A stretch of 47,284 nt of DNA from Sphingobacteriaceae bacterium (lineage in GTDB: Bacteria > Bacteroidota > Bacteroidia > B-17B0 > Aurantibacillaceae): the NCBI GenBank assembly GCA_947453445.1, contig CANGGP010000022.1, positions 1-47,284 of the forward strand, given 5' to 3'. Below, in pieces: positions 1-47,284 of the stretch. A program made the translations under genes and the position numbers. The notes below the pieces were generated by a model. The model was not told the DNA's origin, did no database searches, and saw nothing but the letters and a program-made list of their open reading frames with translations. The first letter of the stretch is position 1; each line of letters starts with the position of its first letter.

Positions 1-12
1 ACAAAGATGATA

Positions 13-381
13 GATGTGACACGCCAAAGATGCTCGATGTGACACCACGAAGATGCTAGATGAGACCGAGGATGTCACATCGAGCGGAGTCATGTCAGGT
101 CGAGCGGAGTCGAGACCGTGTAAATAATGTGATGTTTAGCGTATGTGTCCATCTCGACTCCGCTCGATGTGACACGCCAAAGCTGCTCGAAGTGACACCA
201 CGAAGATGATAGATGTGACCGAGGATGTCACATCGAGCGGAGTCATGTCAGGTCGAGCGGAGTCGAGACCATGTAAATAACGTGATGTTTAGCGAATGTG
301 TCCATCTCGACTTCGCTCGATGTGACACTACAAAGATGATAGATGTGACACCACGAAGATACTCGATGTGACACAACAAGC
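13..381. repeat. 153-bp tandem repeat, about 2.4 copies, with a nested 23-bp unit
   Basis: The phrase GATGTGACAC recurs at 13, 166 and 319, exactly 153 bp apart, and the sequence between the copies is nearly identical. Inside each unit a shorter 23-bp motif repeats, with GATGTGAC-like starts at 13, 36 and 59. Each long unit also holds an inverted repeat: TCGAGCGGAGTCGAGA at 100-115 pairs with TCTCGACTCCGCTCGA at 152-167, and the same pair recurs at 253-268 and 305-320 with one mismatch. No open frame is visible. Short GAGCGGAGTCGA-type repeats are common between genes in this phylum. The left edge may extend beyond the window. Confidence 0.9.
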
Positions 382-382
382 C

Positions 383-832
383 TTAACCCCTCAAGGCATC
401 GAGCAATTGATTGAGTTTATCAACCTCTTTTGTGCTCAGGTGTTTGAACATGTCTTTTGTGGATTCATCAATCACATCCAGTTCTTTTAAAATTGCCAAT
501 CCCTTATCAGAAATCATGAGGTTTACGCTTCGGCGGTCGCTTGGGCATTGGTGACGGATGATGTATTTTTTTTCGACGAGTTTATCTACAATGCGCGAAG
601 CATCGCTCATGCGGTCGAGCATGCGTTCTTTAATGACCTTTAAACTGCAATAATCGGGGTATTGACCACGAAGGATGCGAAGTACATTAAATTGTTGAAC
701 GGTAATTTTGTGATTCTTAAAATGCTGGTGGTACTGGTAATTGAGCCAGTTGGTGGTATACAACAAATTAATCGCCAACTTTTGTTGCGGCGATTTAAAA
801 TTCTTTTGTTGTATTTCCTTTTCTAATAACAT
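383..832 (-). CDS. MarR-family transcriptional regulator
   Basis: This 149-residue protein has the size and winged-helix layout of the MarR family. A recognition-helix stretch runs through MSDASRIVDKLVEKKYI, and the wing carries the family's Asp-Arg-Arg (PSDRRSVNLMIS, about residues 97-108). MarR proteins bind DNA as dimers and usually repress nearby genes until a ligand or oxidant releases them. It lies directly downstream of yceI on the same strand, and paired palindromes overlap the yceI promoter, so it probably controls yceI and itself. The ATG follows the T-run of the yceI terminator with no spacer, so it may be expressed only by read-through. The ligand cannot be told from sequence. Confidence 0.88.
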   Translation of the reverse strand: MLLEKEIQQKNFKSPQQKLAINLLYTTNWLNYQYHQHFKNHKITVQQFNVLRILRGQYPDYCSLKVIKERMLDRMSDASRIVDKLVEKKYIIRHQCPSDRRSVNLMISDKGLAILKELDVIDESTKDMFKHLSTKEVDKLNQLLDALRG

Positions 833-863
833 AAAAAAAAGTCCCCAACATGTGTTGGGGACT
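833..863 (-). terminator. Rho-independent terminator of yceI, abutting the MarR start codon
   Basis: AGTCCCCAACA (840-850) and TGTTGGGGACT (853-863) form a perfect 11-bp stem. On the minus strand it is followed by a run of eight T (833-840). The next three bases are the ATG of the MarR gene (830-832). The hairpin therefore ends most yceI transcripts and sits where a leader for MarR would lie. Confidence 0.88.
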
Positions 864-872
864 AATTTACAA

Positions 873-1466
873 TTAAGCTTTGTTTAATTCAATATTTAAA
901 ACAATGTTTACTTCTTCGCTAACCATTACGCCACCTGCTTCTAATGCTGCGTTCCATGTTAAACCAAAGTCTTTACGGTTAATGGTGCCGGTAACTTTAA
1001 AACCATTTTTAGTTTGTCCGTATGGATCTTTAACAGTTTTAGCTGCACCAATGGCCAAGAATTTTACTTTTTTGGTTACACCATGCATGGTTAATTCACC
1101 TTCCACTTCGTAAGAGGTTTTGCCCTTACCTGTAGGTTTCATTGAAGTAGATTTGAAAGTTAAAGTAGGATATTTTGCTACGTCGAAAAAGTCAGGACTT
1201 TTTAAGTGACCATCACGTTTTTCGTCTTCAGTGTTAATTGAAGAAGCATCAATGGTAAAGTTGATGTTGGCATCGGTAAAATCCATATCAGATTTTGAAC
1301 TCACGGTACCTTCAAACATTTTGAAACGACCTTCGGTTTCAGCCACCATGGCGTGAACCACTGAGAAGCTCACTTTTGAGTGTGAAGCATCTAATTTCCA
1401 ATTAACTTGAGCGTTTGCAGTAAGCATCATTAAAGCTGCTGCTGCTGTGGTAAATAATTTTTTCAT
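873..1466 (-). CDS. yceI: YceI-family periplasmic lipid-binding protein
   Basis: This 197-residue protein starts with a clear Sec signal peptide (MKKLFTTAAAALMMLTANAQ, cleavage after Ala-Gln). The mature part begins with VNWKLDASHSKVSFSVVHAM, the typical opening of a YceI domain, and continues through DGHLKSPDFFDVAKYPTLTF and ELTMHGVTKKV, both characteristic family stretches. YceI proteins form a lipocalin-like barrel that holds an isoprenoid chain in the periplasm. They are often induced by stress or base and are often linked to quinone or isoprenoid metabolism. It has a TATATTTG promoter element and operator-like palindromes upstream, and a MarR gene follows after a terminator. The family assignment is firm. 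The natural ligand here is unknown. Confidence 0.93.
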   Translation of the reverse strand: MKKLFTTAAAALMMLTANAQVNWKLDASHSKVSFSVVHAMVAETEGRFKMFEGTVSSKSDMDFTDANINFTIDASSINTEDEKRDGHLKSPDFFDVAKYPTLTFKSTSMKPTGKGKTSYEVEGELTMHGVTKKVKFLAIGAAKTVKDPYGQTKNGFKVTGTINRKDFGLTWNAALEAGGVMVSEEVNIVLNIELNKA

Positions 1467-1486
1467 GTTGTTTAAATTTTAGGGTA

Positions 1487-1530
1487 CAAATATATGTTAT
1501 AACATCTAATGTTGTAACATATAAATGTTA
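1487..1530 (-). promoter_or_regulatory. yceI promoter with paired MarR-type operators
   Basis: On the minus strand TATATTTG (1487-1494) matches the Bacteroidota -7 consensus TAnnTTTG. ATGTTATAACAT (1494-1505) is a perfect 12-bp palindrome touching that element. ATGTTGTAACAT (1509-1520) is a second copy with one asymmetric base, centred exactly 15 bp away. A third half-site ATGTTA lies at 1525-1530. The arrangement fits repression by the adjacent MarR protein. The sites are seen in the sequence; the binding partner is inferred. Confidence 0.75.
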
Positions 1531-1665
1531 AATTTTGCTTATCAAAAGATTTTATAAAATTAACCTCTATTTACAATGGCTAGTTGATGATTAAGTGGTT
1601 TAGCCCGGTCAACAATTAATTTTTTTTATTATTTTTACATAAAGCATTTAAATTAAGCCAAACCG

Positions 1666-1926
1666 ATGCCAAGCCAATATGAAAAAAAGAAGGCAATGCT
1701 TTCAACCGTTGAGGAAGAAAAAAATGAGCTTGCCATTAAAGTACTGTCATTAAAGGATAAAACACTTGTTCATGCTTTTAATGTAATTTTTGATGATCTT
1801 ACATCCACCGCCAAAAAAACCGGAAAAGCGCAGTATAATAAAGAAATAGATGCTGCCGTAAAAAGGGTTCGCAATGGGAAATCGGTTTCAAACGATCAGG
1901 TGATGAATGAAATGGAACAATGGTGA
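1666..1926 (+). CDS. Antitoxin of a type II toxin-antitoxin pair
   Basis: This charged 86-residue protein ends in IDAAVKRVRNGKSVSNDQVMNEMEQW. That ending resembles the C-terminal tails of many small antitoxins, in which a helix with an 'R-x-G-x-x-x-x-x-(E/D)-V' pattern precedes a toxin-binding segment. It stands one base before a RelE/ParE-fold toxin gene (stop 1924-1926, toxin ATG 1928), the classic antitoxin-first order. No ribbon-helix-helix or helix-turn-helix is obvious, so the DNA-binding family is unclear. The gene is intact although its toxin appears truncated. The call rests mainly on context. Confidence 0.65.
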   Translation: MPSQYEKKKAMLSTVEEEKNELAIKVLSLKDKTLVHAFNVIFDDLTSTAKKTGKAQYNKEIDAAVKRVRNGKSVSNDQVMNEMEQW

Positions 1927-1927
1927 T

Positions 1928-2239
1928 ATGTCCGGGCGCAAAAATAATTGGTCAATCGAATGGGATAGCAATGAGCGGGAACGTTTCAAAGAAATAATAA
2001 AGGATACAAAAGAACGTTCTGAAAATTTAGCGCAACGCTTAAAACATAAGGTAAGGGAAAACCTGAATCACATTAAACAAAACCCATACATTTTCGAAGT
2101 CGATTCGCTCAAAAATAATAACGATGGCAGTTTCAGGAAATTCACAGCAATTCATATCAGAGTAGTTTATAAAATTGACTTAGATAAAATTATCATAGCC
2201 CGTGTATGACATGCAGCAAGTGAACCTAAGGAATATTGA
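1928..2239 (+). pseudogene. RelE/ParE-family toxin with an in-frame TGA
   Basis: The open frame from ATG 1928 encodes 93 residues with the RelE/ParE fold pattern, ending in RKFTAIHIRVVYKIDLDKIIIARV, then stops at TGA 2207-2209. Reading on in the same frame gives HAASEPKEY and a second TGA at 2237-2239. That is the usual C-terminus of this family (x-R-H-x-x-x-x-P-x-x-Y). One C-to-T change of a CGA arginine codon would explain the TGA. In RelE-like ribonucleases the C-terminal Arg/His/Tyr residues are catalytic, so the shortened toxin is probably inactive. A longer upstream start at 1907 overlaps the antitoxin and is less likely. Read-through or recoding of the TGA cannot be excluded. Confidence 0.75.
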
Positions 2240-2328
2240 AGCCAAAAGCTTTAAGTTTTAAGTGATAAATAATTGAAATTTAAAATTTTATGAAAAATGA
2301 ATATTTTAAAAATTCGTGATTTAGCGCC

Positions 2329-2434
2329 AGGGATGTGTAAGGTTTAGCTCTTTTTGAGGCGAGGCCTCTCTTCTCGCCTCAAAAAAGCCGTAGCGCTAGC
2401 GAAGCCTGAAACAGCCCGCCCGGGCGCCCAAGTG
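2329..2434. repeat. Dispersed hairpin element, copy A
   Basis: The copy begins AGGGATGTG and ends near AACAGCCCG...AAGTG. It contains a stem GAGGCGAG (2356-2363) / CTCGCCTC (2373-2380), extended by a T-run before it and an A-run after it. The flanks match a second copy at 21153-21248, but the stem sequence differs while still pairing. It lies in the roughly 320-bp space between the toxin remnant and the ABC ATPase gene. Apart from this element and a GC-rich palindrome GCCCGGGC inside it, nothing else is recognisable in that space. Confidence 0.75.
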
Positions 2435-2560
2435 ATAATAATACTTTTTGAGGTTCGACTTCTATTTAAATCAATGATCTCGTCATGCCTTAAAAATTCA
2501 TCCTAAACGCATTTAATTGTTACCAATGGTTTTTTAATCGTTTTACTTTACTGTACTTTT

Positions 2561-3292
2561 ATGCCATTGGAAGCGCTGATTAAAATAAACCAACTCAAAA
2601 AAACCTATGTGATAGGTGAGGAAACCATCGATGCCTTAAAGGATGTGTCCTTATCGATTTTTAAAAATGAGTATGTGGCCTTGATGGGTCCCTCGGGAAG
2701 CGGTAAGTCTACCCTCATGAATATGTTGGGTTGCCTCGATAGCCCTAGTGACGGGGAATACATCCTCAACAATTTATCGGTGGCAAAAATGAGCGATAAC
2801 GATTTGGCGCAGGTGCGCAACAAACAAATTGGTTTTGTGTTTCAAACATTTAATTTATTGCCAAGGGCCAGTACCCTCGAAAACGTGGCTTTGCCATTAA
2901 TTTATGCCGGTTTTAGTAAAATTGATCGCGAGGCCAGGGCCAAGGAAGTACTTGAAAGCGTGGGTTTGGGAAACCGCATGAACCATAAACCGAATGAGCT
3001 GAGTGGGGGACAACGCCAAAGGGTGGCCATTGCCCGTGCCTTGGTGAATAATCCTGCCATTATTTTGGCCGATGAACCAACCGGTAATTTGGACAGTAAA
3101 ACTTCGGTAGAAATCATGGGTTTGTTTGAAGAAATTCACAAAAAAGGCAATACCATTATTTTGGTAACACACGAAGAAGACATTGCCCTGCATGCCCACC
3201 GCATTGTGCGTTTAAAAGACGGATTGGTGGAAAGTGATCAGCCGAATACAAACATTACCACTTATCAATCGCGGGTAAGCAGCATGCGTTGA
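2561..3292 (+). CDS. MacB/LolD-type ABC transporter ATP-binding protein
   Basis: This 243-residue ATPase has a full set of motifs: Walker [10 protein letters not shown] (about residues 43-51), Q-loop VFQTFNLLP, signature [15 protein letters not shown], Walker [13 protein letters not shown] and the H-loop histidine in LVTHEED. The [10 protein letters not shown] and DEPTGNLDS wording is typical of the MacB/LolD/FtsE group, which powers lipoprotein release or envelope export rather than nutrient uptake. No permease gene lies beside it: upstream is a repeat element and downstream a convergent lipoprotein gene. It must act with a permease encoded elsewhere, a common arrangement in this phylum. The substrate is unknown. 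Confidence 0.92.
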
Positions 3293-3298
3293 ATTGCA

Positions 3299-4072
3299 TT
3301 AATCGATAATTTGCACTTTATGGTAAGACACAAATGTTCTGGTGAATTTAAAATTTTTACCATTCACGTTAATTAATTCCTCGTTCACCAAGCCAATTTG
3401 AATGGTACCTTGTCCGGTTAAAAAATCTTTTATTTGTTCCGGTTTAATGCAAATACAATTTGAGCCTTTCGCCAAATTAAAATTAAGGTGAGAACTCTTT
3501 TCTCTTGTGCTGATGTCGATACTGATGGTGCCGTGTTGGCCATTCACCAAATTTACAGGAAATGCTTTTAAATCAGATTTGCTGATGATCGTGGGTAAGC
3601 CTTTTAAATTGGCCGAAGGTTCAGTTGATTGCCATCGATAGTCAAATGTAGGAATGCCGTTTGCGCCACTTACTTGCCAATATAGGCCGCCACTAAATAA
3701 GTTAGAGGTGCCTTTGTCGTAACTGTAATAAGGATTGTTATCATTAGAAATTAGGTCAAGACTAATGTTGTTGATACTAACACTGTTCACCAATATATTG
3801 TTATTATAGTTTGGGTATAAAGTGGGTGAATTATTAAAGCTAGCGTCAGCGATTAATAAATTTGTTGAAACGGTATCATTTTGGTAAAAATGATATTCAA
3901 TAAAACGAAAGAAACCATTGCAATACGTGTAATCGTAAGGTGTGGTTACGGTGCTGTTGCTTGCGCAATCACAAGCCGGCGCTGTTGTAGGTAAAGCGGT
4001 TGTAACATTTTTCTTGCCGCAGGAAAGCAAAAAAACACTAATAATGAAAGGAATATAAACTATATTTTTCAT
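3299..4072 (-). CDS. Lipoprotein of unknown function
   Basis: The likely start is the ATG at 4072 (4078 is also possible). It gives a lipoprotein signal MKNIVYIPFIISVFLLSCGKKN with lipobox L-L-S-C; a longer frame upstream adds a non-signal-like lysine-rich stretch and was set aside. The mature protein of about 240 residues is rich in Asn, Ser, Thr and Tyr, with a Cys-rich start (PACDCASN) and a CIC pair near residue 209. It looks beta-rich. No known domain was recognised. The gene is convergent with the ABC ATPase (6 bp apart) and divergent from the outer-membrane protein gene at 4234. Confidence 0.7.
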   Translation of the reverse strand: MKNIVYIPFIISVFLLSCGKKNVTTALPTTAPACDCASNSTVTTPYDYTYCNGFFRFIEYHFYQNDTVSTNLLIADASFNNSPTLYPNYNNNILVNSVSINNISLDLISNDNNPYYSYDKGTSNLFSGGLYWQVSGANGIPTFDYRWQSTEPSANLKGLPTIISKSDLKAFPVNLVNGQHGTISIDISTREKSSHLNFNLAKGSNCICIKPEQIKDFLTGQGTIQIGLVNEELINVNGKNFKFTRTFVSYHKVQIID

Positions 4073-4233
4073 GAACATTGGCTTAATTAAAATTAGGCTA
4101 TTTTTTTGATGGGGCAAAATGGCTTTGTTTTTTTGGAATTTATTAGACAATAATTTAACCTGTTTTTTTTTAAGCATCCAATTGACCATTTAGATTTTGC
4201 GTTTGCGTATTTTACAGTTAATTTAGCACATCC

Positions 4234-4965
4234 ATGCGTTTAACAGTTCTATTCATACTTTTTTCTTTCTTCCTTAGGGCTCAGCGCGATACCTGTATTT
4301 CAGCGCCTTTGGTTTGTATACATTTTGCAGGTCAAATACCTTCGGGTGATATGGTAAAACGTTTTGGCAATAATATGTTGGTAGGCGCTTCTTTTAAATA
4401 CAAAACCAATAAAAATTTTGTTTACGGTATCGAATTTAATTATTTGTATGGTAAAACGGTGAAAGAGGATGTGATGAAACAACTCAAAACCCCTGAAGGC
4501 AATGTGGTAGACAATGCCGGAAATCCCGCCGATTTGCGCATCACCGAAAGGGGTGCCATTTTAAATATACAAGTGGGTAAGGTGTTTGCATTTAGTAAGC
4601 GCAATCGAAATTCAGGATTATTTGTAAGTTTTGGCGGCGGACTTTTACAACATAAAATAAATTTATACGATGCCCAACAGCGCATTGCAGCGGTTAAAGG
4701 TGAATTAAAATACGGATACGACCGTTTAAGTTTTGGATTTGGGATAAGCGAATTTGTGGGATATATGTTTTTAAGTAAAAATCACCTGGCGAATTTTTAC
4801 ATCGGCTTTGAATCGCTTCAAGCCAAAACCCATAGTTTACGTGTGTTAAATTATGATACAGGTTTAAGAGACACCCAGCAACGATTGGATATTTTAACAG
4901 GATTAAAATTTGGCTGGGTGTTACCGCTTTACAAACGTCGGCCCAACGATTATTATTACAACTAA
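4234..4965 (+). CDS. Predicted outer-membrane beta-barrel protein next to kdtA
   Basis: This 243-residue protein has a short signal sequence (MRLTVLFILFSFFLRAQ). The body alternates polar and hydrophobic residues with many Gly/Tyr/Phe, as in small outer-membrane barrels (GASFKYKTNKNFVYGIEFNYLYG, LFVSFGGGLLQHKINLY). It ends LPLYKRRPNDYYYN. The kdtA start lies one base after its stop, so the two are almost certainly cotranscribed, hinting at a role in outer-membrane or lipopolysaccharide assembly. No named family was recognised. The barrel assignment is inference from composition and signal peptide. Confidence 0.65.
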   Translation: MRLTVLFILFSFFLRAQRDTCISAPLVCIHFAGQIPSGDMVKRFGNNMLVGASFKYKTNKNFVYGIEFNYLYGKTVKEDVMKQLKTPEGNVVDNAGNPADLRITERGAILNIQVGKVFAFSKRNRNSGLFVSFGGGLLQHKINLYDAQQRIAAVKGELKYGYDRLSFGFGISEFVGYMFLSKNHLANFYIGFESLQAKTHSLRVLNYDTGLRDTQQRLDILTGLKFGWVLPLYKRRPNDYYYN

Positions 4966-4966
4966 T

Positions 4967-6214
4967 TTGGCGAAACTCTTATATAGCCTTGTTGTTCACT
5001 TGTATGGATTGCTTATTCGTGTTGCATCTGTGCAAGATAATAAAGCAAAACAATGGGTGAAAGGCCGAAAAAATTGGCGCAAAACACTGAGCGAAAAATG
5101 CAATCAAATTAAAAACGATGATAAAATTTGGGTGCATTGTGCTTCCTATGGCGAATTTGAACAAGGTCGTCCCTTAATTGAAGCCATCCAACAAAAACAT
5201 CCCAATTACAAAATCATATTGACTTTTTTTTCTCCCAGCGGCTACGAAGCATTTAAAGGATGGGCCGGGGCAGACCTGGTGATTTACTTACCATTGGATA
5301 CCAAAAAAAATGCCCGCGATTTTATGGATTTGCTGCAACCTAAAATGGCCATTTTTATTAAGTATGAATTTTGGTTACACTTTTTAAATCAACTTAAAAA
5401 AAATGCTGTGCCTACTTATTTGGTGTCGGCTGTGTTTAAGGCCCATCACCCCTTTTTTAAATGGTATGGCGGTATTTTTAGATCATCACTCAATGTATTC
5501 TTAAAACTATTTGTGCAAGATAAAGCCTCCGCCGCTTTGCTTCAATCAATCGGCATACAACAAGTGCAGGTGGTTGGCGATACCCGATTCGACAGGGTTT
5601 TGGCGCTAAAGTCACAAGCTTATCAAAATAAAATCATTGAAGCATTTAAAGGAAATTCAAAATTAATTATTGCCGGTAGTACTTGGCCAAAAGATGAGGA
5701 ATTGATTTTGAAAGCCTTCAATAAAATAAAAGACAAAGGTGTAAAATTGATCATCGCCCCGCATGAGGTGGAAACACGTTTTACCATTAACACCATTAAA
5801 AAAATAAATGAATACAATTTTAAGTATTCATTGTATATGCAGGATCCTGCCACTGATGTGGATGTGATGATTATTGATACAATTGGTGTGTTGTCGAAGT
5901 TATACCAATACGCCGATGCTGCATATGTGGGCGGCGGATTTAACGGGGGTTTACACAATGTGTTAGAACCAAGTGTGCATTTAATTCCTGTTTCGTTTTA
6001 CGGGCAGAATTATGAAAAGTTTAATGAGGCTTTGGATTTAATGTCGCAAAACGTGGCGCAAACTGCTTTAACTTCTTCTGAACTTAAAACCGTTTGGAAA
6101 CAACAATTATTTGATTTGGATTATTGCACCATGGTGCAAGAAAAATTACAGATTTATTTTGCCGAAAACGGAAACGTGAGTGAAAAAGTAATGCAAGGTA
6201 TGCTTATTGATTAA
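4967..6214 (+). CDS. kdtA: 3-deoxy-D-manno-octulosonic acid (Kdo) transferase
   Basis: KdtA (WaaA) transfers Kdo from CMP-Kdo to lipid A precursors at the inner membrane, founding the lipopolysaccharide core. The protein shows the N-terminal anchor and family opening LYGLLIRVASVQDNKAKQWVKGRKNW, the signature IWVHCASYGEFEQGRPLIEAI, then IKYEFWLHFL, VVGDTRFDRV, IIAGSTWPKDEE and the C-terminal AAYVGGGFNGGLHNVLEP. I place the start at TTG 4967 (MAKLLYSLVV), one base after the preceding stop, giving 415 residues, the usual length. A longer TTG start at 4910 would run inside the upstream gene. No in-frame ATG fits, so the start codon remains somewhat uncertain. Confidence 0.92.
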   Translation: MAKLLYSLVVHLYGLLIRVASVQDNKAKQWVKGRKNWRKTLSEKCNQIKNDDKIWVHCASYGEFEQGRPLIEAIQQKHPNYKIILTFFSPSGYEAFKGWAGADLVIYLPLDTKKNARDFMDLLQPKMAIFIKYEFWLHFLNQLKKNAVPTYLVSAVFKAHHPFFKWYGGIFRSSLNVFLKLFVQDKASAALLQSIGIQQVQVVGDTRFDRVLALKSQAYQNKIIEAFKGNSKLIIAGSTWPKDEELILKAFNKIKDKGVKLIIAPHEVETRFTINTIKKINEYNFKYSLYMQDPATDVDVMIIDTIGVLSKLYQYADAAYVGGGFNGGLHNVLEPSVHLIPVSFYGQNYEKFNEALDLMSQNVAQTALTSSELKTVWKQQLFDLDYCTMVQEKLQIYFAENGNVSEKVMQGMLID

Positions 6215-6305
6215 TGTCACTTTCACGAAATTAATTTCCTTTTTTTTTGTGAGTTTTCTGCGAATTAATTATCCTTGTGATAGAAGGCTGATAAATGCCG
6301 AAACA

Positions 6306-7196
6306 ATGAATTATATCCTCGATAAAATTGCACGGTATCCAAATTATCTTCATTATTTAGGCAAAGAACAAGCCACCTTGGTTCTTCAAAATTTTGAAGC
6401 CATTGAGGCCGGTAAATACCAAAAACAAGAAATGTTGGCCATCAACATGGCAGGCTTTCAACAGCCTATTTATATTCGTTGTATTCGGGCGGATATGCAA
6501 TCTTTTGTTAACACATTTATTGAACCTTATCTCGATAAAAAGCCCTACATGCACGAGTGCCGTTTTGTGGTGGATGCAGGTGCCAATATTGGTTTAACTG
6601 CCGTTTTGTATGCGCAGTGGTGGCCCGAGTGCAAGATTATTAGTTTGGAAGCGGATCAGGAAAATTATGAATTGGCTGTAAAAAATACAATGGCTTATCC
6701 CAATATTCATGTGATTAAAAAAGCACTTTGGAACAAATCAGCATTGCTTAAAATAGAGGCCGGTCAAGAAGATGGTTTTGTGGTGAGGGAAGTAGGCGCA
6801 GAAATACAATCAGTTGAACAAGTAAATACCACCGAAGGAATATCTTTAATGGATTTGATGTTTCAGCATGAATGTGCTCAAATTGATTTTTTAAAAATGA
6901 ACATCGAAGGCAGCGAAAAAGAAGTTTTTAGTGAAGGCAGTGATTTTTGGTTGCCAAAAACCAAATCGATGTTAATTGAGTTACACGACGGAAAAAATGC
7001 CGGTTGTTCGCAAGCTGTTTTTTCGGCCATACATAAATATCATTTTGCTGTGGCTGAAACAGCGGCTTATGGCATTTTATTTGTTGCGGAAAAAGCCTAT
7101 CGCGCTTGGTATGCCAAATGGTACAAGGAAGAAATTTATGAACCTAACATCAATAAAAACAGGTTTCCAAATTTTTATCTGGACAAAGAAAATTAA
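6306..7196 (+). CDS. FkbM-family methyltransferase
   Basis: The SAM-binding motif VVDAGANIGLTAVLYA and the acidic loop KIISLEADQENYELAVKN are the hallmarks of FkbM methyltransferases. The motif DFLKMNIEGSEKEVF (Lys-Met-Asn-Ile-Glu-Gly) is the other family signature. These enzymes usually O-methylate sugars or glycolipid headgroups. I take the ATG at 6306 (MNYILDKIARYPNY, 296 residues). An upstream frame start at 6207 overlaps kdtA by 8 bp and adds a Phe-rich stretch that does not look like the domain, though it could be a membrane anchor. Its position after kdtA and before a glycosyltransferase suggests work on surface polysaccharide. Confidence 0.85.
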   Translation: MNYILDKIARYPNYLHYLGKEQATLVLQNFEAIEAGKYQKQEMLAINMAGFQQPIYIRCIRADMQSFVNTFIEPYLDKKPYMHECRFVVDAGANIGLTAVLYAQWWPECKIISLEADQENYELAVKNTMAYPNIHVIKKALWNKSALLKIEAGQEDGFVVREVGAEIQSVEQVNTTEGISLMDLMFQHECAQIDFLKMNIEGSEKEVFSEGSDFWLPKTKSMLIELHDGKNAGCSQAVFSAIHKYHFAVAETAAYGILFVAEKAYRAWYAKWYKEEIYEPNINKNRFPNFYLDKEN

Positions 7197-7197
7197 T

Positions 7198-8325
7198 TTA
7201 TTCTTTCACACATTTTAGAATGCTGTCCCATAAAAGGTTTGCACTTTTATCCCAAGAGAATTTTTGCTTTTGTAAGCTGCCTTTTTGAATCAGGTCTTTT
7301 TGCAGAGTTTCATCCGACATTAATTTTAACATGGCGCTTTTAATGTTTGTGCTGTTAAATGGATCAACCAATAAGGCTGCATCCCCGGCAATTTCGGGCA
7401 AAGCACTGATATTAGAGCAAATAATAGGCACTTCCGCTTCCATGGCTTCAAGCAATGGAATGCCAAATCCTTCATAATAGGAAACAAATAGTAAAGCTTT
7501 GGCACTTCCCAAAACCACGGCCAATTCTTCATCCGCCAGGCGTCCGGTGAAAATTACCTCACCTTCAATTCCAAGTTTTTTTATCACTTCGTGTATCGCC
7601 GCCAATCCCCAAAAATTAGCACCTGCCAATACCAATTTCATTTTGCTTGCACTTTCTTTTTTAAATTCGGCAAAGGCTTTAATTAGTGTTGGGATGTTTT
7701 TACGGGGTGATAGCGAACCTATATGCAGAAAGTAATCTTGCCCCGCACAATACTTTAACTTAGAATTTAACTTCTCTTCTACAGTGCAAACCTTTACAAA
7801 ATCGTTGATGCCATTGTACACCACGTCAATTTTGTTTTGATCAATGCCATAATGTTTGGCAATTTCGGTTTTACTGAATTCTGATACAGTAGCAATGCGT
7901 GTGGCTGCTTTGGCAAACTTAGGAAAGAAATAATTGTAATACCTCGCCGTTAAAGGTTTTAGGTCCTTAGGATAATGCAAAAAATTAATGTCGTGAATCA
8001 CAGGCAATTGTTTACACTTGGCGCCTAAAATCAAAAAACCATCGGGTGATAAAAATACATCGGGTTTAATTTTGTTCACCAATCCTTTTAATGACCATTG
8101 AAACCACCAGTAGTATAAAAAGGGGTGACGGGCTTGGGGCAATACCACCAAAGGGGTGATGTTATTGCTGAAAATAAACTCTTCTTCAATTTTCCGGTCG
8201 AATAAAAAAATGAAATGCACATCAGGGTGATTCAAGCATAAGCGCTTTAAAGTTTGGTAACTGAACCAGCCAATGCCGTCCAGTTTATTTTTCACCAATA
8301 ACCTTGTGTTTACAACGATTTGCAC
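7198..8325 (-). CDS. Family 4-type glycosyltransferase
   Basis: This 375-residue GT-B enzyme shows GIGWFSYQTLKRL near the N-terminus, the nucleotide-sugar domain opening LHIGSLSPRKNIPTLIKAF, and the E-x7-E motif in YYEGFGIPLLEAMEAEVPIICS. These are diagnostic of retaining GT4 (glycosyl transferases group 1) proteins. It lies on the minus strand inside a run of plus-strand polysaccharide genes, with its stop one base from the FkbM stop (convergent) and its start divergent from the flippase. A TAGATTTG promoter element lies just upstream. Donor and acceptor sugars cannot be predicted. It probably adds a residue to the surface glycan assembled by the neighbouring genes. Confidence 0.9.
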   Translation of the reverse strand: MQIVVNTRLLVKNKLDGIGWFSYQTLKRLCLNHPDVHFIFLFDRKIEEEFIFSNNITPLVVLPQARHPFLYYWWFQWSLKGLVNKIKPDVFLSPDGFLILGAKCKQLPVIHDINFLHYPKDLKPLTARYYNYFFPKFAKAATRIATVSEFSKTEIAKHYGIDQNKIDVVYNGINDFVKVCTVEEKLNSKLKYCAGQDYFLHIGSLSPRKNIPTLIKAFAEFKKESASKMKLVLAGANFWGLAAIHEVIKKLGIEGEVIFTGRLADEELAVVLGSAKALLFVSYYEGFGIPLLEAMEAEVPIICSNISALPEIAGDAALLVDPFNSTNIKSAMLKLMSDETLQKDLIQKGSLQKQKFSWDKSANLLWDSILKCVKE

Positions 8326-8329
8326 CTTA

Positions 8330-8337
8330 CAAATCTA
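8330..8337 (-). promoter_or_regulatory. -7 element for the glycosyltransferase
   Basis: TAGATTTG on the minus strand matches TAnnTTTG and lies 5 bp from the start codon at 8325. No convincing -33 TTG was found at the usual spacing. Confidence 0.45.
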
Positions 8338-8369
8338 TCAATTAGATTAGCAATAACCATAAAAAAAAC

Positions 8370-8377
8370 TATCTTTG
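8370..8377 (+). promoter_or_regulatory. -7 element for the polysaccharide operon
   Basis: TATCTTTG matches TAnnTTTG and lies 10 bp before the flippase ATG at 8388. It is divergent from the glycosyltransferase promoter 33 bp away. It would drive the four overlapping genes to 13161. Confidence 0.5.
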
Positions 8378-8387
8378 ACCGCTTTTA

Positions 8388-9830
8388 ATGCAAAAGAAGA
8401 AATTTATATTCGATCTCGCGATTTTACTGGTACTTAACCTCCTTATTAAGCCATTTTGGACCATCATAGTTGAGCCAAAAGTACAAGGCCAAATTGGTAA
8501 TATTGGTTACGGTGAATACTTCCAGATTTTTAACATGACCTTGGTATTGAGTATTTTCCTCGATTTTGGTCTCACCAACTTTAACAACAAAAACATCGCC
8601 CAAAACATGCATTTGCTGAGCAAGCACTTTAGCAAAATGCTGGGATTAAAATTTGCCCTGGGCATCTTTTACATGCTGTTTGGTTTTGTGGTGATGTTCT
8701 TTTTTATGGATTTAAATCTCAAATTGGTTTTAATTCTAAGCTTAAACATGTTCTTTTTGAGTTTTATCCTTTTCTTGCGATCCAACCTACAAGCTTTGCA
8801 CATGTTTAGGGTTGATAGCATTGTTTCGGTGCTTGATCGGGTGATTATGATCATCATTTTGATGTGTTTGTTATTGCATGTTTTTGGAACACAAGTTGAT
8901 GTAATGAATTTTGTTTACGCACAAACTGCAGGATACGCCTTAACAGCCGTTGTGGCCTTTATTATTGTGCTCAATAAAACGCACACATTTAAAATGAATT
9001 GGGATTGGACCTTTAACCGTTTAATCTTGAAAAAAAGTCTGCCGTACGCTGTATTGGTACTCTTAATGGCCTTTTATAACCGGTTCGACAGTTACATGAT
9101 TGCGGCTTTATTGCCCGGTGACTTGGGTAAACAACAAAACGGTATTTATGCCAAAGGCTTCCGTTTACTCGATGCCGCCAATCAAATTGCCTATTTGTTT
9201 TCGGTGCAATTGCTGCCCATGTTTAGCCGTATGATCAAGCACAAAGACAATATTGAAAATGTGGTGAAATTGTCATTTACCATGCTTTTAACGCCGGCTT
9301 TAATTGTCTCTATTTCAACAATATTTTACGCAGAGCATTTTTTCGATAAAATTTATACCGGCGATACCGAAGGATATATCATTTTGTCGGTGCTGATGAA
9401 CTGTTTTACAGCCATTTCATTGACTTATATTTTTGGTACATTACTCACAGCAAGCGGTAATTTAAAGAAACAAAATTATGTGGCTTTGGGTGGTATTGCG
9501 GTAAACGTGATTTTAAATTTGATTTTGATTCCGAAGTTTTACGCTTTGGGTTCGGCCATTGCGAGTTTGGTAACCCAATTGATAACAGGATTGCTGCAAG
9601 TGTATTTATGTTATAAAGTTTTTCACTTTAAGGTCAATAAAAAGCTATTAACCTCGTTAGGATTATACATTGTTGGATTGTTTTTCATCAATTATTTTAC
9701 ATTAAACTTAACCAAACAATGGATGTTCAATTTTGTGATAATGCTTATATTTAGTGCATTGCTGGCCTTTGTAACCGGTATGCTCAGCACAAAATCGATT
9801 ATCCGTTTTATTAAACCAAAAAAAGTATGA
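8388..9830 (+). CDS. Wzx-like polysaccharide flippase (MOP superfamily)
   Basis: This 480-residue, very hydrophobic protein has about 12-14 predicted membrane segments, as expected for a Wzx/MATE-type lipid-linked oligosaccharide flippase. Family-like features are RFDSYMIAALLPGDLGKQQNGIYAKGFRLLDA around the seventh segment and GNLKKQNYVALGGIAVNVILNLILIP in the second half, the usual Wzx repeat of the 'vn-x-x-lNlilIP' motif. It would move undecaprenyl-linked repeat units across the inner membrane. It overlaps the chain-length gene by 4 bp (ATGA), implying coupled translation. A teichoic-acid or exopolysaccharide flippase is an equivalent call. Confidence 0.87.
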   Translation: MQKKKFIFDLAILLVLNLLIKPFWTIIVEPKVQGQIGNIGYGEYFQIFNMTLVLSIFLDFGLTNFNNKNIAQNMHLLSKHFSKMLGLKFALGIFYMLFGFVVMFFFMDLNLKLVLILSLNMFFLSFILFLRSNLQALHMFRVDSIVSVLDRVIMIIILMCLLLHVFGTQVDVMNFVYAQTAGYALTAVVAFIIVLNKTHTFKMNWDWTFNRLILKKSLPYAVLVLLMAFYNRFDSYMIAALLPGDLGKQQNGIYAKGFRLLDAANQIAYLFSVQLLPMFSRMIKHKDNIENVVKLSFTMLLTPALIVSISTIFYAEHFFDKIYTGDTEGYIILSVLMNCFTAISLTYIFGTLLTASGNLKKQNYVALGGIAVNVILNLILIPKFYALGSAIASLVTQLITGLLQVYLCYKVFHFKVNKKLLTSLGLYIVGLFFINYFTLNLTKQWMFNFVIMLIFSALLAFVTGMLSTKSIIRFIKPKKV

Positions 9831-10819
9831 CAGAAAATATTTCGGCCAAGGATTTGATTCGTCAAATCGTGAAGTGGAAAAAACAATTTATGTGGATTAC
9901 CTTGGTCACCGCCTTGGTGGTTGGTGTGATTGTGTTTTTGATTCCGAAACAATATAAATCGGTGGCCATTTTATTTCCGGCCCGTCAGTTTTCGGTCTCT
10001 AAATTGGTAATTGAAGCCAACGCCGGTAACCAAGAAGATTACATGATGTTTGGTGATGCTGATGACACCGAAAAATTAATGCAATTGTTAACCTGCGACG
10101 AATTAAAAATTAAAGTGGCCGATGCCTTTGATTTATGGCACCGATGGAAAGTAAAGGATACTGTGTTTTCTTACCATTATTTAAAATTAAAATGGGATGA
10201 TATGGTGACCATTAAACGCACTGAATTTAACTCTGTGCGTATTGAGGTTTACGATTACACAGCAGTAGGCGCAGCCATTATTGCCAATGGTATTTCTGAT
10301 TATGTGGATAGTGTACGTTTTAGCATGAACCGCGAAGTATCGGGTAGGGTGCTTAAAATTGTGAAGGATGAATACGAATCAACTTTAAGCCGCATGAAAG
10401 TATTGGAAGACAGTTTGGATGTGTTGCGTCAAAAAGGTGTGTTGCATTTTAAAGAACAGGTTAAAGCATATTCAAAAAGTTATGCCCAAGCCATTGAAAA
10501 AAATGATGTTGGCGCTATGAAACGTTTAGAAGCAAAATTGGATACCCTTAAAAAATATGGTTCAGCTTACCAAAACATGCATGATGATTTGGATAAATAT
10601 GCTTCCAAATATCCTGACATAAAAATGAAATACGATGAAGCCATGGTGAATTATAACACCATGATTCCAATTAAATTTGTAGTAGAAAAAGCCAAACCGA
10701 ATGAGTTTAAAGCAAAGCCTAGTCGCTTGGTTTTATTGGTGATTGCCATTATCGCTGCCAATTTAATGGGCTTATTCTTTCTTTTATTAAAGGAGAAATT
10801 TGGTCAGCCTTCTAAATAA
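9827..10819 (+). CDS. Wzz-like chain-length determinant protein
   Basis: The 330-residue protein has the Wzz topology: a cytoplasmic N-terminus, a membrane segment at about 20-43 (FMWITLVTALVVGVIVFLIP), a periplasmic domain with long helices (residues about 165-265, KDEYESTLSRMKVLEDSLDVLR), and a second membrane segment near the C-terminus preceded by a proline motif (KAKPSRLVLLVIAIIAANL). There is no C-terminal tyrosine kinase domain. Such proteins set polysaccharide chain length together with the polymerase. It overlaps both neighbours, the flippase by 4 bp and the ligase/polymerase by 20 bp. Confidence 0.85.
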   Translation: MTENISAKDLIRQIVKWKKQFMWITLVTALVVGVIVFLIPKQYKSVAILFPARQFSVSKLVIEANAGNQEDYMMFGDADDTEKLMQLLTCDELKIKVADAFDLWHRWKVKDTVFSYHYLKLKWDDMVTIKRTEFNSVRIEVYDYTAVGAAIIANGISDYVDSVRFSMNREVSGRVLKIVKDEYESTLSRMKVLEDSLDVLRQKGVLHFKEQVKAYSKSYAQAIEKNDVGAMKRLEAKLDTLKKYGSAYQNMHDDLDKYASKYPDIKMKYDEAMVNYNTMIPIKFVVEKAKPNEFKAKPSRLVLLVIAIIAANLMGLFFLLLKEKFGQPSK

Positions 10820-12302
10820 ACAATTACTTGAGCAATTTGCTTTAAAGGTTTACAATTTATGTAAACCCTTTATTTTTCCTGCCTTGATGTTGGCATTTAT
10901 TTTGGGAGATGCTTATATCATTGCTTTTAAAAAGCTTTACATTTATCCATACAATGCCTTGCCATTGATTTTGTTTGTGGTGTACCAAGCCATTTTCCAC
11001 CTTCAAAACTTGGTGTATTTGTTGGCTTTTTGCACGCCTTTGGCCATTTCATTAAAGGAAATGGGACTCACGCAGGGTCCTGATTTAAGCATTCCCACCG
11101 AGCCCATCATGGCCGGTATTATGTTGGTGTACATTTTTAATTCCTTGAACAAACCCCTCACCGATGCTAAATTTAGGTTTCACACCATTTCTATTTTAAT
11201 TGTGATTCAATTAAGCTGGATGTTTATTACCAGCTTAACCAGCACCGAAATTATCATTTCATTAAAGGCTTTAACTGCGCGCTTGTGGTTTATTTTTAGC
11301 TGCTACATCATTGTGCCGCATTTGTTTAAGGACAAAAAAAACATTGTGAAATTCATCATGGCTTATGCTTCGGCTTTGGCTATTGTTGTAGCTTATACAT
11401 TGGTGATACATTCTCAATTTAATTTTAATGACAAAGCCGCCGATTGGGTGGTATCACCTTTTTACAACGATCACACCGCATATGGCGCTGCTTTGGCCAT
11501 GTTTATTCCGCTCATGGTGGCGCTTTTGTGTATGAAATCGGTATCGAAATTTGTAAAAATTGTTGCCCTTGGTTTTTTACTTTGGTTTTTATTGGGCATT
11601 GTGCTTTCCTTTGCCAGAGCAGGATGGTTGAGTTTGGTGGTGGCCATTGGCATTTTATTCACTTTGTTTTTACGCATTCGTTTTGGGACCATCATTTTAA
11701 CTTTGGTAACAGGCACCTTGCTGTTTTTTGCTTTTCAAACTGAAATATTATTGGTGCTTGGTAAAAACTCTTCTGATTCTGAAGGTGGTTTTGAAAACAA
11801 CATCGAATCGGTATCAAATATTTCAACCGATGCTTCCAACCGTGAACGCTTAAACCGCTGGAGTTGCGCCATTCGCATGTGGGAAGACAAACCGGTGTTT
11901 GGTTGGGGGCCGGGTACCTACATGTTTAAATATGCCCCTTACCAATTGAGTTACCAATTAACCATTATCAGCACCAATTTTGGCACCAATGGCAATGCCC
12001 ACAGCGAATACCTTGGTCCGCTTGCCGAACAAGGATTACCGGGTATGCTCATTATGGTGGCTTTTTTGTTGTATACCACACACCTGGGCTATCGATTGGT
12101 GTATACTTTAAAAGAAAAAGAAGACCGTATTTTGTTCATCGGCATTTTTTTAAGCATCATGACTTATTTTGTACATGGCTTTTTTAATAACTTTTTAGAT
12201 ACCGATAAATTATCATTGCCTTTTTGGGTATTTATGTCGGGAATTGTTTGCTTTGATTTGTATTATCCAAAGCAGCAAAAAATAAAAAACACAAACAATT
12301 AA
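10800..12302 (+). CDS. O-antigen ligase / polymerase family membrane protein
   Basis: This 500-residue protein with roughly 10-12 membrane segments carries the Wzy_C/O-antigen ligase domain. The family motifs are LSFARAGWLSLVVAIGILF and, in the large periplasmic loop, WEDKPVFGWGPGTY followed by NAHSEYLGPLAEQGLPGML. The His-Ser-Glu-Tyr and Arg residues there are typical of WaaL/Wzy enzymes, which join lipid-linked glycan to lipid A core or to itself. Sequence alone does not separate ligase from polymerase. The frame opens with TTG at 10800, inside the chain-length gene, so its translation is likely coupled. Confidence 0.87.
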   Translation: MVSLLNKQLLEQFALKVYNLCKPFIFPALMLAFILGDAYIIAFKKLYIYPYNALPLILFVVYQAIFHLQNLVYLLAFCTPLAISLKEMGLTQGPDLSIPTEPIMAGIMLVYIFNSLNKPLTDAKFRFHTISILIVIQLSWMFITSLTSTEIIISLKALTARLWFIFSCYIIVPHLFKDKKNIVKFIMAYASALAIVVAYTLVIHSQFNFNDKAADWVVSPFYNDHTAYGAALAMFIPLMVALLCMKSVSKFVKIVALGFLLWFLLGIVLSFARAGWLSLVVAIGILFTLFLRIRFGTIILTLVTGTLLFFAFQTEILLVLGKNSSDSEGGFENNIESVSNISTDASNRERLNRWSCAIRMWEDKPVFGWGPGTYMFKYAPYQLSYQLTIISTNFGTNGNAHSEYLGPLAEQGLPGMLIMVAFLLYTTHLGYRLVYTLKEKEDRILFIGIFLSIMTYFVHGFFNNFLDTDKLSLPFWVFMSGIVCFDLYYPKQQKIKNTNN

Positions 12303-12303
12303 A

Positions 12304-13161
12304 ATGGATATTAAACGCCTTGCAAAACTGGTGCTGCCGAAGTATCAAAAATTAATTTTGGAATACAAGGTCGACATGAAACCCCGCTACGGTCATGGAA
12401 AGCAGCCCAATGAATATTTGTATCAATTGATCAATGCACAAAGGAGCGAATTTGAAAAACACGCGCATTTGATGCTGGCATTAAAAGATGTGTTCGCCAA
12501 CATTAAGTTAAGCAAGGATGAAACCAACGACAATGAACCGGCCTGGAACAATGGCTTTTTTCCGGGATTAGACATTGTTGCATTATATACTTTTTTAAAA
12601 ACCTATGATCCGGCTAATTTTATTGAAATAGGTTCAGGGAATTCAACCAAAGTGGCGCGAAAGGCCATTGAGGATTATAAATTGCATACCAAAATTACTT
12701 CCATTGATCCATTTCCTCGCGCCAACATTGACCATTTGGCCGATGAAGTGATTCGTATGCCTTTGGAAGATGTAGACAATTATGCCTTTATCACCAACCA
12801 TTTGGCTGAAAACGATATTTTGTTTATTGATAACTCACATCGGGTATTGCCCAATTCGGATGTAACGGTTTGTTTTTTAGAATTACTGCCACAATTAAAA
12901 CCCGGGGTGATTGTGCACATCCATGATATTTATTTGCCTTACGATTATCCGCAAGACATGTGTGATCGATTTTATTCTGAGCAATACATGTTAGCGACCT
13001 TGTTATTGTCGAATCCAAAACGTTATCAGGTTATGTTCCCATGTTATTTTGCCAGTGAAGATGAGGCATTGGCTTCGCTATTGGAGCCCTTATGGCAAAG
13101 CGAAAACACCTCTAAAGTTGAAAAACACGGCGGTAGTTTTTGGTTTAGAGTAATGGAGTAG
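12304..13161 (+). CDS. SAM-dependent methyltransferase-like protein of the polysaccharide operon
   Basis: This 285-residue protein contains the Rossmann motif FIEIGSGNSTKVARKAIEDY, an acidic second strand (KITSIDPFPRANIDHL) and NDILFIDNSHRVLPNSDV with VIVHIHDIYLPYDYP. That pattern is seen in class I methyltransferases of the Methyltransf_24 / TylF-like type. The Asp and His residues in IDNSHR and HIHDIY may bind metal. It starts two bases after the stop of the ligase/polymerase gene, so it is the last gene of that operon and probably modifies a sugar of the surface glycan. The substrate is not predictable. Confidence 0.8.
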   Translation: MDIKRLAKLVLPKYQKLILEYKVDMKPRYGHGKQPNEYLYQLINAQRSEFEKHAHLMLALKDVFANIKLSKDETNDNEPAWNNGFFPGLDIVALYTFLKTYDPANFIEIGSGNSTKVARKAIEDYKLHTKITSIDPFPRANIDHLADEVIRMPLEDVDNYAFITNHLAENDILFIDNSHRVLPNSDVTVCFLELLPQLKPGVIVHIHDIYLPYDYPQDMCDRFYSEQYMLATLLLSNPKRYQVMFPCYFASEDEALASLLEPLWQSENTSKVEKHGGSFWFRVME

Positions 13162-13183
13162 AGCTTGATTTTGATATTTTTCG

Positions 13184-13191
13184 TAAATTTG
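13184..13191 (+). promoter_or_regulatory. -7 element for the MNT-HEPN module
   Basis: TAAATTTG matches TAnnTTTG and lies 16 bp before the ATG at 13208. A TTG at 13165-13167 sits 16 bp upstream, slightly short for a -33 element. Confidence 0.45.
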
Positions 13192-13207
13192 ATTTAATCC
13201 TTAAAGG

Positions 13208-13510
13208 ATGAAACAACTTGAGAAATATATATCAGAAATTGCCAAACTCTGTGAATTACACAAGGTGAAACGATTATATGTTTTTGGATCCATTCTAACA
13301 GATCATTTTCATAAGAATAGCGACATTGATTTAATTGTTGACTTTTCGAATATGTCAGTTGAAGATTATGCTGATAATTATTTTGATTTTAAATTTTCAT
13401 TGCAAGACATTTTAAAAAGACCAATTGATCTTCTGGAGGAAAAAGCCATTAAAAACCCTTACTTTAAGCATTCTGTTGAGCTTCAGAGAAAACTAGTGTA
13501 TGAGCAATGA
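13208..13510 (+). CDS. mntA: MNT nucleotidyltransferase antitoxin
   Basis: This is a minimal nucleotidyltransferase of 100 residues with the polymerase-beta signature Gly27-Ser28 ... Asp39-x-Asp41 (FGSILTDHFHKNSDIDLIV). In characterised MNT-HEPN pairs this protein silences the partner toxin by adding AMP groups to a tyrosine of the HEPN motif. Its gene overlaps the HEPN gene by 11 bp (ATG 13500), implying coupled synthesis. The pair lies between a polysaccharide operon and a convergent phosphatase gene. All catalytic residues expected for an active enzyme are present. Confidence 0.87.
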   Translation: MKQLEKYISEIAKLCELHKVKRLYVFGSILTDHFHKNSDIDLIVDFSNMSVEDYADNYFDFKFSLQDILKRPIDLLEEKAIKNPYFKHSVELQRKLVYEQ

Positions 13511-13844
13511 AATCAAGGCAAGTTTATTTGACATGCTCAATGCCATTATGGAAATTGAAAGTTTTTTCTTAAACGAACCGAAGGTATTTTCTATTTATCA
13601 AAGTGACATTCGCACCAAGCGTGCTGTTGAACGGAATATAGAAATAATAGGAGAAGCAATGCGTCGGATTTTAGTAAAAGATGCTGACTTTAAAATTAGT
13701 AATTCAAGAAAAATTGTTGATGCAAGAAATAGAATTATTCACGGTTATGATTCTCTTTCAGATGATTTTATTTGGGGTATTATCATTAACCACATCCCCA
13801 TTTTGAAAAATGAAATTGAGCTTTTGCTGACTAACGAACTTTAA
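13500..13844 (+). CDS. hepT: HEPN (DUF86) ribonuclease toxin
   Basis: This helical protein of 114 residues carries the HEPN active-site motif R-x4-H-x-Y as Arg76, His81 and Tyr83 (ARNRIIHGYDS). The helices around ERNIEIIGEAMRRIL are typical of the DUF86 (HepT) group. Such proteins are RNases that cleave tRNA or mRNA unless the MNT partner modifies the tyrosine. The frame is intact and the key residues are retained, so the module looks functional, unlike the broken RelE-type pair at 1666-2239. A role in phage defence or stress is possible but not shown here. Confidence 0.87.
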   Translation: MSNEIKASLFDMLNAIMEIESFFLNEPKVFSIYQSDIRTKRAVERNIEIIGEAMRRILVKDADFKISNSRKIVDARNRIIHGYDSLSDDFIWGIIINHIPILKNEIELLLTNEL

Positions 13845-13845
13845 C

Positions 13846-15084
13846 CTAAAAACTCAAATCACTCACCTTTAAACTTAAGAGCGCTATGTCATCCGGAAAA
13901 TCAATATCCCCTTTAAATTTTTCGGCATAGTCGAATAAGGCGGCGTTTATTTCAGCCGGACCGGCATCAAGATTTTCGAGAATAATTTCTTTAATGCGGT
14001 CCATCTCAACATTCTCATTGTTTTGATTTTCTGTATCGGTTAAACCATCGGTATAACACACCAAACAAAAATTGGCAGCATATTCAAATGTTTCCACTTC
14101 AATGTCGCGCAAATTTTCGGTGATGCCTAATAAGGTACAACCTTTGCTTAGCTCCGAAAACTTTTTGTCGTAGTAGAGTATTGGCGGGTTGTGGCCGGCA
14201 TTGATATAGGTAAACTGTTGACTTTTGGTATTGATTTTTCCCAAAAACATGGAGACAAATTTTTCGGAATGGGTGTTTGAATTCACACGTTTATTCAATT
14301 CAAGAATAATGTCTTTTAAATTGTGTGTATAATTGATTAAGCTGTGCAAAGTGGCTTGCATATTGCTCATCAATAGGGCAGCAGGGATGCCTTTGCCGCT
14401 CACATCGGCAATGCAAAAAATAAACTCATGGTTGTTGAGCTGTAAAAAATCGTAATAATCGCCGCCCACTTGTTGATGCGGCACATATTTGGCAGCTACT
14501 TTTAAGGCATCGGTAAGTGGTAAATGCTGTGGAAACAACATCTGCTGCATGTTTTGGGCCAATTCCAATTCTTTGATAATTTTTACCCTTTCGATGTTTT
14601 CTTTGAACAGTTTTTTATTTTCAATGGCCACCACAATTAAATTGGTGAGTGTTTGTACATAAGGTAAATGTTTAATTGCCGCACTCATTTCGAGTTCAAG
14701 TGGATTTACATCACTTAATAAAACATAAGCCAAGGGATGTTGTTTGTGAAACACAGGAATCACAATTTCAAAATTTTTGGTGAGATGTCCTTGCGTGTAT
14801 GTAATGGATTCAATTTCACGAATATCGAGTAATTCTTTTTCGAACTCCACTTTTTCGAGTTCATCACTCAAGCCGTATTTTAAAATACAATTCCATTCAC
14901 CCATGTGTTCAAGAAACAAAACCAATCGGCCAACACCCAATCGTTTTTGTAAAATATCTTGATACAACTGAAGTAATTGCGTAGTAGATAAGTTGTTGTT
15001 AATGGCCTTGGTAACCTCCAATAAGGCCGTGAGCTTTAAATCTTGTACTTGTTTTTGCTGATGTATTTTATCCAATTCCGACAT
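13846..15084 (-). CDS. GAF-like sensor with SpoIIE/RsbU-type serine phosphatase
   Basis: This 412-residue protein has an N-terminal region (about 15-160) resembling a GAF domain, a short coiled linker with the RsbU-type lead-in ELELAQNMQQMLFP (173-185), and a PP2C-like SpoIIE domain. Metal-binding motifs GGDYYDF (207-213), IADVSGKGIPAALLMS (225-240) and CYTDGLTD are present. Such phosphatases dephosphorylate anti-sigma-factor antagonists or similar partners in partner-switch signalling. It is the last gene of a four-gene operon: its ATG overlaps the phosphoribosyltransferase stop (TAATG at 15084). No partner kinase or antagonist gene is nearby. Confidence 0.9.
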   Translation of the reverse strand: MSELDKIHQQKQVQDLKLTALLEVTKAINNNLSTTQLLQLYQDILQKRLGVGRLVLFLEHMGEWNCILKYGLSDELEKVEFEKELLDIREIESITYTQGHLTKNFEIVIPVFHKQHPLAYVLLSDVNPLELEMSAAIKHLPYVQTLTNLIVVAIENKKLFKENIERVKIIKELELAQNMQQMLFPQHLPLTDALKVAAKYVPHQQVGGDYYDFLQLNNHEFIFCIADVSGKGIPAALLMSNMQATLHSLINYTHNLKDIILELNKRVNSNTHSEKFVSMFLGKINTKSQQFTYINAGHNPPILYYDKKFSELSKGCTLLGITENLRDIEVETFEYAANFCLVCYTDGLTDTENQNNENVEMDRIKEIILENLDAGPAEINAALFDYAEKFKGDIDFPDDIALLSLKVSDLSF

Positions 15085-15587
15085 TAAACCAGGTAAACTG
15101 TTTCTTTATTTTTTTTCGAAAAATCAACGAGTATGGTTTCATGTAAGGTAGTACTTAAAGTAAGACCAACAAAATCGGCCTTTACCGGAAAGCGGCTGTG
15201 GCTGCGGTCGACCAAAACCAATGTATTTATTTTCTTTACGGGTTTATCCAAAAATAACTTCACGGCATAAATAAGTGTTTTACCGCTATTCAACACATCA
15301 TCCACCAAAATCACTGTTTTATTTACAAAGTCTTTCTCCTTAAAATCAATTTGTGCTGAAGCTTTCCAAGGCTCATCCTTATCAATTTTTATTTTACCCA
15401 CATTGATTTTAATTTTTGAAATGCTTTTTAAGCGCTCTGCCATTTCTAAAGCCACCTTGTAGCCATTGCCTTCAATGCCAACTACCAAAAGTTCCTTTTC
15501 TTCAAAATTATTTTCGTAGACCTCAAAAGCCAAACGGTTTAATTTTTGTTGAATTTGAAGTGTATCTAATATTTTTAATTTAGACAT
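15084..15587 (-). CDS. PyrR-like phosphoribosyltransferase
   Basis: The type I phosphoribosyltransferase motif TVILVDDVLNSGKTL (about 91-105) binds PRPP. The C-terminal LVDRSHSRFPVKADFVGLTL matches the equivalent segment of PyrR, the uracil phosphoribosyltransferase and pyrimidine regulator. At 167 residues it is close to PyrR length. It is not next to pyrimidine genes here: it overlaps dapA by 8 bp and its stop overlaps the phosphatase start. It may salvage uracil or another base, or act as a regulator. Hypoxanthine-type activity is less likely given the PyrR-like tail. Confidence 0.83.
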   Translation of the reverse strand: MSKLKILDTLQIQQKLNRLAFEVYENNFEEKELLVVGIEGNGYKVALEMAERLKSISKIKINVGKIKIDKDEPWKASAQIDFKEKDFVNKTVILVDDVLNSGKTLIYAVKLFLDKPVKKINTLVLVDRSHSRFPVKADFVGLTLSTTLHETILVDFSKKNKETVYLV

Positions 15588-16470
15588 GCTTTTGTTTTTT
15601 AATCAGTTGTTTCAGTGTTTCTTTTACTTTATCATTTGGCTCGCACAATGGTAAACGCACATACTGTTTGCATATACCCAATAAATGTAAGGCATATTTT
15701 ATTCCGCCGGGATTGCCATCTGCAAATAATTGATCGGTAATATCCACCAAATCATAATGTAAACTTTGTGCTTTATCAAAATGTTGTTTAAGCGAAAGTC
15801 GCACCATATCACTGTATTCGCGCGGGTAGGCATTGGCCACCACCGAAATTACACCAAGGGCACCTGCAGCAATTAAAGGCAATGTTAAATTATCATCACC
15901 ACTAATCACCATAAAATCTTTTGGTTTGTTTTTAATCACTTTCATGATTTGTTCAACGCTTCCACTGGCCTCTTTAGTGGCCACAATATTTTTAAAATCT
16001 TTGGCAATGCGCACCTGTGTTTCCCAAGTTACATTGCTGCCGGTACGTCCGGGAACATTGTACAAAATAATATCTTTTTTGGTGGCTGCAGAAACCGCTT
16101 TGTAATGTTGGTAATAACCTTCTTGATTGGGTTTATTGTAATATGGAGCCACTGATAAAATGGCTTCGAAGGCTCTTAAATCGGTATGTTTAATGCTTTC
16201 AACCACTTCGGCTGTGTTGTTGCCGCCAATACCCAATACCAATGGTAACTTGTTTGCATTTGCTTTTACAACAGTATCAATTACCAATTTTTTTTCTTCC
16301 TTACTTAAAGTAACACTTTCACCTGTGGTGCCCAATACCACTATGTATTCTACTTTACCTTTGTGTAAGTGTTTTACTAAATTTTGTAAAGCTTTGGTAT
16401 CAACATGTCCTTTTTCATCAAACGGCGTTACAATGGCAACGCCTGTTCCGATTAAGTGTTTATTTCTCAT
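15580..16470 (-). CDS. dapA: 4-hydroxy-tetrahydrodipicolinate synthase
   Basis: DapA condenses pyruvate with aspartate semialdehyde, the first step committed to diaminopimelate and lysine. The 296-residue protein shows the family motifs GTTGES (47-52), SVAPYYNKPNQEGYYQHY, the catalytic Tyr137 in LYNVPGRTG and the Schiff-base Lys166 in VATKEASG. Length and motifs are complete. It follows lhgO by 6 bp and overlaps the phosphoribosyltransferase gene by 8 bp, so it is cotranscribed with both. Confidence 0.95.
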   Translation of the reverse strand: MRNKHLIGTGVAIVTPFDEKGHVDTKALQNLVKHLHKGKVEYIVVLGTTGESVTLSKEEKKLVIDTVVKANANKLPLVLGIGGNNTAEVVESIKHTDLRAFEAILSVAPYYNKPNQEGYYQHYKAVSAATKKDIILYNVPGRTGSNVTWETQVRIAKDFKNIVATKEASGSVEQIMKVIKNKPKDFMVISGDDNLTLPLIAAGALGVISVVANAYPREYSDMVRLSLKQHFDKAQSLHYDLVDITDQLFADGNPGGIKYALHLLGICKQYVRLPLCEPNDKVKETLKQLIKKQKHV

Positions 16471-16476
16471 TTGTTT

Positions 16477-17694
16477 TTACTTTAAGTTAAAATATTCAAT
16501 GGCCATTAATGCAATTTCATTACCATAGGCTAAACTGGCGGTAGCGGCGGGACTAGGACTATTAATTACATGCATGGCATTGCCATTTTTTTCAATTTTA
16601 AAATCGTCTAACATTTCACCTTCAGGTCCCAGTGCCATGGCTCTAATGCCACAACGACTCGACACAATGTCTTCCATTTGAAGTGAGGGGATCAGTTTTC
16701 TTAATCGGTTTAGGAAGTATGTTTTACTAAATGCACCGCGGTATTCATCCAAACCAAATTGCCAATGTTTGGCAAAAAATTTCCAGGTGCCTTTGTAAGT
16801 TAATGCTTCGCTGGTATCTCTCAAACTAAAAGCTGTTTTGCTATATCCTTCGCGGTCGAAAACAAATACGGCATTAGGCCCGCATTCGGTGCCACCTTTA
16901 ATCATGCGGGTGAAGTGAACTCCTAAGAATGGAAATTTAGGATTTGGAACAGGATAAATTAAATTTTTCACCTTGCTTAATCCTTTATCGGTTAAGTCGT
17001 AATAATCACCGCGGAAACCAACGATGGCCGAATCGGTTTTGGTGCCTTCTTTTTTGGTGATGCGATCGGCTTGTAAGCCTGATGTTGTAATAATATAATT
17101 TCCTGTGAACTTGGCCTTTTCGGTAATAACGGTTGTTTGATTGTTGCTTTTTTCGAAACCAATCACTTTTTGAGAAGTCATTACTTTGCTACCGCCCGAT
17201 GAAGCATTAATGAGTTCGGCGTATTTGCGGGCTACATCACCATAATCGATAATACCGGTACAGCCTACCCAAAGACCTGCAATGCCTTCACAATAAGGTT
17301 CAATTTCTTTGATGCGCTTACTATCGATTAGTTCAATGTTTTCAACACCATTGGCAATGCCATTGTTGTAAACTTTGTTCATGTGTGCCAATTCACTTTC
17401 GTGTGTGGCCACAATTATTTTGCCGCAAATATCGTGTTGAATTTTATGTTCTTTTGCAAAAGCCACCAGTTCTCTTCGGCCAGATACACAATTACGCGCT
17501 TTGTAAGAACCCGGTTTGTAATAAATGCCACTGTGAATTACACCACTGTTATGTGATGTTTGGTGCGCAGCCACTTCATTTTCCTTTTCTAAAACCAGCA
17601 CTTTTTTGTTGGGATGTTGTTGCGTTAATTTATAAGCAGTAGCAAGCCCAACAATGCCTCCACCCACGATAATAATGTCGTAATTATTTTGCAT
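16477..17694 (-). CDS. lhgO: L-2-hydroxyglutarate oxidase
   Basis: LhgO oxidises L-2-hydroxyglutarate to 2-oxoglutarate with FAD, passing electrons to oxygen or the quinone pool. The 405-residue protein has the N-terminal dinucleotide motif DIIIVGGGIVGLATAYKL, the segment HQTSHNSGVIHSGIYYKPGS typical of LhgO/DAO-family proteins, and a C-terminal CGIRAMALGPEGEMLDDFKI with VINSPSPAATASLAYGN. It is the first gene of a four-gene operon with a TAAATTTG promoter element 11 bp upstream. Confidence 0.93.
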   Translation of the reverse strand: MQNNYDIIIVGGGIVGLATAYKLTQQHPNKKVLVLEKENEVAAHQTSHNSGVIHSGIYYKPGSYKARNCVSGRRELVAFAKEHKIQHDICGKIIVATHESELAHMNKVYNNGIANGVENIELIDSKRIKEIEPYCEGIAGLWVGCTGIIDYGDVARKYAELINASSGGSKVMTSQKVIGFEKSNNQTTVITEKAKFTGNYIITTSGLQADRITKKEGTKTDSAIVGFRGDYYDLTDKGLSKVKNLIYPVPNPKFPFLGVHFTRMIKGGTECGPNAVFVFDREGYSKTAFSLRDTSEALTYKGTWKFFAKHWQFGLDEYRGAFSKTYFLNRLRKLIPSLQMEDIVSSRCGIRAMALGPEGEMLDDFKIEKNGNAMHVINSPSPAATASLAYGNEIALMAIEYFNLK

Positions 17695-17704
17695 AATGAA
17701 AACA

Positions 17705-17712
17705 CAAATTTA
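17705..17712 (-). promoter_or_regulatory. -7 element of the lhgO-dapA operon
   Basis: TAAATTTG on the minus strand matches TAnnTTTG and ends 10 bp before the lhgO ATG. Transcription would begin only a few bases from the start codon, giving a near-leaderless mRNA. Confidence 0.5.
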
Positions 17713-17808
17713 CAATTAAACAAGCATTAAAATCTCATATTTATTGCCAAACTATGAGTAATATTTTGTTAGTTTCGTAAGCCTAAACACCTATTTTTAA
17801 CACATCCA

Positions 17809-18414
17809 ATGAAAATAATTTGCATCGGTCGTAACTACGCCAATCACGCCAAAGAAATGAAATCGGATATTCCGACAGAACCCGTTTTTTTTATGAAACC
17901 CGATACAGCCTTGCTTAAAGAAGGAGATTTTTATTTGCCTGATTTTAGTAAAGAGATGCACCATGAAATTGAATTGGTGATAAAAATTTGCAAAAGCGGT
18001 AAACACATTGCCGAACAGTTTGCACACAAATATTATGAGGAAATTGGCTTGGGCATTGATTTTACTGCCCGCGACCTTCAAGCCCAATGTAAGGCACAGG
18101 GTTTGCCATGGGAAAAAGCCAAGGCCTTCGATAACAGCGCACCAATTGGCATGTTTGTGAATAAAAACGAATTGAATTTGAAGAACATTGAATTTGAACT
18201 AAAAATTAATGGTGTATCGAAACAGCTTGGACATTCATCGGATGTTATTTTTTCATTCGATAAAATCATTGCATATGTATCACAATTTGTAACATTAAAA
18301 ATGGGTGATTTAATTTATACGGGTACGCCCGAAGGCGTAGGTCCTGTAAAAATTGGCGACAAACTCGAAGGTTTTATGAATGGCAAATCCATGCTGCATT
18401 TAAACATCCGTTAG
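17809..18414 (+). CDS. Fumarylacetoacetate hydrolase (FAH)-family protein
   Basis: The 201-residue protein is the short FAHD1-like form of the family. It opens MKIICIGRNYANHAKEM, has the metal ligands in HHEIELVI and the second acidic segment GLGIDFTARDLQAQCKAQGLPWEKAKAFD, and ends with IYTGTPEGVGPVKIGDKL. Members hydrolyse acylpyruvates or decarboxylate oxaloacetate using magnesium. The precise substrate cannot be told from sequence. It stands alone, divergent from lhgO and followed by a bidirectional terminator. Confidence 0.9.
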   Translation: MKIICIGRNYANHAKEMKSDIPTEPVFFMKPDTALLKEGDFYLPDFSKEMHHEIELVIKICKSGKHIAEQFAHKYYEEIGLGIDFTARDLQAQCKAQGLPWEKAKAFDNSAPIGMFVNKNELNLKNIEFELKINGVSKQLGHSSDVIFSFDKIIAYVSQFVTLKMGDLIYTGTPEGVGPVKIGDKLEGFMNGKSMLHLNIR

Positions 18415-18428
18415 ATTTTGAATTGCAT

Positions 18429-18461
18429 AAAAAAAGCCGTCAAGCATTGACGGCTTTTTTT
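18429..18461. terminator. Bidirectional Rho-independent terminator
   Basis: GCCGTCAA (18436-18443) pairs with TTGACGGC (18447-18454) around a 3-base loop. Seven A precede it and seven T follow it. It serves both the FAH-family gene (plus) and the convergent lipoprotein gene (minus). Confidence 0.93.
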
Positions 18462-18475
18462 GTTTTTGGTGCAGA

Positions 18476-19414
18476 CTAATTTGGCACAAAAGTGTTGTAA
18501 GATAAATTTACAGCATTGCGAATACTGCCATTATAAAGCGAAGAATGTGTGGTGCTTACCTTTTGAAACACACCGCTTTTACCGGGAACAATTGTATTAT
18601 TTGGTTTAATGGTGTCTCTTGTGGCAGCATAATCATTCACCCAAATATTTGCAATTTGATTATAACCTGCACTGCCTTGTTCAACTGTGTTTAATGTAAA
18701 GGTATAAGCGCCATTTCCATCGGTTGTTGTTTCGTATGATTTTGTGTTGAAAGTGAAAGGATCATTGCTGAAATTCAAATACACTTTGCGATTGGCCAAA
18801 CCAAAACTGCTAGTTGTGAGTGTTGTTAAGGTGCCGGTTAAAACTTGTTTTAAGGTGTTAATGTAAACATTGCCTGTAACAATGGCTGTTCCGGTTTTTA
18901 AATTATTGCCACTGCCTGATACCAAAGGAGTTCCAACATAACTATAATCAACCTGTGTATTTTGTCCCATAACCAAGCTTTTTGTGAAATTACTGCCTGT
19001 GTATGAAGCATAGGCGCCTCTTCTGGTTTGATTATTCACAATGGTATCGAGTGTGGTTGTAAAACCATCGAATGAAATTTCAGCATTTACACCAACCGCA
19101 TTACTTCTAACGGTTACGGCATAATTACCCAATGAATCACTTTTGCCGTAATATAAATCAGCGCCTTGAACAGAGGCACTTTGGTATAAATCAGATTTGT
19201 TCACTTTTACCACCACGCTAATGCCTGATGCGGCTCTTTTGCCTGTGTTAGACCATGCGTTTGTTCCGTTGGGAACAATCACATTTCTGCTCAAATTACC
19301 TTTTAATACGAGTGTTCCGGTTACATCAGTGGCCACAAAATCGCTGCTTGTACTGCTTTTTTTACAGGCACTAAAACCAATTAAAATGGCGATGGCTAAA
19401 ATAGATTTTTTCAT
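18476..19414 (-). CDS. Lipoprotein of unknown function paired with a beta-barrel protein
   Basis: MKKSILAIAILIGFSACKKS is a lipoprotein signal with lipobox F-S-A-C followed by Lys-Lys. The 312-residue protein is rich in Ser, Thr, Asn and Val, and holds beta-sandwich-like stretches resembling carboxypeptidase-regulatory or Ig-like folds (DSLGNYAVTVRSN near 93-105, TTDGNGAYTFTLNTV near 230-244). No enzyme motif was seen. It lies 15 bp after the outer-membrane protein gene on the same strand, so the two are probably one operon and may work together at the outer membrane. Confidence 0.7.
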   Translation of the reverse strand: MKKSILAIAILIGFSACKKSSTSSDFVATDVTGTLVLKGNLSRNVIVPNGTNAWSNTGKRAASGISVVVKVNKSDLYQSASVQGADLYYGKSDSLGNYAVTVRSNAVGVNAEISFDGFTTTLDTIVNNQTRRGAYASYTGSNFTKSLVMGQNTQVDYSYVGTPLVSGSGNNLKTGTAIVTGNVYINTLKQVLTGTLTTLTTSSFGLANRKVYLNFSNDPFTFNTKSYETTTDGNGAYTFTLNTVEQGSAGYNQIANIWVNDYAATRDTIKPNNTIVPGKSGVFQKVSTTHSSLYNGSIRNAVNLSYNTFVPN

Positions 19415-19429
19415 GTTGTATTGATTGAA

Positions 19430-20449
19430 TTAAAAGTGAAAAATTAAGGTTAGGGCACCGGCTCCACCGCTCAACACAGTATTGCCATTTAAAGTGTTGT
19501 TCATCGAAAATACAGCACCGCTATTGTTGTCTACAGAAAAGCCCTGTGATAGTTCTCTTGAATCGGCATTGATTTTTTCGGTGATAACAGTGGGACCATT
19601 TTGTCCTACAAAATAAACTTCTTGTTTGCTGGTTGACGGACGAGTTCTGGTTAATGAATAGGCCCAACCGTATTCGGCGGCGATAGAAATTTTGGAGAAA
19701 ATAAAATATTCGATGCCTACAAATCCGCGAACACCAAGGCGGAAACCGCTTTTGTCGGAACGTTCAAGGGTACGCACCGCACGTTGCTGACCAAAATTAG
19801 AGAATGTTGGTGTTTGAACAGCCGTTAAACGGTTATTAAAATCGGTGGTGTAACTAACATTGTACTGATCAGAGAATTTGTTGCCATATGAAAAGGATTG
19901 ACTAGAACTTGTGGAACCAAAACCGATTTCACCACCGTAAAATCCTTGTAAACGACGGTAACCACGGCGTTTTTCGTATCCAACAGTAAGCATCCAATTT
20001 GTTTTAACAAAGGAGGCTTTGTCTTCTACCTTCAATAATGCGGCGGCATCTCTATCGGCTTGCGTGCCTTTACTGGCTTGAAAAGCGGCATTGGCATCTT
20101 GTACTTGGTTCACAATGTTGCCTGCCAATGTATTTACACCCAAACGTACACGAATGGCTGTTTTTGCATCAAGGAAGTATTTTCCCATGATTTGATTGTT
20201 GGCGTTTTGCGTAAACTGCACCAAATTACTTGAACCGGCATAAGCGGTTGTTCTGTTGATGGACCCTAAGAATAAATCGATAATTGGAAAGGTATTAAAA
20301 CCAATGGCCAAATCGCCTTGCTTGGGAAGAATTTCAAAACCCTTTTTGTTTCTTAAAATATCGTCGATGTTTTTTTTAGCAAGACTGTCTTGCGCCCATA
20401 TTTGAGATGCTGAAAGCAATACAAAGGCAAAAATAAATTTCTTTTTCAT
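19430..20449 (-). CDS. Predicted outer-membrane beta-barrel protein
   Basis: The 339-residue protein has a signal peptide MKKKFIFAFVLLSASQIWAQ and barrel-like alternating strands: GDLAIGFNTFPIIDLFLG, TAIRVRLGVNTLAG, NWMLTVGYEKRRGYRRLQGFYGG. It ends LSGGAGALTLIFHF with a terminal Phe, as outer-membrane proteins often do. The sequence ERSDKSGFRLGVRGFVGIEYFIFSKISIAAEYGWAY near 230-265 is typical of Bacteroidota barrel proteins of unknown cargo. It leads a two-gene unit with the lipoprotein downstream, driven by a TAAATTTG element. Confidence 0.75.
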   Translation of the reverse strand: MKKKFIFAFVLLSASQIWAQDSLAKKNIDDILRNKKGFEILPKQGDLAIGFNTFPIIDLFLGSINRTTAYAGSSNLVQFTQNANNQIMGKYFLDAKTAIRVRLGVNTLAGNIVNQVQDANAAFQASKGTQADRDAAALLKVEDKASFVKTNWMLTVGYEKRRGYRRLQGFYGGEIGFGSTSSSQSFSYGNKFSDQYNVSYTTDFNNRLTAVQTPTFSNFGQQRAVRTLERSDKSGFRLGVRGFVGIEYFIFSKISIAAEYGWAYSLTRTRPSTSKQEVYFVGQNGPTVITEKINADSRELSQGFSVDNNSGAVFSMNNTLNGNTVLSGGAGALTLIFHF

Positions 20450-20471
20450 GGATTTAAATTGTTGGTTCTTA

Positions 20472-20479
20472 CAAATTTA
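20472..20479 (-). promoter_or_regulatory. -7 element of the barrel/lipoprotein operon
   Basis: TAAATTTG on the minus strand matches TAnnTTTG and lies 22 bp upstream of the ATG at 20449. No clear -33 element was found. Confidence 0.45.
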
Positions 20480-20641
20480 ATCTATTTAGGCATTGGTTTG
20501 CATGAATAAATGAACAGTGATGTGTCGATAATCGTTTTTTAAAGTTTCATTCTTAAAAGAATTTATTAAAATTAAATGATCAGCATTTAGGTTCAAATTT
20601 TCAAAGACTTGTTTTTGGTGTATTTGAATTAAAGTAGTGCT

Positions 20642-21058
20642 TTAACTCACATCAATCAATTCAATCCACTCTTTAATAATCGCCTGAATGCTTGTCATTT
20701 TTGCCATGGCATCGTCTAAATCCTTTAATACAATGAGTCGGCGGCCATCGTCGTAATTGCCTTCGAGCAGACTTTTATTTTTTTTGATTTTGGCACCACT
20801 CGGAAAAACAAGCATGATGCGTTTTTTGAATAAATTAAAAACCATGATTTCGCGCTTAAATTCCTTTGGATCGAATGGCGCCATTTCACCGGCATAATAA
20901 AAGCTCGGATTGTTCCATTTGATGCGTTCGGCGATGTTTTTATCGATCGACAAAATATGTTCACGTAAATAGGAAATCACAGGGGCAATGGAGGCATCCA
21001 GTTTTTGAATGTGCGCGAGGACTTGTTCGCTGTCGCTTAAAGTAATTTTTTTCGCCAT
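20642..21058 (-). CDS. DUF1801-family protein
   Basis: The 138-residue protein matches the DUF1801/YdhG-like pattern: LDASIAPVISYLREHILSIDKNIAERIKWNNPSFYY, then MVFNLFKKRIMLVFPSGAKI and LLEGNYDDGRRLIVLKDLDD. The fold is thought to be related to the bacterial SRPBCC-neighbour 'YdhG' group, and its function is not established. It has no close operon partner: the nearest upstream gene on this strand begins beyond the repeat element at 21153-21248. Confidence 0.8.
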   Translation of the reverse strand: MAKKITLSDSEQVLAHIQKLDASIAPVISYLREHILSIDKNIAERIKWNNPSFYYAGEMAPFDPKEFKREIMVFNLFKKRIMLVFPSGAKIKKNKSLLEGNYDDGRRLIVLKDLDDAMAKMTSIQAIIKEWIELIDVS

Positions 21059-21152
21059 AGATAGTACAGCTAAATTAGGAAAAAACGGGGATGTTTAAGC
21101 GAAGATATTAAAATTGGATTGTGTTGGAGATTTTCAAAGCCTTTTCTGCACA

Positions 21153-21248
21153 AGGGATGCGCAGGGTTTAGTTCTTTTGGCTGCCTGCCTTTTTGCAGCC
21201 AAAAAACCGCAACAAAGTGGAGCCCGAAGCAGCCCGACCCATGAAGTG
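21153..21248. repeat. Dispersed hairpin element, copy B
   Basis: It shares flanks with copy A at 2329-2434: AGGGATG, then GGTTTAG, then TCTTTT before the stem, and AAAAA, CCG, GAAGC/GAAAC and AGCCCG after it. The stem is GGCTGC (21179-21184) / GCAGCC (21195-21200), different from copy A but still paired, with T- and A-runs continuing the stem. It lies between the SMC-like gene and the DUF1801 gene and could act as a terminator for the former, since the T-run on the minus strand follows the stem. Confidence 0.75.
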
Positions 21249-21305
21249 AAAAAACACAAGATGATTACTCAGGTTTTTTCAACTTCATGGGATGTGCCCC
21301 AAAAA

Positions 21306-24300
21306 TTATGCTTCTACCTCGGTTACAATGCTTGGGAAGATGCGCACATTGTTGTTTTCTTCGCGGCGGAATTGGTAAGTGTATTTGTAATGGCTTTCTA
21401 AACCTGATTTGTTTGGCAAACCATTAATCATCATGATGTTTCTGTTTTTTGCAAAACGCAATAACTCGCGCAGGTAATGGGCAGAAATTTGTCCTACTTC
21501 ATCGATGATACAATGTACTTTAAAGTCTTTGCTGCTGCGGTGCGACGACTCTTTTATAAATACATGCAACAAGGTGATGTAAATAATCGCTTTCACCAAG
21601 ATATCGGTTCCGGTACTGCCGATGCTGTCGATTTTATGTGTCCAGCCGGTTTCGTTCATACCTTCTTTGATGTTGAATTTTAATTCAAACAAATCTTGCA
21701 AACGAATTTCTTCTTGTTCTTGTTCCTTAATGGCGCTGCGCAATTGCTCGAGTAATTTAACGGCACGGCCGCTAATTTCGCGCTTTTGACCGGTGGCAAA
21801 GTCGGTGTTGAATAAACCTTCGTTGTACACCAAACCGTTTTCTTCTCTAAATTCTTGGATGCGTTTGAGCAATTTATACACCTTGTTATCTGATTCTTCC
21901 AAACGAATTTTAATGAACTCAATCAATTTACTTTCTTCGAATTCAGCCTTTTTAAAATCTTCGGCAATCAAGGCAATGATGTGTTCAATTTTTTCCTTTT
22001 GTCCGCTGAGTTCTTTTACCTTGGTGGCAATTGAATCGGTTACCAAACCAATTTGTGTGGCTGTTTCAGCAATCGACAATTCGATTTTATTTTCATTTAA
22101 GAAAGAGCGCAAGTTTTGTGCAAAGCGTTCGTATTCGCCTTGTGATGCATCGTTGCGGATGATAAAGTTAAAGTGGTTGTCGATGCGGAATTTACCGGCA
22201 AATTCATTCACAAAACGTTGGAAGGCACCGTATTCCTCGTTGAAATGCGAATCGTTTTTTAGGAGTTGTGTACACAAATCCATGATGTTGTGCTGTGTGC
22301 GGCGCGGTTCGGCACGTTCAATAATATCTGCGTATTTGGTGTAGAGTGGGGTATCTCGAAAGTTGTTACTAAAGAAATTGATACCATTGTTGAATTCGAT
22401 TAGCTCCTCGTCAAATGCACGTTTTTGACTGTTTAGTTCCAAACGTTTTAAATTGAATTTGCGATTGGCTTCATCTAATTGTGCAGCGTATTCGTTTTTG
22501 TTTTTTACGAATTCTTCTTTTTTCTGCATCAAATCAGGCAATTTATCAAAGCTTTCGCGCTTGTCTTTTAAGTAGTCGCTCACAATTTGCGCGTACTGTT
22601 CAATTTCCTTAAGGGCATCTTGCAGCTCTTTCAAGCGGTTTTCAACCACTTTTAATTGTTTTGAATCAACGCCTTTGCTTTTGAAATTCTTATCTTTTTC
22701 TTTGATTAATTCATCTTCTTTGTTTTCAAATTCTTTCACCGAATTTTTCTTTTCTACTTCCAATTCGGCGATGTCGGATTCTTGTCTTTCTTTTAATTCA
22801 GCCAAACGCTCATCGTTGTAAGCTTTGAGCTTATCGAGTTGGGCATTAAAATCATTGAGTAAAATATTTTTCTTTTTGTTTAAGATGCTCAATTCTTCTT
22901 CAATGATGTTTAAACGTTGGCGGTTGCTGGTAAGGGTTTCTTCAACTTCTTTACCGGCGCGGTTTTTCCAGTCCTCTAATTCATCGCTTAATTTTTTCTC
23001 GCGTTTGTCGGCCAAATCAAGTGAGTAGCTAAGTACTTTTAAATCTTCTTTTAATTCGCCCAATTGTTTACCGTATTTATCGGCTGCCAACATTTTTTCT
23101 TCATTATTGGCTGCTTGAAATTGGTTGAGTGATTCCTCTAGATCACGGATTTGGGCCAAACGAGTGTTTTTTTCGAATTGGTATTCTTCAATTGATTTTG
23201 ATACCACTTCAACAGGCTCTAAATTTAAGCTGATGCCATACAATGAATTGGCGGTTGATTCGCTGAGTTCGGGATTGATGTCGGTTCTAAACAATAAACT
23301 TTCGTTCACTACTTTACCAATGGTATTGTGCCAGTTCTTTACATTTTTTTCAAGGAAACCATAAAATGCATCGTGTTGAACATTTAACTTGCTTTCAATT
23401 TCTTTGATGTCGTCTTTTATTTTTTGAATCTCGTTGTTGATTTGATTCACGCGGTTACCCAAAGATGTTTTGAGTTTGGTTTCTAAATTTTCCCATTCGC
23501 GTTGTATGCTTTGTACCATGTTTTGTTTGATGGCACGTTCGCTTTTGTTTTTGTAAGAAACCGCGCGTAATTCAGCCAATTCATTTTCGAGGTCACGAAT
23601 TTCATTGTCGAAGTAACGGGTACTTTTAATCACCTTTTCTTCACTTTTTAATTCATTGAATTCAATTTGTTTGGCGGTGATTTCTGCATTCACATCTTGA
23701 ATACTTTCATCGCGTTTATGCTTTAATTCGGCTTCGCGTTTGCTGTATTCGTTTTTTTGCATCAACTGCAATTCGTTGAAGTGGTTAAACACTTCATTGG
23801 TTTTTGAGTTGGTGCGGTTGATGTAAGCAGTTTTATCGTTGCGTAATTGCTCAATGAGGGATGAATATTTTAATTCAATGTTGGCCACATTAGAGGTTAA
23901 GCTTTCGTATTCGCGGCGGGCAATGTTTAATTCCACCATCAATGATTCGCGCTCGGTGTTTTTTTCCAAGGCGGCATCAATGTTTTGGTCCTTGTAAGCT
24001 TTTAATTTTTTATTTGCATCACGAATGGTGCGGTCGTAATAACCAATTTCTTCGTGGGCTTCATTTTGTTTGTTTTCGATGTGTTCTAAAAAGGCGTCGT
24101 GTTCTTCCGTTAATTTTTCAAGTTCTTCTTCTTTCTTTTTAGATGATTCGCGAATGGCTTCATTTTGTGTTTCGGCAAAACGCAAGCTGCTGCCCAATTT
24201 ATCGGCCATTTCCATTTGTTGTCCTTTGAGCATGTGCACTTGATCGTACTTTTTGTCAATCATTTCGATCAACTGGGTAGAATCTTTCTTCAGGAAGGTT

Positions 24301-24989
24301 TCGATATCGGTGTACTTTTCGTTGAATTGGCGCAACTGACGCTCTACTTGTTCGAGCTTAATAGAACTGTTTTCGGTGGTGAGGGAGTTGGCAATAAAAT
24401 CTTTGATAAAGCGCGAATCGATGCTGCTTTTAGAAGATAAAAACACATTGGTAATTGATTTCGGAATGTTTTGGTATTTCTCGTTTCCTTTTAATAAATG
24501 GAATTTTGACAATACTTTATCGGTTTCGGTTCCGTAAATGATGTTTCTGTAACGCTCAAATGTGTCGATTTGATTGGAAATGAAAATGCCGCGTTTTTCT
24601 AAATTACTGATCACTTCTTTAATTTTTACAGCATCGTTATTGCTGGTGAAGAAGAAATCAGGATCGTAAGCAGCATCCACAAAACGGAACACCAATTTAT
24701 TATGACGGTAAACAATGACAAAGAAGGGACGGTCTTCGGTGTCGATTTCATAAATCAAATACGAATTTTCGTATCTGAAATAATGCTCTTCAAATGGTTT
24801 TTGAGAAGCTGAAATGCCCAATCCGCGACTGTTGGCACTGTAAAAGAATAAAATGGCCCTTTGTAATGATGTTTTCCCAAAGTTATTGGTACCCACAAAA
24901 CAAGTGTTACCGCTCAATTCAATATCGGTGTATTTTACGTTGGCAATATTAATTTGAACAATTCTATTCAGTATTCGACAATTTTCCAT
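21306..24989 (-). CDS. SMC-like ATPase of an MksBEF/Wadjet-type condensin (MksB/JetC)
   Basis: This is a 1227-residue ATPase with split nucleotide-binding ends. Walker A G-T-N-N-F-G-K-T is at 33-40. A signature-like GSTGTDIL lies at about 1124-1131 and Walker B CIIDE ends at about 1164. Between them are very long, charged coiled coils (Glu/Lys/Gln-rich), interrupted near the middle by a folded, hinge-like segment around FYGFLEKNVKNWHNTIGKVV. Such proteins use ATP to extrude DNA loops. In plasmid-defence Wadjet systems the equivalent JetC works with a JetD nuclease; in MksBEF it organises the chromosome. The two preceding genes encode the expected small partners. It resembles the DUF3584-type ATPases more than canonical Smc. 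Confidence 0.8.
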   Translation of the reverse strand: MENCRILNRIVQINIANVKYTDIELSGNTCFVGTNNFGKTSLQRAILFFYSANSRGLGISASQKPFEEHYFRYENSYLIYEIDTEDRPFFVIVYRHNKLVFRFVDAAYDPDFFFTSNNDAVKIKEVISNLEKRGIFISNQIDTFERYRNIIYGTETDKVLSKFHLLKGNEKYQNIPKSITNVFLSSKSSIDSRFIKDFIANSLTTENSSIKLEQVERQLRQFNEKYTDIETFLKKDSTQLIEMIDKKYDQVHMLKGQQMEMADKLGSSLRFAETQNEAIRESSKKKEEELEKLTEEHDAFLEHIENKQNEAHEEIGYYDRTIRDANKKLKAYKDQNIDAALEKNTERESLMVELNIARREYESLTSNVANIELKYSSLIEQLRNDKTAYINRTNSKTNEVFNHFNELQLMQKNEYSKREAELKHKRDESIQDVNAEITAKQIEFNELKSEEKVIKSTRYFDNEIRDLENELAELRAVSYKNKSERAIKQNMVQSIQREWENLETKLKTSLGNRVNQINNEIQKIKDDIKEIESKLNVQHDAFYGFLEKNVKNWHNTIGKVVNESLLFRTDINPELSESTANSLYGISLNLEPVEVVSKSIEEYQFEKNTRLAQIRDLEESLNQFQAANNEEKMLAADKYGKQLGELKEDLKVLSYSLDLADKREKKLSDELEDWKNRAGKEVEETLTSNRQRLNIIEEELSILNKKKNILLNDFNAQLDKLKAYNDERLAELKERQESDIAELEVEKKNSVKEFENKEDELIKEKDKNFKSKGVDSKQLKVVENRLKELQDALKEIEQYAQIVSDYLKDKRESFDKLPDLMQKKEEFVKNKNEYAAQLDEANRKFNLKRLELNSQKRAFDEELIEFNNGINFFSNNFRDTPLYTKYADIIERAEPRRTQHNIMDLCTQLLKNDSHFNEEYGAFQRFVNEFAGKFRIDNHFNFIIRNDASQGEYERFAQNLRSFLNENKIELSIAETATQIGLVTDSIATKVKELSGQKEKIEHIIALIAEDFKKAEFEESKLIEFIKIRLEESDNKVYKLLKRIQEFREENGLVYNEGLFNTDFATGQKREISGRAVKLLEQLRSAIKEQEQEEIRLQDLFELKFNIKEGMNETGWTHKIDSIGSTGTDILVKAIIYITLLHVFIKESSHRSSKDFKVHCIIDEVGQISAHYLRELLRFAKNRNIMMINGLPNKSGLESHYKYTYQFRREENNNVRIFPSIVTEVEA

Positions 24990-25014
24990 TCTTATTTGTT
25001 CTGTTATTCAGTGA

Positions 25015-25617
25015 TTAGTTATAGTTAATAGTATTTGCGTCGCTGTTATCGCTTTCTTCGTAAATGGCAATGGAGTTAATGACATCCAACAAGTATGTAT
25101 AAGCATCCAATACTTTATACGATTCGGTTTTTTCGTCTTCCAATTCCAAGTATGAATCACGACTCATAAGATCACAAATTTCGCGCACCTTGTTGTGAAG
25201 GGTTTCGGAACGGTACAAAGGAATTTTTTGTAATTTTTGCTTCAAACGTACGTTGGCATTGCATTCTTCGGCAATTTCACTCGGACGGAAACGGCTGCCA
25301 ATGGTAATTTTATTGTCCATGCTGGCAAACAAATCAATGATGTCGATGTAACGTTCGAAACGTTCTAATTTTTTCTCTAACTCACTGTTTGGTTCGTGCA
25401 GTTTAGAGAAATAAAAATAATTGTTGCCTCTTTCGATGTTGTAACGAATCACGTTAAAATAAGCTTGCAAACGTTCGAAGTTTTCGGGATTGTTAATGAT
25501 GTCGTATAAACGGTTCATGCCATCTTTACTGCCATTGCTGGAAATAAAATTGCCTCTGGCCATCACAGCAAAAATATCGTGTGTTTGTTTTGGTAAATTA
25601 AAATCTTCTGCGAGCAT
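25015..25617 (-). CDS. MksE/JetB-like condensin subunit
   Basis: The 200-residue helical protein fits the winged-helix MukE/MksE/JetB subunit in size and position. The stretch GMNRLYDIINNPENFERLQAYFNVIRYNIERGNNYFYFSKL resembles the MksE region where a 'LY-x-x-L-x-x-x-x-x-x-x-x-x-x-YF' segment is followed by a hairpin ending in a tyrosine-rich strand. The acidic C-terminus (YEESDNSDANTINYN) is likely flexible. It sits between the putative kleisin and SMC genes, 25 bp before the latter. The call depends partly on gene order, and sequence similarity to characterised MksE is weak by eye. Confidence 0.65.
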   Translation of the reverse strand: MLAEDFNLPKQTHDIFAVMARGNFISSNGSKDGMNRLYDIINNPENFERLQAYFNVIRYNIERGNNYFYFSKLHEPNSELEKKLERFERYIDIIDLFASMDNKITIGSRFRPSEIAEECNANVRLKQKLQKIPLYRSETLHNKVREICDLMSRDSYLELEDEKTESYKVLDAYTYLLDVINSIAIYEESDNSDANTINYN

Positions 25618-25675
25618 ATTTATCTATTACTAATTACTTATTACTTATTAATTATTATTAATTGATTAGTGCTTA

Positions 25676-26917
25676 TTACACTTTTTCTTTTTTACTTTTT
25701 GGTTTGTCTTCAATTGGTAAAATGAGGGTGTAGCCCAAGCGTTTTTTCTTTTGTTCATTGTCTAAATAATCGAAATAGTTGAGTCGGTATTTAAAATCGA
25801 GTTTGGTTTGGTATTCCATGGCAATTTCAACAAACAACGACAGTCGTTCTTCAAAAGTAACGGTACCAATGGCTTTGGGGAATTTGTATTCAATTAAATA
25901 TTCGAATAAATTGTTTTTCTTCTGGGTTAAAAAACGTTCAACGAGTTTTTCGGTGTCTAATTTTATTTGTTGTTCTAATCCTTTGTCTTTAAAGTTCGAC
26001 GACATTTTATCGGCGATACCGCGTATCATCAATCGTGTTAACTTGTATTTTTCGGCGATGCGTTTACACAAAACATGGCCATCATCGGTGTACAAAGTAT
26101 CAACCGCAATTTTGGTTTTAGGCGTTTTATGTCCGTTGTATTTAAGGGTGTTCACATTATTCACCACTTCTTTAAAGCCGGTTTTAAAGTGCAGGGTGCC
26201 GTGGTCTTTAATTTCCTTTAAGCGTTGTGCCTTTTTGTACACATCGAGTTGGAATTGAATTTTGTTGATGAAGTCGGTGATGTCGGTTTGAATTTCGATC
26301 AGGTAATCGAGGTTTTCAATCAAACTCACTTTCAACGATTGAACAATGCCGTATAGCTCGCTATCATTGGTTAAACTGAACAAGGCACGTGTTTGTTCAA
26401 CAACATCTGATGTTTTTTTGATGAAGTCGATGATGGTATCACGTTTCTCGCGGTAGGCTTCGAGTTTTTGCAATTTGATGCGGTAATTACTTTCGTTTTT
26501 GTAAGTATCATCCACATTTTTTTGCAATTTGATGATTTCGCGGGTAAGGGCACCATTGATGCGTTTGAGGTATTTTTTGATGCTGCGCAAGAAGCGCATT
26601 TCGCGGGCATCTTGGTAAAAACGAATATAACGGTTGAGTTCGTTGATGTAATCGTTAATGAAGCCCGGTGTTACCTCTCCAATCTCCATAAAATCTTCAA
26701 ACATGGCCACCACCGCGTCGTTCAAGCTCACAATGCTTTCGTATTCGTACACCAAATCCAATGATTTTAAACGTTGGTATTGGTCTTGCGAAATATCGTT
26801 GCGGTTCAACAATTCATTCACTGTTACGTTCTCGCGGTTGGCGAATAAAAATTCAACCACGCCCCGCTGGGAGTATAACTGCGTTAATATATCGTTTACA
26901 TTTACTTGTAAAGCCAT
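25676..26917 (-). CDS. MksF/JetA-like kleisin subunit
   Basis: The 413-residue protein begins with a winged-helix-like region (ILTQLYSQRGVVEFLFANRENVTVNELLNRNDISQDQYQRL). It continues as long amphipathic helices (about 100-240, with KLQKLEAYREKRDTIIDFIKK) and ends in a second helical/winged domain (FDYLDNEQKKKRLGYTLILPIE) and a basic tail. This layout matches MukF/MksF/JetA kleisins, which bridge the two SMC heads. As first gene of the operon it matches the JetA-JetB-JetC order. A 58-bp AT-rich spacer made of TTACTTATTA-like repeats separates it from the MksE-like gene. Confidence comes mostly from synteny. Confidence 0.65.
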   Translation of the reverse strand: MALQVNVNDILTQLYSQRGVVEFLFANRENVTVNELLNRNDISQDQYQRLKSLDLVYEYESIVSLNDAVVAMFEDFMEIGEVTPGFINDYINELNRYIRFYQDAREMRFLRSIKKYLKRINGALTREIIKLQKNVDDTYKNESNYRIKLQKLEAYREKRDTIIDFIKKTSDVVEQTRALFSLTNDSELYGIVQSLKVSLIENLDYLIEIQTDITDFINKIQFQLDVYKKAQRLKEIKDHGTLHFKTGFKEVVNNVNTLKYNGHKTPKTKIAVDTLYTDDGHVLCKRIAEKYKLTRLMIRGIADKMSSNFKDKGLEQQIKLDTEKLVERFLTQKKNNLFEYLIEYKFPKAIGTVTFEERLSLFVEIAMEYQTKLDFKYRLNYFDYLDNEQKKKRLGYTLILPIEDKPKSKKEKV

Positions 26918-27049
26918 AGAAATAGGATATCAACTAAAGATACAAGCCAATTGTGGCGCAGGAAAAATGTGTTTTCAACAAAAAGGGGAGTAATTAACTA
27001 TTCAAGATAAAGCCACTGATTATAAGGGCTTTGAGAGATGACTGTTTTT

Positions 27050-28198
27050 TTATTTTTTTAAACAGCTGTTATAAAGCATTAACAGTGTGTTAATAAACTC
27101 TGTCCATTCATACTTTTTGCGCTCTTCAGTAACATGCGCCGTAAATTCTTTTTCGCGGTTGTTTTCAAAATAGTCGCTTATTTTTTCGGCAATTTTTTCG
27201 ACACTTGTTTCCACCACATAACCACATTTTTCGTTGGGAACGATTTCAATCAAGCCGCCAACATTGGTCACTAGCATTGGTTTTTGGTAATAATAGCCTA
27301 CCATGGTTACGCCGCTGTTGGTAGCATTGCGATAGGTTTGTCCCACCAAATTACAAGCACAAAAATAGTCGCGAACTTCTGAGTTCGCAATAAATCGATC
27401 GTGCAATATCACCTGATTTTTTAAATCCAATTTTTCAATTAAATCTAAATACGTTTGTTTATCGTCGTAAAATTCTCCGGCAATTAATAGTTTGATGTTT
27501 TGTGCCTTCACCTTGGGTTGTGCCATGGCTTCCAGCAATATGTCTAATCCTTTATAATGACGAATTAAACCAAAAAACAAAACAATTTTATCGTCTTGCT
27601 TTAATTTTAATTTTTCACGGGCTTCGCTTTGCGAAATGGCAGCACCATATGTTTCATACATGGGGTGCGGTGAGTAGGCACTTGGTTTGTGCTGATTAAA
27701 TACAGCAATATCTTTTAACACGGTTTTACTCATGGCAATAAAACCATCACATGAATTGATAAAGTATTTGGTAAAAGGTTTATCGCCAATGCGTTTTTCG
27801 TGCGGCAATACATTATCTGTTAAGGCCAGTACTTTGGTGCTTTTATTGATTAATCGGGCAATGCTACCTAAACTCGGACCAAAAAATGGCAACCAATATC
27901 TGAATAAAACAAAATGTGGTTTTTCACGGTTAATGAAGCGGGCCACTTTGATCCAATTCAATGGATTGACTGTATTGATGAGTGTGTGAATGCGAATGCC
28001 TTTGGGGGCTATGCCATTGGTTTCGTATTGTGAAGAGCCGGGAAATAAAAAATTAGGGTATTGTAATGAATAGGAAATAATCTGCGCATCATGTCCTTCC
28101 TTGATTAACTCAGCACACAAATTTTCATTAAACTGCGCCGGTCCGCCGCGCAGGGGGTGCGCCGGACCAATGATGAATATTTTGTATTTGCCGTTCAA
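27050..28198 (-). CDS. Glycosyltransferase, GT4-like, non-canonical E-x7-E region
   Basis: The 382-residue enzyme has the GT-B N-terminal motif GPAHPLRGGPAQFNENLCAEL and the nucleotide-binding domain opening VLFFGLIRHYKGLDILLEAM. The position usually holding E-G-F-G-(I/P) instead reads YRNATNSGVTMVGYYYQKPMLVTNVGG. That variant is found in GT4 subgroups and leaves the donor pocket intact. No membrane segment is apparent. It is a single gene, 133 bp upstream of the condensin operon on the same strand. Its substrate is unknown. Confidence 0.85.
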   Translation of the reverse strand: MNGKYKIFIIGPAHPLRGGPAQFNENLCAELIKEGHDAQIISYSLQYPNFLFPGSSQYETNGIAPKGIRIHTLINTVNPLNWIKVARFINREKPHFVLFRYWLPFFGPSLGSIARLINKSTKVLALTDNVLPHEKRIGDKPFTKYFINSCDGFIAMSKTVLKDIAVFNQHKPSAYSPHPMYETYGAAISQSEAREKLKLKQDDKIVLFFGLIRHYKGLDILLEAMAQPKVKAQNIKLLIAGEFYDDKQTYLDLIEKLDLKNQVILHDRFIANSEVRDYFCACNLVGQTYRNATNSGVTMVGYYYQKPMLVTNVGGLIEIVPNEKCGYVVETSVEKIAEKISDYFENNREKEFTAHVTEERKKYEWTEFINTLLMLYNSCLKK

Positions 28199-28425
28199 GT
28201 GCCGGTAAAAATACAGAGATTATTTGAGGAATTGAAAATGCCATGTTTTCAAGGCTATTCAAACTAATTTTGTTTCGATCTTTCAGCAATCACTTTATTT
28301 TATCGAATCAATTCACATTCGATTATTAACTCCTACTTGTCTTTTATAAATTATAATTATCTTTATATAATGCAGCTTGTGATGCTGTTGCTTGATTTTA
28401 TTAAATAAACTTTAGTTTCCTTTTG

Positions 28426-30537
28426 ATGAAGCACATTTACTTTTTCTTTCTATTATTCTGTTTAGGCGCTTTCAAAGCCCAAAACCCTTGCTCAGGTACC
28501 CCAGGTTCAAATACAGTATTACCATTATCACAAACCATTTGTGCCGGAACATCCATTAATCTAAGTTTAGCAAATAATTATTCAAATACCGGTATCACTT
28601 TTCAATGGCAATCTTCAACCACATCTTCTGTTGGTCCTTTTACCAATATTAACGGGGCAACCACAAAAGCCTTTGCCACACCAACACTCGGTGGTAATTT
28701 ATTTTTTAATGTTGTGATTACTTGTACGAATAGTGGATTAACTATTTCAGTGCCTTATTCAATTACAGTTGTTCCTTGTAACACACCTTGCGCGGGTTCG
28801 CCCGCTAATTCATCCATCACACCTGCCACTCAAACAGTATGCATGTCAAATGTAGCCGCCCTGGGTCTTTCAAATTCTTACACACAAACGGGAATATCAT
28901 ATCAATGGGCATCATCACTAAATTCAAGCGGACCGTTCACGGCCATTAATGGGGCCACAATGAGCAGCTATGTTAGTAATACTGTAAATTCGACTACTTA
29001 TTACAATGTTGTAATCACATGCACAAACAGTAATTTAAGTTATACAACAGGCACAGCCACTCTATCGGCTGTTTCTTGTACTTTTTGCAGTGGCGCGCCA
29101 CCTTCAAACACTATTTTGCCAAGTACTTCTACCATTTGTGCCGGAAGTAATTTAACCCTTAGTCTTGCCAATACTTATTCAACGTCAGGCATTACTTATC
29201 AATGGCAAAATAGTTCAGTTTCGCAGGTTGGTCCTTTTCAGCCAATATCAGGGGCAAATGCATCAACCTTACTCACTAGCAATTTAGTCAACAACACCTA
29301 TTACAATTTGGTAATTACCTGTACCAATAGCGGTCAAAGTATTTCAATTAATAAAACTTTGAACGTGGTGGCTTGTAATCAGCCATGTACAGGTACGCCA
29401 CAAGCAAGCAGTATCTTGCCAATTTCTAACACCATTTGCGCAGGGGCCAATACAACATTGAGTTTATCATCAACATATACGGCCACAGGCATCACCTTTC
29501 AATGGGGTAGCGCTGCTGTTTCGGGAGGAACATTTTCTGCAATTAATGGGGCTACAAATAGTGCATATGCCACGCCAACATTGGGTGGAACTAGCTATTA
29601 CAATGTAATTATCACTTGTACCAATAGCAATCTAAGCTACAACACATCGCATACCGTGAGCGTCATCAGTTGCAGTTATTGCAGTGGCTTGCCGTCATCT
29701 AACACAATTCTTCCGGTTTCGCCCACCATTTGTGCAGGTAGCAATTTACAACTAAGTCTCGCTAATTCTTATACAGCATCAGGCATAACCTATCAATGGC
29801 AAAGTAGTTCGGTTTCACAAGTAGGTCCTTTTCAATCCATTTCCGGTGCCAACGCAAGTTCATTTATTACACCATCGCTTAGTAATACAATGTATTATAA
29901 TGTGGTGATAACCTGCACCAATTCGGGTCAATCCATTTCTGTTCCTGTAACGGTTTACGTCATGCCATGTCCGGGTCTTTGCACAGGCACACCTGCATCA
30001 AATACCGTGGTGCCTTTGTCGCATACCTTGTGTGCGGGAAGTCAAGCCACAATGGGCTTAGCATATACTTACACAGAAACTGGTTTAACTTATCAATGGT
30101 ACATTGGCAACGCAGCAGGAACGTCTAATACCCTGTTACCTGGAGCTGTTCAACCCACACTAACAAGTACAGTGCTGAATAACACCAGTTATTTTAATTT
30201 GGTGATTACTTGTACAGCCAGTGGTTTGTCATACACAGTTTCGCATGTTGTTTCTGTTGTGAATTGTTCCGTTACATCAGGTGCAATACAAACTCTGCCT
30301 GATTTTAATGCTATCATTTTGTTTCCAAATCCAAATCAGGGCTCATTTACAATCAAAACAGGAATGAGTGATACTAAACAAATTGAAATAAAAGATTTGC
30401 TTGGAAAAACAGTTTATCGTTTAACCAGCAATGATCCTAATATTGAAATAGCATTGTCTGACTTGAGCAATGGATTATATTTGGTACATATTGAAATGAA
30501 TGGATTAGTGAAAGTAATACAACTTAAAAAGGAATAA
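28426..30537 (+). CDS. T9SS-secreted protein with six Ig-like repeats
   Basis: After a signal peptide (MKHIYFFFLLFCLGAFKAQ) come six repeats of about 97-100 residues, each starting at a Cys (for example CSGTPGSNTVLP) and containing TICAG, a conserved W in TYQW, and YYNVVITCTNS, ending with V-x-x-C. Three or four Cys per repeat suggest disulfides, as expected for exported Ig-like folds. The last ~80 residues, ILFPNPNQGSFTIKTG through LSNGLYLVHIEMNG to IQLKKE, form a type A type IX sorting domain that anchors the protein at the surface. The frame's TTG at 28423 is ignored in favour of ATG 28426. It is probably an adhesin or matrix protein; no enzyme domain is visible. Confidence 0.87.
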   Translation: MKHIYFFFLLFCLGAFKAQNPCSGTPGSNTVLPLSQTICAGTSINLSLANNYSNTGITFQWQSSTTSSVGPFTNINGATTKAFATPTLGGNLFFNVVITCTNSGLTISVPYSITVVPCNTPCAGSPANSSITPATQTVCMSNVAALGLSNSYTQTGISYQWASSLNSSGPFTAINGATMSSYVSNTVNSTTYYNVVITCTNSNLSYTTGTATLSAVSCTFCSGAPPSNTILPSTSTICAGSNLTLSLANTYSTSGITYQWQNSSVSQVGPFQPISGANASTLLTSNLVNNTYYNLVITCTNSGQSISINKTLNVVACNQPCTGTPQASSILPISNTICAGANTTLSLSSTYTATGITFQWGSAAVSGGTFSAINGATNSAYATPTLGGTSYYNVIITCTNSNLSYNTSHTVSVISCSYCSGLPSSNTILPVSPTICAGSNLQLSLANSYTASGITYQWQSSSVSQVGPFQSISGANASSFITPSLSNTMYYNVVITCTNSGQSISVPVTVYVMPCPGLCTGTPASNTVVPLSHTLCAGSQATMGLAYTYTETGLTYQWYIGNAAGTSNTLLPGAVQPTLTSTVLNNTSYFNLVITCTASGLSYTVSHVVSVVNCSVTSGAIQTLPDFNAIILFPNPNQGSFTIKTGMSDTKQIEIKDLLGKTVYRLTSNDPNIEIALSDLSNGLYLVHIEMNGLVKVIQLKKE
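28489..30270 (+). repeat. Six tandem ~297-bp coding repeats with a two-repeat superstructure
   Basis: The opening Cys codon of each repeat lies at 28489, 28789, 29086, 29386, 29680 and 29980, so spacings are 300, 297, 300, 294 and 300 bp. Odd repeats carry CTNSG with an ISV/ISI tail, and even repeats carry CTNSNLSY or CTASGLSY. The repeats therefore form pairs of about 594-600 bp, pointing to expansion by a two-domain block. Repeats 3 and 5 are the closest in protein sequence (both SSVSQVGPFQ). Confidence 0.85.
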
Positions 30538-30584
30538 ACTTATTTAAGCATCGGTTTTAATAATAAATACTTAACAGTCATTAC

Positions 30585-31142
30585 ATGGATGCAAATTTTA
30601 AAGAAGTAAAATACTCACAAACCACGGTGAGTGAATTAATGATACCGGCCTATGCCAATTTTGGCGGAAAAATTCATGGTGGTATTTTATTATCCTTAAT
30701 GGATAAAGTGGCCTATGCCTGTGCCTCCAAACATGCCGGCAATTATTGTGTGACTGTGTCAGTTGAAAATGTCGATTTTTTAGAGCCGGTTGAAGTAGGG
30801 GAGATGGTGACCATGTTTGCCTCGGTAAATTATGTGGGAAAATCATCCATGATTGTGGGCATCAAGGTGATTGCCGAGAATTTTAAAATTGGAACGGTAA
30901 AACACACCAATACATCATATTTTACAATGGTTGCAAAAAACGATCAAGGTGTACCAACCACAGTACCAGGCTTAATTTTAGAAACCAAAGAAGAAATTAA
31001 ACGCTTTTTAGAAGCGATCAAACGTAAAGAATTAAAATCCACTTATAAAAAAGAACTTCAGAATGCCCGTTTAACTTTGCTGATTGAGCCTGAAAACAAT
31101 TTATTGTCGAACGAGCGATGCAAAATTAAATTTCATGGCTAG
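30585..31142 (+). CDS. Acyl-CoA thioesterase (hot-dog fold)
   Basis: The 185-residue protein has the YciA/BFIT-type hot-dog motif ANFGGKIHGGILLSLMDKVAYACASKHAG (about 24-52). The Asn, His-Gly-Gly and Asp residues there are those seen in acyl-CoA thioesterases. VTVSVENVDFLEPVEVGEMV follows as the second family signature. A C-terminal extension of about 55 basic residues (KRKELKSTYKKELQNARL) is longer than in the smallest members. It probably hydrolyses medium- or long-chain acyl-CoA in the cytoplasm. The gene stands alone, 47 bp after the T9SS protein and 40 bp before the lipoprotein. Confidence 0.88.
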   Translation: MDANFKEVKYSQTTVSELMIPAYANFGGKIHGGILLSLMDKVAYACASKHAGNYCVTVSVENVDFLEPVEVGEMVTMFASVNYVGKSSMIVGIKVIAENFKIGTVKHTNTSYFTMVAKNDQGVPTTVPGLILETKEEIKRFLEAIKRKELKSTYKKELQNARLTLLIEPENNLLSNERCKIKFHG

Positions 31143-31155
31143 AAGAATTTCTGCT

Positions 31156-31163
31156 TAACTTTG
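31156..31163 (+). promoter_or_regulatory. -7 element for the FISUMP lipoprotein
   Basis: TAACTTTG matches TAnnTTTG and lies 19 bp before the ATG at 31183. A -33 TTG at the right spacing was not evident. Confidence 0.5.
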
Positions 31164-31182
31164 CAATTGCATTCTCACTTAC

Positions 31183-32460
31183 ATGAATAAATACTTTTTC
31201 TCTTTTTTAGGTTTATTGGCTCTGGTGTTTTTTTTTCAATTTTGTAAAAAACCGATCACTTCGCCCGAAGTAACCACCGTAGGGGTAAAAGATGCCGCTA
31301 TTTCAACCGTAAAAGCATATGGACGTATTACGGGATTAGGCATTACAAAAAAAGGTTTTTGTTGGGATACCATAAATAATCCTACAGTTGATAAGTCATT
31401 TGACGATGAAGGCAATGGCTCCGATGCATTTAGTTCGGTGATCGGTGGTTTAAAGGGGAATACAAAATATTTTTTAAGGGCCTATGCAATCAATGATGCC
31501 GGCATTGTATACGGTGAAGTGGTTTCGTTTCAAACCCAACTTGAACCTGAAGTAACCACTTTAACAGCCTACTTAAGCAGTTATAGTTTAGCAAGTGCAG
31601 GCGGCATTGTGAATACATACAGTAATGTTATACAGGAAACAGGCGTCTGTTATGATTCAAATAAAAATCCTGATATCAGTAAAAGCAAAAGTGTTTCAGT
31701 AATATCCAGCAACTTCAATGTGTCCTTAACAAATTTGAAAGAAAAAACAGTGTATTATTACCGCGCCTATGCCAAATTTAGTTTTGGAACATATTACGGG
31801 GCCGAAAAAACATTCACTACAGCCGCCGCACCCATTCCGCTTGTTGTATTTACCAATACCGGAACCGTTAGTGATTATGATGGCAATGTGTATAAAACCA
31901 TTACCATTGGCAATCAAACTTGGATGGCAGAGAATTTACGTGTACAAACATATAATGATGGTTCTACCATTCCATCGTATTATAGCAATTCAACTGCTTG
32001 GCCAAATTTGGTAAGCGGTGCTTACGGTTATTATAACAATAACATTTCATATGCACCTGCATATGGTTATTTGTACAATTATTATACCATTGAAGATGCA
32101 AAGGGCTTGGCGCCTGCCGGCTGGCACATTCCCACCAATGCCGAATGGCAAACTTTAATTACTTTATTAAACAATGCCAATCCAAGTTATTCCTTTACCG
32201 CCATTCAGCAAATGTTTAGCACTTCGGGTTGGACGAATTTAAATTGCAGTATCAACAATTATAGCAACATGAAATTGATGCCGGCGGGATTTAGGTCTAT
32301 TCAAGGTGCCGATGCCGACATGGGCTATTCAACCGGGTTTTGGACTACGGATAATTCCGGTGCCTACGCTTCGATAATGTATTTCGACAACAATTGCTTT
32401 TTAATGTCGACATCAAAATACAAAAACTGCGGTTACAGCATTCGCTGTGTAAAAGATTAA
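31183..32460 (+). CDS. FISUMP-domain lipoprotein with fibronectin-like repeats
   Basis: The protein of 425 residues has a lipoprotein signal with Cys21 (FFFQFCKKP). Two fibronectin III-like repeats follow, each ending NTKYFLRAYAIND or KTVYYYRAYAKFS (about 27-120 and 122-215). The C-terminal half is a 'major paralogous' FISUMP domain: VYKTITIGNQTWMAENLRVQTYNDG, YGYLYNYYTIEDAKGLAPAGWHIPTNAEWQTL and a closing YSIRCVKD. Such proteins sit on the outer membrane and are numerous in Bacteroidota. Their substrate is unknown, but carbohydrate or host-surface binding is often suggested. A promoter element precedes it, and it converges with the gene at 32505. Confidence 0.9.
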   Translation: MNKYFFSFLGLLALVFFFQFCKKPITSPEVTTVGVKDAAISTVKAYGRITGLGITKKGFCWDTINNPTVDKSFDDEGNGSDAFSSVIGGLKGNTKYFLRAYAINDAGIVYGEVVSFQTQLEPEVTTLTAYLSSYSLASAGGIVNTYSNVIQETGVCYDSNKNPDISKSKSVSVISSNFNVSLTNLKEKTVYYYRAYAKFSFGTYYGAEKTFTTAAAPIPLVVFTNTGTVSDYDGNVYKTITIGNQTWMAENLRVQTYNDGSTIPSYYSNSTAWPNLVSGAYGYYNNNISYAPAYGYLYNYYTIEDAKGLAPAGWHIPTNAEWQTLITLLNNANPSYSFTAIQQMFSTSGWTNLNCSINNYSNMKLMPAGFRSIQGADADMGYSTGFWTTDNSGAYASIMYFDNNCFLMSTSKYKNCGYSIRCVKD

Positions 32461-32504
32461 ATTTTGATAGGAATTATAGTCGCTAATAAGGAAGCAATTT
32501 GTTT

Positions 32505-33215
32505 TTACAAATTTACTTCGTCATCAACATTCGATTCACTTGAACCCATATAACCCAGGCGTTTACCTGTTCTTAATGCTGCAGAGCTTGATTTCTCTTG
32601 CATTTCGCCAACCGTCACCTGTTTTACATTGTCGAATGGCGGTGTGGTTAAATCGAAGGTGATGGAATAAATAATGAGTTCGTTTACAATTTCAGATAAG
32701 TGTTCTTCAGCAACTGGTTCAACACTAAATGAGGTGAACTTATTACCAATTTGTGAGCGCGTTTCAATAAAAAATTTCTTTTCACGGTTAATAAACAAAC
32801 GTGCAATCAAATAGCCCACATCGTTGTAACGGTTGTATTTAAACGAATCGGCTAAAAAATTATACACACTAATAATCCCGCAATAAGAATTAAAATTATT
32901 GTTTTTAATATAGGGTGATTTAAACATCACATGCGAACGGTCGAATTCAAAAACATTTGAATGCATTTGAAAATCGAGTAAATCGCCGGCTACCTTCAAT
33001 TGCATGGATTGTAAACTGGTGTCCTTGTAAAAAATATTTACACGTTTATCAACCTGACTGATTTGGTGCGAAAGTGTTTCTGACTTGTTTTTCAGAATTT
33101 CCTTTAAGGTATTAAATACAGTAATGGTGTTACTGTATACATCTTGTTTCATCACCGATTTTTCGGCTAATAATTTTAAGATGGTTTCGCTTTGTTCCTT
33201 ATCAGCTTGATTCAT
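32505..33215 (-). CDS. Conserved hypothetical protein cotranscribed with proS
   Basis: The 236-residue soluble protein has an N-terminal helical, possibly coiled region (residues 1-50, KSVMKQDVYSNTITVFNTLKEILKNKSETLSHQISQVDK). A mixed alpha/beta core follows (NIFYKDTSLQSMQLKVAGDLLDFQMHSNVF) and then a charged tail. No known domain was recognised and there is no signal peptide. It starts 9 bp after proS on the same strand and is thus likely translated from the proS mRNA. The pairing with proS may be conserved in relatives, but this is recollection and not checked. Confidence 0.7.
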   Translation of the reverse strand: MNQADKEQSETILKLLAEKSVMKQDVYSNTITVFNTLKEILKNKSETLSHQISQVDKRVNIFYKDTSLQSMQLKVAGDLLDFQMHSNVFEFDRSHVMFKSPYIKNNNFNSYCGIISVYNFLADSFKYNRYNDVGYLIARLFINREKKFFIETRSQIGNKFTSFSVEPVAEEHLSEIVNELIIYSITFDLTTPPFDNVKQVTVGEMQEKSSSAALRTGKRLGYMGSSESNVDDEVNL

Positions 33216-33224
33216 GCTTGTAGA

Positions 33225-34703
33225 TTAATAGGCTCTTGCAAATAAAACTCTTTGTTTACTGGCTTTTCCGCTGTAAATACAAATACCATCTTCTTGCGGA
33301 TTGTTTAATGGAATACAGCGTATGGTGGCCTTGGTTTCATTTTTAATTTTTTCTTCGGTTTCAGGACTTCCATCCCAATGTGCTAAAACAAAACCACTCT
33401 TTTCGTCTAAAATTTGTTTAAACTCCTCATAACTGTTCGCTTCGTGGGTCATGTTTTTGCGGCGTTCAAGTGCTTTTTGAAAAAGATTGTTTTGTATCTC
33501 AATCAACAATTTTTCGATGTACACATCCACTTCTTCAATACGGATGGTTTCTTTGCTTAATGTATCGCGTCGTGCAACTTCAATGGTGCCATTGGCCAAA
33601 TCTCTTTCTCCCAAAGCAATGCGAACAGGTATGCCTTTTAATTCGTAGTCGGCAAACTTCCAACCCGGTCTTTGTGTATCGCGGTCATCGTATTTCACCG
33701 AAATGTTTTTCGCTTCAAGTTTTACTTTAATTGATTGGGCTACTTCCGACATTTTTTTCAATCCTTCATCACCCTTGTAAATAGGCACAATCACCACTTG
33801 TGTGGGTGCCAATTTTGGCGGAATCACCAAACCTTTATCGTCGCTGTGACTCATGATTAAAGCGCCCATCAAACGTGTACTCACACCCCAACTGGTGGCC
33901 CATACATGGTCTAATTTACCATCCTTGGCTGCAAACTTAACATCAAAAGCTTTTGCGAAATTTTGACCTAAAAAGTGTGAAGTGCCTGCTTGCAAGGCTT
34001 TCCCATCCTGCATCAAGGCTTCTATACAGTATGTATCATCGGCACCGGCAAAACGTTCGTTGGCTGTTTTTACGCCTTTGATCACCGGTACGGCCATCCA
34101 ATTCTCAACAAAATTGGCATACACATCCAACATTTTGGTGGTTTCTTCAATGGCTTCTTCTTTGGTGGCGTGGGCAGTATGGCCTTCTTGCCATAAAAAT
34201 TCGGCAGTTCTTAAAAACAAACGTGTACGCATTTCCCAACGTACTACATTGGCCCATTGGTTCACCAAAATAGGTAAATCGCGGTAGCTCTGTATCCAAC
34301 TTTTGTAGGTGTTCCAAATAATGGCTTCGCTGGTTGGACGAACAATCAATTCCTCTTCCAGTTTTGCATCCGGATCAACAATTAATTTTCCTTTGTTGTT
34401 CGGATCTGACTTTAAGCGGTAATGTGTTACAATGGCACATTCTTTGGCAAAACCTTCGGCATTTTTTTCTTCTGCTTCAAATAAACTTTTTGGAATAAAG
34501 AGTGGAAAATAGGCATTTACATGCCCTGTGTCTTTAAACATTTTATCGAGCGCCTGTTGCATTTTTTCCCAAATGGCATAACCATGTGGCTTTATCACCA
34601 TGCATCCGCGCACAGCACTGTGGTCGGCTAAATCGGCATTAATTACTATATCGTTGTACCACTTGCTGTAATCTTCTTGTTGTGGCGTGATTACTTTACT
34701 CAT
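33225..34703 (-). CDS. proS: Prolyl-tRNA synthetase, eukaryote/archaeal type
   Basis: ProRS attaches proline to tRNA-Pro. The 492-residue protein starts [17 protein letters not shown], has the class II motif regions [22 protein letters not shown] and [58 protein letters not shown], and ends [14 protein letters not shown] with a terminal Tyr. It lacks the large insertion domain of the E. coli-type enzyme and follows the shorter eukaryote-like form. The gene is complete. A minor mismatch to the -7 consensus occurs upstream, so its promoter is uncertain. Confidence 0.95.
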
Positions 34704-34861
34704 ATCAAATATCTGTCCTTTTTGGTAAGTGGTAAAGTTAATTAAAATCTGCTTGCCACGAGGTCATGCTAACATCAAAATTTCAGAAAATCATCTTCGC
34801 GATACACATTGCACTGCTCATAAAAAGGCCTTGATTGTCGAAATCTTAAAATAATAATCTT

Positions 34862-34869
34862 TAATTTTG
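34862..34869 (+). promoter_or_regulatory. -7 element of the serA operon
   Basis: TAATTTTG matches TAnnTTTG. It overlaps a TTG (34867-34869) that could be mistaken for a start codon, and lies 15 bp before the serA ATG at 34885, which supports that ATG. Confidence 0.55.
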
Positions 34870-34884
34870 AAGCATTATACAATT

Positions 34885-35838
34885 ATGGGTAAAAATATTT
34901 TAGCGAACGATGGCATTGATGCTGTTGGTCAGCAAATGCTTGAAAAGGCCGGTCACACGGTAATTACAACAAAAGTAGCACAAGAAGATTTAATCAATTA
35001 TATCAACACGCAAAACATTGCAGTGTTAACGGTTCGTAGTGCCACCAAGGTGCGAAAGGATATCATTGATGCTTGTCCGCATTTGCAAATTATAGGCCGC
35101 GGCGGTGTTGGCATGGATAATATTGATGTGGATTATGCCCGTTCAAAAAACATTCAAGTGATTAACACCCCTGCAGCATCAAGCAATTCGGTAGCCGAGT
35201 TGGTTTTTGCACACTTGTTTAACGCGGTGCGTTTTTTATACGACAGCAACCGTCAAATGCCATTATCAGGTGCCGAAAAATTTGATGAATTAAAGAAAAA
35301 GTATGCCAAAGGTATTGAGTTACGCAATAAAACCATTGGTATTGTTGGTTTTGGAAGAATAGGGCAGAGTGTGGCTAAAATGGCCTTGGGTTTAGGCATG
35401 AAAGTAATGGCTTATGATCCGTTTGTAAAAGAAGCCAATATTCAAATTGACATGAATGGTGTTTCAAATATTCTTGAAATGGCTGTGCATACTTCCAGTT
35501 TTGAAGATGTATTGAGCGCTTCTGATTTTATCACCGTGCATGTGCCGGGTGGTCAGTTAATGGGTGCTGCCGAAATTTTACAAATGAAAAACGGTGTAAT
35601 ACTTATCAATACAGCAAGAGGCGGGGTAATTAATGAAACCGATTTGATACACGGATTAAATTCAGGTAAAATTTCACACGCATGTTTAGATGTTTTTGAA
35701 AACGAACCAAAACCTTCAGCAGCGATTTTATCTCATCCCAAAATTTCATTAACACCGCATATTGGCGCTGCCACCAACGAAGCACAAGAACGCATTGGCG
35801 TTGAATTAGCCGATAAGTTAATAGAAGCATTGCGTTAA
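34885..35838 (+). CDS. serA: D-3-phosphoglycerate dehydrogenase
   Basis: SerA converts 3-phosphoglycerate to phosphohydroxypyruvate with NAD, beginning serine synthesis. The 317-residue protein (ATG 34885, MGKNILANDGIDAVG) has the NAD-binding GIVGFGRIGQSVAKMALGLGMKV, the substrate-side VLTVRSATKVRKDI and IIGRGGVGMDNIDVDYA, and the catalytic Arg/Glu/His motifs NTARGGVINE, CLDVFENEPKP and TPHIGAAT. It is the short type without the C-terminal ACT regulatory domain. The DUF1015 gene starts 4 bp later, an arrangement common in Bacteroidota. Confidence 0.92.
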   Translation: MGKNILANDGIDAVGQQMLEKAGHTVITTKVAQEDLINYINTQNIAVLTVRSATKVRKDIIDACPHLQIIGRGGVGMDNIDVDYARSKNIQVINTPAASSNSVAELVFAHLFNAVRFLYDSNRQMPLSGAEKFDELKKKYAKGIELRNKTIGIVGFGRIGQSVAKMALGLGMKVMAYDPFVKEANIQIDMNGVSNILEMAVHTSSFEDVLSASDFITVHVPGGQLMGAAEILQMKNGVILINTARGGVINETDLIHGLNSGKISHACLDVFENEPKPSAAILSHPKISLTPHIGAATNEAQERIGVELADKLIEALR

Positions 35839-35841
35839 GCC

Positions 35842-37092
35842 ATGGCAACTGTTCTACCTTTTAAAGCCATACGTCCTTCTTACGATAAAGTACACCTGGT
35901 TGCTTCACGCAGTGTTGAAGGCTACCAACCAAGTGAAATTAAAGAGAAATTAAGCGGCAATCCATTTACATTTTTACACGTCATCAATCCTGATTTTAAA
36001 GATGGCATTAAAACCAAAGCCGGTTCACCCGAGCGACTTGCCAAGATAAAGACACGTTACAAGGAATTTGTAAAAAAGGAGATCTTAATTCATGATCAAA
36101 AAGATTGTTATTACGTTTACCGACAAATAAAAGACAATCACCAATACCTTGGTATTATTGCTTGTACGAGTATTGACGATTATATTAACGGCGTGATTAA
36201 AATTCACGAACAAACCATTACCCAACGCGAAGAAAAGCTGAAAGAGTATTTAGAGGTTTGTGAATTTAATGCTGAGCCGGTATTGTTTTGTTATCCCAAT
36301 GATGTAGAATTGGATGTGGTGGTTGAAGATGTGGCCAAAGGCCATCCGGACTATGATTTCACCACCACCGATTATGTGCGTCATACTTTATGGGTAGTGT
36401 CGAACGAATTTTTGGTGCAAAAAATCAGCGAGCGCTTTGCAGCCATGCCGGCGATTTATATTGCCGACGGGCACCACCGATCAGCCTCATCAGCCTTGTT
36501 GGGAAAAGCCAAACGTATAGAAAGAAAGCATTTTAGCGGCAAGGAACCTTTTAATTTTTATTTGGGCGTGTTTTTTGCCGAAACACAATTAAAGATATAC
36601 GAGTACAACCGCGTGGTAAAAGATATGCATGGGGTAACGGTTGAGGCTTTGTTGCAGCAATTACAATTAAAATTTGAAGTCACCGCCATACAAGAAGCTT
36701 TGTATGAGCCGGCCAAAAAACATGAAATGAGCATGTACATGAACAATCAGTGGTATTCTTTGATTGCCAAAGAAGGCACCTATTACAGCCACGATCCTGT
36801 TGGTAGTTTAGATGCCTCGATATTAACTGAACATGTATTATCACCCATTTTCGACATCCACGATTTAAAAACAGATGCACGGATAGGTTTTGTTCCCGGT
36901 GTAAAAGGCGCAGAGGCATTAAAACAACAAGTGGATGAAGGCAAGGCCATTGTGGCTTTTGGTTTGTATCCGGTAACCATGGACCATTTAAAATGGATTG
37001 CAGATACCAATAACATCATGCCGCCCAAATCAACTTGGGTAGAACCAAAAATGCGCAGCGGACTGGTGATTTATAGTTTTGAAGAGGATTAG
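35842..37092 (+). CDS. DUF1015-family protein
   Basis: The 416-residue protein opens LPFKAIRPSYDKVHLVASRSVEGYQP and contains NPFTFLHVINPDF, YYVYRQIKDNHQYLGIIACTSIDDY, the invariant YIADGHHRSASSALLG (about 210-225) and DARIGFVPGVKGAEALKQQVDEGKA. These are all diagnostic of DUF1015. Its role is unknown; frequent neighbourhood with serine genes suggests a link to serine or phosphoserine metabolism. It starts 4 bp after the serA stop, and the yggS gene follows by 17 bp, indicating one operon. Confidence 0.9.
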   Translation: MATVLPFKAIRPSYDKVHLVASRSVEGYQPSEIKEKLSGNPFTFLHVINPDFKDGIKTKAGSPERLAKIKTRYKEFVKKEILIHDQKDCYYVYRQIKDNHQYLGIIACTSIDDYINGVIKIHEQTITQREEKLKEYLEVCEFNAEPVLFCYPNDVELDVVVEDVAKGHPDYDFTTTDYVRHTLWVVSNEFLVQKISERFAAMPAIYIADGHHRSASSALLGKAKRIERKHFSGKEPFNFYLGVFFAETQLKIYEYNRVVKDMHGVTVEALLQQLQLKFEVTAIQEALYEPAKKHEMSMYMNNQWYSLIAKEGTYYSHDPVGSLDASILTEHVLSPIFDIHDLKTDARIGFVPGVKGAEALKQQVDEGKAIVAFGLYPVTMDHLKWIADTNNIMPPKSTWVEPKMRSGLVIYSFEED

Positions 37093-37109
37093 TAATACAA
37101 TTAATACCA

Positions 37110-37772
37110 ATGTCAATTCAAGAGAATTTAAAAAAAGTTCAAAGTCAAATTCCTTCACACGTTTGTTTGGTGGCTGTTTCAAAAACAAAATCAAACGAAG
37201 AATTGATGCAAGCTTACCAAGCCGGACAAAGAGATTTCGGTGAAAATTACGTGCAAGAATTGTTGACTAAAAACGAACAATTGCCCAAAGACATTCGTTG
37301 GCATTTTATTGGACATTTACAATCAAACAAGGTAAAACAAATCGCAGCCTTTGTGTATTTAATTCATGGTGTTGAAAGTTTAAAATTGTTGCAAGAAATC
37401 AATAAACAAGCCATTAAAAACAATCGCATCATTTCATATTTACTACAAATATACATTGCCAAGGAAGAAACAAAATTTGGTCTGTCGTTTGAAGAGTGTG
37501 ATGCTTTATTGGCTTCGAGCGAATTCGCCGAATTAAAAAATGTGCAATTAAAAGGTTTGATGGCCATGGCTAGTTTTACAGATAATCAATCACTTATTCA
37601 ATCAGAATTTCAATCCTTAAAATCATACACTGACGCATTACAAAACAGAGGTATACAATTACCCATTTTAAGCTTTGGCATGAGCGGCGATTACCAATTG
37701 GCTGTAGCATGCGGTAGTACTTTGGTGCGCGTGGGCAGTTTAATTTTTGGAGAAAGGAATTATTCAAAATAA
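37110..37772 (+). CDS. yggS: YggS-family pyridoxal phosphate homeostasis protein
   Basis: The 220-residue protein carries the family's PLP-lysine motif VAVSKTKSNEELMQAYQAG with Lys25, then FGENYVQEL, WHFIGHLQSNKVK, and the C-terminal LSFGMSGDYQLAVACGSTLVRVGSLIFGER with the phosphate-binding Gly-Ser. YggS binds PLP without a reaction partner and buffers the free cofactor. Length and motifs are complete. It lies in the serA operon and is followed by the HEAT-like gene after 9 bp. Confidence 0.93.
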   Translation: MSIQENLKKVQSQIPSHVCLVAVSKTKSNEELMQAYQAGQRDFGENYVQELLTKNEQLPKDIRWHFIGHLQSNKVKQIAAFVYLIHGVESLKLLQEINKQAIKNNRIISYLLQIYIAKEETKFGLSFEECDALLASSEFAELKNVQLKGLMAMASFTDNQSLIQSEFQSLKSYTDALQNRGIQLPILSFGMSGDYQLAVACGSTLVRVGSLIFGERNYSK

Positions 37773-37781
37773 GCTGGCTGT

Positions 37782-38312
37782 ATGAACATACTCAAGCATT
37801 TACAGGAAGAGTATCATACCAAAGGAATTGTTTATTTGGCTGAGCATGTGTGTGAAAATCCCACCCAATTAAAAACACTTTTCGATATTTATTTAAAAGG
37901 CGATCAAACAATGCAACGCCGCGCTGCTTGGGCATTGGGACATGCCGCTGAAATTCAACCAAGTTTATTCAAAAAGTATTATCCTGTACTCATTGAACAA
38001 TTAAACAAATCTGGGCAACACCAATCCATCTACAGGTGTGCCTTTAAATGCATGGAAGAAACCGAGCTGCCTGAAAAATACCTTTCGCAAGTGTTTGATT
38101 TAAGCCTTCGGTACTTAAGCTCCGAATTTTATGAAGCGGCGGTTCGGGCCTTTGCCATTGCAGTTGCGGCGCGCTGCGCCAAGCCATATCCCGAATTAAG
38201 CAATGAATTAAAATTGGTTTTAAATACATTAATACAAGAGAGTCAATCGCCGGCCATCAAGGTACGTGTGCGAAATGCAATTAAATACTTATCTCCTAAA
38301 GCTGCTTTATAA
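37782..38312 (+). CDS. HEAT/armadillo-like helical protein
   Basis: The 176-residue protein is almost entirely helical. It holds HEAT-like turns at MQRRAAWALGHAAEIQPSLFKKYYPVLIEQLN (about 45-76), then FYEAAVRAFAIAVAARCAK and AIKVRVRNAIKYLS. There are no signal peptide, membrane segment or catalytic motif, so it is probably a small protein-binding scaffold in the cytoplasm. It follows yggS by 9 bp and probably ends the operon. The family call is by pattern only. Confidence 0.6.
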   Translation: MNILKHLQEEYHTKGIVYLAEHVCENPTQLKTLFDIYLKGDQTMQRRAAWALGHAAEIQPSLFKKYYPVLIEQLNKSGQHQSIYRCAFKCMEETELPEKYLSQVFDLSLRYLSSEFYEAAVRAFAIAVAARCAKPYPELSNELKLVLNTLIQESQSPAIKVRVRNAIKYLSPKAAL

Positions 38313-38419
38313 AATCATTTCATCTATTGATAGTTAATTCGGCTTGAAGCCGATAAAAATCAGTCATTCTTTTTATTTACTTGCGGTTTAATTTTATACT
38401 TTTACGCGATTTGTCACAC

Positions 38420-39772
38420 ATGCAATTTGAACTCACCACCGATAAGCTCGACAGCCTAAAGTTGGCCATTGAAGAAAAAGATGCTTCTTCAATTAAATTT
38501 CAATTGCAAGATTTATACGCACCTGATATTGCGCAACTCATTAATCACCTCGATTTAGAAGCCGCAGCATACATTTACGAATTACTCGACGAAGAAATTG
38601 CCCCGAATGTATTGTTGGAATTGGATGATGATAAGCGTGAAGACTTATTAGCCACCTTTAGTACCAAAGAAATTGCCGAGCAGTTGGATAACATGGACAG
38701 TGATGATGCTGCCGATGTAATTGCCGAGTTACCTGAAGAAATTCAGGAAGAAGTGCTTTCGCATATTGAAGACATTGACCAAGCCAGTGATATTGCCGAG
38801 TTGATTAATTATGAAGAAGGCACGGCAGGCTCATTGATGGCGAAAGAATTGGTAAGTGTTTACGCTTTCGAAACTGTTTCGCAGTGTATAGAAGAAATTA
38901 GGGCCCAGGCCGATAGTGTAGATGTAATGTATGCTGTGTATGTATTGGACAGCAATCAACGTTTAATTGGCATGTTATCGCTTAAAAAGCTGATTATCTC
39001 GCATCCCATGGCTTTGATTGAAGAAATATATGAACCCGATATTCAATCTGTAAAAACAAATACCACCAGTGAAGAAGTGGCTGAGTTTATGCAGAAATAC
39101 GATTTGGTGGTATTGCCGGTTGTTGATCAGTTGGGGCGTTTGGTTGGTCGTATTACCATTGATGATGTAGTAGATGTGATTCGTGAAACGGCCGATGAAA
39201 ACATTCAACGCATGAGTGGTTTATCGGATGATGTGGATAGCAATGATAACATGTGGCGTTTATCGAGAGCCAGAATTCCCTGGTTATTGGTAGGTATGTG
39301 CGGCGGTATCATTGGTTCGCGAATCATTGGCACTTACGAAGAGCACATTAAAATACATCCTGAGATGGCATATTTTATTCCACTGATTGGTGCCATGGGC
39401 GGTAATGTAGGGGTACAAAGCAGTGCTATTATTGTGCAAGGCTTGGCCAATAATACTTTACTCATCGATAAACTTGCACCAAAATTATTAAAGGAATTAA
39501 CAGTAGGATTAATTAATGGCATCATTTGCGCAGCTTTAATTTGGTCGTATGCCTTTGTGATAGAAGATTGGCGCTTGGCTGCTACAGTGAGTTTAGCCTT
39601 ATTAACGGTGATCATGTGTGCATCCTTTTTGGGCACCTTTGTACCTTTAACCATGAACCGTTTTAAAATCAATCCCGCTTTGGCAACAGGACCCTTTGTA
39701 ACCACCTTAAACGACATCATCGGCATCACCATTTACTTTTTAACCGGTCGTTTGTTATACGCCTTCTTTTAA
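38420..39772 (+). CDS. mgtE: MgtE magnesium transporter
   Basis: The 450-residue protein (ATG 38420, MQFELTTDKLDSL) shows the MgtE layout. The N domain has DDKREDLLATFSTKEIAEQLDNMDSDDAADVIAELPEE. Two CBS domains follow (about 130-255, with YAVYVLDSNQRLIGMLSLKKLI and VVLPVVDQLGRLVGRITIDDVVDVI). The rest is a five-helix membrane part with GAMGGNVGVQSSAIIVQGLA and a closing GPFVTTLNDIIGITIYF, the conserved Mg-channel helix. A longer frame start at 38381 adds a hydrophobic stretch not found in the family. The cytoplasmic acidic domain would sense magnesium and gate the pore. Confidence 0.93.
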   Translation: MQFELTTDKLDSLKLAIEEKDASSIKFQLQDLYAPDIAQLINHLDLEAAAYIYELLDEEIAPNVLLELDDDKREDLLATFSTKEIAEQLDNMDSDDAADVIAELPEEIQEEVLSHIEDIDQASDIAELINYEEGTAGSLMAKELVSVYAFETVSQCIEEIRAQADSVDVMYAVYVLDSNQRLIGMLSLKKLIISHPMALIEEIYEPDIQSVKTNTTSEEVAEFMQKYDLVVLPVVDQLGRLVGRITIDDVVDVIRETADENIQRMSGLSDDVDSNDNMWRLSRARIPWLLVGMCGGIIGSRIIGTYEEHIKIHPEMAYFIPLIGAMGGNVGVQSSAIIVQGLANNTLLIDKLAPKLLKELTVGLINGIICAALIWSYAFVIEDWRLAATVSLALLTVIMCASFLGTFVPLTMNRFKINPALATGPFVTTLNDIIGITIYFLTGRLLYAFF

Positions 39773-39903
39773 GTTTTGCAATACAGTGAAGTTTTAATGT
39801 GTTTAATTACCGGCATACATAAGCTGTAAACGCCTTGATAGTTGAATGGAATAGGGCAGATAATTATTTTTCAGAAATAATTTTTTTTATTTGATTTAAT
39901 TTG

Positions 39904-39911
39904 TACTTTTG
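39904..39911 (+). promoter_or_regulatory. -7 element of the tRNA-Glu gene
   Basis: TACTTTTG matches TAnnTTTG and lies 87 bp before the tRNA. The leader contains a short GAGCGAAGTC motif related to the repeats at 1-381. Confidence 0.6.
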
Positions 39912-39998
39912 CAATCCCAAATGCAAATTTGGAAACCATCATTACTTAGCAAAGCTTGTCTTTAAAATCTAAAGAAATGCTGAGCGAAGTCAAAGCAT

Positions 39999-40073
39999 GG
40001 CCCGTTCGTCTAGGGGTTAGGACGCGTCCCTTTCACGGACGAAACACGGGTTCGATTCCCGTACGGGCTACCA
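39999..40073 (+). tRNA. tRNA-Glu (anticodon TTC)
   Basis: A complete cloverleaf is readable. Acceptor GGCCCGT pairs with ACGGGCT, with G-T at the first position. The anticodon arm CGTCC-CTTTCAC-GGACG gives anticodon TTC, and the T arm ACGGG-TTCGATT-CCCGT is perfect. CCA is encoded. A terminator follows within 9 bp. Confidence 0.96.
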
Positions 40074-40081
40074 AGAAGCAG

Positions 40082-40113
40082 AAGGCTACTCTATTTGAGT
40101 GGCCTTTTTTTTT
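40082..40113 (+). terminator. Terminator after tRNA-Glu
   Basis: AGGCTACTC (40083-40091) pairs with GAGTGGCCT (40097-40105), one G-T pair included, and is followed by a run of T. It ends the tRNA transcript. Confidence 0.85.
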
Positions 40114-40203
40114 GTGATTTTAAATTCCAAGCCTACGCTTCTTGGTAGGGATCAAGGATCAATCGGATCAATCTCAAAAGTTGTGGAGTAAGAGGAAAAT
40201 TTC

Positions 40204-40211
40204 CACTTTTG
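40204..40211 (+). promoter_or_regulatory. Promoter-like element before the transposase remnant
   Basis: CACTTTTG, one base from TAnnTTTG, lies 20 bp after a TTG (40181-40183), the right spacing for a Bacteroidota promoter. It precedes the ATG at 40222 by 10 bp. The bases ACTTTTGCA match those before the tRNA at 39905-39913. Confidence 0.4.
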
Positions 40212-40221
40212 CAGCTTCTTT

Positions 40222-40320
40222 ATGGACCAAAGTTTAAACTCCTTATTGTACCTCGTACTACCTGAATCATTGTGTAAGTATTTTGAATTAACTAAAGTTG
40301 TCAAGGATGATAAATCTGAG
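40222..40320 (+). pseudogene. N-terminal fragment of an ISAon1-like transposase
   Basis: The first ~33 codons from ATG 40222 read MDQSLNSLLYLVLPESLCKY and then FELTKVVKDDKSEI. This resembles the conserved opening of ISAon1-family transposases (a leucine-rich lead, then LPE-x-L-x-x-YF-E-(L/V)-x-x-V). The similarity stops at about 40320, where the DNA runs into a copy of the tRNA-Glu 3' end. The remaining frame to 40515 is unrelated filler with Ser/Phe-rich residues. The remnant is too short to act and is best read as a scar. The family call rests on recognition of one short segment. Confidence 0.5.
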
Positions 40321-40325
40321 ATAGA

Positions 40326-40340
40326 CCGTATGGGCTACCA
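40326..40340 (+). other. Second copy of the tRNA-Glu 3' end
   Basis: CCGTATGGGCTACCA matches the last 15 bases of tRNA-Glu (40059-40073) with one mismatch, 267 bp downstream. No other part of a second tRNA can be folded around it. It may be the relic of a tandem tRNA copy or an attachment-site duplication. Confidence 0.65.
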
Positions 40341-40348
40341 AATAACAA

Positions 40349-40376
40349 AAACCACCTTTTTTAGGTGGTTTTTTTT
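40349..40376 (+). terminator. Terminator after the tRNA 3'-end copy
   Basis: AAACCACCT (40349-40357) pairs with AGGTGGTTT (40363-40371) around a five-T loop and is followed by more T. It sits just after the partial tRNA end, as the other terminator does after the intact tRNA. Confidence 0.88.
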
Positions 40377-40550
40377 GAGTAGACTTAATGCTTTCATCCT
40401 AATCTTTTCAGATTCTTGTAAAGAATCGGAATTGATTTTATCCCGAAAAAATTATAGAAGTGTTTCAGCTTTAAAGTTTTCACACAAACATTTTATCTTT
40501 TTTTGCGTTGTATGATATATATGCGTTTATTACAATCTTAATCAAAACAC

Positions 40551-41009
40551 ATGGCTTATCGAATCATCCTTTTCTTGCTCCTTAATTTTGCAGCCTTGGC
40601 CATCGGCGGAATTTCAACATCCAAAGGTGTTGTTTCAGAATGGTATGCCGGTTTAAACAAAGCACCATGGACGCCACCCGGCTGGGTGTTTGGGTTTGCA
40701 TGGACAAGCATCATGATTTGTTTTTCAATCTACTTGGCCATGCTTTGGCCGAATGTAGAAAACAAAAATGTGTTTATCGCATTATATGTTTTGCAGTGGT
40801 GTTTAAATGTGGCCTGGAATCCGGTATTTTTTAATTTACAATTTTTAAAAGTAGCCTTGCTGTTAATTGTTTCGCTAACATGCCTAATTGCTTATTACCA
40901 ATTTTCATTCTGGTCTGTTTTAAAAATAAAATCAATTTTTATTGCTCCATATTTCATATGGTTGCTAATTGCCACTTCACTAAATACCTATATCGTGCTG
41001 AAAAATTGA
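40551..41009 (+). CDS. tspO: TspO/MBR-family tryptophan-rich sensory protein
   Basis: The 152-residue membrane protein has five predicted helices and the TspO hallmarks: WYAGLNKAPWTPPGWVFGFAWTSIMICFSIYLA (about 28-60) and ALYVLQWCLNVAWNPVFF. Trp and Pro in these loops line the porphyrin-binding pocket. TspO binds tetrapyrroles and handles oxidative or stress signals in the inner membrane. The gene is alone, with the fusion enzyme's gene converging on it 86 bp beyond its stop. Its frame and length are normal for the family. Confidence 0.93.
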   Translation: MAYRIILFLLLNFAALAIGGISTSKGVVSEWYAGLNKAPWTPPGWVFGFAWTSIMICFSIYLAMLWPNVENKNVFIALYVLQWCLNVAWNPVFFNLQFLKVALLLIVSLTCLIAYYQFSFWSVLKIKSIFIAPYFIWLLIATSLNTYIVLKN

Positions 41010-41095
41010 TCCTTGTAGCGCATTAAGAACTATTTTATTTAGCAAAAGCTTTCATTCACGTCTTGTTGACCACCGGCAATAATCATGCCTATGCC

Positions 41096-43027
41096 TTAAT
41101 TTTCTTCAGGTTTATTCATCCAAACAAGTCCATTTCTATTCTCGTACTTATCAATTTTACCCGCTAAATAAAGATTGTTTAAAATCAATTGAGCATCCTC
41201 CTTGGGTAAATTACTTAAGAAAATAAATTCCAATTCTGTCATATTATTAAACTCTGCAAATAAATCTTCGGGTTCTTTCTCCAAAGGTTTTTTAACCACA
41301 TCGGGCATCAATTCACGGATCATTTCTTCAAATTGATGAAAGGTATGATATCCTTCAAGTTTGCGTTTCATGCCATTTTTGGTCGTAAAAAACAAAGTGG
41401 GAAACACATTCACATTCATGTCTTCCGATAATCGTAAATCTTCCAGAAATGATTCTTGTCCGCGGCCCTTCATGTCCTTTAACAGCAATGCTGAATCCAA
41501 ACCACATTTTAAGGCTGCATCTTCAATGTATTCCCATTTAGTGATATTCTTTTTTTCGATAAAAACCATTTCTTTTAGTCTCCGTAAAAAAAGTGTTGCC
41601 TTATTAATGTTCTGCAGCTGTGCGGCTTTAAATGCAATAGAAGGTGGAAAAGAAGATTCAAGTGGATCCTCAAGCCATACATCACCAACGATGGGTGTAT
41701 TATGTTCCTTGCCAACTTCCTCCCAGTATTTTGCAGCATCAATCGGTTGCTTAATAATGCCTTTGTCGTAATTTAACCAAGATGGTAGCAGCCCTCCCAT
41801 TTTGTATTCAATGTCGATATTATCACCATACTCCAATTTTAACTTTCTTAAAATCGGTTGAAAAATCCAACAAGTTGAGCAAACGGGATCTGTAAAGTAT
41901 AATATTTGTATTGGTTTTGGTTTATTAATGATTGTATTCTCTTCTGATACCAAGGGTAAAATATATTCCCTTTCATTATGGTCTTGCGGATTTAAAAACA
42001 AATCTTTTAAGGCCCTCCCTTGTTCAACATGTTGTTTTACAATTGGTGATCGTTTTTGATAATAATCTGCAAATGCTTGTTCGTTTGTTTCTTTTGTGGC
42101 CAATGCATCACATAAGGTTTTAGCATCAACAATGGCATTGCTTGTTCCCGCGCTGGTAAATGGCAAAGCCAAATGGGCGGCATCACCAAGTAAAACAATG
42201 TTATTTTGGTGAAAGCTTGGAAGTAAATCAAAATCACGGGTGTTCCAAAAGTATGAGTTTGAAAAATCATTGGCTTCAATAATTTCTTTTGTCTTGCCCG
42301 GAAAATCGTTTAATAATTGCTGACAGAAAGCTTTCACTTGTTCAGGGCTTGTGCCTTCTAAACTATCTTCCATTTTTACGTCATACTGCATAAACCAAAC
42401 CACTTCACTACACGATAAAGGAATATATCCAAAAGCCAAACCTTTTTGTGAACTTTGTATTTTTTGAAACAATACCTCCTTGTTTTGGTTTCTTAAACTA
42501 TAATTCGCAATACCAACGATTTCTTTAACCACAATGGGTGAAAATTGAGTTGTACCGAATAATGCCTCCCTTATTTTTGAGTGACTGCCATCGGCACCAA
42601 TAAAAATATCACCATATTCAATGTCGCCATTTTCGAATACTGCAGCCACGGCCTTATCTTGGTCATATAAAAAACGAGAGAAGACGCGGCCGGTTTTTAA
42701 AATATTAGAATTGTAAAACGAATGCAAAAAAGCCAACAAATCCAAGCGCTTCATTGAGGCCCAGCCATCCAATTTTATTTTAATCACTTCATCGTTATTC
42801 GGTCGCTTTAAGCTGAACAAATCAATTTTTTGACGACTGAGTTTTTCATTGGTTTTTTTCATCAGTTCTTTTAAAACTGCTAAGCCATCTAAACTCATTA
42901 AAAAGGCAAAGCCTTGGTGATCAAATTGACTTGATCTTTCATTCACAACAACCTCATAATTTTGTTCCTGCAATAATATTCCTGCAGTTAAGCCTGCAAT
43001 ACCACCACCAATAATTACTGCTTTCAT
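41096..43027 (-). CDS. FAD monooxygenase fused to a DsbA/FrnE-like thioredoxin domain
   Basis: The predicted start is ATG 43027; the longer frame runs into the aminotransferase gene. Residues 1-~350 form a flavin monooxygenase of the TetX/PHBH kind: GGGIAG (7-12), GADGSHSK (144-151) and GDAAH (281-285) near LPFTSAGTSNAIVDA. From about 372 the chain becomes DsbA/FrnE-like, with YFTDPVCSTCWIFQP (Cys383-x-x-Cys386), a helical insertion and the cis-proline loop NVFPTLFF (Pro543). The last ~65 residues look like a small helical domain (EFIFLSNLPKEDAQLILNNLYL). Each part alone is familiar, and their covalent fusion is unusual. No stop or frameshift lies at the junction. The start ATG shares an ATGA with the aminotransferase stop, so the two proteins are made together. 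Confidence 0.87.
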   Translation of the reverse strand: MKAVIIGGGIAGLTAGILLQEQNYEVVVNERSSQFDHQGFAFLMSLDGLAVLKELMKKTNEKLSRQKIDLFSLKRPNNDEVIKIKLDGWASMKRLDLLAFLHSFYNSNILKTGRVFSRFLYDQDKAVAAVFENGDIEYGDIFIGADGSHSKIREALFGTTQFSPIVVKEIVGIANYSLRNQNKEVLFQKIQSSQKGLAFGYIPLSCSEVVWFMQYDVKMEDSLEGTSPEQVKAFCQQLLNDFPGKTKEIIEANDFSNSYFWNTRDFDLLPSFHQNNIVLLGDAAHLALPFTSAGTSNAIVDAKTLCDALATKETNEQAFADYYQKRSPIVKQHVEQGRALKDLFLNPQDHNEREYILPLVSEENTIINKPKPIQILYFTDPVCSTCWIFQPILRKLKLEYGDNIDIEYKMGGLLPSWLNYDKGIIKQPIDAAKYWEEVGKEHNTPIVGDVWLEDPLESSFPPSIAFKAAQLQNINKATLFLRRLKEMVFIEKKNITKWEYIEDAALKCGLDSALLLKDMKGRGQESFLEDLRLSEDMNVNVFPTLFFTTKNGMKRKLEGYHTFHQFEEMIRELMPDVVKKPLEKEPEDLFAEFNNMTELEFIFLSNLPKEDAQLILNNLYLAGKIDKYENRNGLVWMNKPEEN

Positions 43028-44202
43028 TGAATCACTTTTTTGATGCGGTTTAAAGCTTCTCTTAAAATGCCCTCTGAACTGGCGAAACTCATGCGGATAT
43101 AACCTTCGGCACCATCTCCGAACCATTGTTTTAAACCCGGCACAACAGCCACTTTTGCCTCTTTTAATAACAAGGCATGCATGGCTGCACTGCTTAAATT
43201 TGTTTGTCGAATATCCGTAAAGGCTACATAACAACCTTCGGGTGCAATGCAATTAAAATTTGGAATGGAATTAAGTTCATTCACTACCAATTGGCGCATT
43301 CGCGTTAAATGACTTAAAAAATCCTTCAACCAATAACTACAATCATTTATTGCTGTAGCGGCGGCTATTTGAGAAAGTGCATTGGCGCCATGAATGGTAG
43401 AGTAGTGCAAGGAGGCTTCCATCAGTTGTTTAAAGTAGGTGTCTTGGTGTGCCATCACAGCCCCAATGCGCAGTCCTGCCAAGCCATATGATTTACTAAA
43501 GCCGGTTACAGTAACCGTGCGTCTTCTTATTTCTTCGTCGATTGATGCAATGCTTGTAAATTCAGCAGGACTAAAAATGATATCGCTCCAAATTTCATCC
43601 GACAAAATTGTGAGATTGTATTTACATGCCAAATCACCCAATTGTTTTAATTCAGTTTTGCTAAACACCTTACCGGTTGGATTCAAGGGGTTGCACAAAC
43701 AAATAAGTTTAGTTTTATCGTTGATCAAGGGAGCCATGTTGTTAAAGTCAACATGTGTGGTGCCCGGCGGAATGGCAAAAGGTATAGCTGTAGCGCCTAC
43801 TGATTCAACTGAATACCGAAATAAAAAATCAACGGGATCGAAAATGATGGCCTCATCACCGGCATTTAAAAAAGCTTTACAAGTAAGGTATATGCCAAAT
43901 GCTGCACTGTCAACCGCAAATGTATGTGCGGCCAAAACAGGCACATGGCGTTTGTTTTGAAAAAATTGCGCCACGCTTTCCTTAAATTCGGGCATACCCT
44001 CAGGCGGCGTGTAACAGTAATAACGGTCTTTTGCAAATTTGCTGATGGCTTCCGAGATTTCAGGTGCGCTGGGAAAGTCAGGATCGGCTGCTGTAAGCGG
44101 AATGACTCCTTCTTCCACACTGGCCCATCTTAAATTGTGTGCCCTCTGCTTTAAGAGATGAAGATTTACATTTTCATTTTGAAACATATTTTGTTTTTGC
44201 AT
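43024..44202 (-). CDS. PatB/MalY-like class I/II aminotransferase or C-S lyase
   Basis: The 392-residue PLP enzyme has DPDFPSAPEISEAISKF, the cofactor-binding LCNPLNPTGKVFSKTEL, ILSDEIWSDIIF and the PLP lysine in VTVTGFSKSYGLAGLRIGAV. It ends with a substrate-carboxylate arginine in EGYIRMSFASSEGILREAL. The opening IPLTAADPDFPS resembles PatB/MalY (cystathionine beta-lyase/aminotransferase) proteins as well as aspartate-type aminotransferases. Its translation is coupled (4-bp overlap) to the monooxygenase-DsbA fusion. A sulfur-metabolism role fits that partner but is inferred. Confidence 0.87.
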   Translation of the reverse strand: MQKQNMFQNENVNLHLLKQRAHNLRWASVEEGVIPLTAADPDFPSAPEISEAISKFAKDRYYCYTPPEGMPEFKESVAQFFQNKRHVPVLAAHTFAVDSAAFGIYLTCKAFLNAGDEAIIFDPVDFLFRYSVESVGATAIPFAIPPGTTHVDFNNMAPLINDKTKLICLCNPLNPTGKVFSKTELKQLGDLACKYNLTILSDEIWSDIIFSPAEFTSIASIDEEIRRRTVTVTGFSKSYGLAGLRIGAVMAHQDTYFKQLMEASLHYSTIHGANALSQIAAATAINDCSYWLKDFLSHLTRMRQLVVNELNSIPNFNCIAPEGCYVAFTDIRQTNLSSAAMHALLLKEAKVAVVPGLKQWFGDGAEGYIRMSFASSEGILREALNRIKKVIQ

Positions 44203-44667
44203 TAGCGTTCATTGTTAGGCTTTTAATTCCTGTTCAATCAAATAAAAAGTATAAATCTTAAACAAGCTGAAAAATTACTTTTGGTTCATGTTGAAAAACA
44301 TCTCCATCAAGTTTTTTCATTTAAGGCAATACAAGCTCTTGTTGAACTGTATTAACTTATTTCTTGGCTAAGAACATGCTTTCCGCAATGCATATTCAGT
44401 CAATGTTTAAAATTTTCAAAGTATGGGAAGTATTCAAGATGTCGAGACTTATAAAATTGACCCATCTTCACCTTAAAATTGCTTCGTATTCACCAATAAT
44501 ACTGTCATTTTTTGTATTCACGACAAAACATGCCATTATTTTTTGTGAGAAACAAAAATCAAAAATTAATCATTGCAGAAAACTTGTTCCCGCATTGAAA
44601 ATAAAATTATATTTCCCCAATGCATTTGTGCATTTTAGTTGGGGCCTAAATTGAAAGTTTTGGAAAT
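44203..44667. other. 465-bp intergenic region
   Basis: No convincing gene was found. A 96-codon frame at 44364-44654 has a random-looking composition and no family resemblance. The only structure is an imperfect hairpin, CCCCAA (44615-44620) with TTGGGG (44639-44644), which could help end the minus-strand transcript from 44668 but lacks a T-run. Confidence 0.6.
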
Positions 44668-44940
44668 TTAAATGACTGAATCCTTGATCAAGGGTAGAAT
44701 TTCTAATGATTTCATGAGTTGGTACAATGGAAGTGTGGGCATTAATTCTTTAACCTTTTCTTCATCAATATCCTTAAAAATGAGCACTGCGCCATTTTTA
44801 GTTGGCCTTAAAAATAATTGTTCCAAAAATCCTGCCTTTTTCCATGCGGCAACTACTTCGCGTTCATGTTTAATGATGTCTTGAAAATTGGCCGGTAAAT
44901 TGTCGGTGTGAATGGTTAATATGGCTAAAACACGATTCAT
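44668..44940 (-). CDS. Small muconolactone-isomerase/YciI-like protein
   Basis: The 90-residue protein reads MNRVLAILTIHTDNLPANFQDIIKHEREVVAAWKKAGFLEQLFLRPTKNGAVLIFKDIDEEKVKELMPTL with charged breaks, and has the length and beta-alpha-beta pattern of dimeric alpha/beta barrel proteins such as muconolactone isomerase. The 'R-x-x-x-x-G-A-V-L-I-F' strand and 'L-P-x-x-x-x' turn fit. It diverges from an HxlR regulator, and such pairs are often controlled together. Function is uncertain; an electrophile- or lactone-related role is only a guess. Confidence 0.6.
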   Translation of the reverse strand: MNRVLAILTIHTDNLPANFQDIIKHEREVVAAWKKAGFLEQLFLRPTKNGAVLIFKDIDEEKVKELMPTLPLYQLMKSLEILPLIKDSVI

Positions 44941-45004
44941 AAAATTTAATGATTTAATAAGATTGAATTGAATAATAAATTAAACGTTTTGAAAAATTGC
45001 TTCC

Positions 45005-45050
45005 AACATATTTGTATGTTTCTTTTCTTAATACAAAAGTATTAGCTTTG
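45005..45050. promoter_or_regulatory. Divergent promoters with palindromic HxlR-type operators
   Basis: TAATACAAAAGTATTA (45029-45044) is a perfect 6-4-6 palindrome. It contains the minus -7 TACTTTTG (45034-45041, for the gene ending at 44668), and the plus -7 TAGCTTTG (45043-45050, for the HxlR gene) starts in its last two bases. A second palindrome, AACATATTTGTATGTT (45005-45020), lies 24 bp away. A bound regulator would block both promoters. Confidence 0.65.
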
Positions 45051-45104
45051 GTCATCAAAGCAGCTTATATTAAAAACATGTTTATAGGCTAAAATTATAG
45101 ACCA

Positions 45105-45473
45105 ATGGAAAATACTGGCTTCAGGAAGACAAAAGATTTTGCACCCGGCAATTGCCCGGTGTCGTATTGCATGAATATGTTTGGCGGAAAATGGAAACCA
45201 ACCATCATACACATGATTCGTACCGACAGAAACCGTTATAGTTTAATGCAAAAAAACATCCTCGAAATCAGCAAACAAACACTCACCAATCAATTGTGTG
45301 AACTGGAGGCTGATGGAATCATTGAAAGGCTTATTTATGCCGAAATACCACCCCGTGTTGAATACAAAATGAGTGCCTTTGGCCTCACACTTCTGCCCAT
45401 TATCGACAGCATGTACGCCTGGGCAAAACAAAACATGCCCGCTACCTTGGTACATGATTGCATGAAGTCGTAA
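45105..45473 (+). CDS. HxlR-family transcriptional regulator
   Basis: The 122-residue winged-helix protein has the family motif NCPVSYCMNMFGGKWKPTIIHMI near the N-terminus, with Cys17 and Cys22 (numbered from ATG 45105) close by, then ISKQTLTNQLCELEADGIIERLIYAEIPPRVEYKMSAFGLTLLPII. HxlR proteins often sense quinones, aldehydes or thiol stress through an N-terminal cysteine. It diverges from the small isomerase-like gene over a shared operator and is probably autoregulated. It may also govern the nearby aminotransferase and fusion enzyme. Confidence 0.92.
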   Translation: MENTGFRKTKDFAPGNCPVSYCMNMFGGKWKPTIIHMIRTDRNRYSLMQKNILEISKQTLTNQLCELEADGIIERLIYAEIPPRVEYKMSAFGLTLLPIIDSMYAWAKQNMPATLVHDCMKS

Positions 45474-45780
45474 AAAACTTTTCATTTTTTTATTTGTCCG
45501 TATAAAAGACAAAGTATTCCGAATTGAATAATTTTTTACTAAATTTAAGATTGTTTTTATAAACCCTTTTTAAATACCGACCTGTAATTATTTGAAACTT
45601 TTCTTGAAAATAATTTGGTTGAGAAAATTTGTTCGTGTGTTTGAAAAAAATATATATTACCGAGCACTTTTACGATAACTGAATTTAAAGAAATTCTACA
45701 ATGAAGAATAAAAAATTTTGAAAATTATCTTCATTTATTTTAATGGTGTTTAACTAAACAATATTTGCATAACATAGCGC
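45474..45780. other. 307-bp AT-rich intergenic region
   Basis: No open frame or RNA structure was recognised. The sequence is very AT-rich (for example TTTTTACTAAATTT). AATATTTG at 45760-45767, one base from the -7 consensus, may be the promoter of the PAS-protein gene. Confidence 0.5.
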
Positions 45781-47284
45781 ATGAAAGAATTTAATTGTAT
45801 TTATGAACTTTGTCATCTTGAACAGAATCATGCATTGACACAGCCCCAATACATCAATGAATTAATTCATATAATGCCCCATGGTTTTAGTGAACCATCT
45901 AAAATTCTGGTTAGAATAAATCTTTTTGATAAGATTTATACTTCTCAAAACTTCAAAGAAAACAAGAATTTTATTTCAGAAAAAATTGTCATCAAAGATC
46001 AGACATGCGGTAGCATTGAAGTGTATTATAAAGATGACATTCAGTTTTCGGAAGATGAGAAGCGCCTTTTGATGTTGATAAAACGCAATATTGAAAGCAA
46101 AAATGCAAGCCTTCGTTGTGAAGAAAAATATCAAGTGATTGCCAACAATACCTACAATTGGGAATTCTGGGTTGGGGTGAATCAGAAATTTATTTTTAAT
46201 TCTCCTTCTTGCGAAAGAATTACGGGTTATACGCCCGCGGAAATTGTTGACCACGAAATGTTGAATGAGCGCATCATTCATCCCGATGACCGTGCATTTT
46301 ATAGAGTGCATCGCCATGAAGTGGCCGAAAGAAGAGAGGCTGAAATCATTCAGTTTAGAATCATCAATAAAAGCGGAGAAACACGTTACATTGAGCATGT
46401 GTGCAAGCCTGTATTCGATGAATCTGGTATTTATGCAGGTGTGAGGGGAACCAATATTGATATCACTGAAAGACTAAAAATTGAAGAAGATATTCATAAT
46501 AGCGAAATTAAATTTAAAACCTTATTTTTTAGTTCACCTGTTCCATACCTGATTATTGTTGATGGCGTTTTTATTGAATGTAATTTGGCTGCCGAACAAT
46601 TGTTTCAAGGTGGTAGAAATGATTTAATTGGTAAATCACCTGAAACAATTTCTCCCGAATATCAAAACGGAGAAGTGCCTTCAACACTTTTAGCGGAAAA
46701 TTATTTGCGTGAATGTATGTCGAATGGAAGAGCTTCTTTTGAATGGATTCATCATCGAAAGGATGGGGCCGACTTGTTATTACTCGTCGATCTATCCCTG
46801 ATCGATTATGAAGGGAACAGCGCTATTCTCACTTGCTGGAAAGATATTACAACAGAAAGGAAAAAAACGGAAGAAGTTTTAAAATTTAGCATTTTAGCCG
46901 ATCAAGCCAATTATGGCATTGCCCTTACAGATATGGAGGGCAATTTGGATTATGTGAATCCTAACTTGGCAAAAATGCACGGTTATGAAGTTGAGGAATT
47001 AATCGGTAAAAATCTCACTGCACTGCATAACGAAGAACAACTTCATTCAGAAGTGTTTCCATTGTTGGGGAAAATAAAAACAGAAGGTGGTTTTTCAGCT
47101 GAAGAGGTAAACCATGTAAGAAAAGACGGATCAGTATTTCCAACTTTAATGAGTTCTAAGGTTATTTTTAATTCAGTTGGTGCACCTAAGTTTATGTCGG
47201 CCACCATGCTCGATATTTCTGCCAAGAAAAAAGATGAAGATGAAATCAGGAAACTTACAATGGCCATCGAACAAAGTCCTGCAG
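45781..47284 (+). CDS. Multi-PAS sensor protein, 3' end beyond the window
   Basis: The frame from ATG 45781 stays open to the last base (501 codons), so the gene continues past the window. Residues 1-~110 form a small ligand-domain-like region found before PAS domains in many kinases, with ILVRINLFDKIYTSQNFKEN and ISEKIVIKDQTCGSIEVYYKD. PAS domain 1 (about 118-235) contains FNSPSCERITGYTPAEIVDHE and ends RGTNIDITERLKIEED. PAS 2 (about 240-360) has LIIVDGVFIECNLAAEQLF and ends WKDITTERKK. PAS 3 (about 365-485) has IALTDMEGNLDYVNPNLAKMHGYEVEELIGKNL and ends ATMLDISAKKKDEDE. A fourth begins as MAIEQSPA. A kinase or cyclase output domain presumably lies downstream and cannot be named. Confidence 0.9.
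   Translation, partial: MKEFNCIYELCHLEQNHALTQPQYINELIHIMPHGFSEPSKILVRINLFDKIYTSQNFKENKNFISEKIVIKDQTCGSIEVYYKDDIQFSEDEKRLLMLIKRNIESKNASLRCEEKYQVIANNTYNWEFWVGVNQKFIFNSPSCERITGYTPAEIVDHEMLNERIIHPDDRAFYRVHRHEVAERREAEIIQFRIINKSGETRYIEHVCKPVFDESGIYAGVRGTNIDITERLKIEEDIHNSEIKFKTLFFSSPVPYLIIVDGVFIECNLAAEQLFQGGRNDLIGKSPETISPEYQNGEVPSTLLAENYLRECMSNGRASFEWIHHRKDGADLLLLVDLSLIDYEGNSAILTCWKDITTERKKTEEVLKFSILADQANYGIALTDMEGNLDYVNPNLAKMHGYEVEELIGKNLTALHNEEQLHSEVFPLLGKIKTEGGFSAEEVNHVRKDGSVFPTLMSSKVIFNSVGAPKFMSATMLDISAKKKDEDEIRKLTMAIEQSPA

Follow-up and report, generated by a model that had tools for sequence, protein, structure and literature searches.

What a flavin monooxygenase and a redox-type thiol protein may do together when they are encoded as one polypeptide is the question raised by a gene of a Sphingobacteriaceae bacterium (GTDB family Aurantibacillaceae). 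The gene lies in a stretch of 47,284 nucleotides (contig CANGGP010000022.1), which was analysed as a whole and is called the window below. The features that bear on the question are as follows, with conservation counted over the 75 full-length rows described further on.

41096..43027, minus strand: fused gene for a flavin monooxygenase and an SpxH/YjbH-type thiol protein, 643 aa in one open frame
41948..43027, minus strand: group A FAD monooxygenase domain, residues 1-360, from PF01494 and the fold matches of the model
41327..41899, minus strand: thioredoxin-fold domain with a helical insertion, residues 377-567, from PF13743
41870..41881, minus strand: CSTC motif with Cys383 (75/75 rows) and Cys386 (69/75)
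41114..41272, minus strand: C-terminal winged-helix-like part of the YjbH fold, residues 586-638, from predicted secondary structure and the end-to-end match to 6GHB and 6GHO
43024..44202, minus strand: PLP enzyme of fold-type I, a relative of PatB and aspartate aminotransferase, with a 4-base overlap with the fusion start
40551-41009, plus strand: TspO/MBR-family gene, convergent to the fusion
44668-44940, minus strand: small muconolactone-isomerase-like gene, upstream of the PLP gene
45105-45473, plus strand: HxlR regulator (PF01638), divergent, about 900 bases from the PLP gene

The fused frame runs on the minus strand from an ATG at 43027 to a stop at 41096 with no interruption between, and the motifs named by the first-pass annotation are all located in it: GGGIAG at residues 7-12, GDAAH at 281-285, CSTC at 383-386, and a cis-proline loop, in which P543 of V-F-P-T is assigned to the cis-proline position by motif. 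Pfam places NAD_binding_8 at 5-33, the best stretch of PF01494 (FAD_binding_3) at 142-335 (3e-18) and PF13743 (Thioredoxin_5) at 377-567 (1e-44). An AlphaFold2 model of the whole chain, built from 64 aligned relatives (alignment A2, which holds 64 of the 75 full-length rows), reached a mean pLDDT of 88.5 and a pTM of 0.85. No leader stands in front of the Rossmann fold, so the fusion should be cytoplasmic.

The front half has the GxGxxG and GD motifs, the FAD_binding_3 domain (66.6 bits against a cut-off of 22) and the fold of the group A monooxygenases. Its nearest solved structures are HpxO (3rp7, Z 36.8), PhzS (3c96, Z 36.8) and the tropone 2-monooxygenase TrlE (8rqh, Z 36.5), all at 2.5 A, in a structural comparison that was also run with Foldseek; by sequence (phmmer, PDB) the matches are weak, the best being to 6-hydroxynicotinate 3-monooxygenase at 2.1e-12. 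The earlier label "TetX-like" is right as far as the common superfamily goes and fails at the family level, where the NCBIfam scores stay below their cut-offs (37.2 of 750 bits for Tet(X), and 63.5 of 550 bits among the tetracycline destructases) and leave resistance of the Tet(X) type unsupported. The FAD-dependent urate hydroxylase HpxO was rejected in the same way (102.3 of 500 bits), and of the 85 NCBIfam models matched, the 25 listed all have cut-offs that the fusion fails to reach. A pairing of Cys91 in this half with Cys383 was also considered and rejected as a general feature: Cys91 is present in 73/75 rows, but the window itself has Ser91 (Gly in L093), and these exchanges are unlinked to the loss of Cys386.

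In the thiol half the SpxH/YjbH protein is complete, the winged helix included. Residues 367-637 align to residues 21-291 of the 298-residue chain of Geobacillus YjbH (6GHB, E 1.4e-38; phmmer, PDB), and residues 368-639 of the model superpose on chain 6ghb_D with a Z of 33.1 and an rmsd of 1.8 A (264 aligned of 267 residues), so that the C-terminal half of the fusion holds both the winged helix and the full-length fold. PF13743 is matched with 153 bits against a cut-off of 27. The protein is not free-standing, being fused in 73 distinct loci, and owing to this fused state we class it as an SpxH-type domain, not as SpxH. Thus the thioredoxin fold and the presence of a further C-terminal domain, both noticed in the first pass, are retained, while the label DsbA/FrnE is replaced and the "extra helical" domain becomes the winged helix of YjbH. 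The DsbA/FrnE assignment was rejected on PF01323 (DSBA), which gives 20.1 bits against a cut-off of 25.6 in the window; the relative L096 scores 33.4 bits on the same model. The C-terminal half alone has no NCBIfam match at 1e-3, and in the window's genome there is no second PF13743 match above the cut-off.

How far does this architecture extend? Two patterns, both inside the monooxygenase half, were used to scan 84,980 species and gave 95 confirmed candidates, and the best 80 of the 95, retained by score to the fused query, are all titled Bacteroidota or groups therein. The fusion is uninterrupted in 71 of these 80 loci, while 6 more are cut off by the end of a contig, L103 and L108 are the 2 broken ones and L105 is the 1 locus with the flavin half only; ranking by the fused query favours fusions, hence 71/80 is a biased rate and the remaining 15 candidates may be fused less often. 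The 75 full-length rows consist of the 71 scan loci, the window (which stands for L001) and three further loci, and since L002 duplicates L041 and L004 duplicates L073, they correspond to 73 distinct loci, just as the 84 rows of the wider set correspond to 82. Nine of the 84 were omitted from the full-length alignment, namely L032, L083, L095, L107, L109 and L110, which are cut by contig ends (L107 and L109 come from a single assembly, as two contigs that give the same match), the broken L103 and L108, and L105, which has the monooxygenase only. In the window's genus the fusion is present in 3/40 genomes and a stand-alone relative of the thiol half in 7/40 (E 1e-76 or better), with both in 0/40; in a phylum sample of 395 genomes we found the fusion in 2 and the thiol half only in 18 more (E 1e-40). 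Carriers include named strains of Flavobacterium, Pedobacter, Flectobacillus and Arcicella. The earlier statement that no common fusion of this kind was known has thus to give way to a fusion widespread in Bacteroidota. No plasmid record covers 80% of the fusion, and none matches positions 1-25000 of the window (25 kb). The parts as such are known; in the open-licence literature we found no description of the fused architecture, its single origin, the PLP partner or the convergent operon.

With respect to its origin, a tree of the thiol domains from 75 fused rows, 37 stand-alone Bacteroidota rows and two outgroups separates all fused domains from the rest by a branch supported at 100/100, and on the evidence of this tree the fusion arose once. 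(The 37 leave out the split L128 and the two outgroups; among them, the stand-alone rows of L057, L059 and L071 do not differ over the region retained.) In a tree of the monooxygenase half, made by a quick method with no bootstrap and having some long branches, that of Persicobacter included, the fusions and their unfused relatives are grouped together (100), and 14 other Bacteroidota monooxygenases stand outside; its input was 34 of the 75 fusions, L105, the partial L110, 5/12 unfused relatives, the Persicobacter one and 14/19 other monooxygenases tried. L105 nests among the fusions in this tree. Its frame stops at codon 366 and gives a monooxygenase of 365 residues that lacks the thiol domain; the 217 bases from there to the contig end are rich in stops. 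The nested position of L105 indicates that the thiol domain was lost secondarily.

These data also settle whether the single chain is genuine. The first pass had allowed that a frameshift or misassembly near 41950 joined two genes, and relatives with separate genes are indeed known. Such relatives exist but are no sign of an artefact, since they support a functional link, as seen below. The same unbroken full-length frame recurs in 75 rows (73 distinct loci, isolates among them), which excludes a fault at the junction, and the fused thiol domains are one clade; we regard an artefact as virtually ruled out.

The fusion is regularly accompanied by a second enzyme, whose joint conservation tells more than any other feature and was passed over by the first-pass annotation. 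A PLP gene of one subfamily stands upstream on the same strand, as the first or second called frame, in 81/84 rows; of the three others, L058 has another gene in this place and two begin right at the edge of a contig. The end of the PLP gene overlaps the fusion start by 4 bases in 50/74 fusions measured, the window not counted, and the window is alike. The closest relatives of the encoded enzyme are PatB C-S lyases, GntC and aspartate aminotransferases, and it is under the cut-off of all 25 models listed, including PatB TIGR04350 (222.7 of 340 bits), so that a C-S lyase activity is at most putative. At E 1e-85 the subfamily occurs in 5/395 genomes of the phylum sample: in two it adjoins the fusion, in two others an unfused monooxygenase, and in the fifth (G209) no adjoining monooxygenase frame is seen by eye.

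Other neighbours are less constant. The muconolactone-isomerase-like gene and the HxlR gene of the window were not seen as recurring neighbours of fusions, and an HxlR regulator as a fixed part was rejected, none appearing by eye among the 40 largest neighbour clusters. HxlR-like frames, again by eye, lie beside stand-alone SpxH genes in L006, L008, L009, L010 and L012. Clusters of PAS-type histidine kinases and single-domain response regulators occur upstream of fusions in L045, L053, L060, L063, L065, L091 and 11 more, the domains having been checked on two kinases and one regulator. In the Flavobacterium loci a gene of the metK cluster is next downstream in 4/6, and two of these also have a gene of the O-acetylhomoserine sulfhydrylase cluster upstream; the family assignment was checked on L054 alone, and the four loci are close relatives; these neighbours give a weak hint at sulfur metabolism.

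A second family of the same class, perhaps Weeksellaceae, offers an independent view. There an unfused monooxygenase is found in 12/148 genomes (E 1e-60), with the PLP gene directly behind it in 12/12, and a similar unfused pair lies on a Persicobacter plasmid, annotated as NAD(P)/FAD-dependent oxidoreductase and aminotransferase. In 3/12 (L180, L182, L183) a separate SpxH-type gene stands directly in front of the pair on the same strand, with a gap of 17 bases to the monooxygenase in L185, a wider stretch of L180. The SpxH genes of L185 and L188, the two placed in the tree, fall outside the fused clade, so that the link of the three parts arose at least twice, independently, and this double origin is the strongest evidence for their joint action. 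Genome-wide, SpxH-type genes (E 1e-50) occur in 20/148 genomes, 5/12 with the pair and 15/136 without (Fisher p 0.012, kinship ignored); two of those five (G480, G573) have their SpxH gene and the pair on different contigs.

At the same spot in front of the unfused pair, a tryptophanase gene is found in 6/12 genomes (L169 at 8236-9687, L173-L175, L177-L179), the copy of L169 being over the cut-off of NF053783, and one may speak of an exchange of neighbours there, 6/12 against 3/12 with SpxH; of the other three loci, L187 has an unrelated frame and L186 and L189 have none. This exchange brings in the reading that the system oxidises aromatic amino acids or indole, in which a ring of tryptophan or indole origin would be hydroxylated, the PLP enzyme would be a true aminotransferase, and the thiol domain would protect the enzyme or reduce a quinone-like product. 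In addition to the tryptophanase, it can appeal to the nearest solved monooxygenases, most of which act on aromatic or heteroaromatic rings. Yet a tryptophanase match was seen in neither the window nor the 85 fusion loci searched, so the gene was rejected as a fixed part, and of five tryptophanase-less unfused loci read more widely two have SpxH at the spot, one has the unrelated frame and two have none, which makes a chance neighbour possible; we hold the indole reading to be rather unlikely.

In the thiol half, Cys383, Ser384 and Trp387 are invariant in 75/75 rows and P543 is kept in 64/64 rows of alignment A2, whereas Cys386 is present in 69/75, replaced by Ala in L003 and by Ser in L057, L059, L071, L099 and L101. 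On the tree these losses occupy three distinct positions (L003; L057/L059/L071; L099/L101). A complete SpxH gene with CSSC, separate from the fusion and convergent to it, is carried by the L057/L059/L071 group and by L103, where the fusion is broken; the L003 genome has no second SpxH copy at E 0.001. The convergent genes (L057 4530-5567, L059 11958-12995, L071 8154-9155, L103 11475-12476) each adjoin a gene from one shared cluster that is cytochrome c-like by eye. A lone kept nucleophile with a dispensable second cysteine would fit mixed-disulfide or adduct chemistry in which another thiol resolves, and since Cys383 is invariant, the thiol-dependent oxidation suggested by the first-pass annotation is a sensible reading.

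One may ask instead whether the SpxH half is a structural or chaperone-like passenger that stabilises the monooxygenase or tethers the PLP enzyme, its thiols being non-catalytic. The absence of Cys386 in 6/75 rows and the loss of the whole domain in one lineage would agree with this, but retention of a redox site (Cys383 and W387 in 75/75, P543 in 64/64) is unexpected for a passenger, and a passive domain would poorly explain the kept Cys383; we consider such a role quite improbable.

Our preferred reading, to which we give a probability of about 0.42, is a conserved enzymatic module with three parts, in which a PLP enzyme works together with one chain that unites a flavin monooxygenase and an SpxH-type thiol protein. 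In its favour stand the recurrent fusion, the conserved PLP partner, the second operon link and the invariant Cys383. The PLP enzyme and the monooxygenase would act successively on a single substrate derived from an amino acid, to give an oxygenated or cleaved product that reacts with thiols. Cys383 would capture this product as a mixed disulfide or adduct and hand it back in reduced form, the direction of the electrons being presumed; Cys386 would normally resolve the adduct, and where it is missing another cellular thiol would substitute. Several facts count against the module. At least one lineage (L105) does without the thiol domain, and 9/12 unfused operons have no SpxH gene within about 1.5 kb; the PLP enzyme stays under every listed cut-off, YjbH of B. 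subtilis and S. aureus can do without its cysteines in Spx degradation (PMC7253607), and a Cys91-Cys383 pair is no general feature.

A more specific form of the module is a self-contained sulfur machine. S-oxygenation followed by a PLP C-S lyase is the logic of the alliin type, and here the monooxygenase would S-oxygenate or otherwise activate a cysteine-derived thioether or conjugate, the PLP enzyme would cleave the C-S bond, and Cys383 would take over the sulfenic acid or persulfide so that a free thiol is delivered. We regard this form as something of a long shot. If true, it would place an oxygenase and a dedicated thiol reductase in one chain, and would amount to a pathway of biosynthesis or detoxification by which Bacteroidota handle a small thiol, with a catalytic, non-adaptor SpxH fold.

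The known role of SpxH/YjbH leads to a different explanation, in which the SpxH half is an adaptor of regulated proteolysis that binds a regulator of the Spx/ArsC type, or a partner of the fusion, and delivers it to ClpXP, the signal being the state of the flavin or oxygen. The end-to-end match to the fold of YjbH, solved in complex with Spx, is in its favour, and genes of the histidine-kinase cluster (17/84 rows) and of the response-regulator cluster (16/84) within four genes upstream hint at signalling. There are also two ArsC/Spx-family genes in the window's genome, though such genes are carried by E. coli and other control genomes too. On the other side, in 28/37 stand-alone Bacteroidota relatives a Met is soon followed by a hydrophobic stretch that ends in Cys, and by this crude rule they look like exported lipoproteins; the remaining 9/37, the two operon copies tested among them, have no such N terminus, and the fusion has no lipoprotein-like leader. 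Because an adaptor must be cytoplasmic, the stand-alone SpxH clade of Bacteroidota is unlikely to consist of ClpXP adaptors as a rule, which argues for thiol chemistry over ClpXP delivery in this clade. PMC7253607 reports that the cysteines of YjbH in B. subtilis and S. aureus are dispensable for Spx degradation, whereas Cys383 is invariant here; it also reports that CxxC of Listeria YjbH is required for several functions and interactions, so that, these needs being different, the SpxH family itself is no firm guide to the role. Taken together, an adaptor function of the fusion seems decidedly unlikely. Most stand-alone SpxH-type loci (L005-L015, L112-L127 and others) have an N-terminal CDxxxGxC-like motif that is missing in the fusion, and the Spirosoma copy L133 is annotated as "ClpXP adapter SpxH family protein", a label that may mislead.

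The significance of the module reading lies in the SpxH fold. The known role of SpxH/YjbH is that of a protease adaptor, and in two species studied its cysteines are dispensable (PMC7253607); in the fusion one cysteine is strictly kept. What is more, the fold is linked to an oxygen-activating flavin enzyme and a PLP enzyme in two independent ways, once through fusion and once through an operon, which makes an enzymatic role directly testable. The proposed three-part pathway would be present in the named Flavobacterium, Pedobacter, Flectobacillus and Arcicella strains.

In comparison with known systems, the monooxygenase half shares fold and FAD motifs with the group A enzymes HpxO, PhzS, TrlE, PqsL, NicC and the Tet destructases (Z about 32-37, identity 18-22%), but with its unfused relatives it forms a group of its own beside the other Bacteroidota monooxygenases. 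The PLP partner has fold-type I, by family, in common with the PatB/MalY C-S lyases, GntC and class I aminotransferases, with Lys237 in 82/82 aligned sequences, and differs by its own signature, D125 in PVDFLF (Tyr in PatB 6QP3) and W205 in SDEIW (His in 6QP3), each in 81/82; the odd row is a second aminotransferase of L103, not the fusion partner. The Tyr of PatB aligned with D125 is presumably the one stacking on PLP. To SpxH/YjbH (UPF0413; 6GHB, 6GHO), the Firmicutes ClpXP adaptor, the whole C-terminal half is alike in thioredoxin fold, helical insertion and winged helix, and the CxxC is that of B. subtilis and Listeria according to PMC7253607. In contrast to that adaptor, the domain is here fused behind a monooxygenase, an adaptor role for it being hypothetical, and its stand-alone Bacteroidota relatives are often lipoprotein-like. 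A chemical parallel is found in ergothioneine synthesis, where, according to PMC4493562, the PLP C-S lyase EgtE acts on a sulfoxide and frees a sulfenic acid that is reduced by DTT, and in the cell perhaps by natural thiols. The oxygenase of EgtB/EgtE is a non-heme iron enzyme, the reductant there is no fused domain, and the substrate there is a sulfur compound where ours is only hinted to be one; in both cases an oxygenase is paired with a PLP enzyme and a reductant completes the reaction, as we propose for the fusion and its partner.
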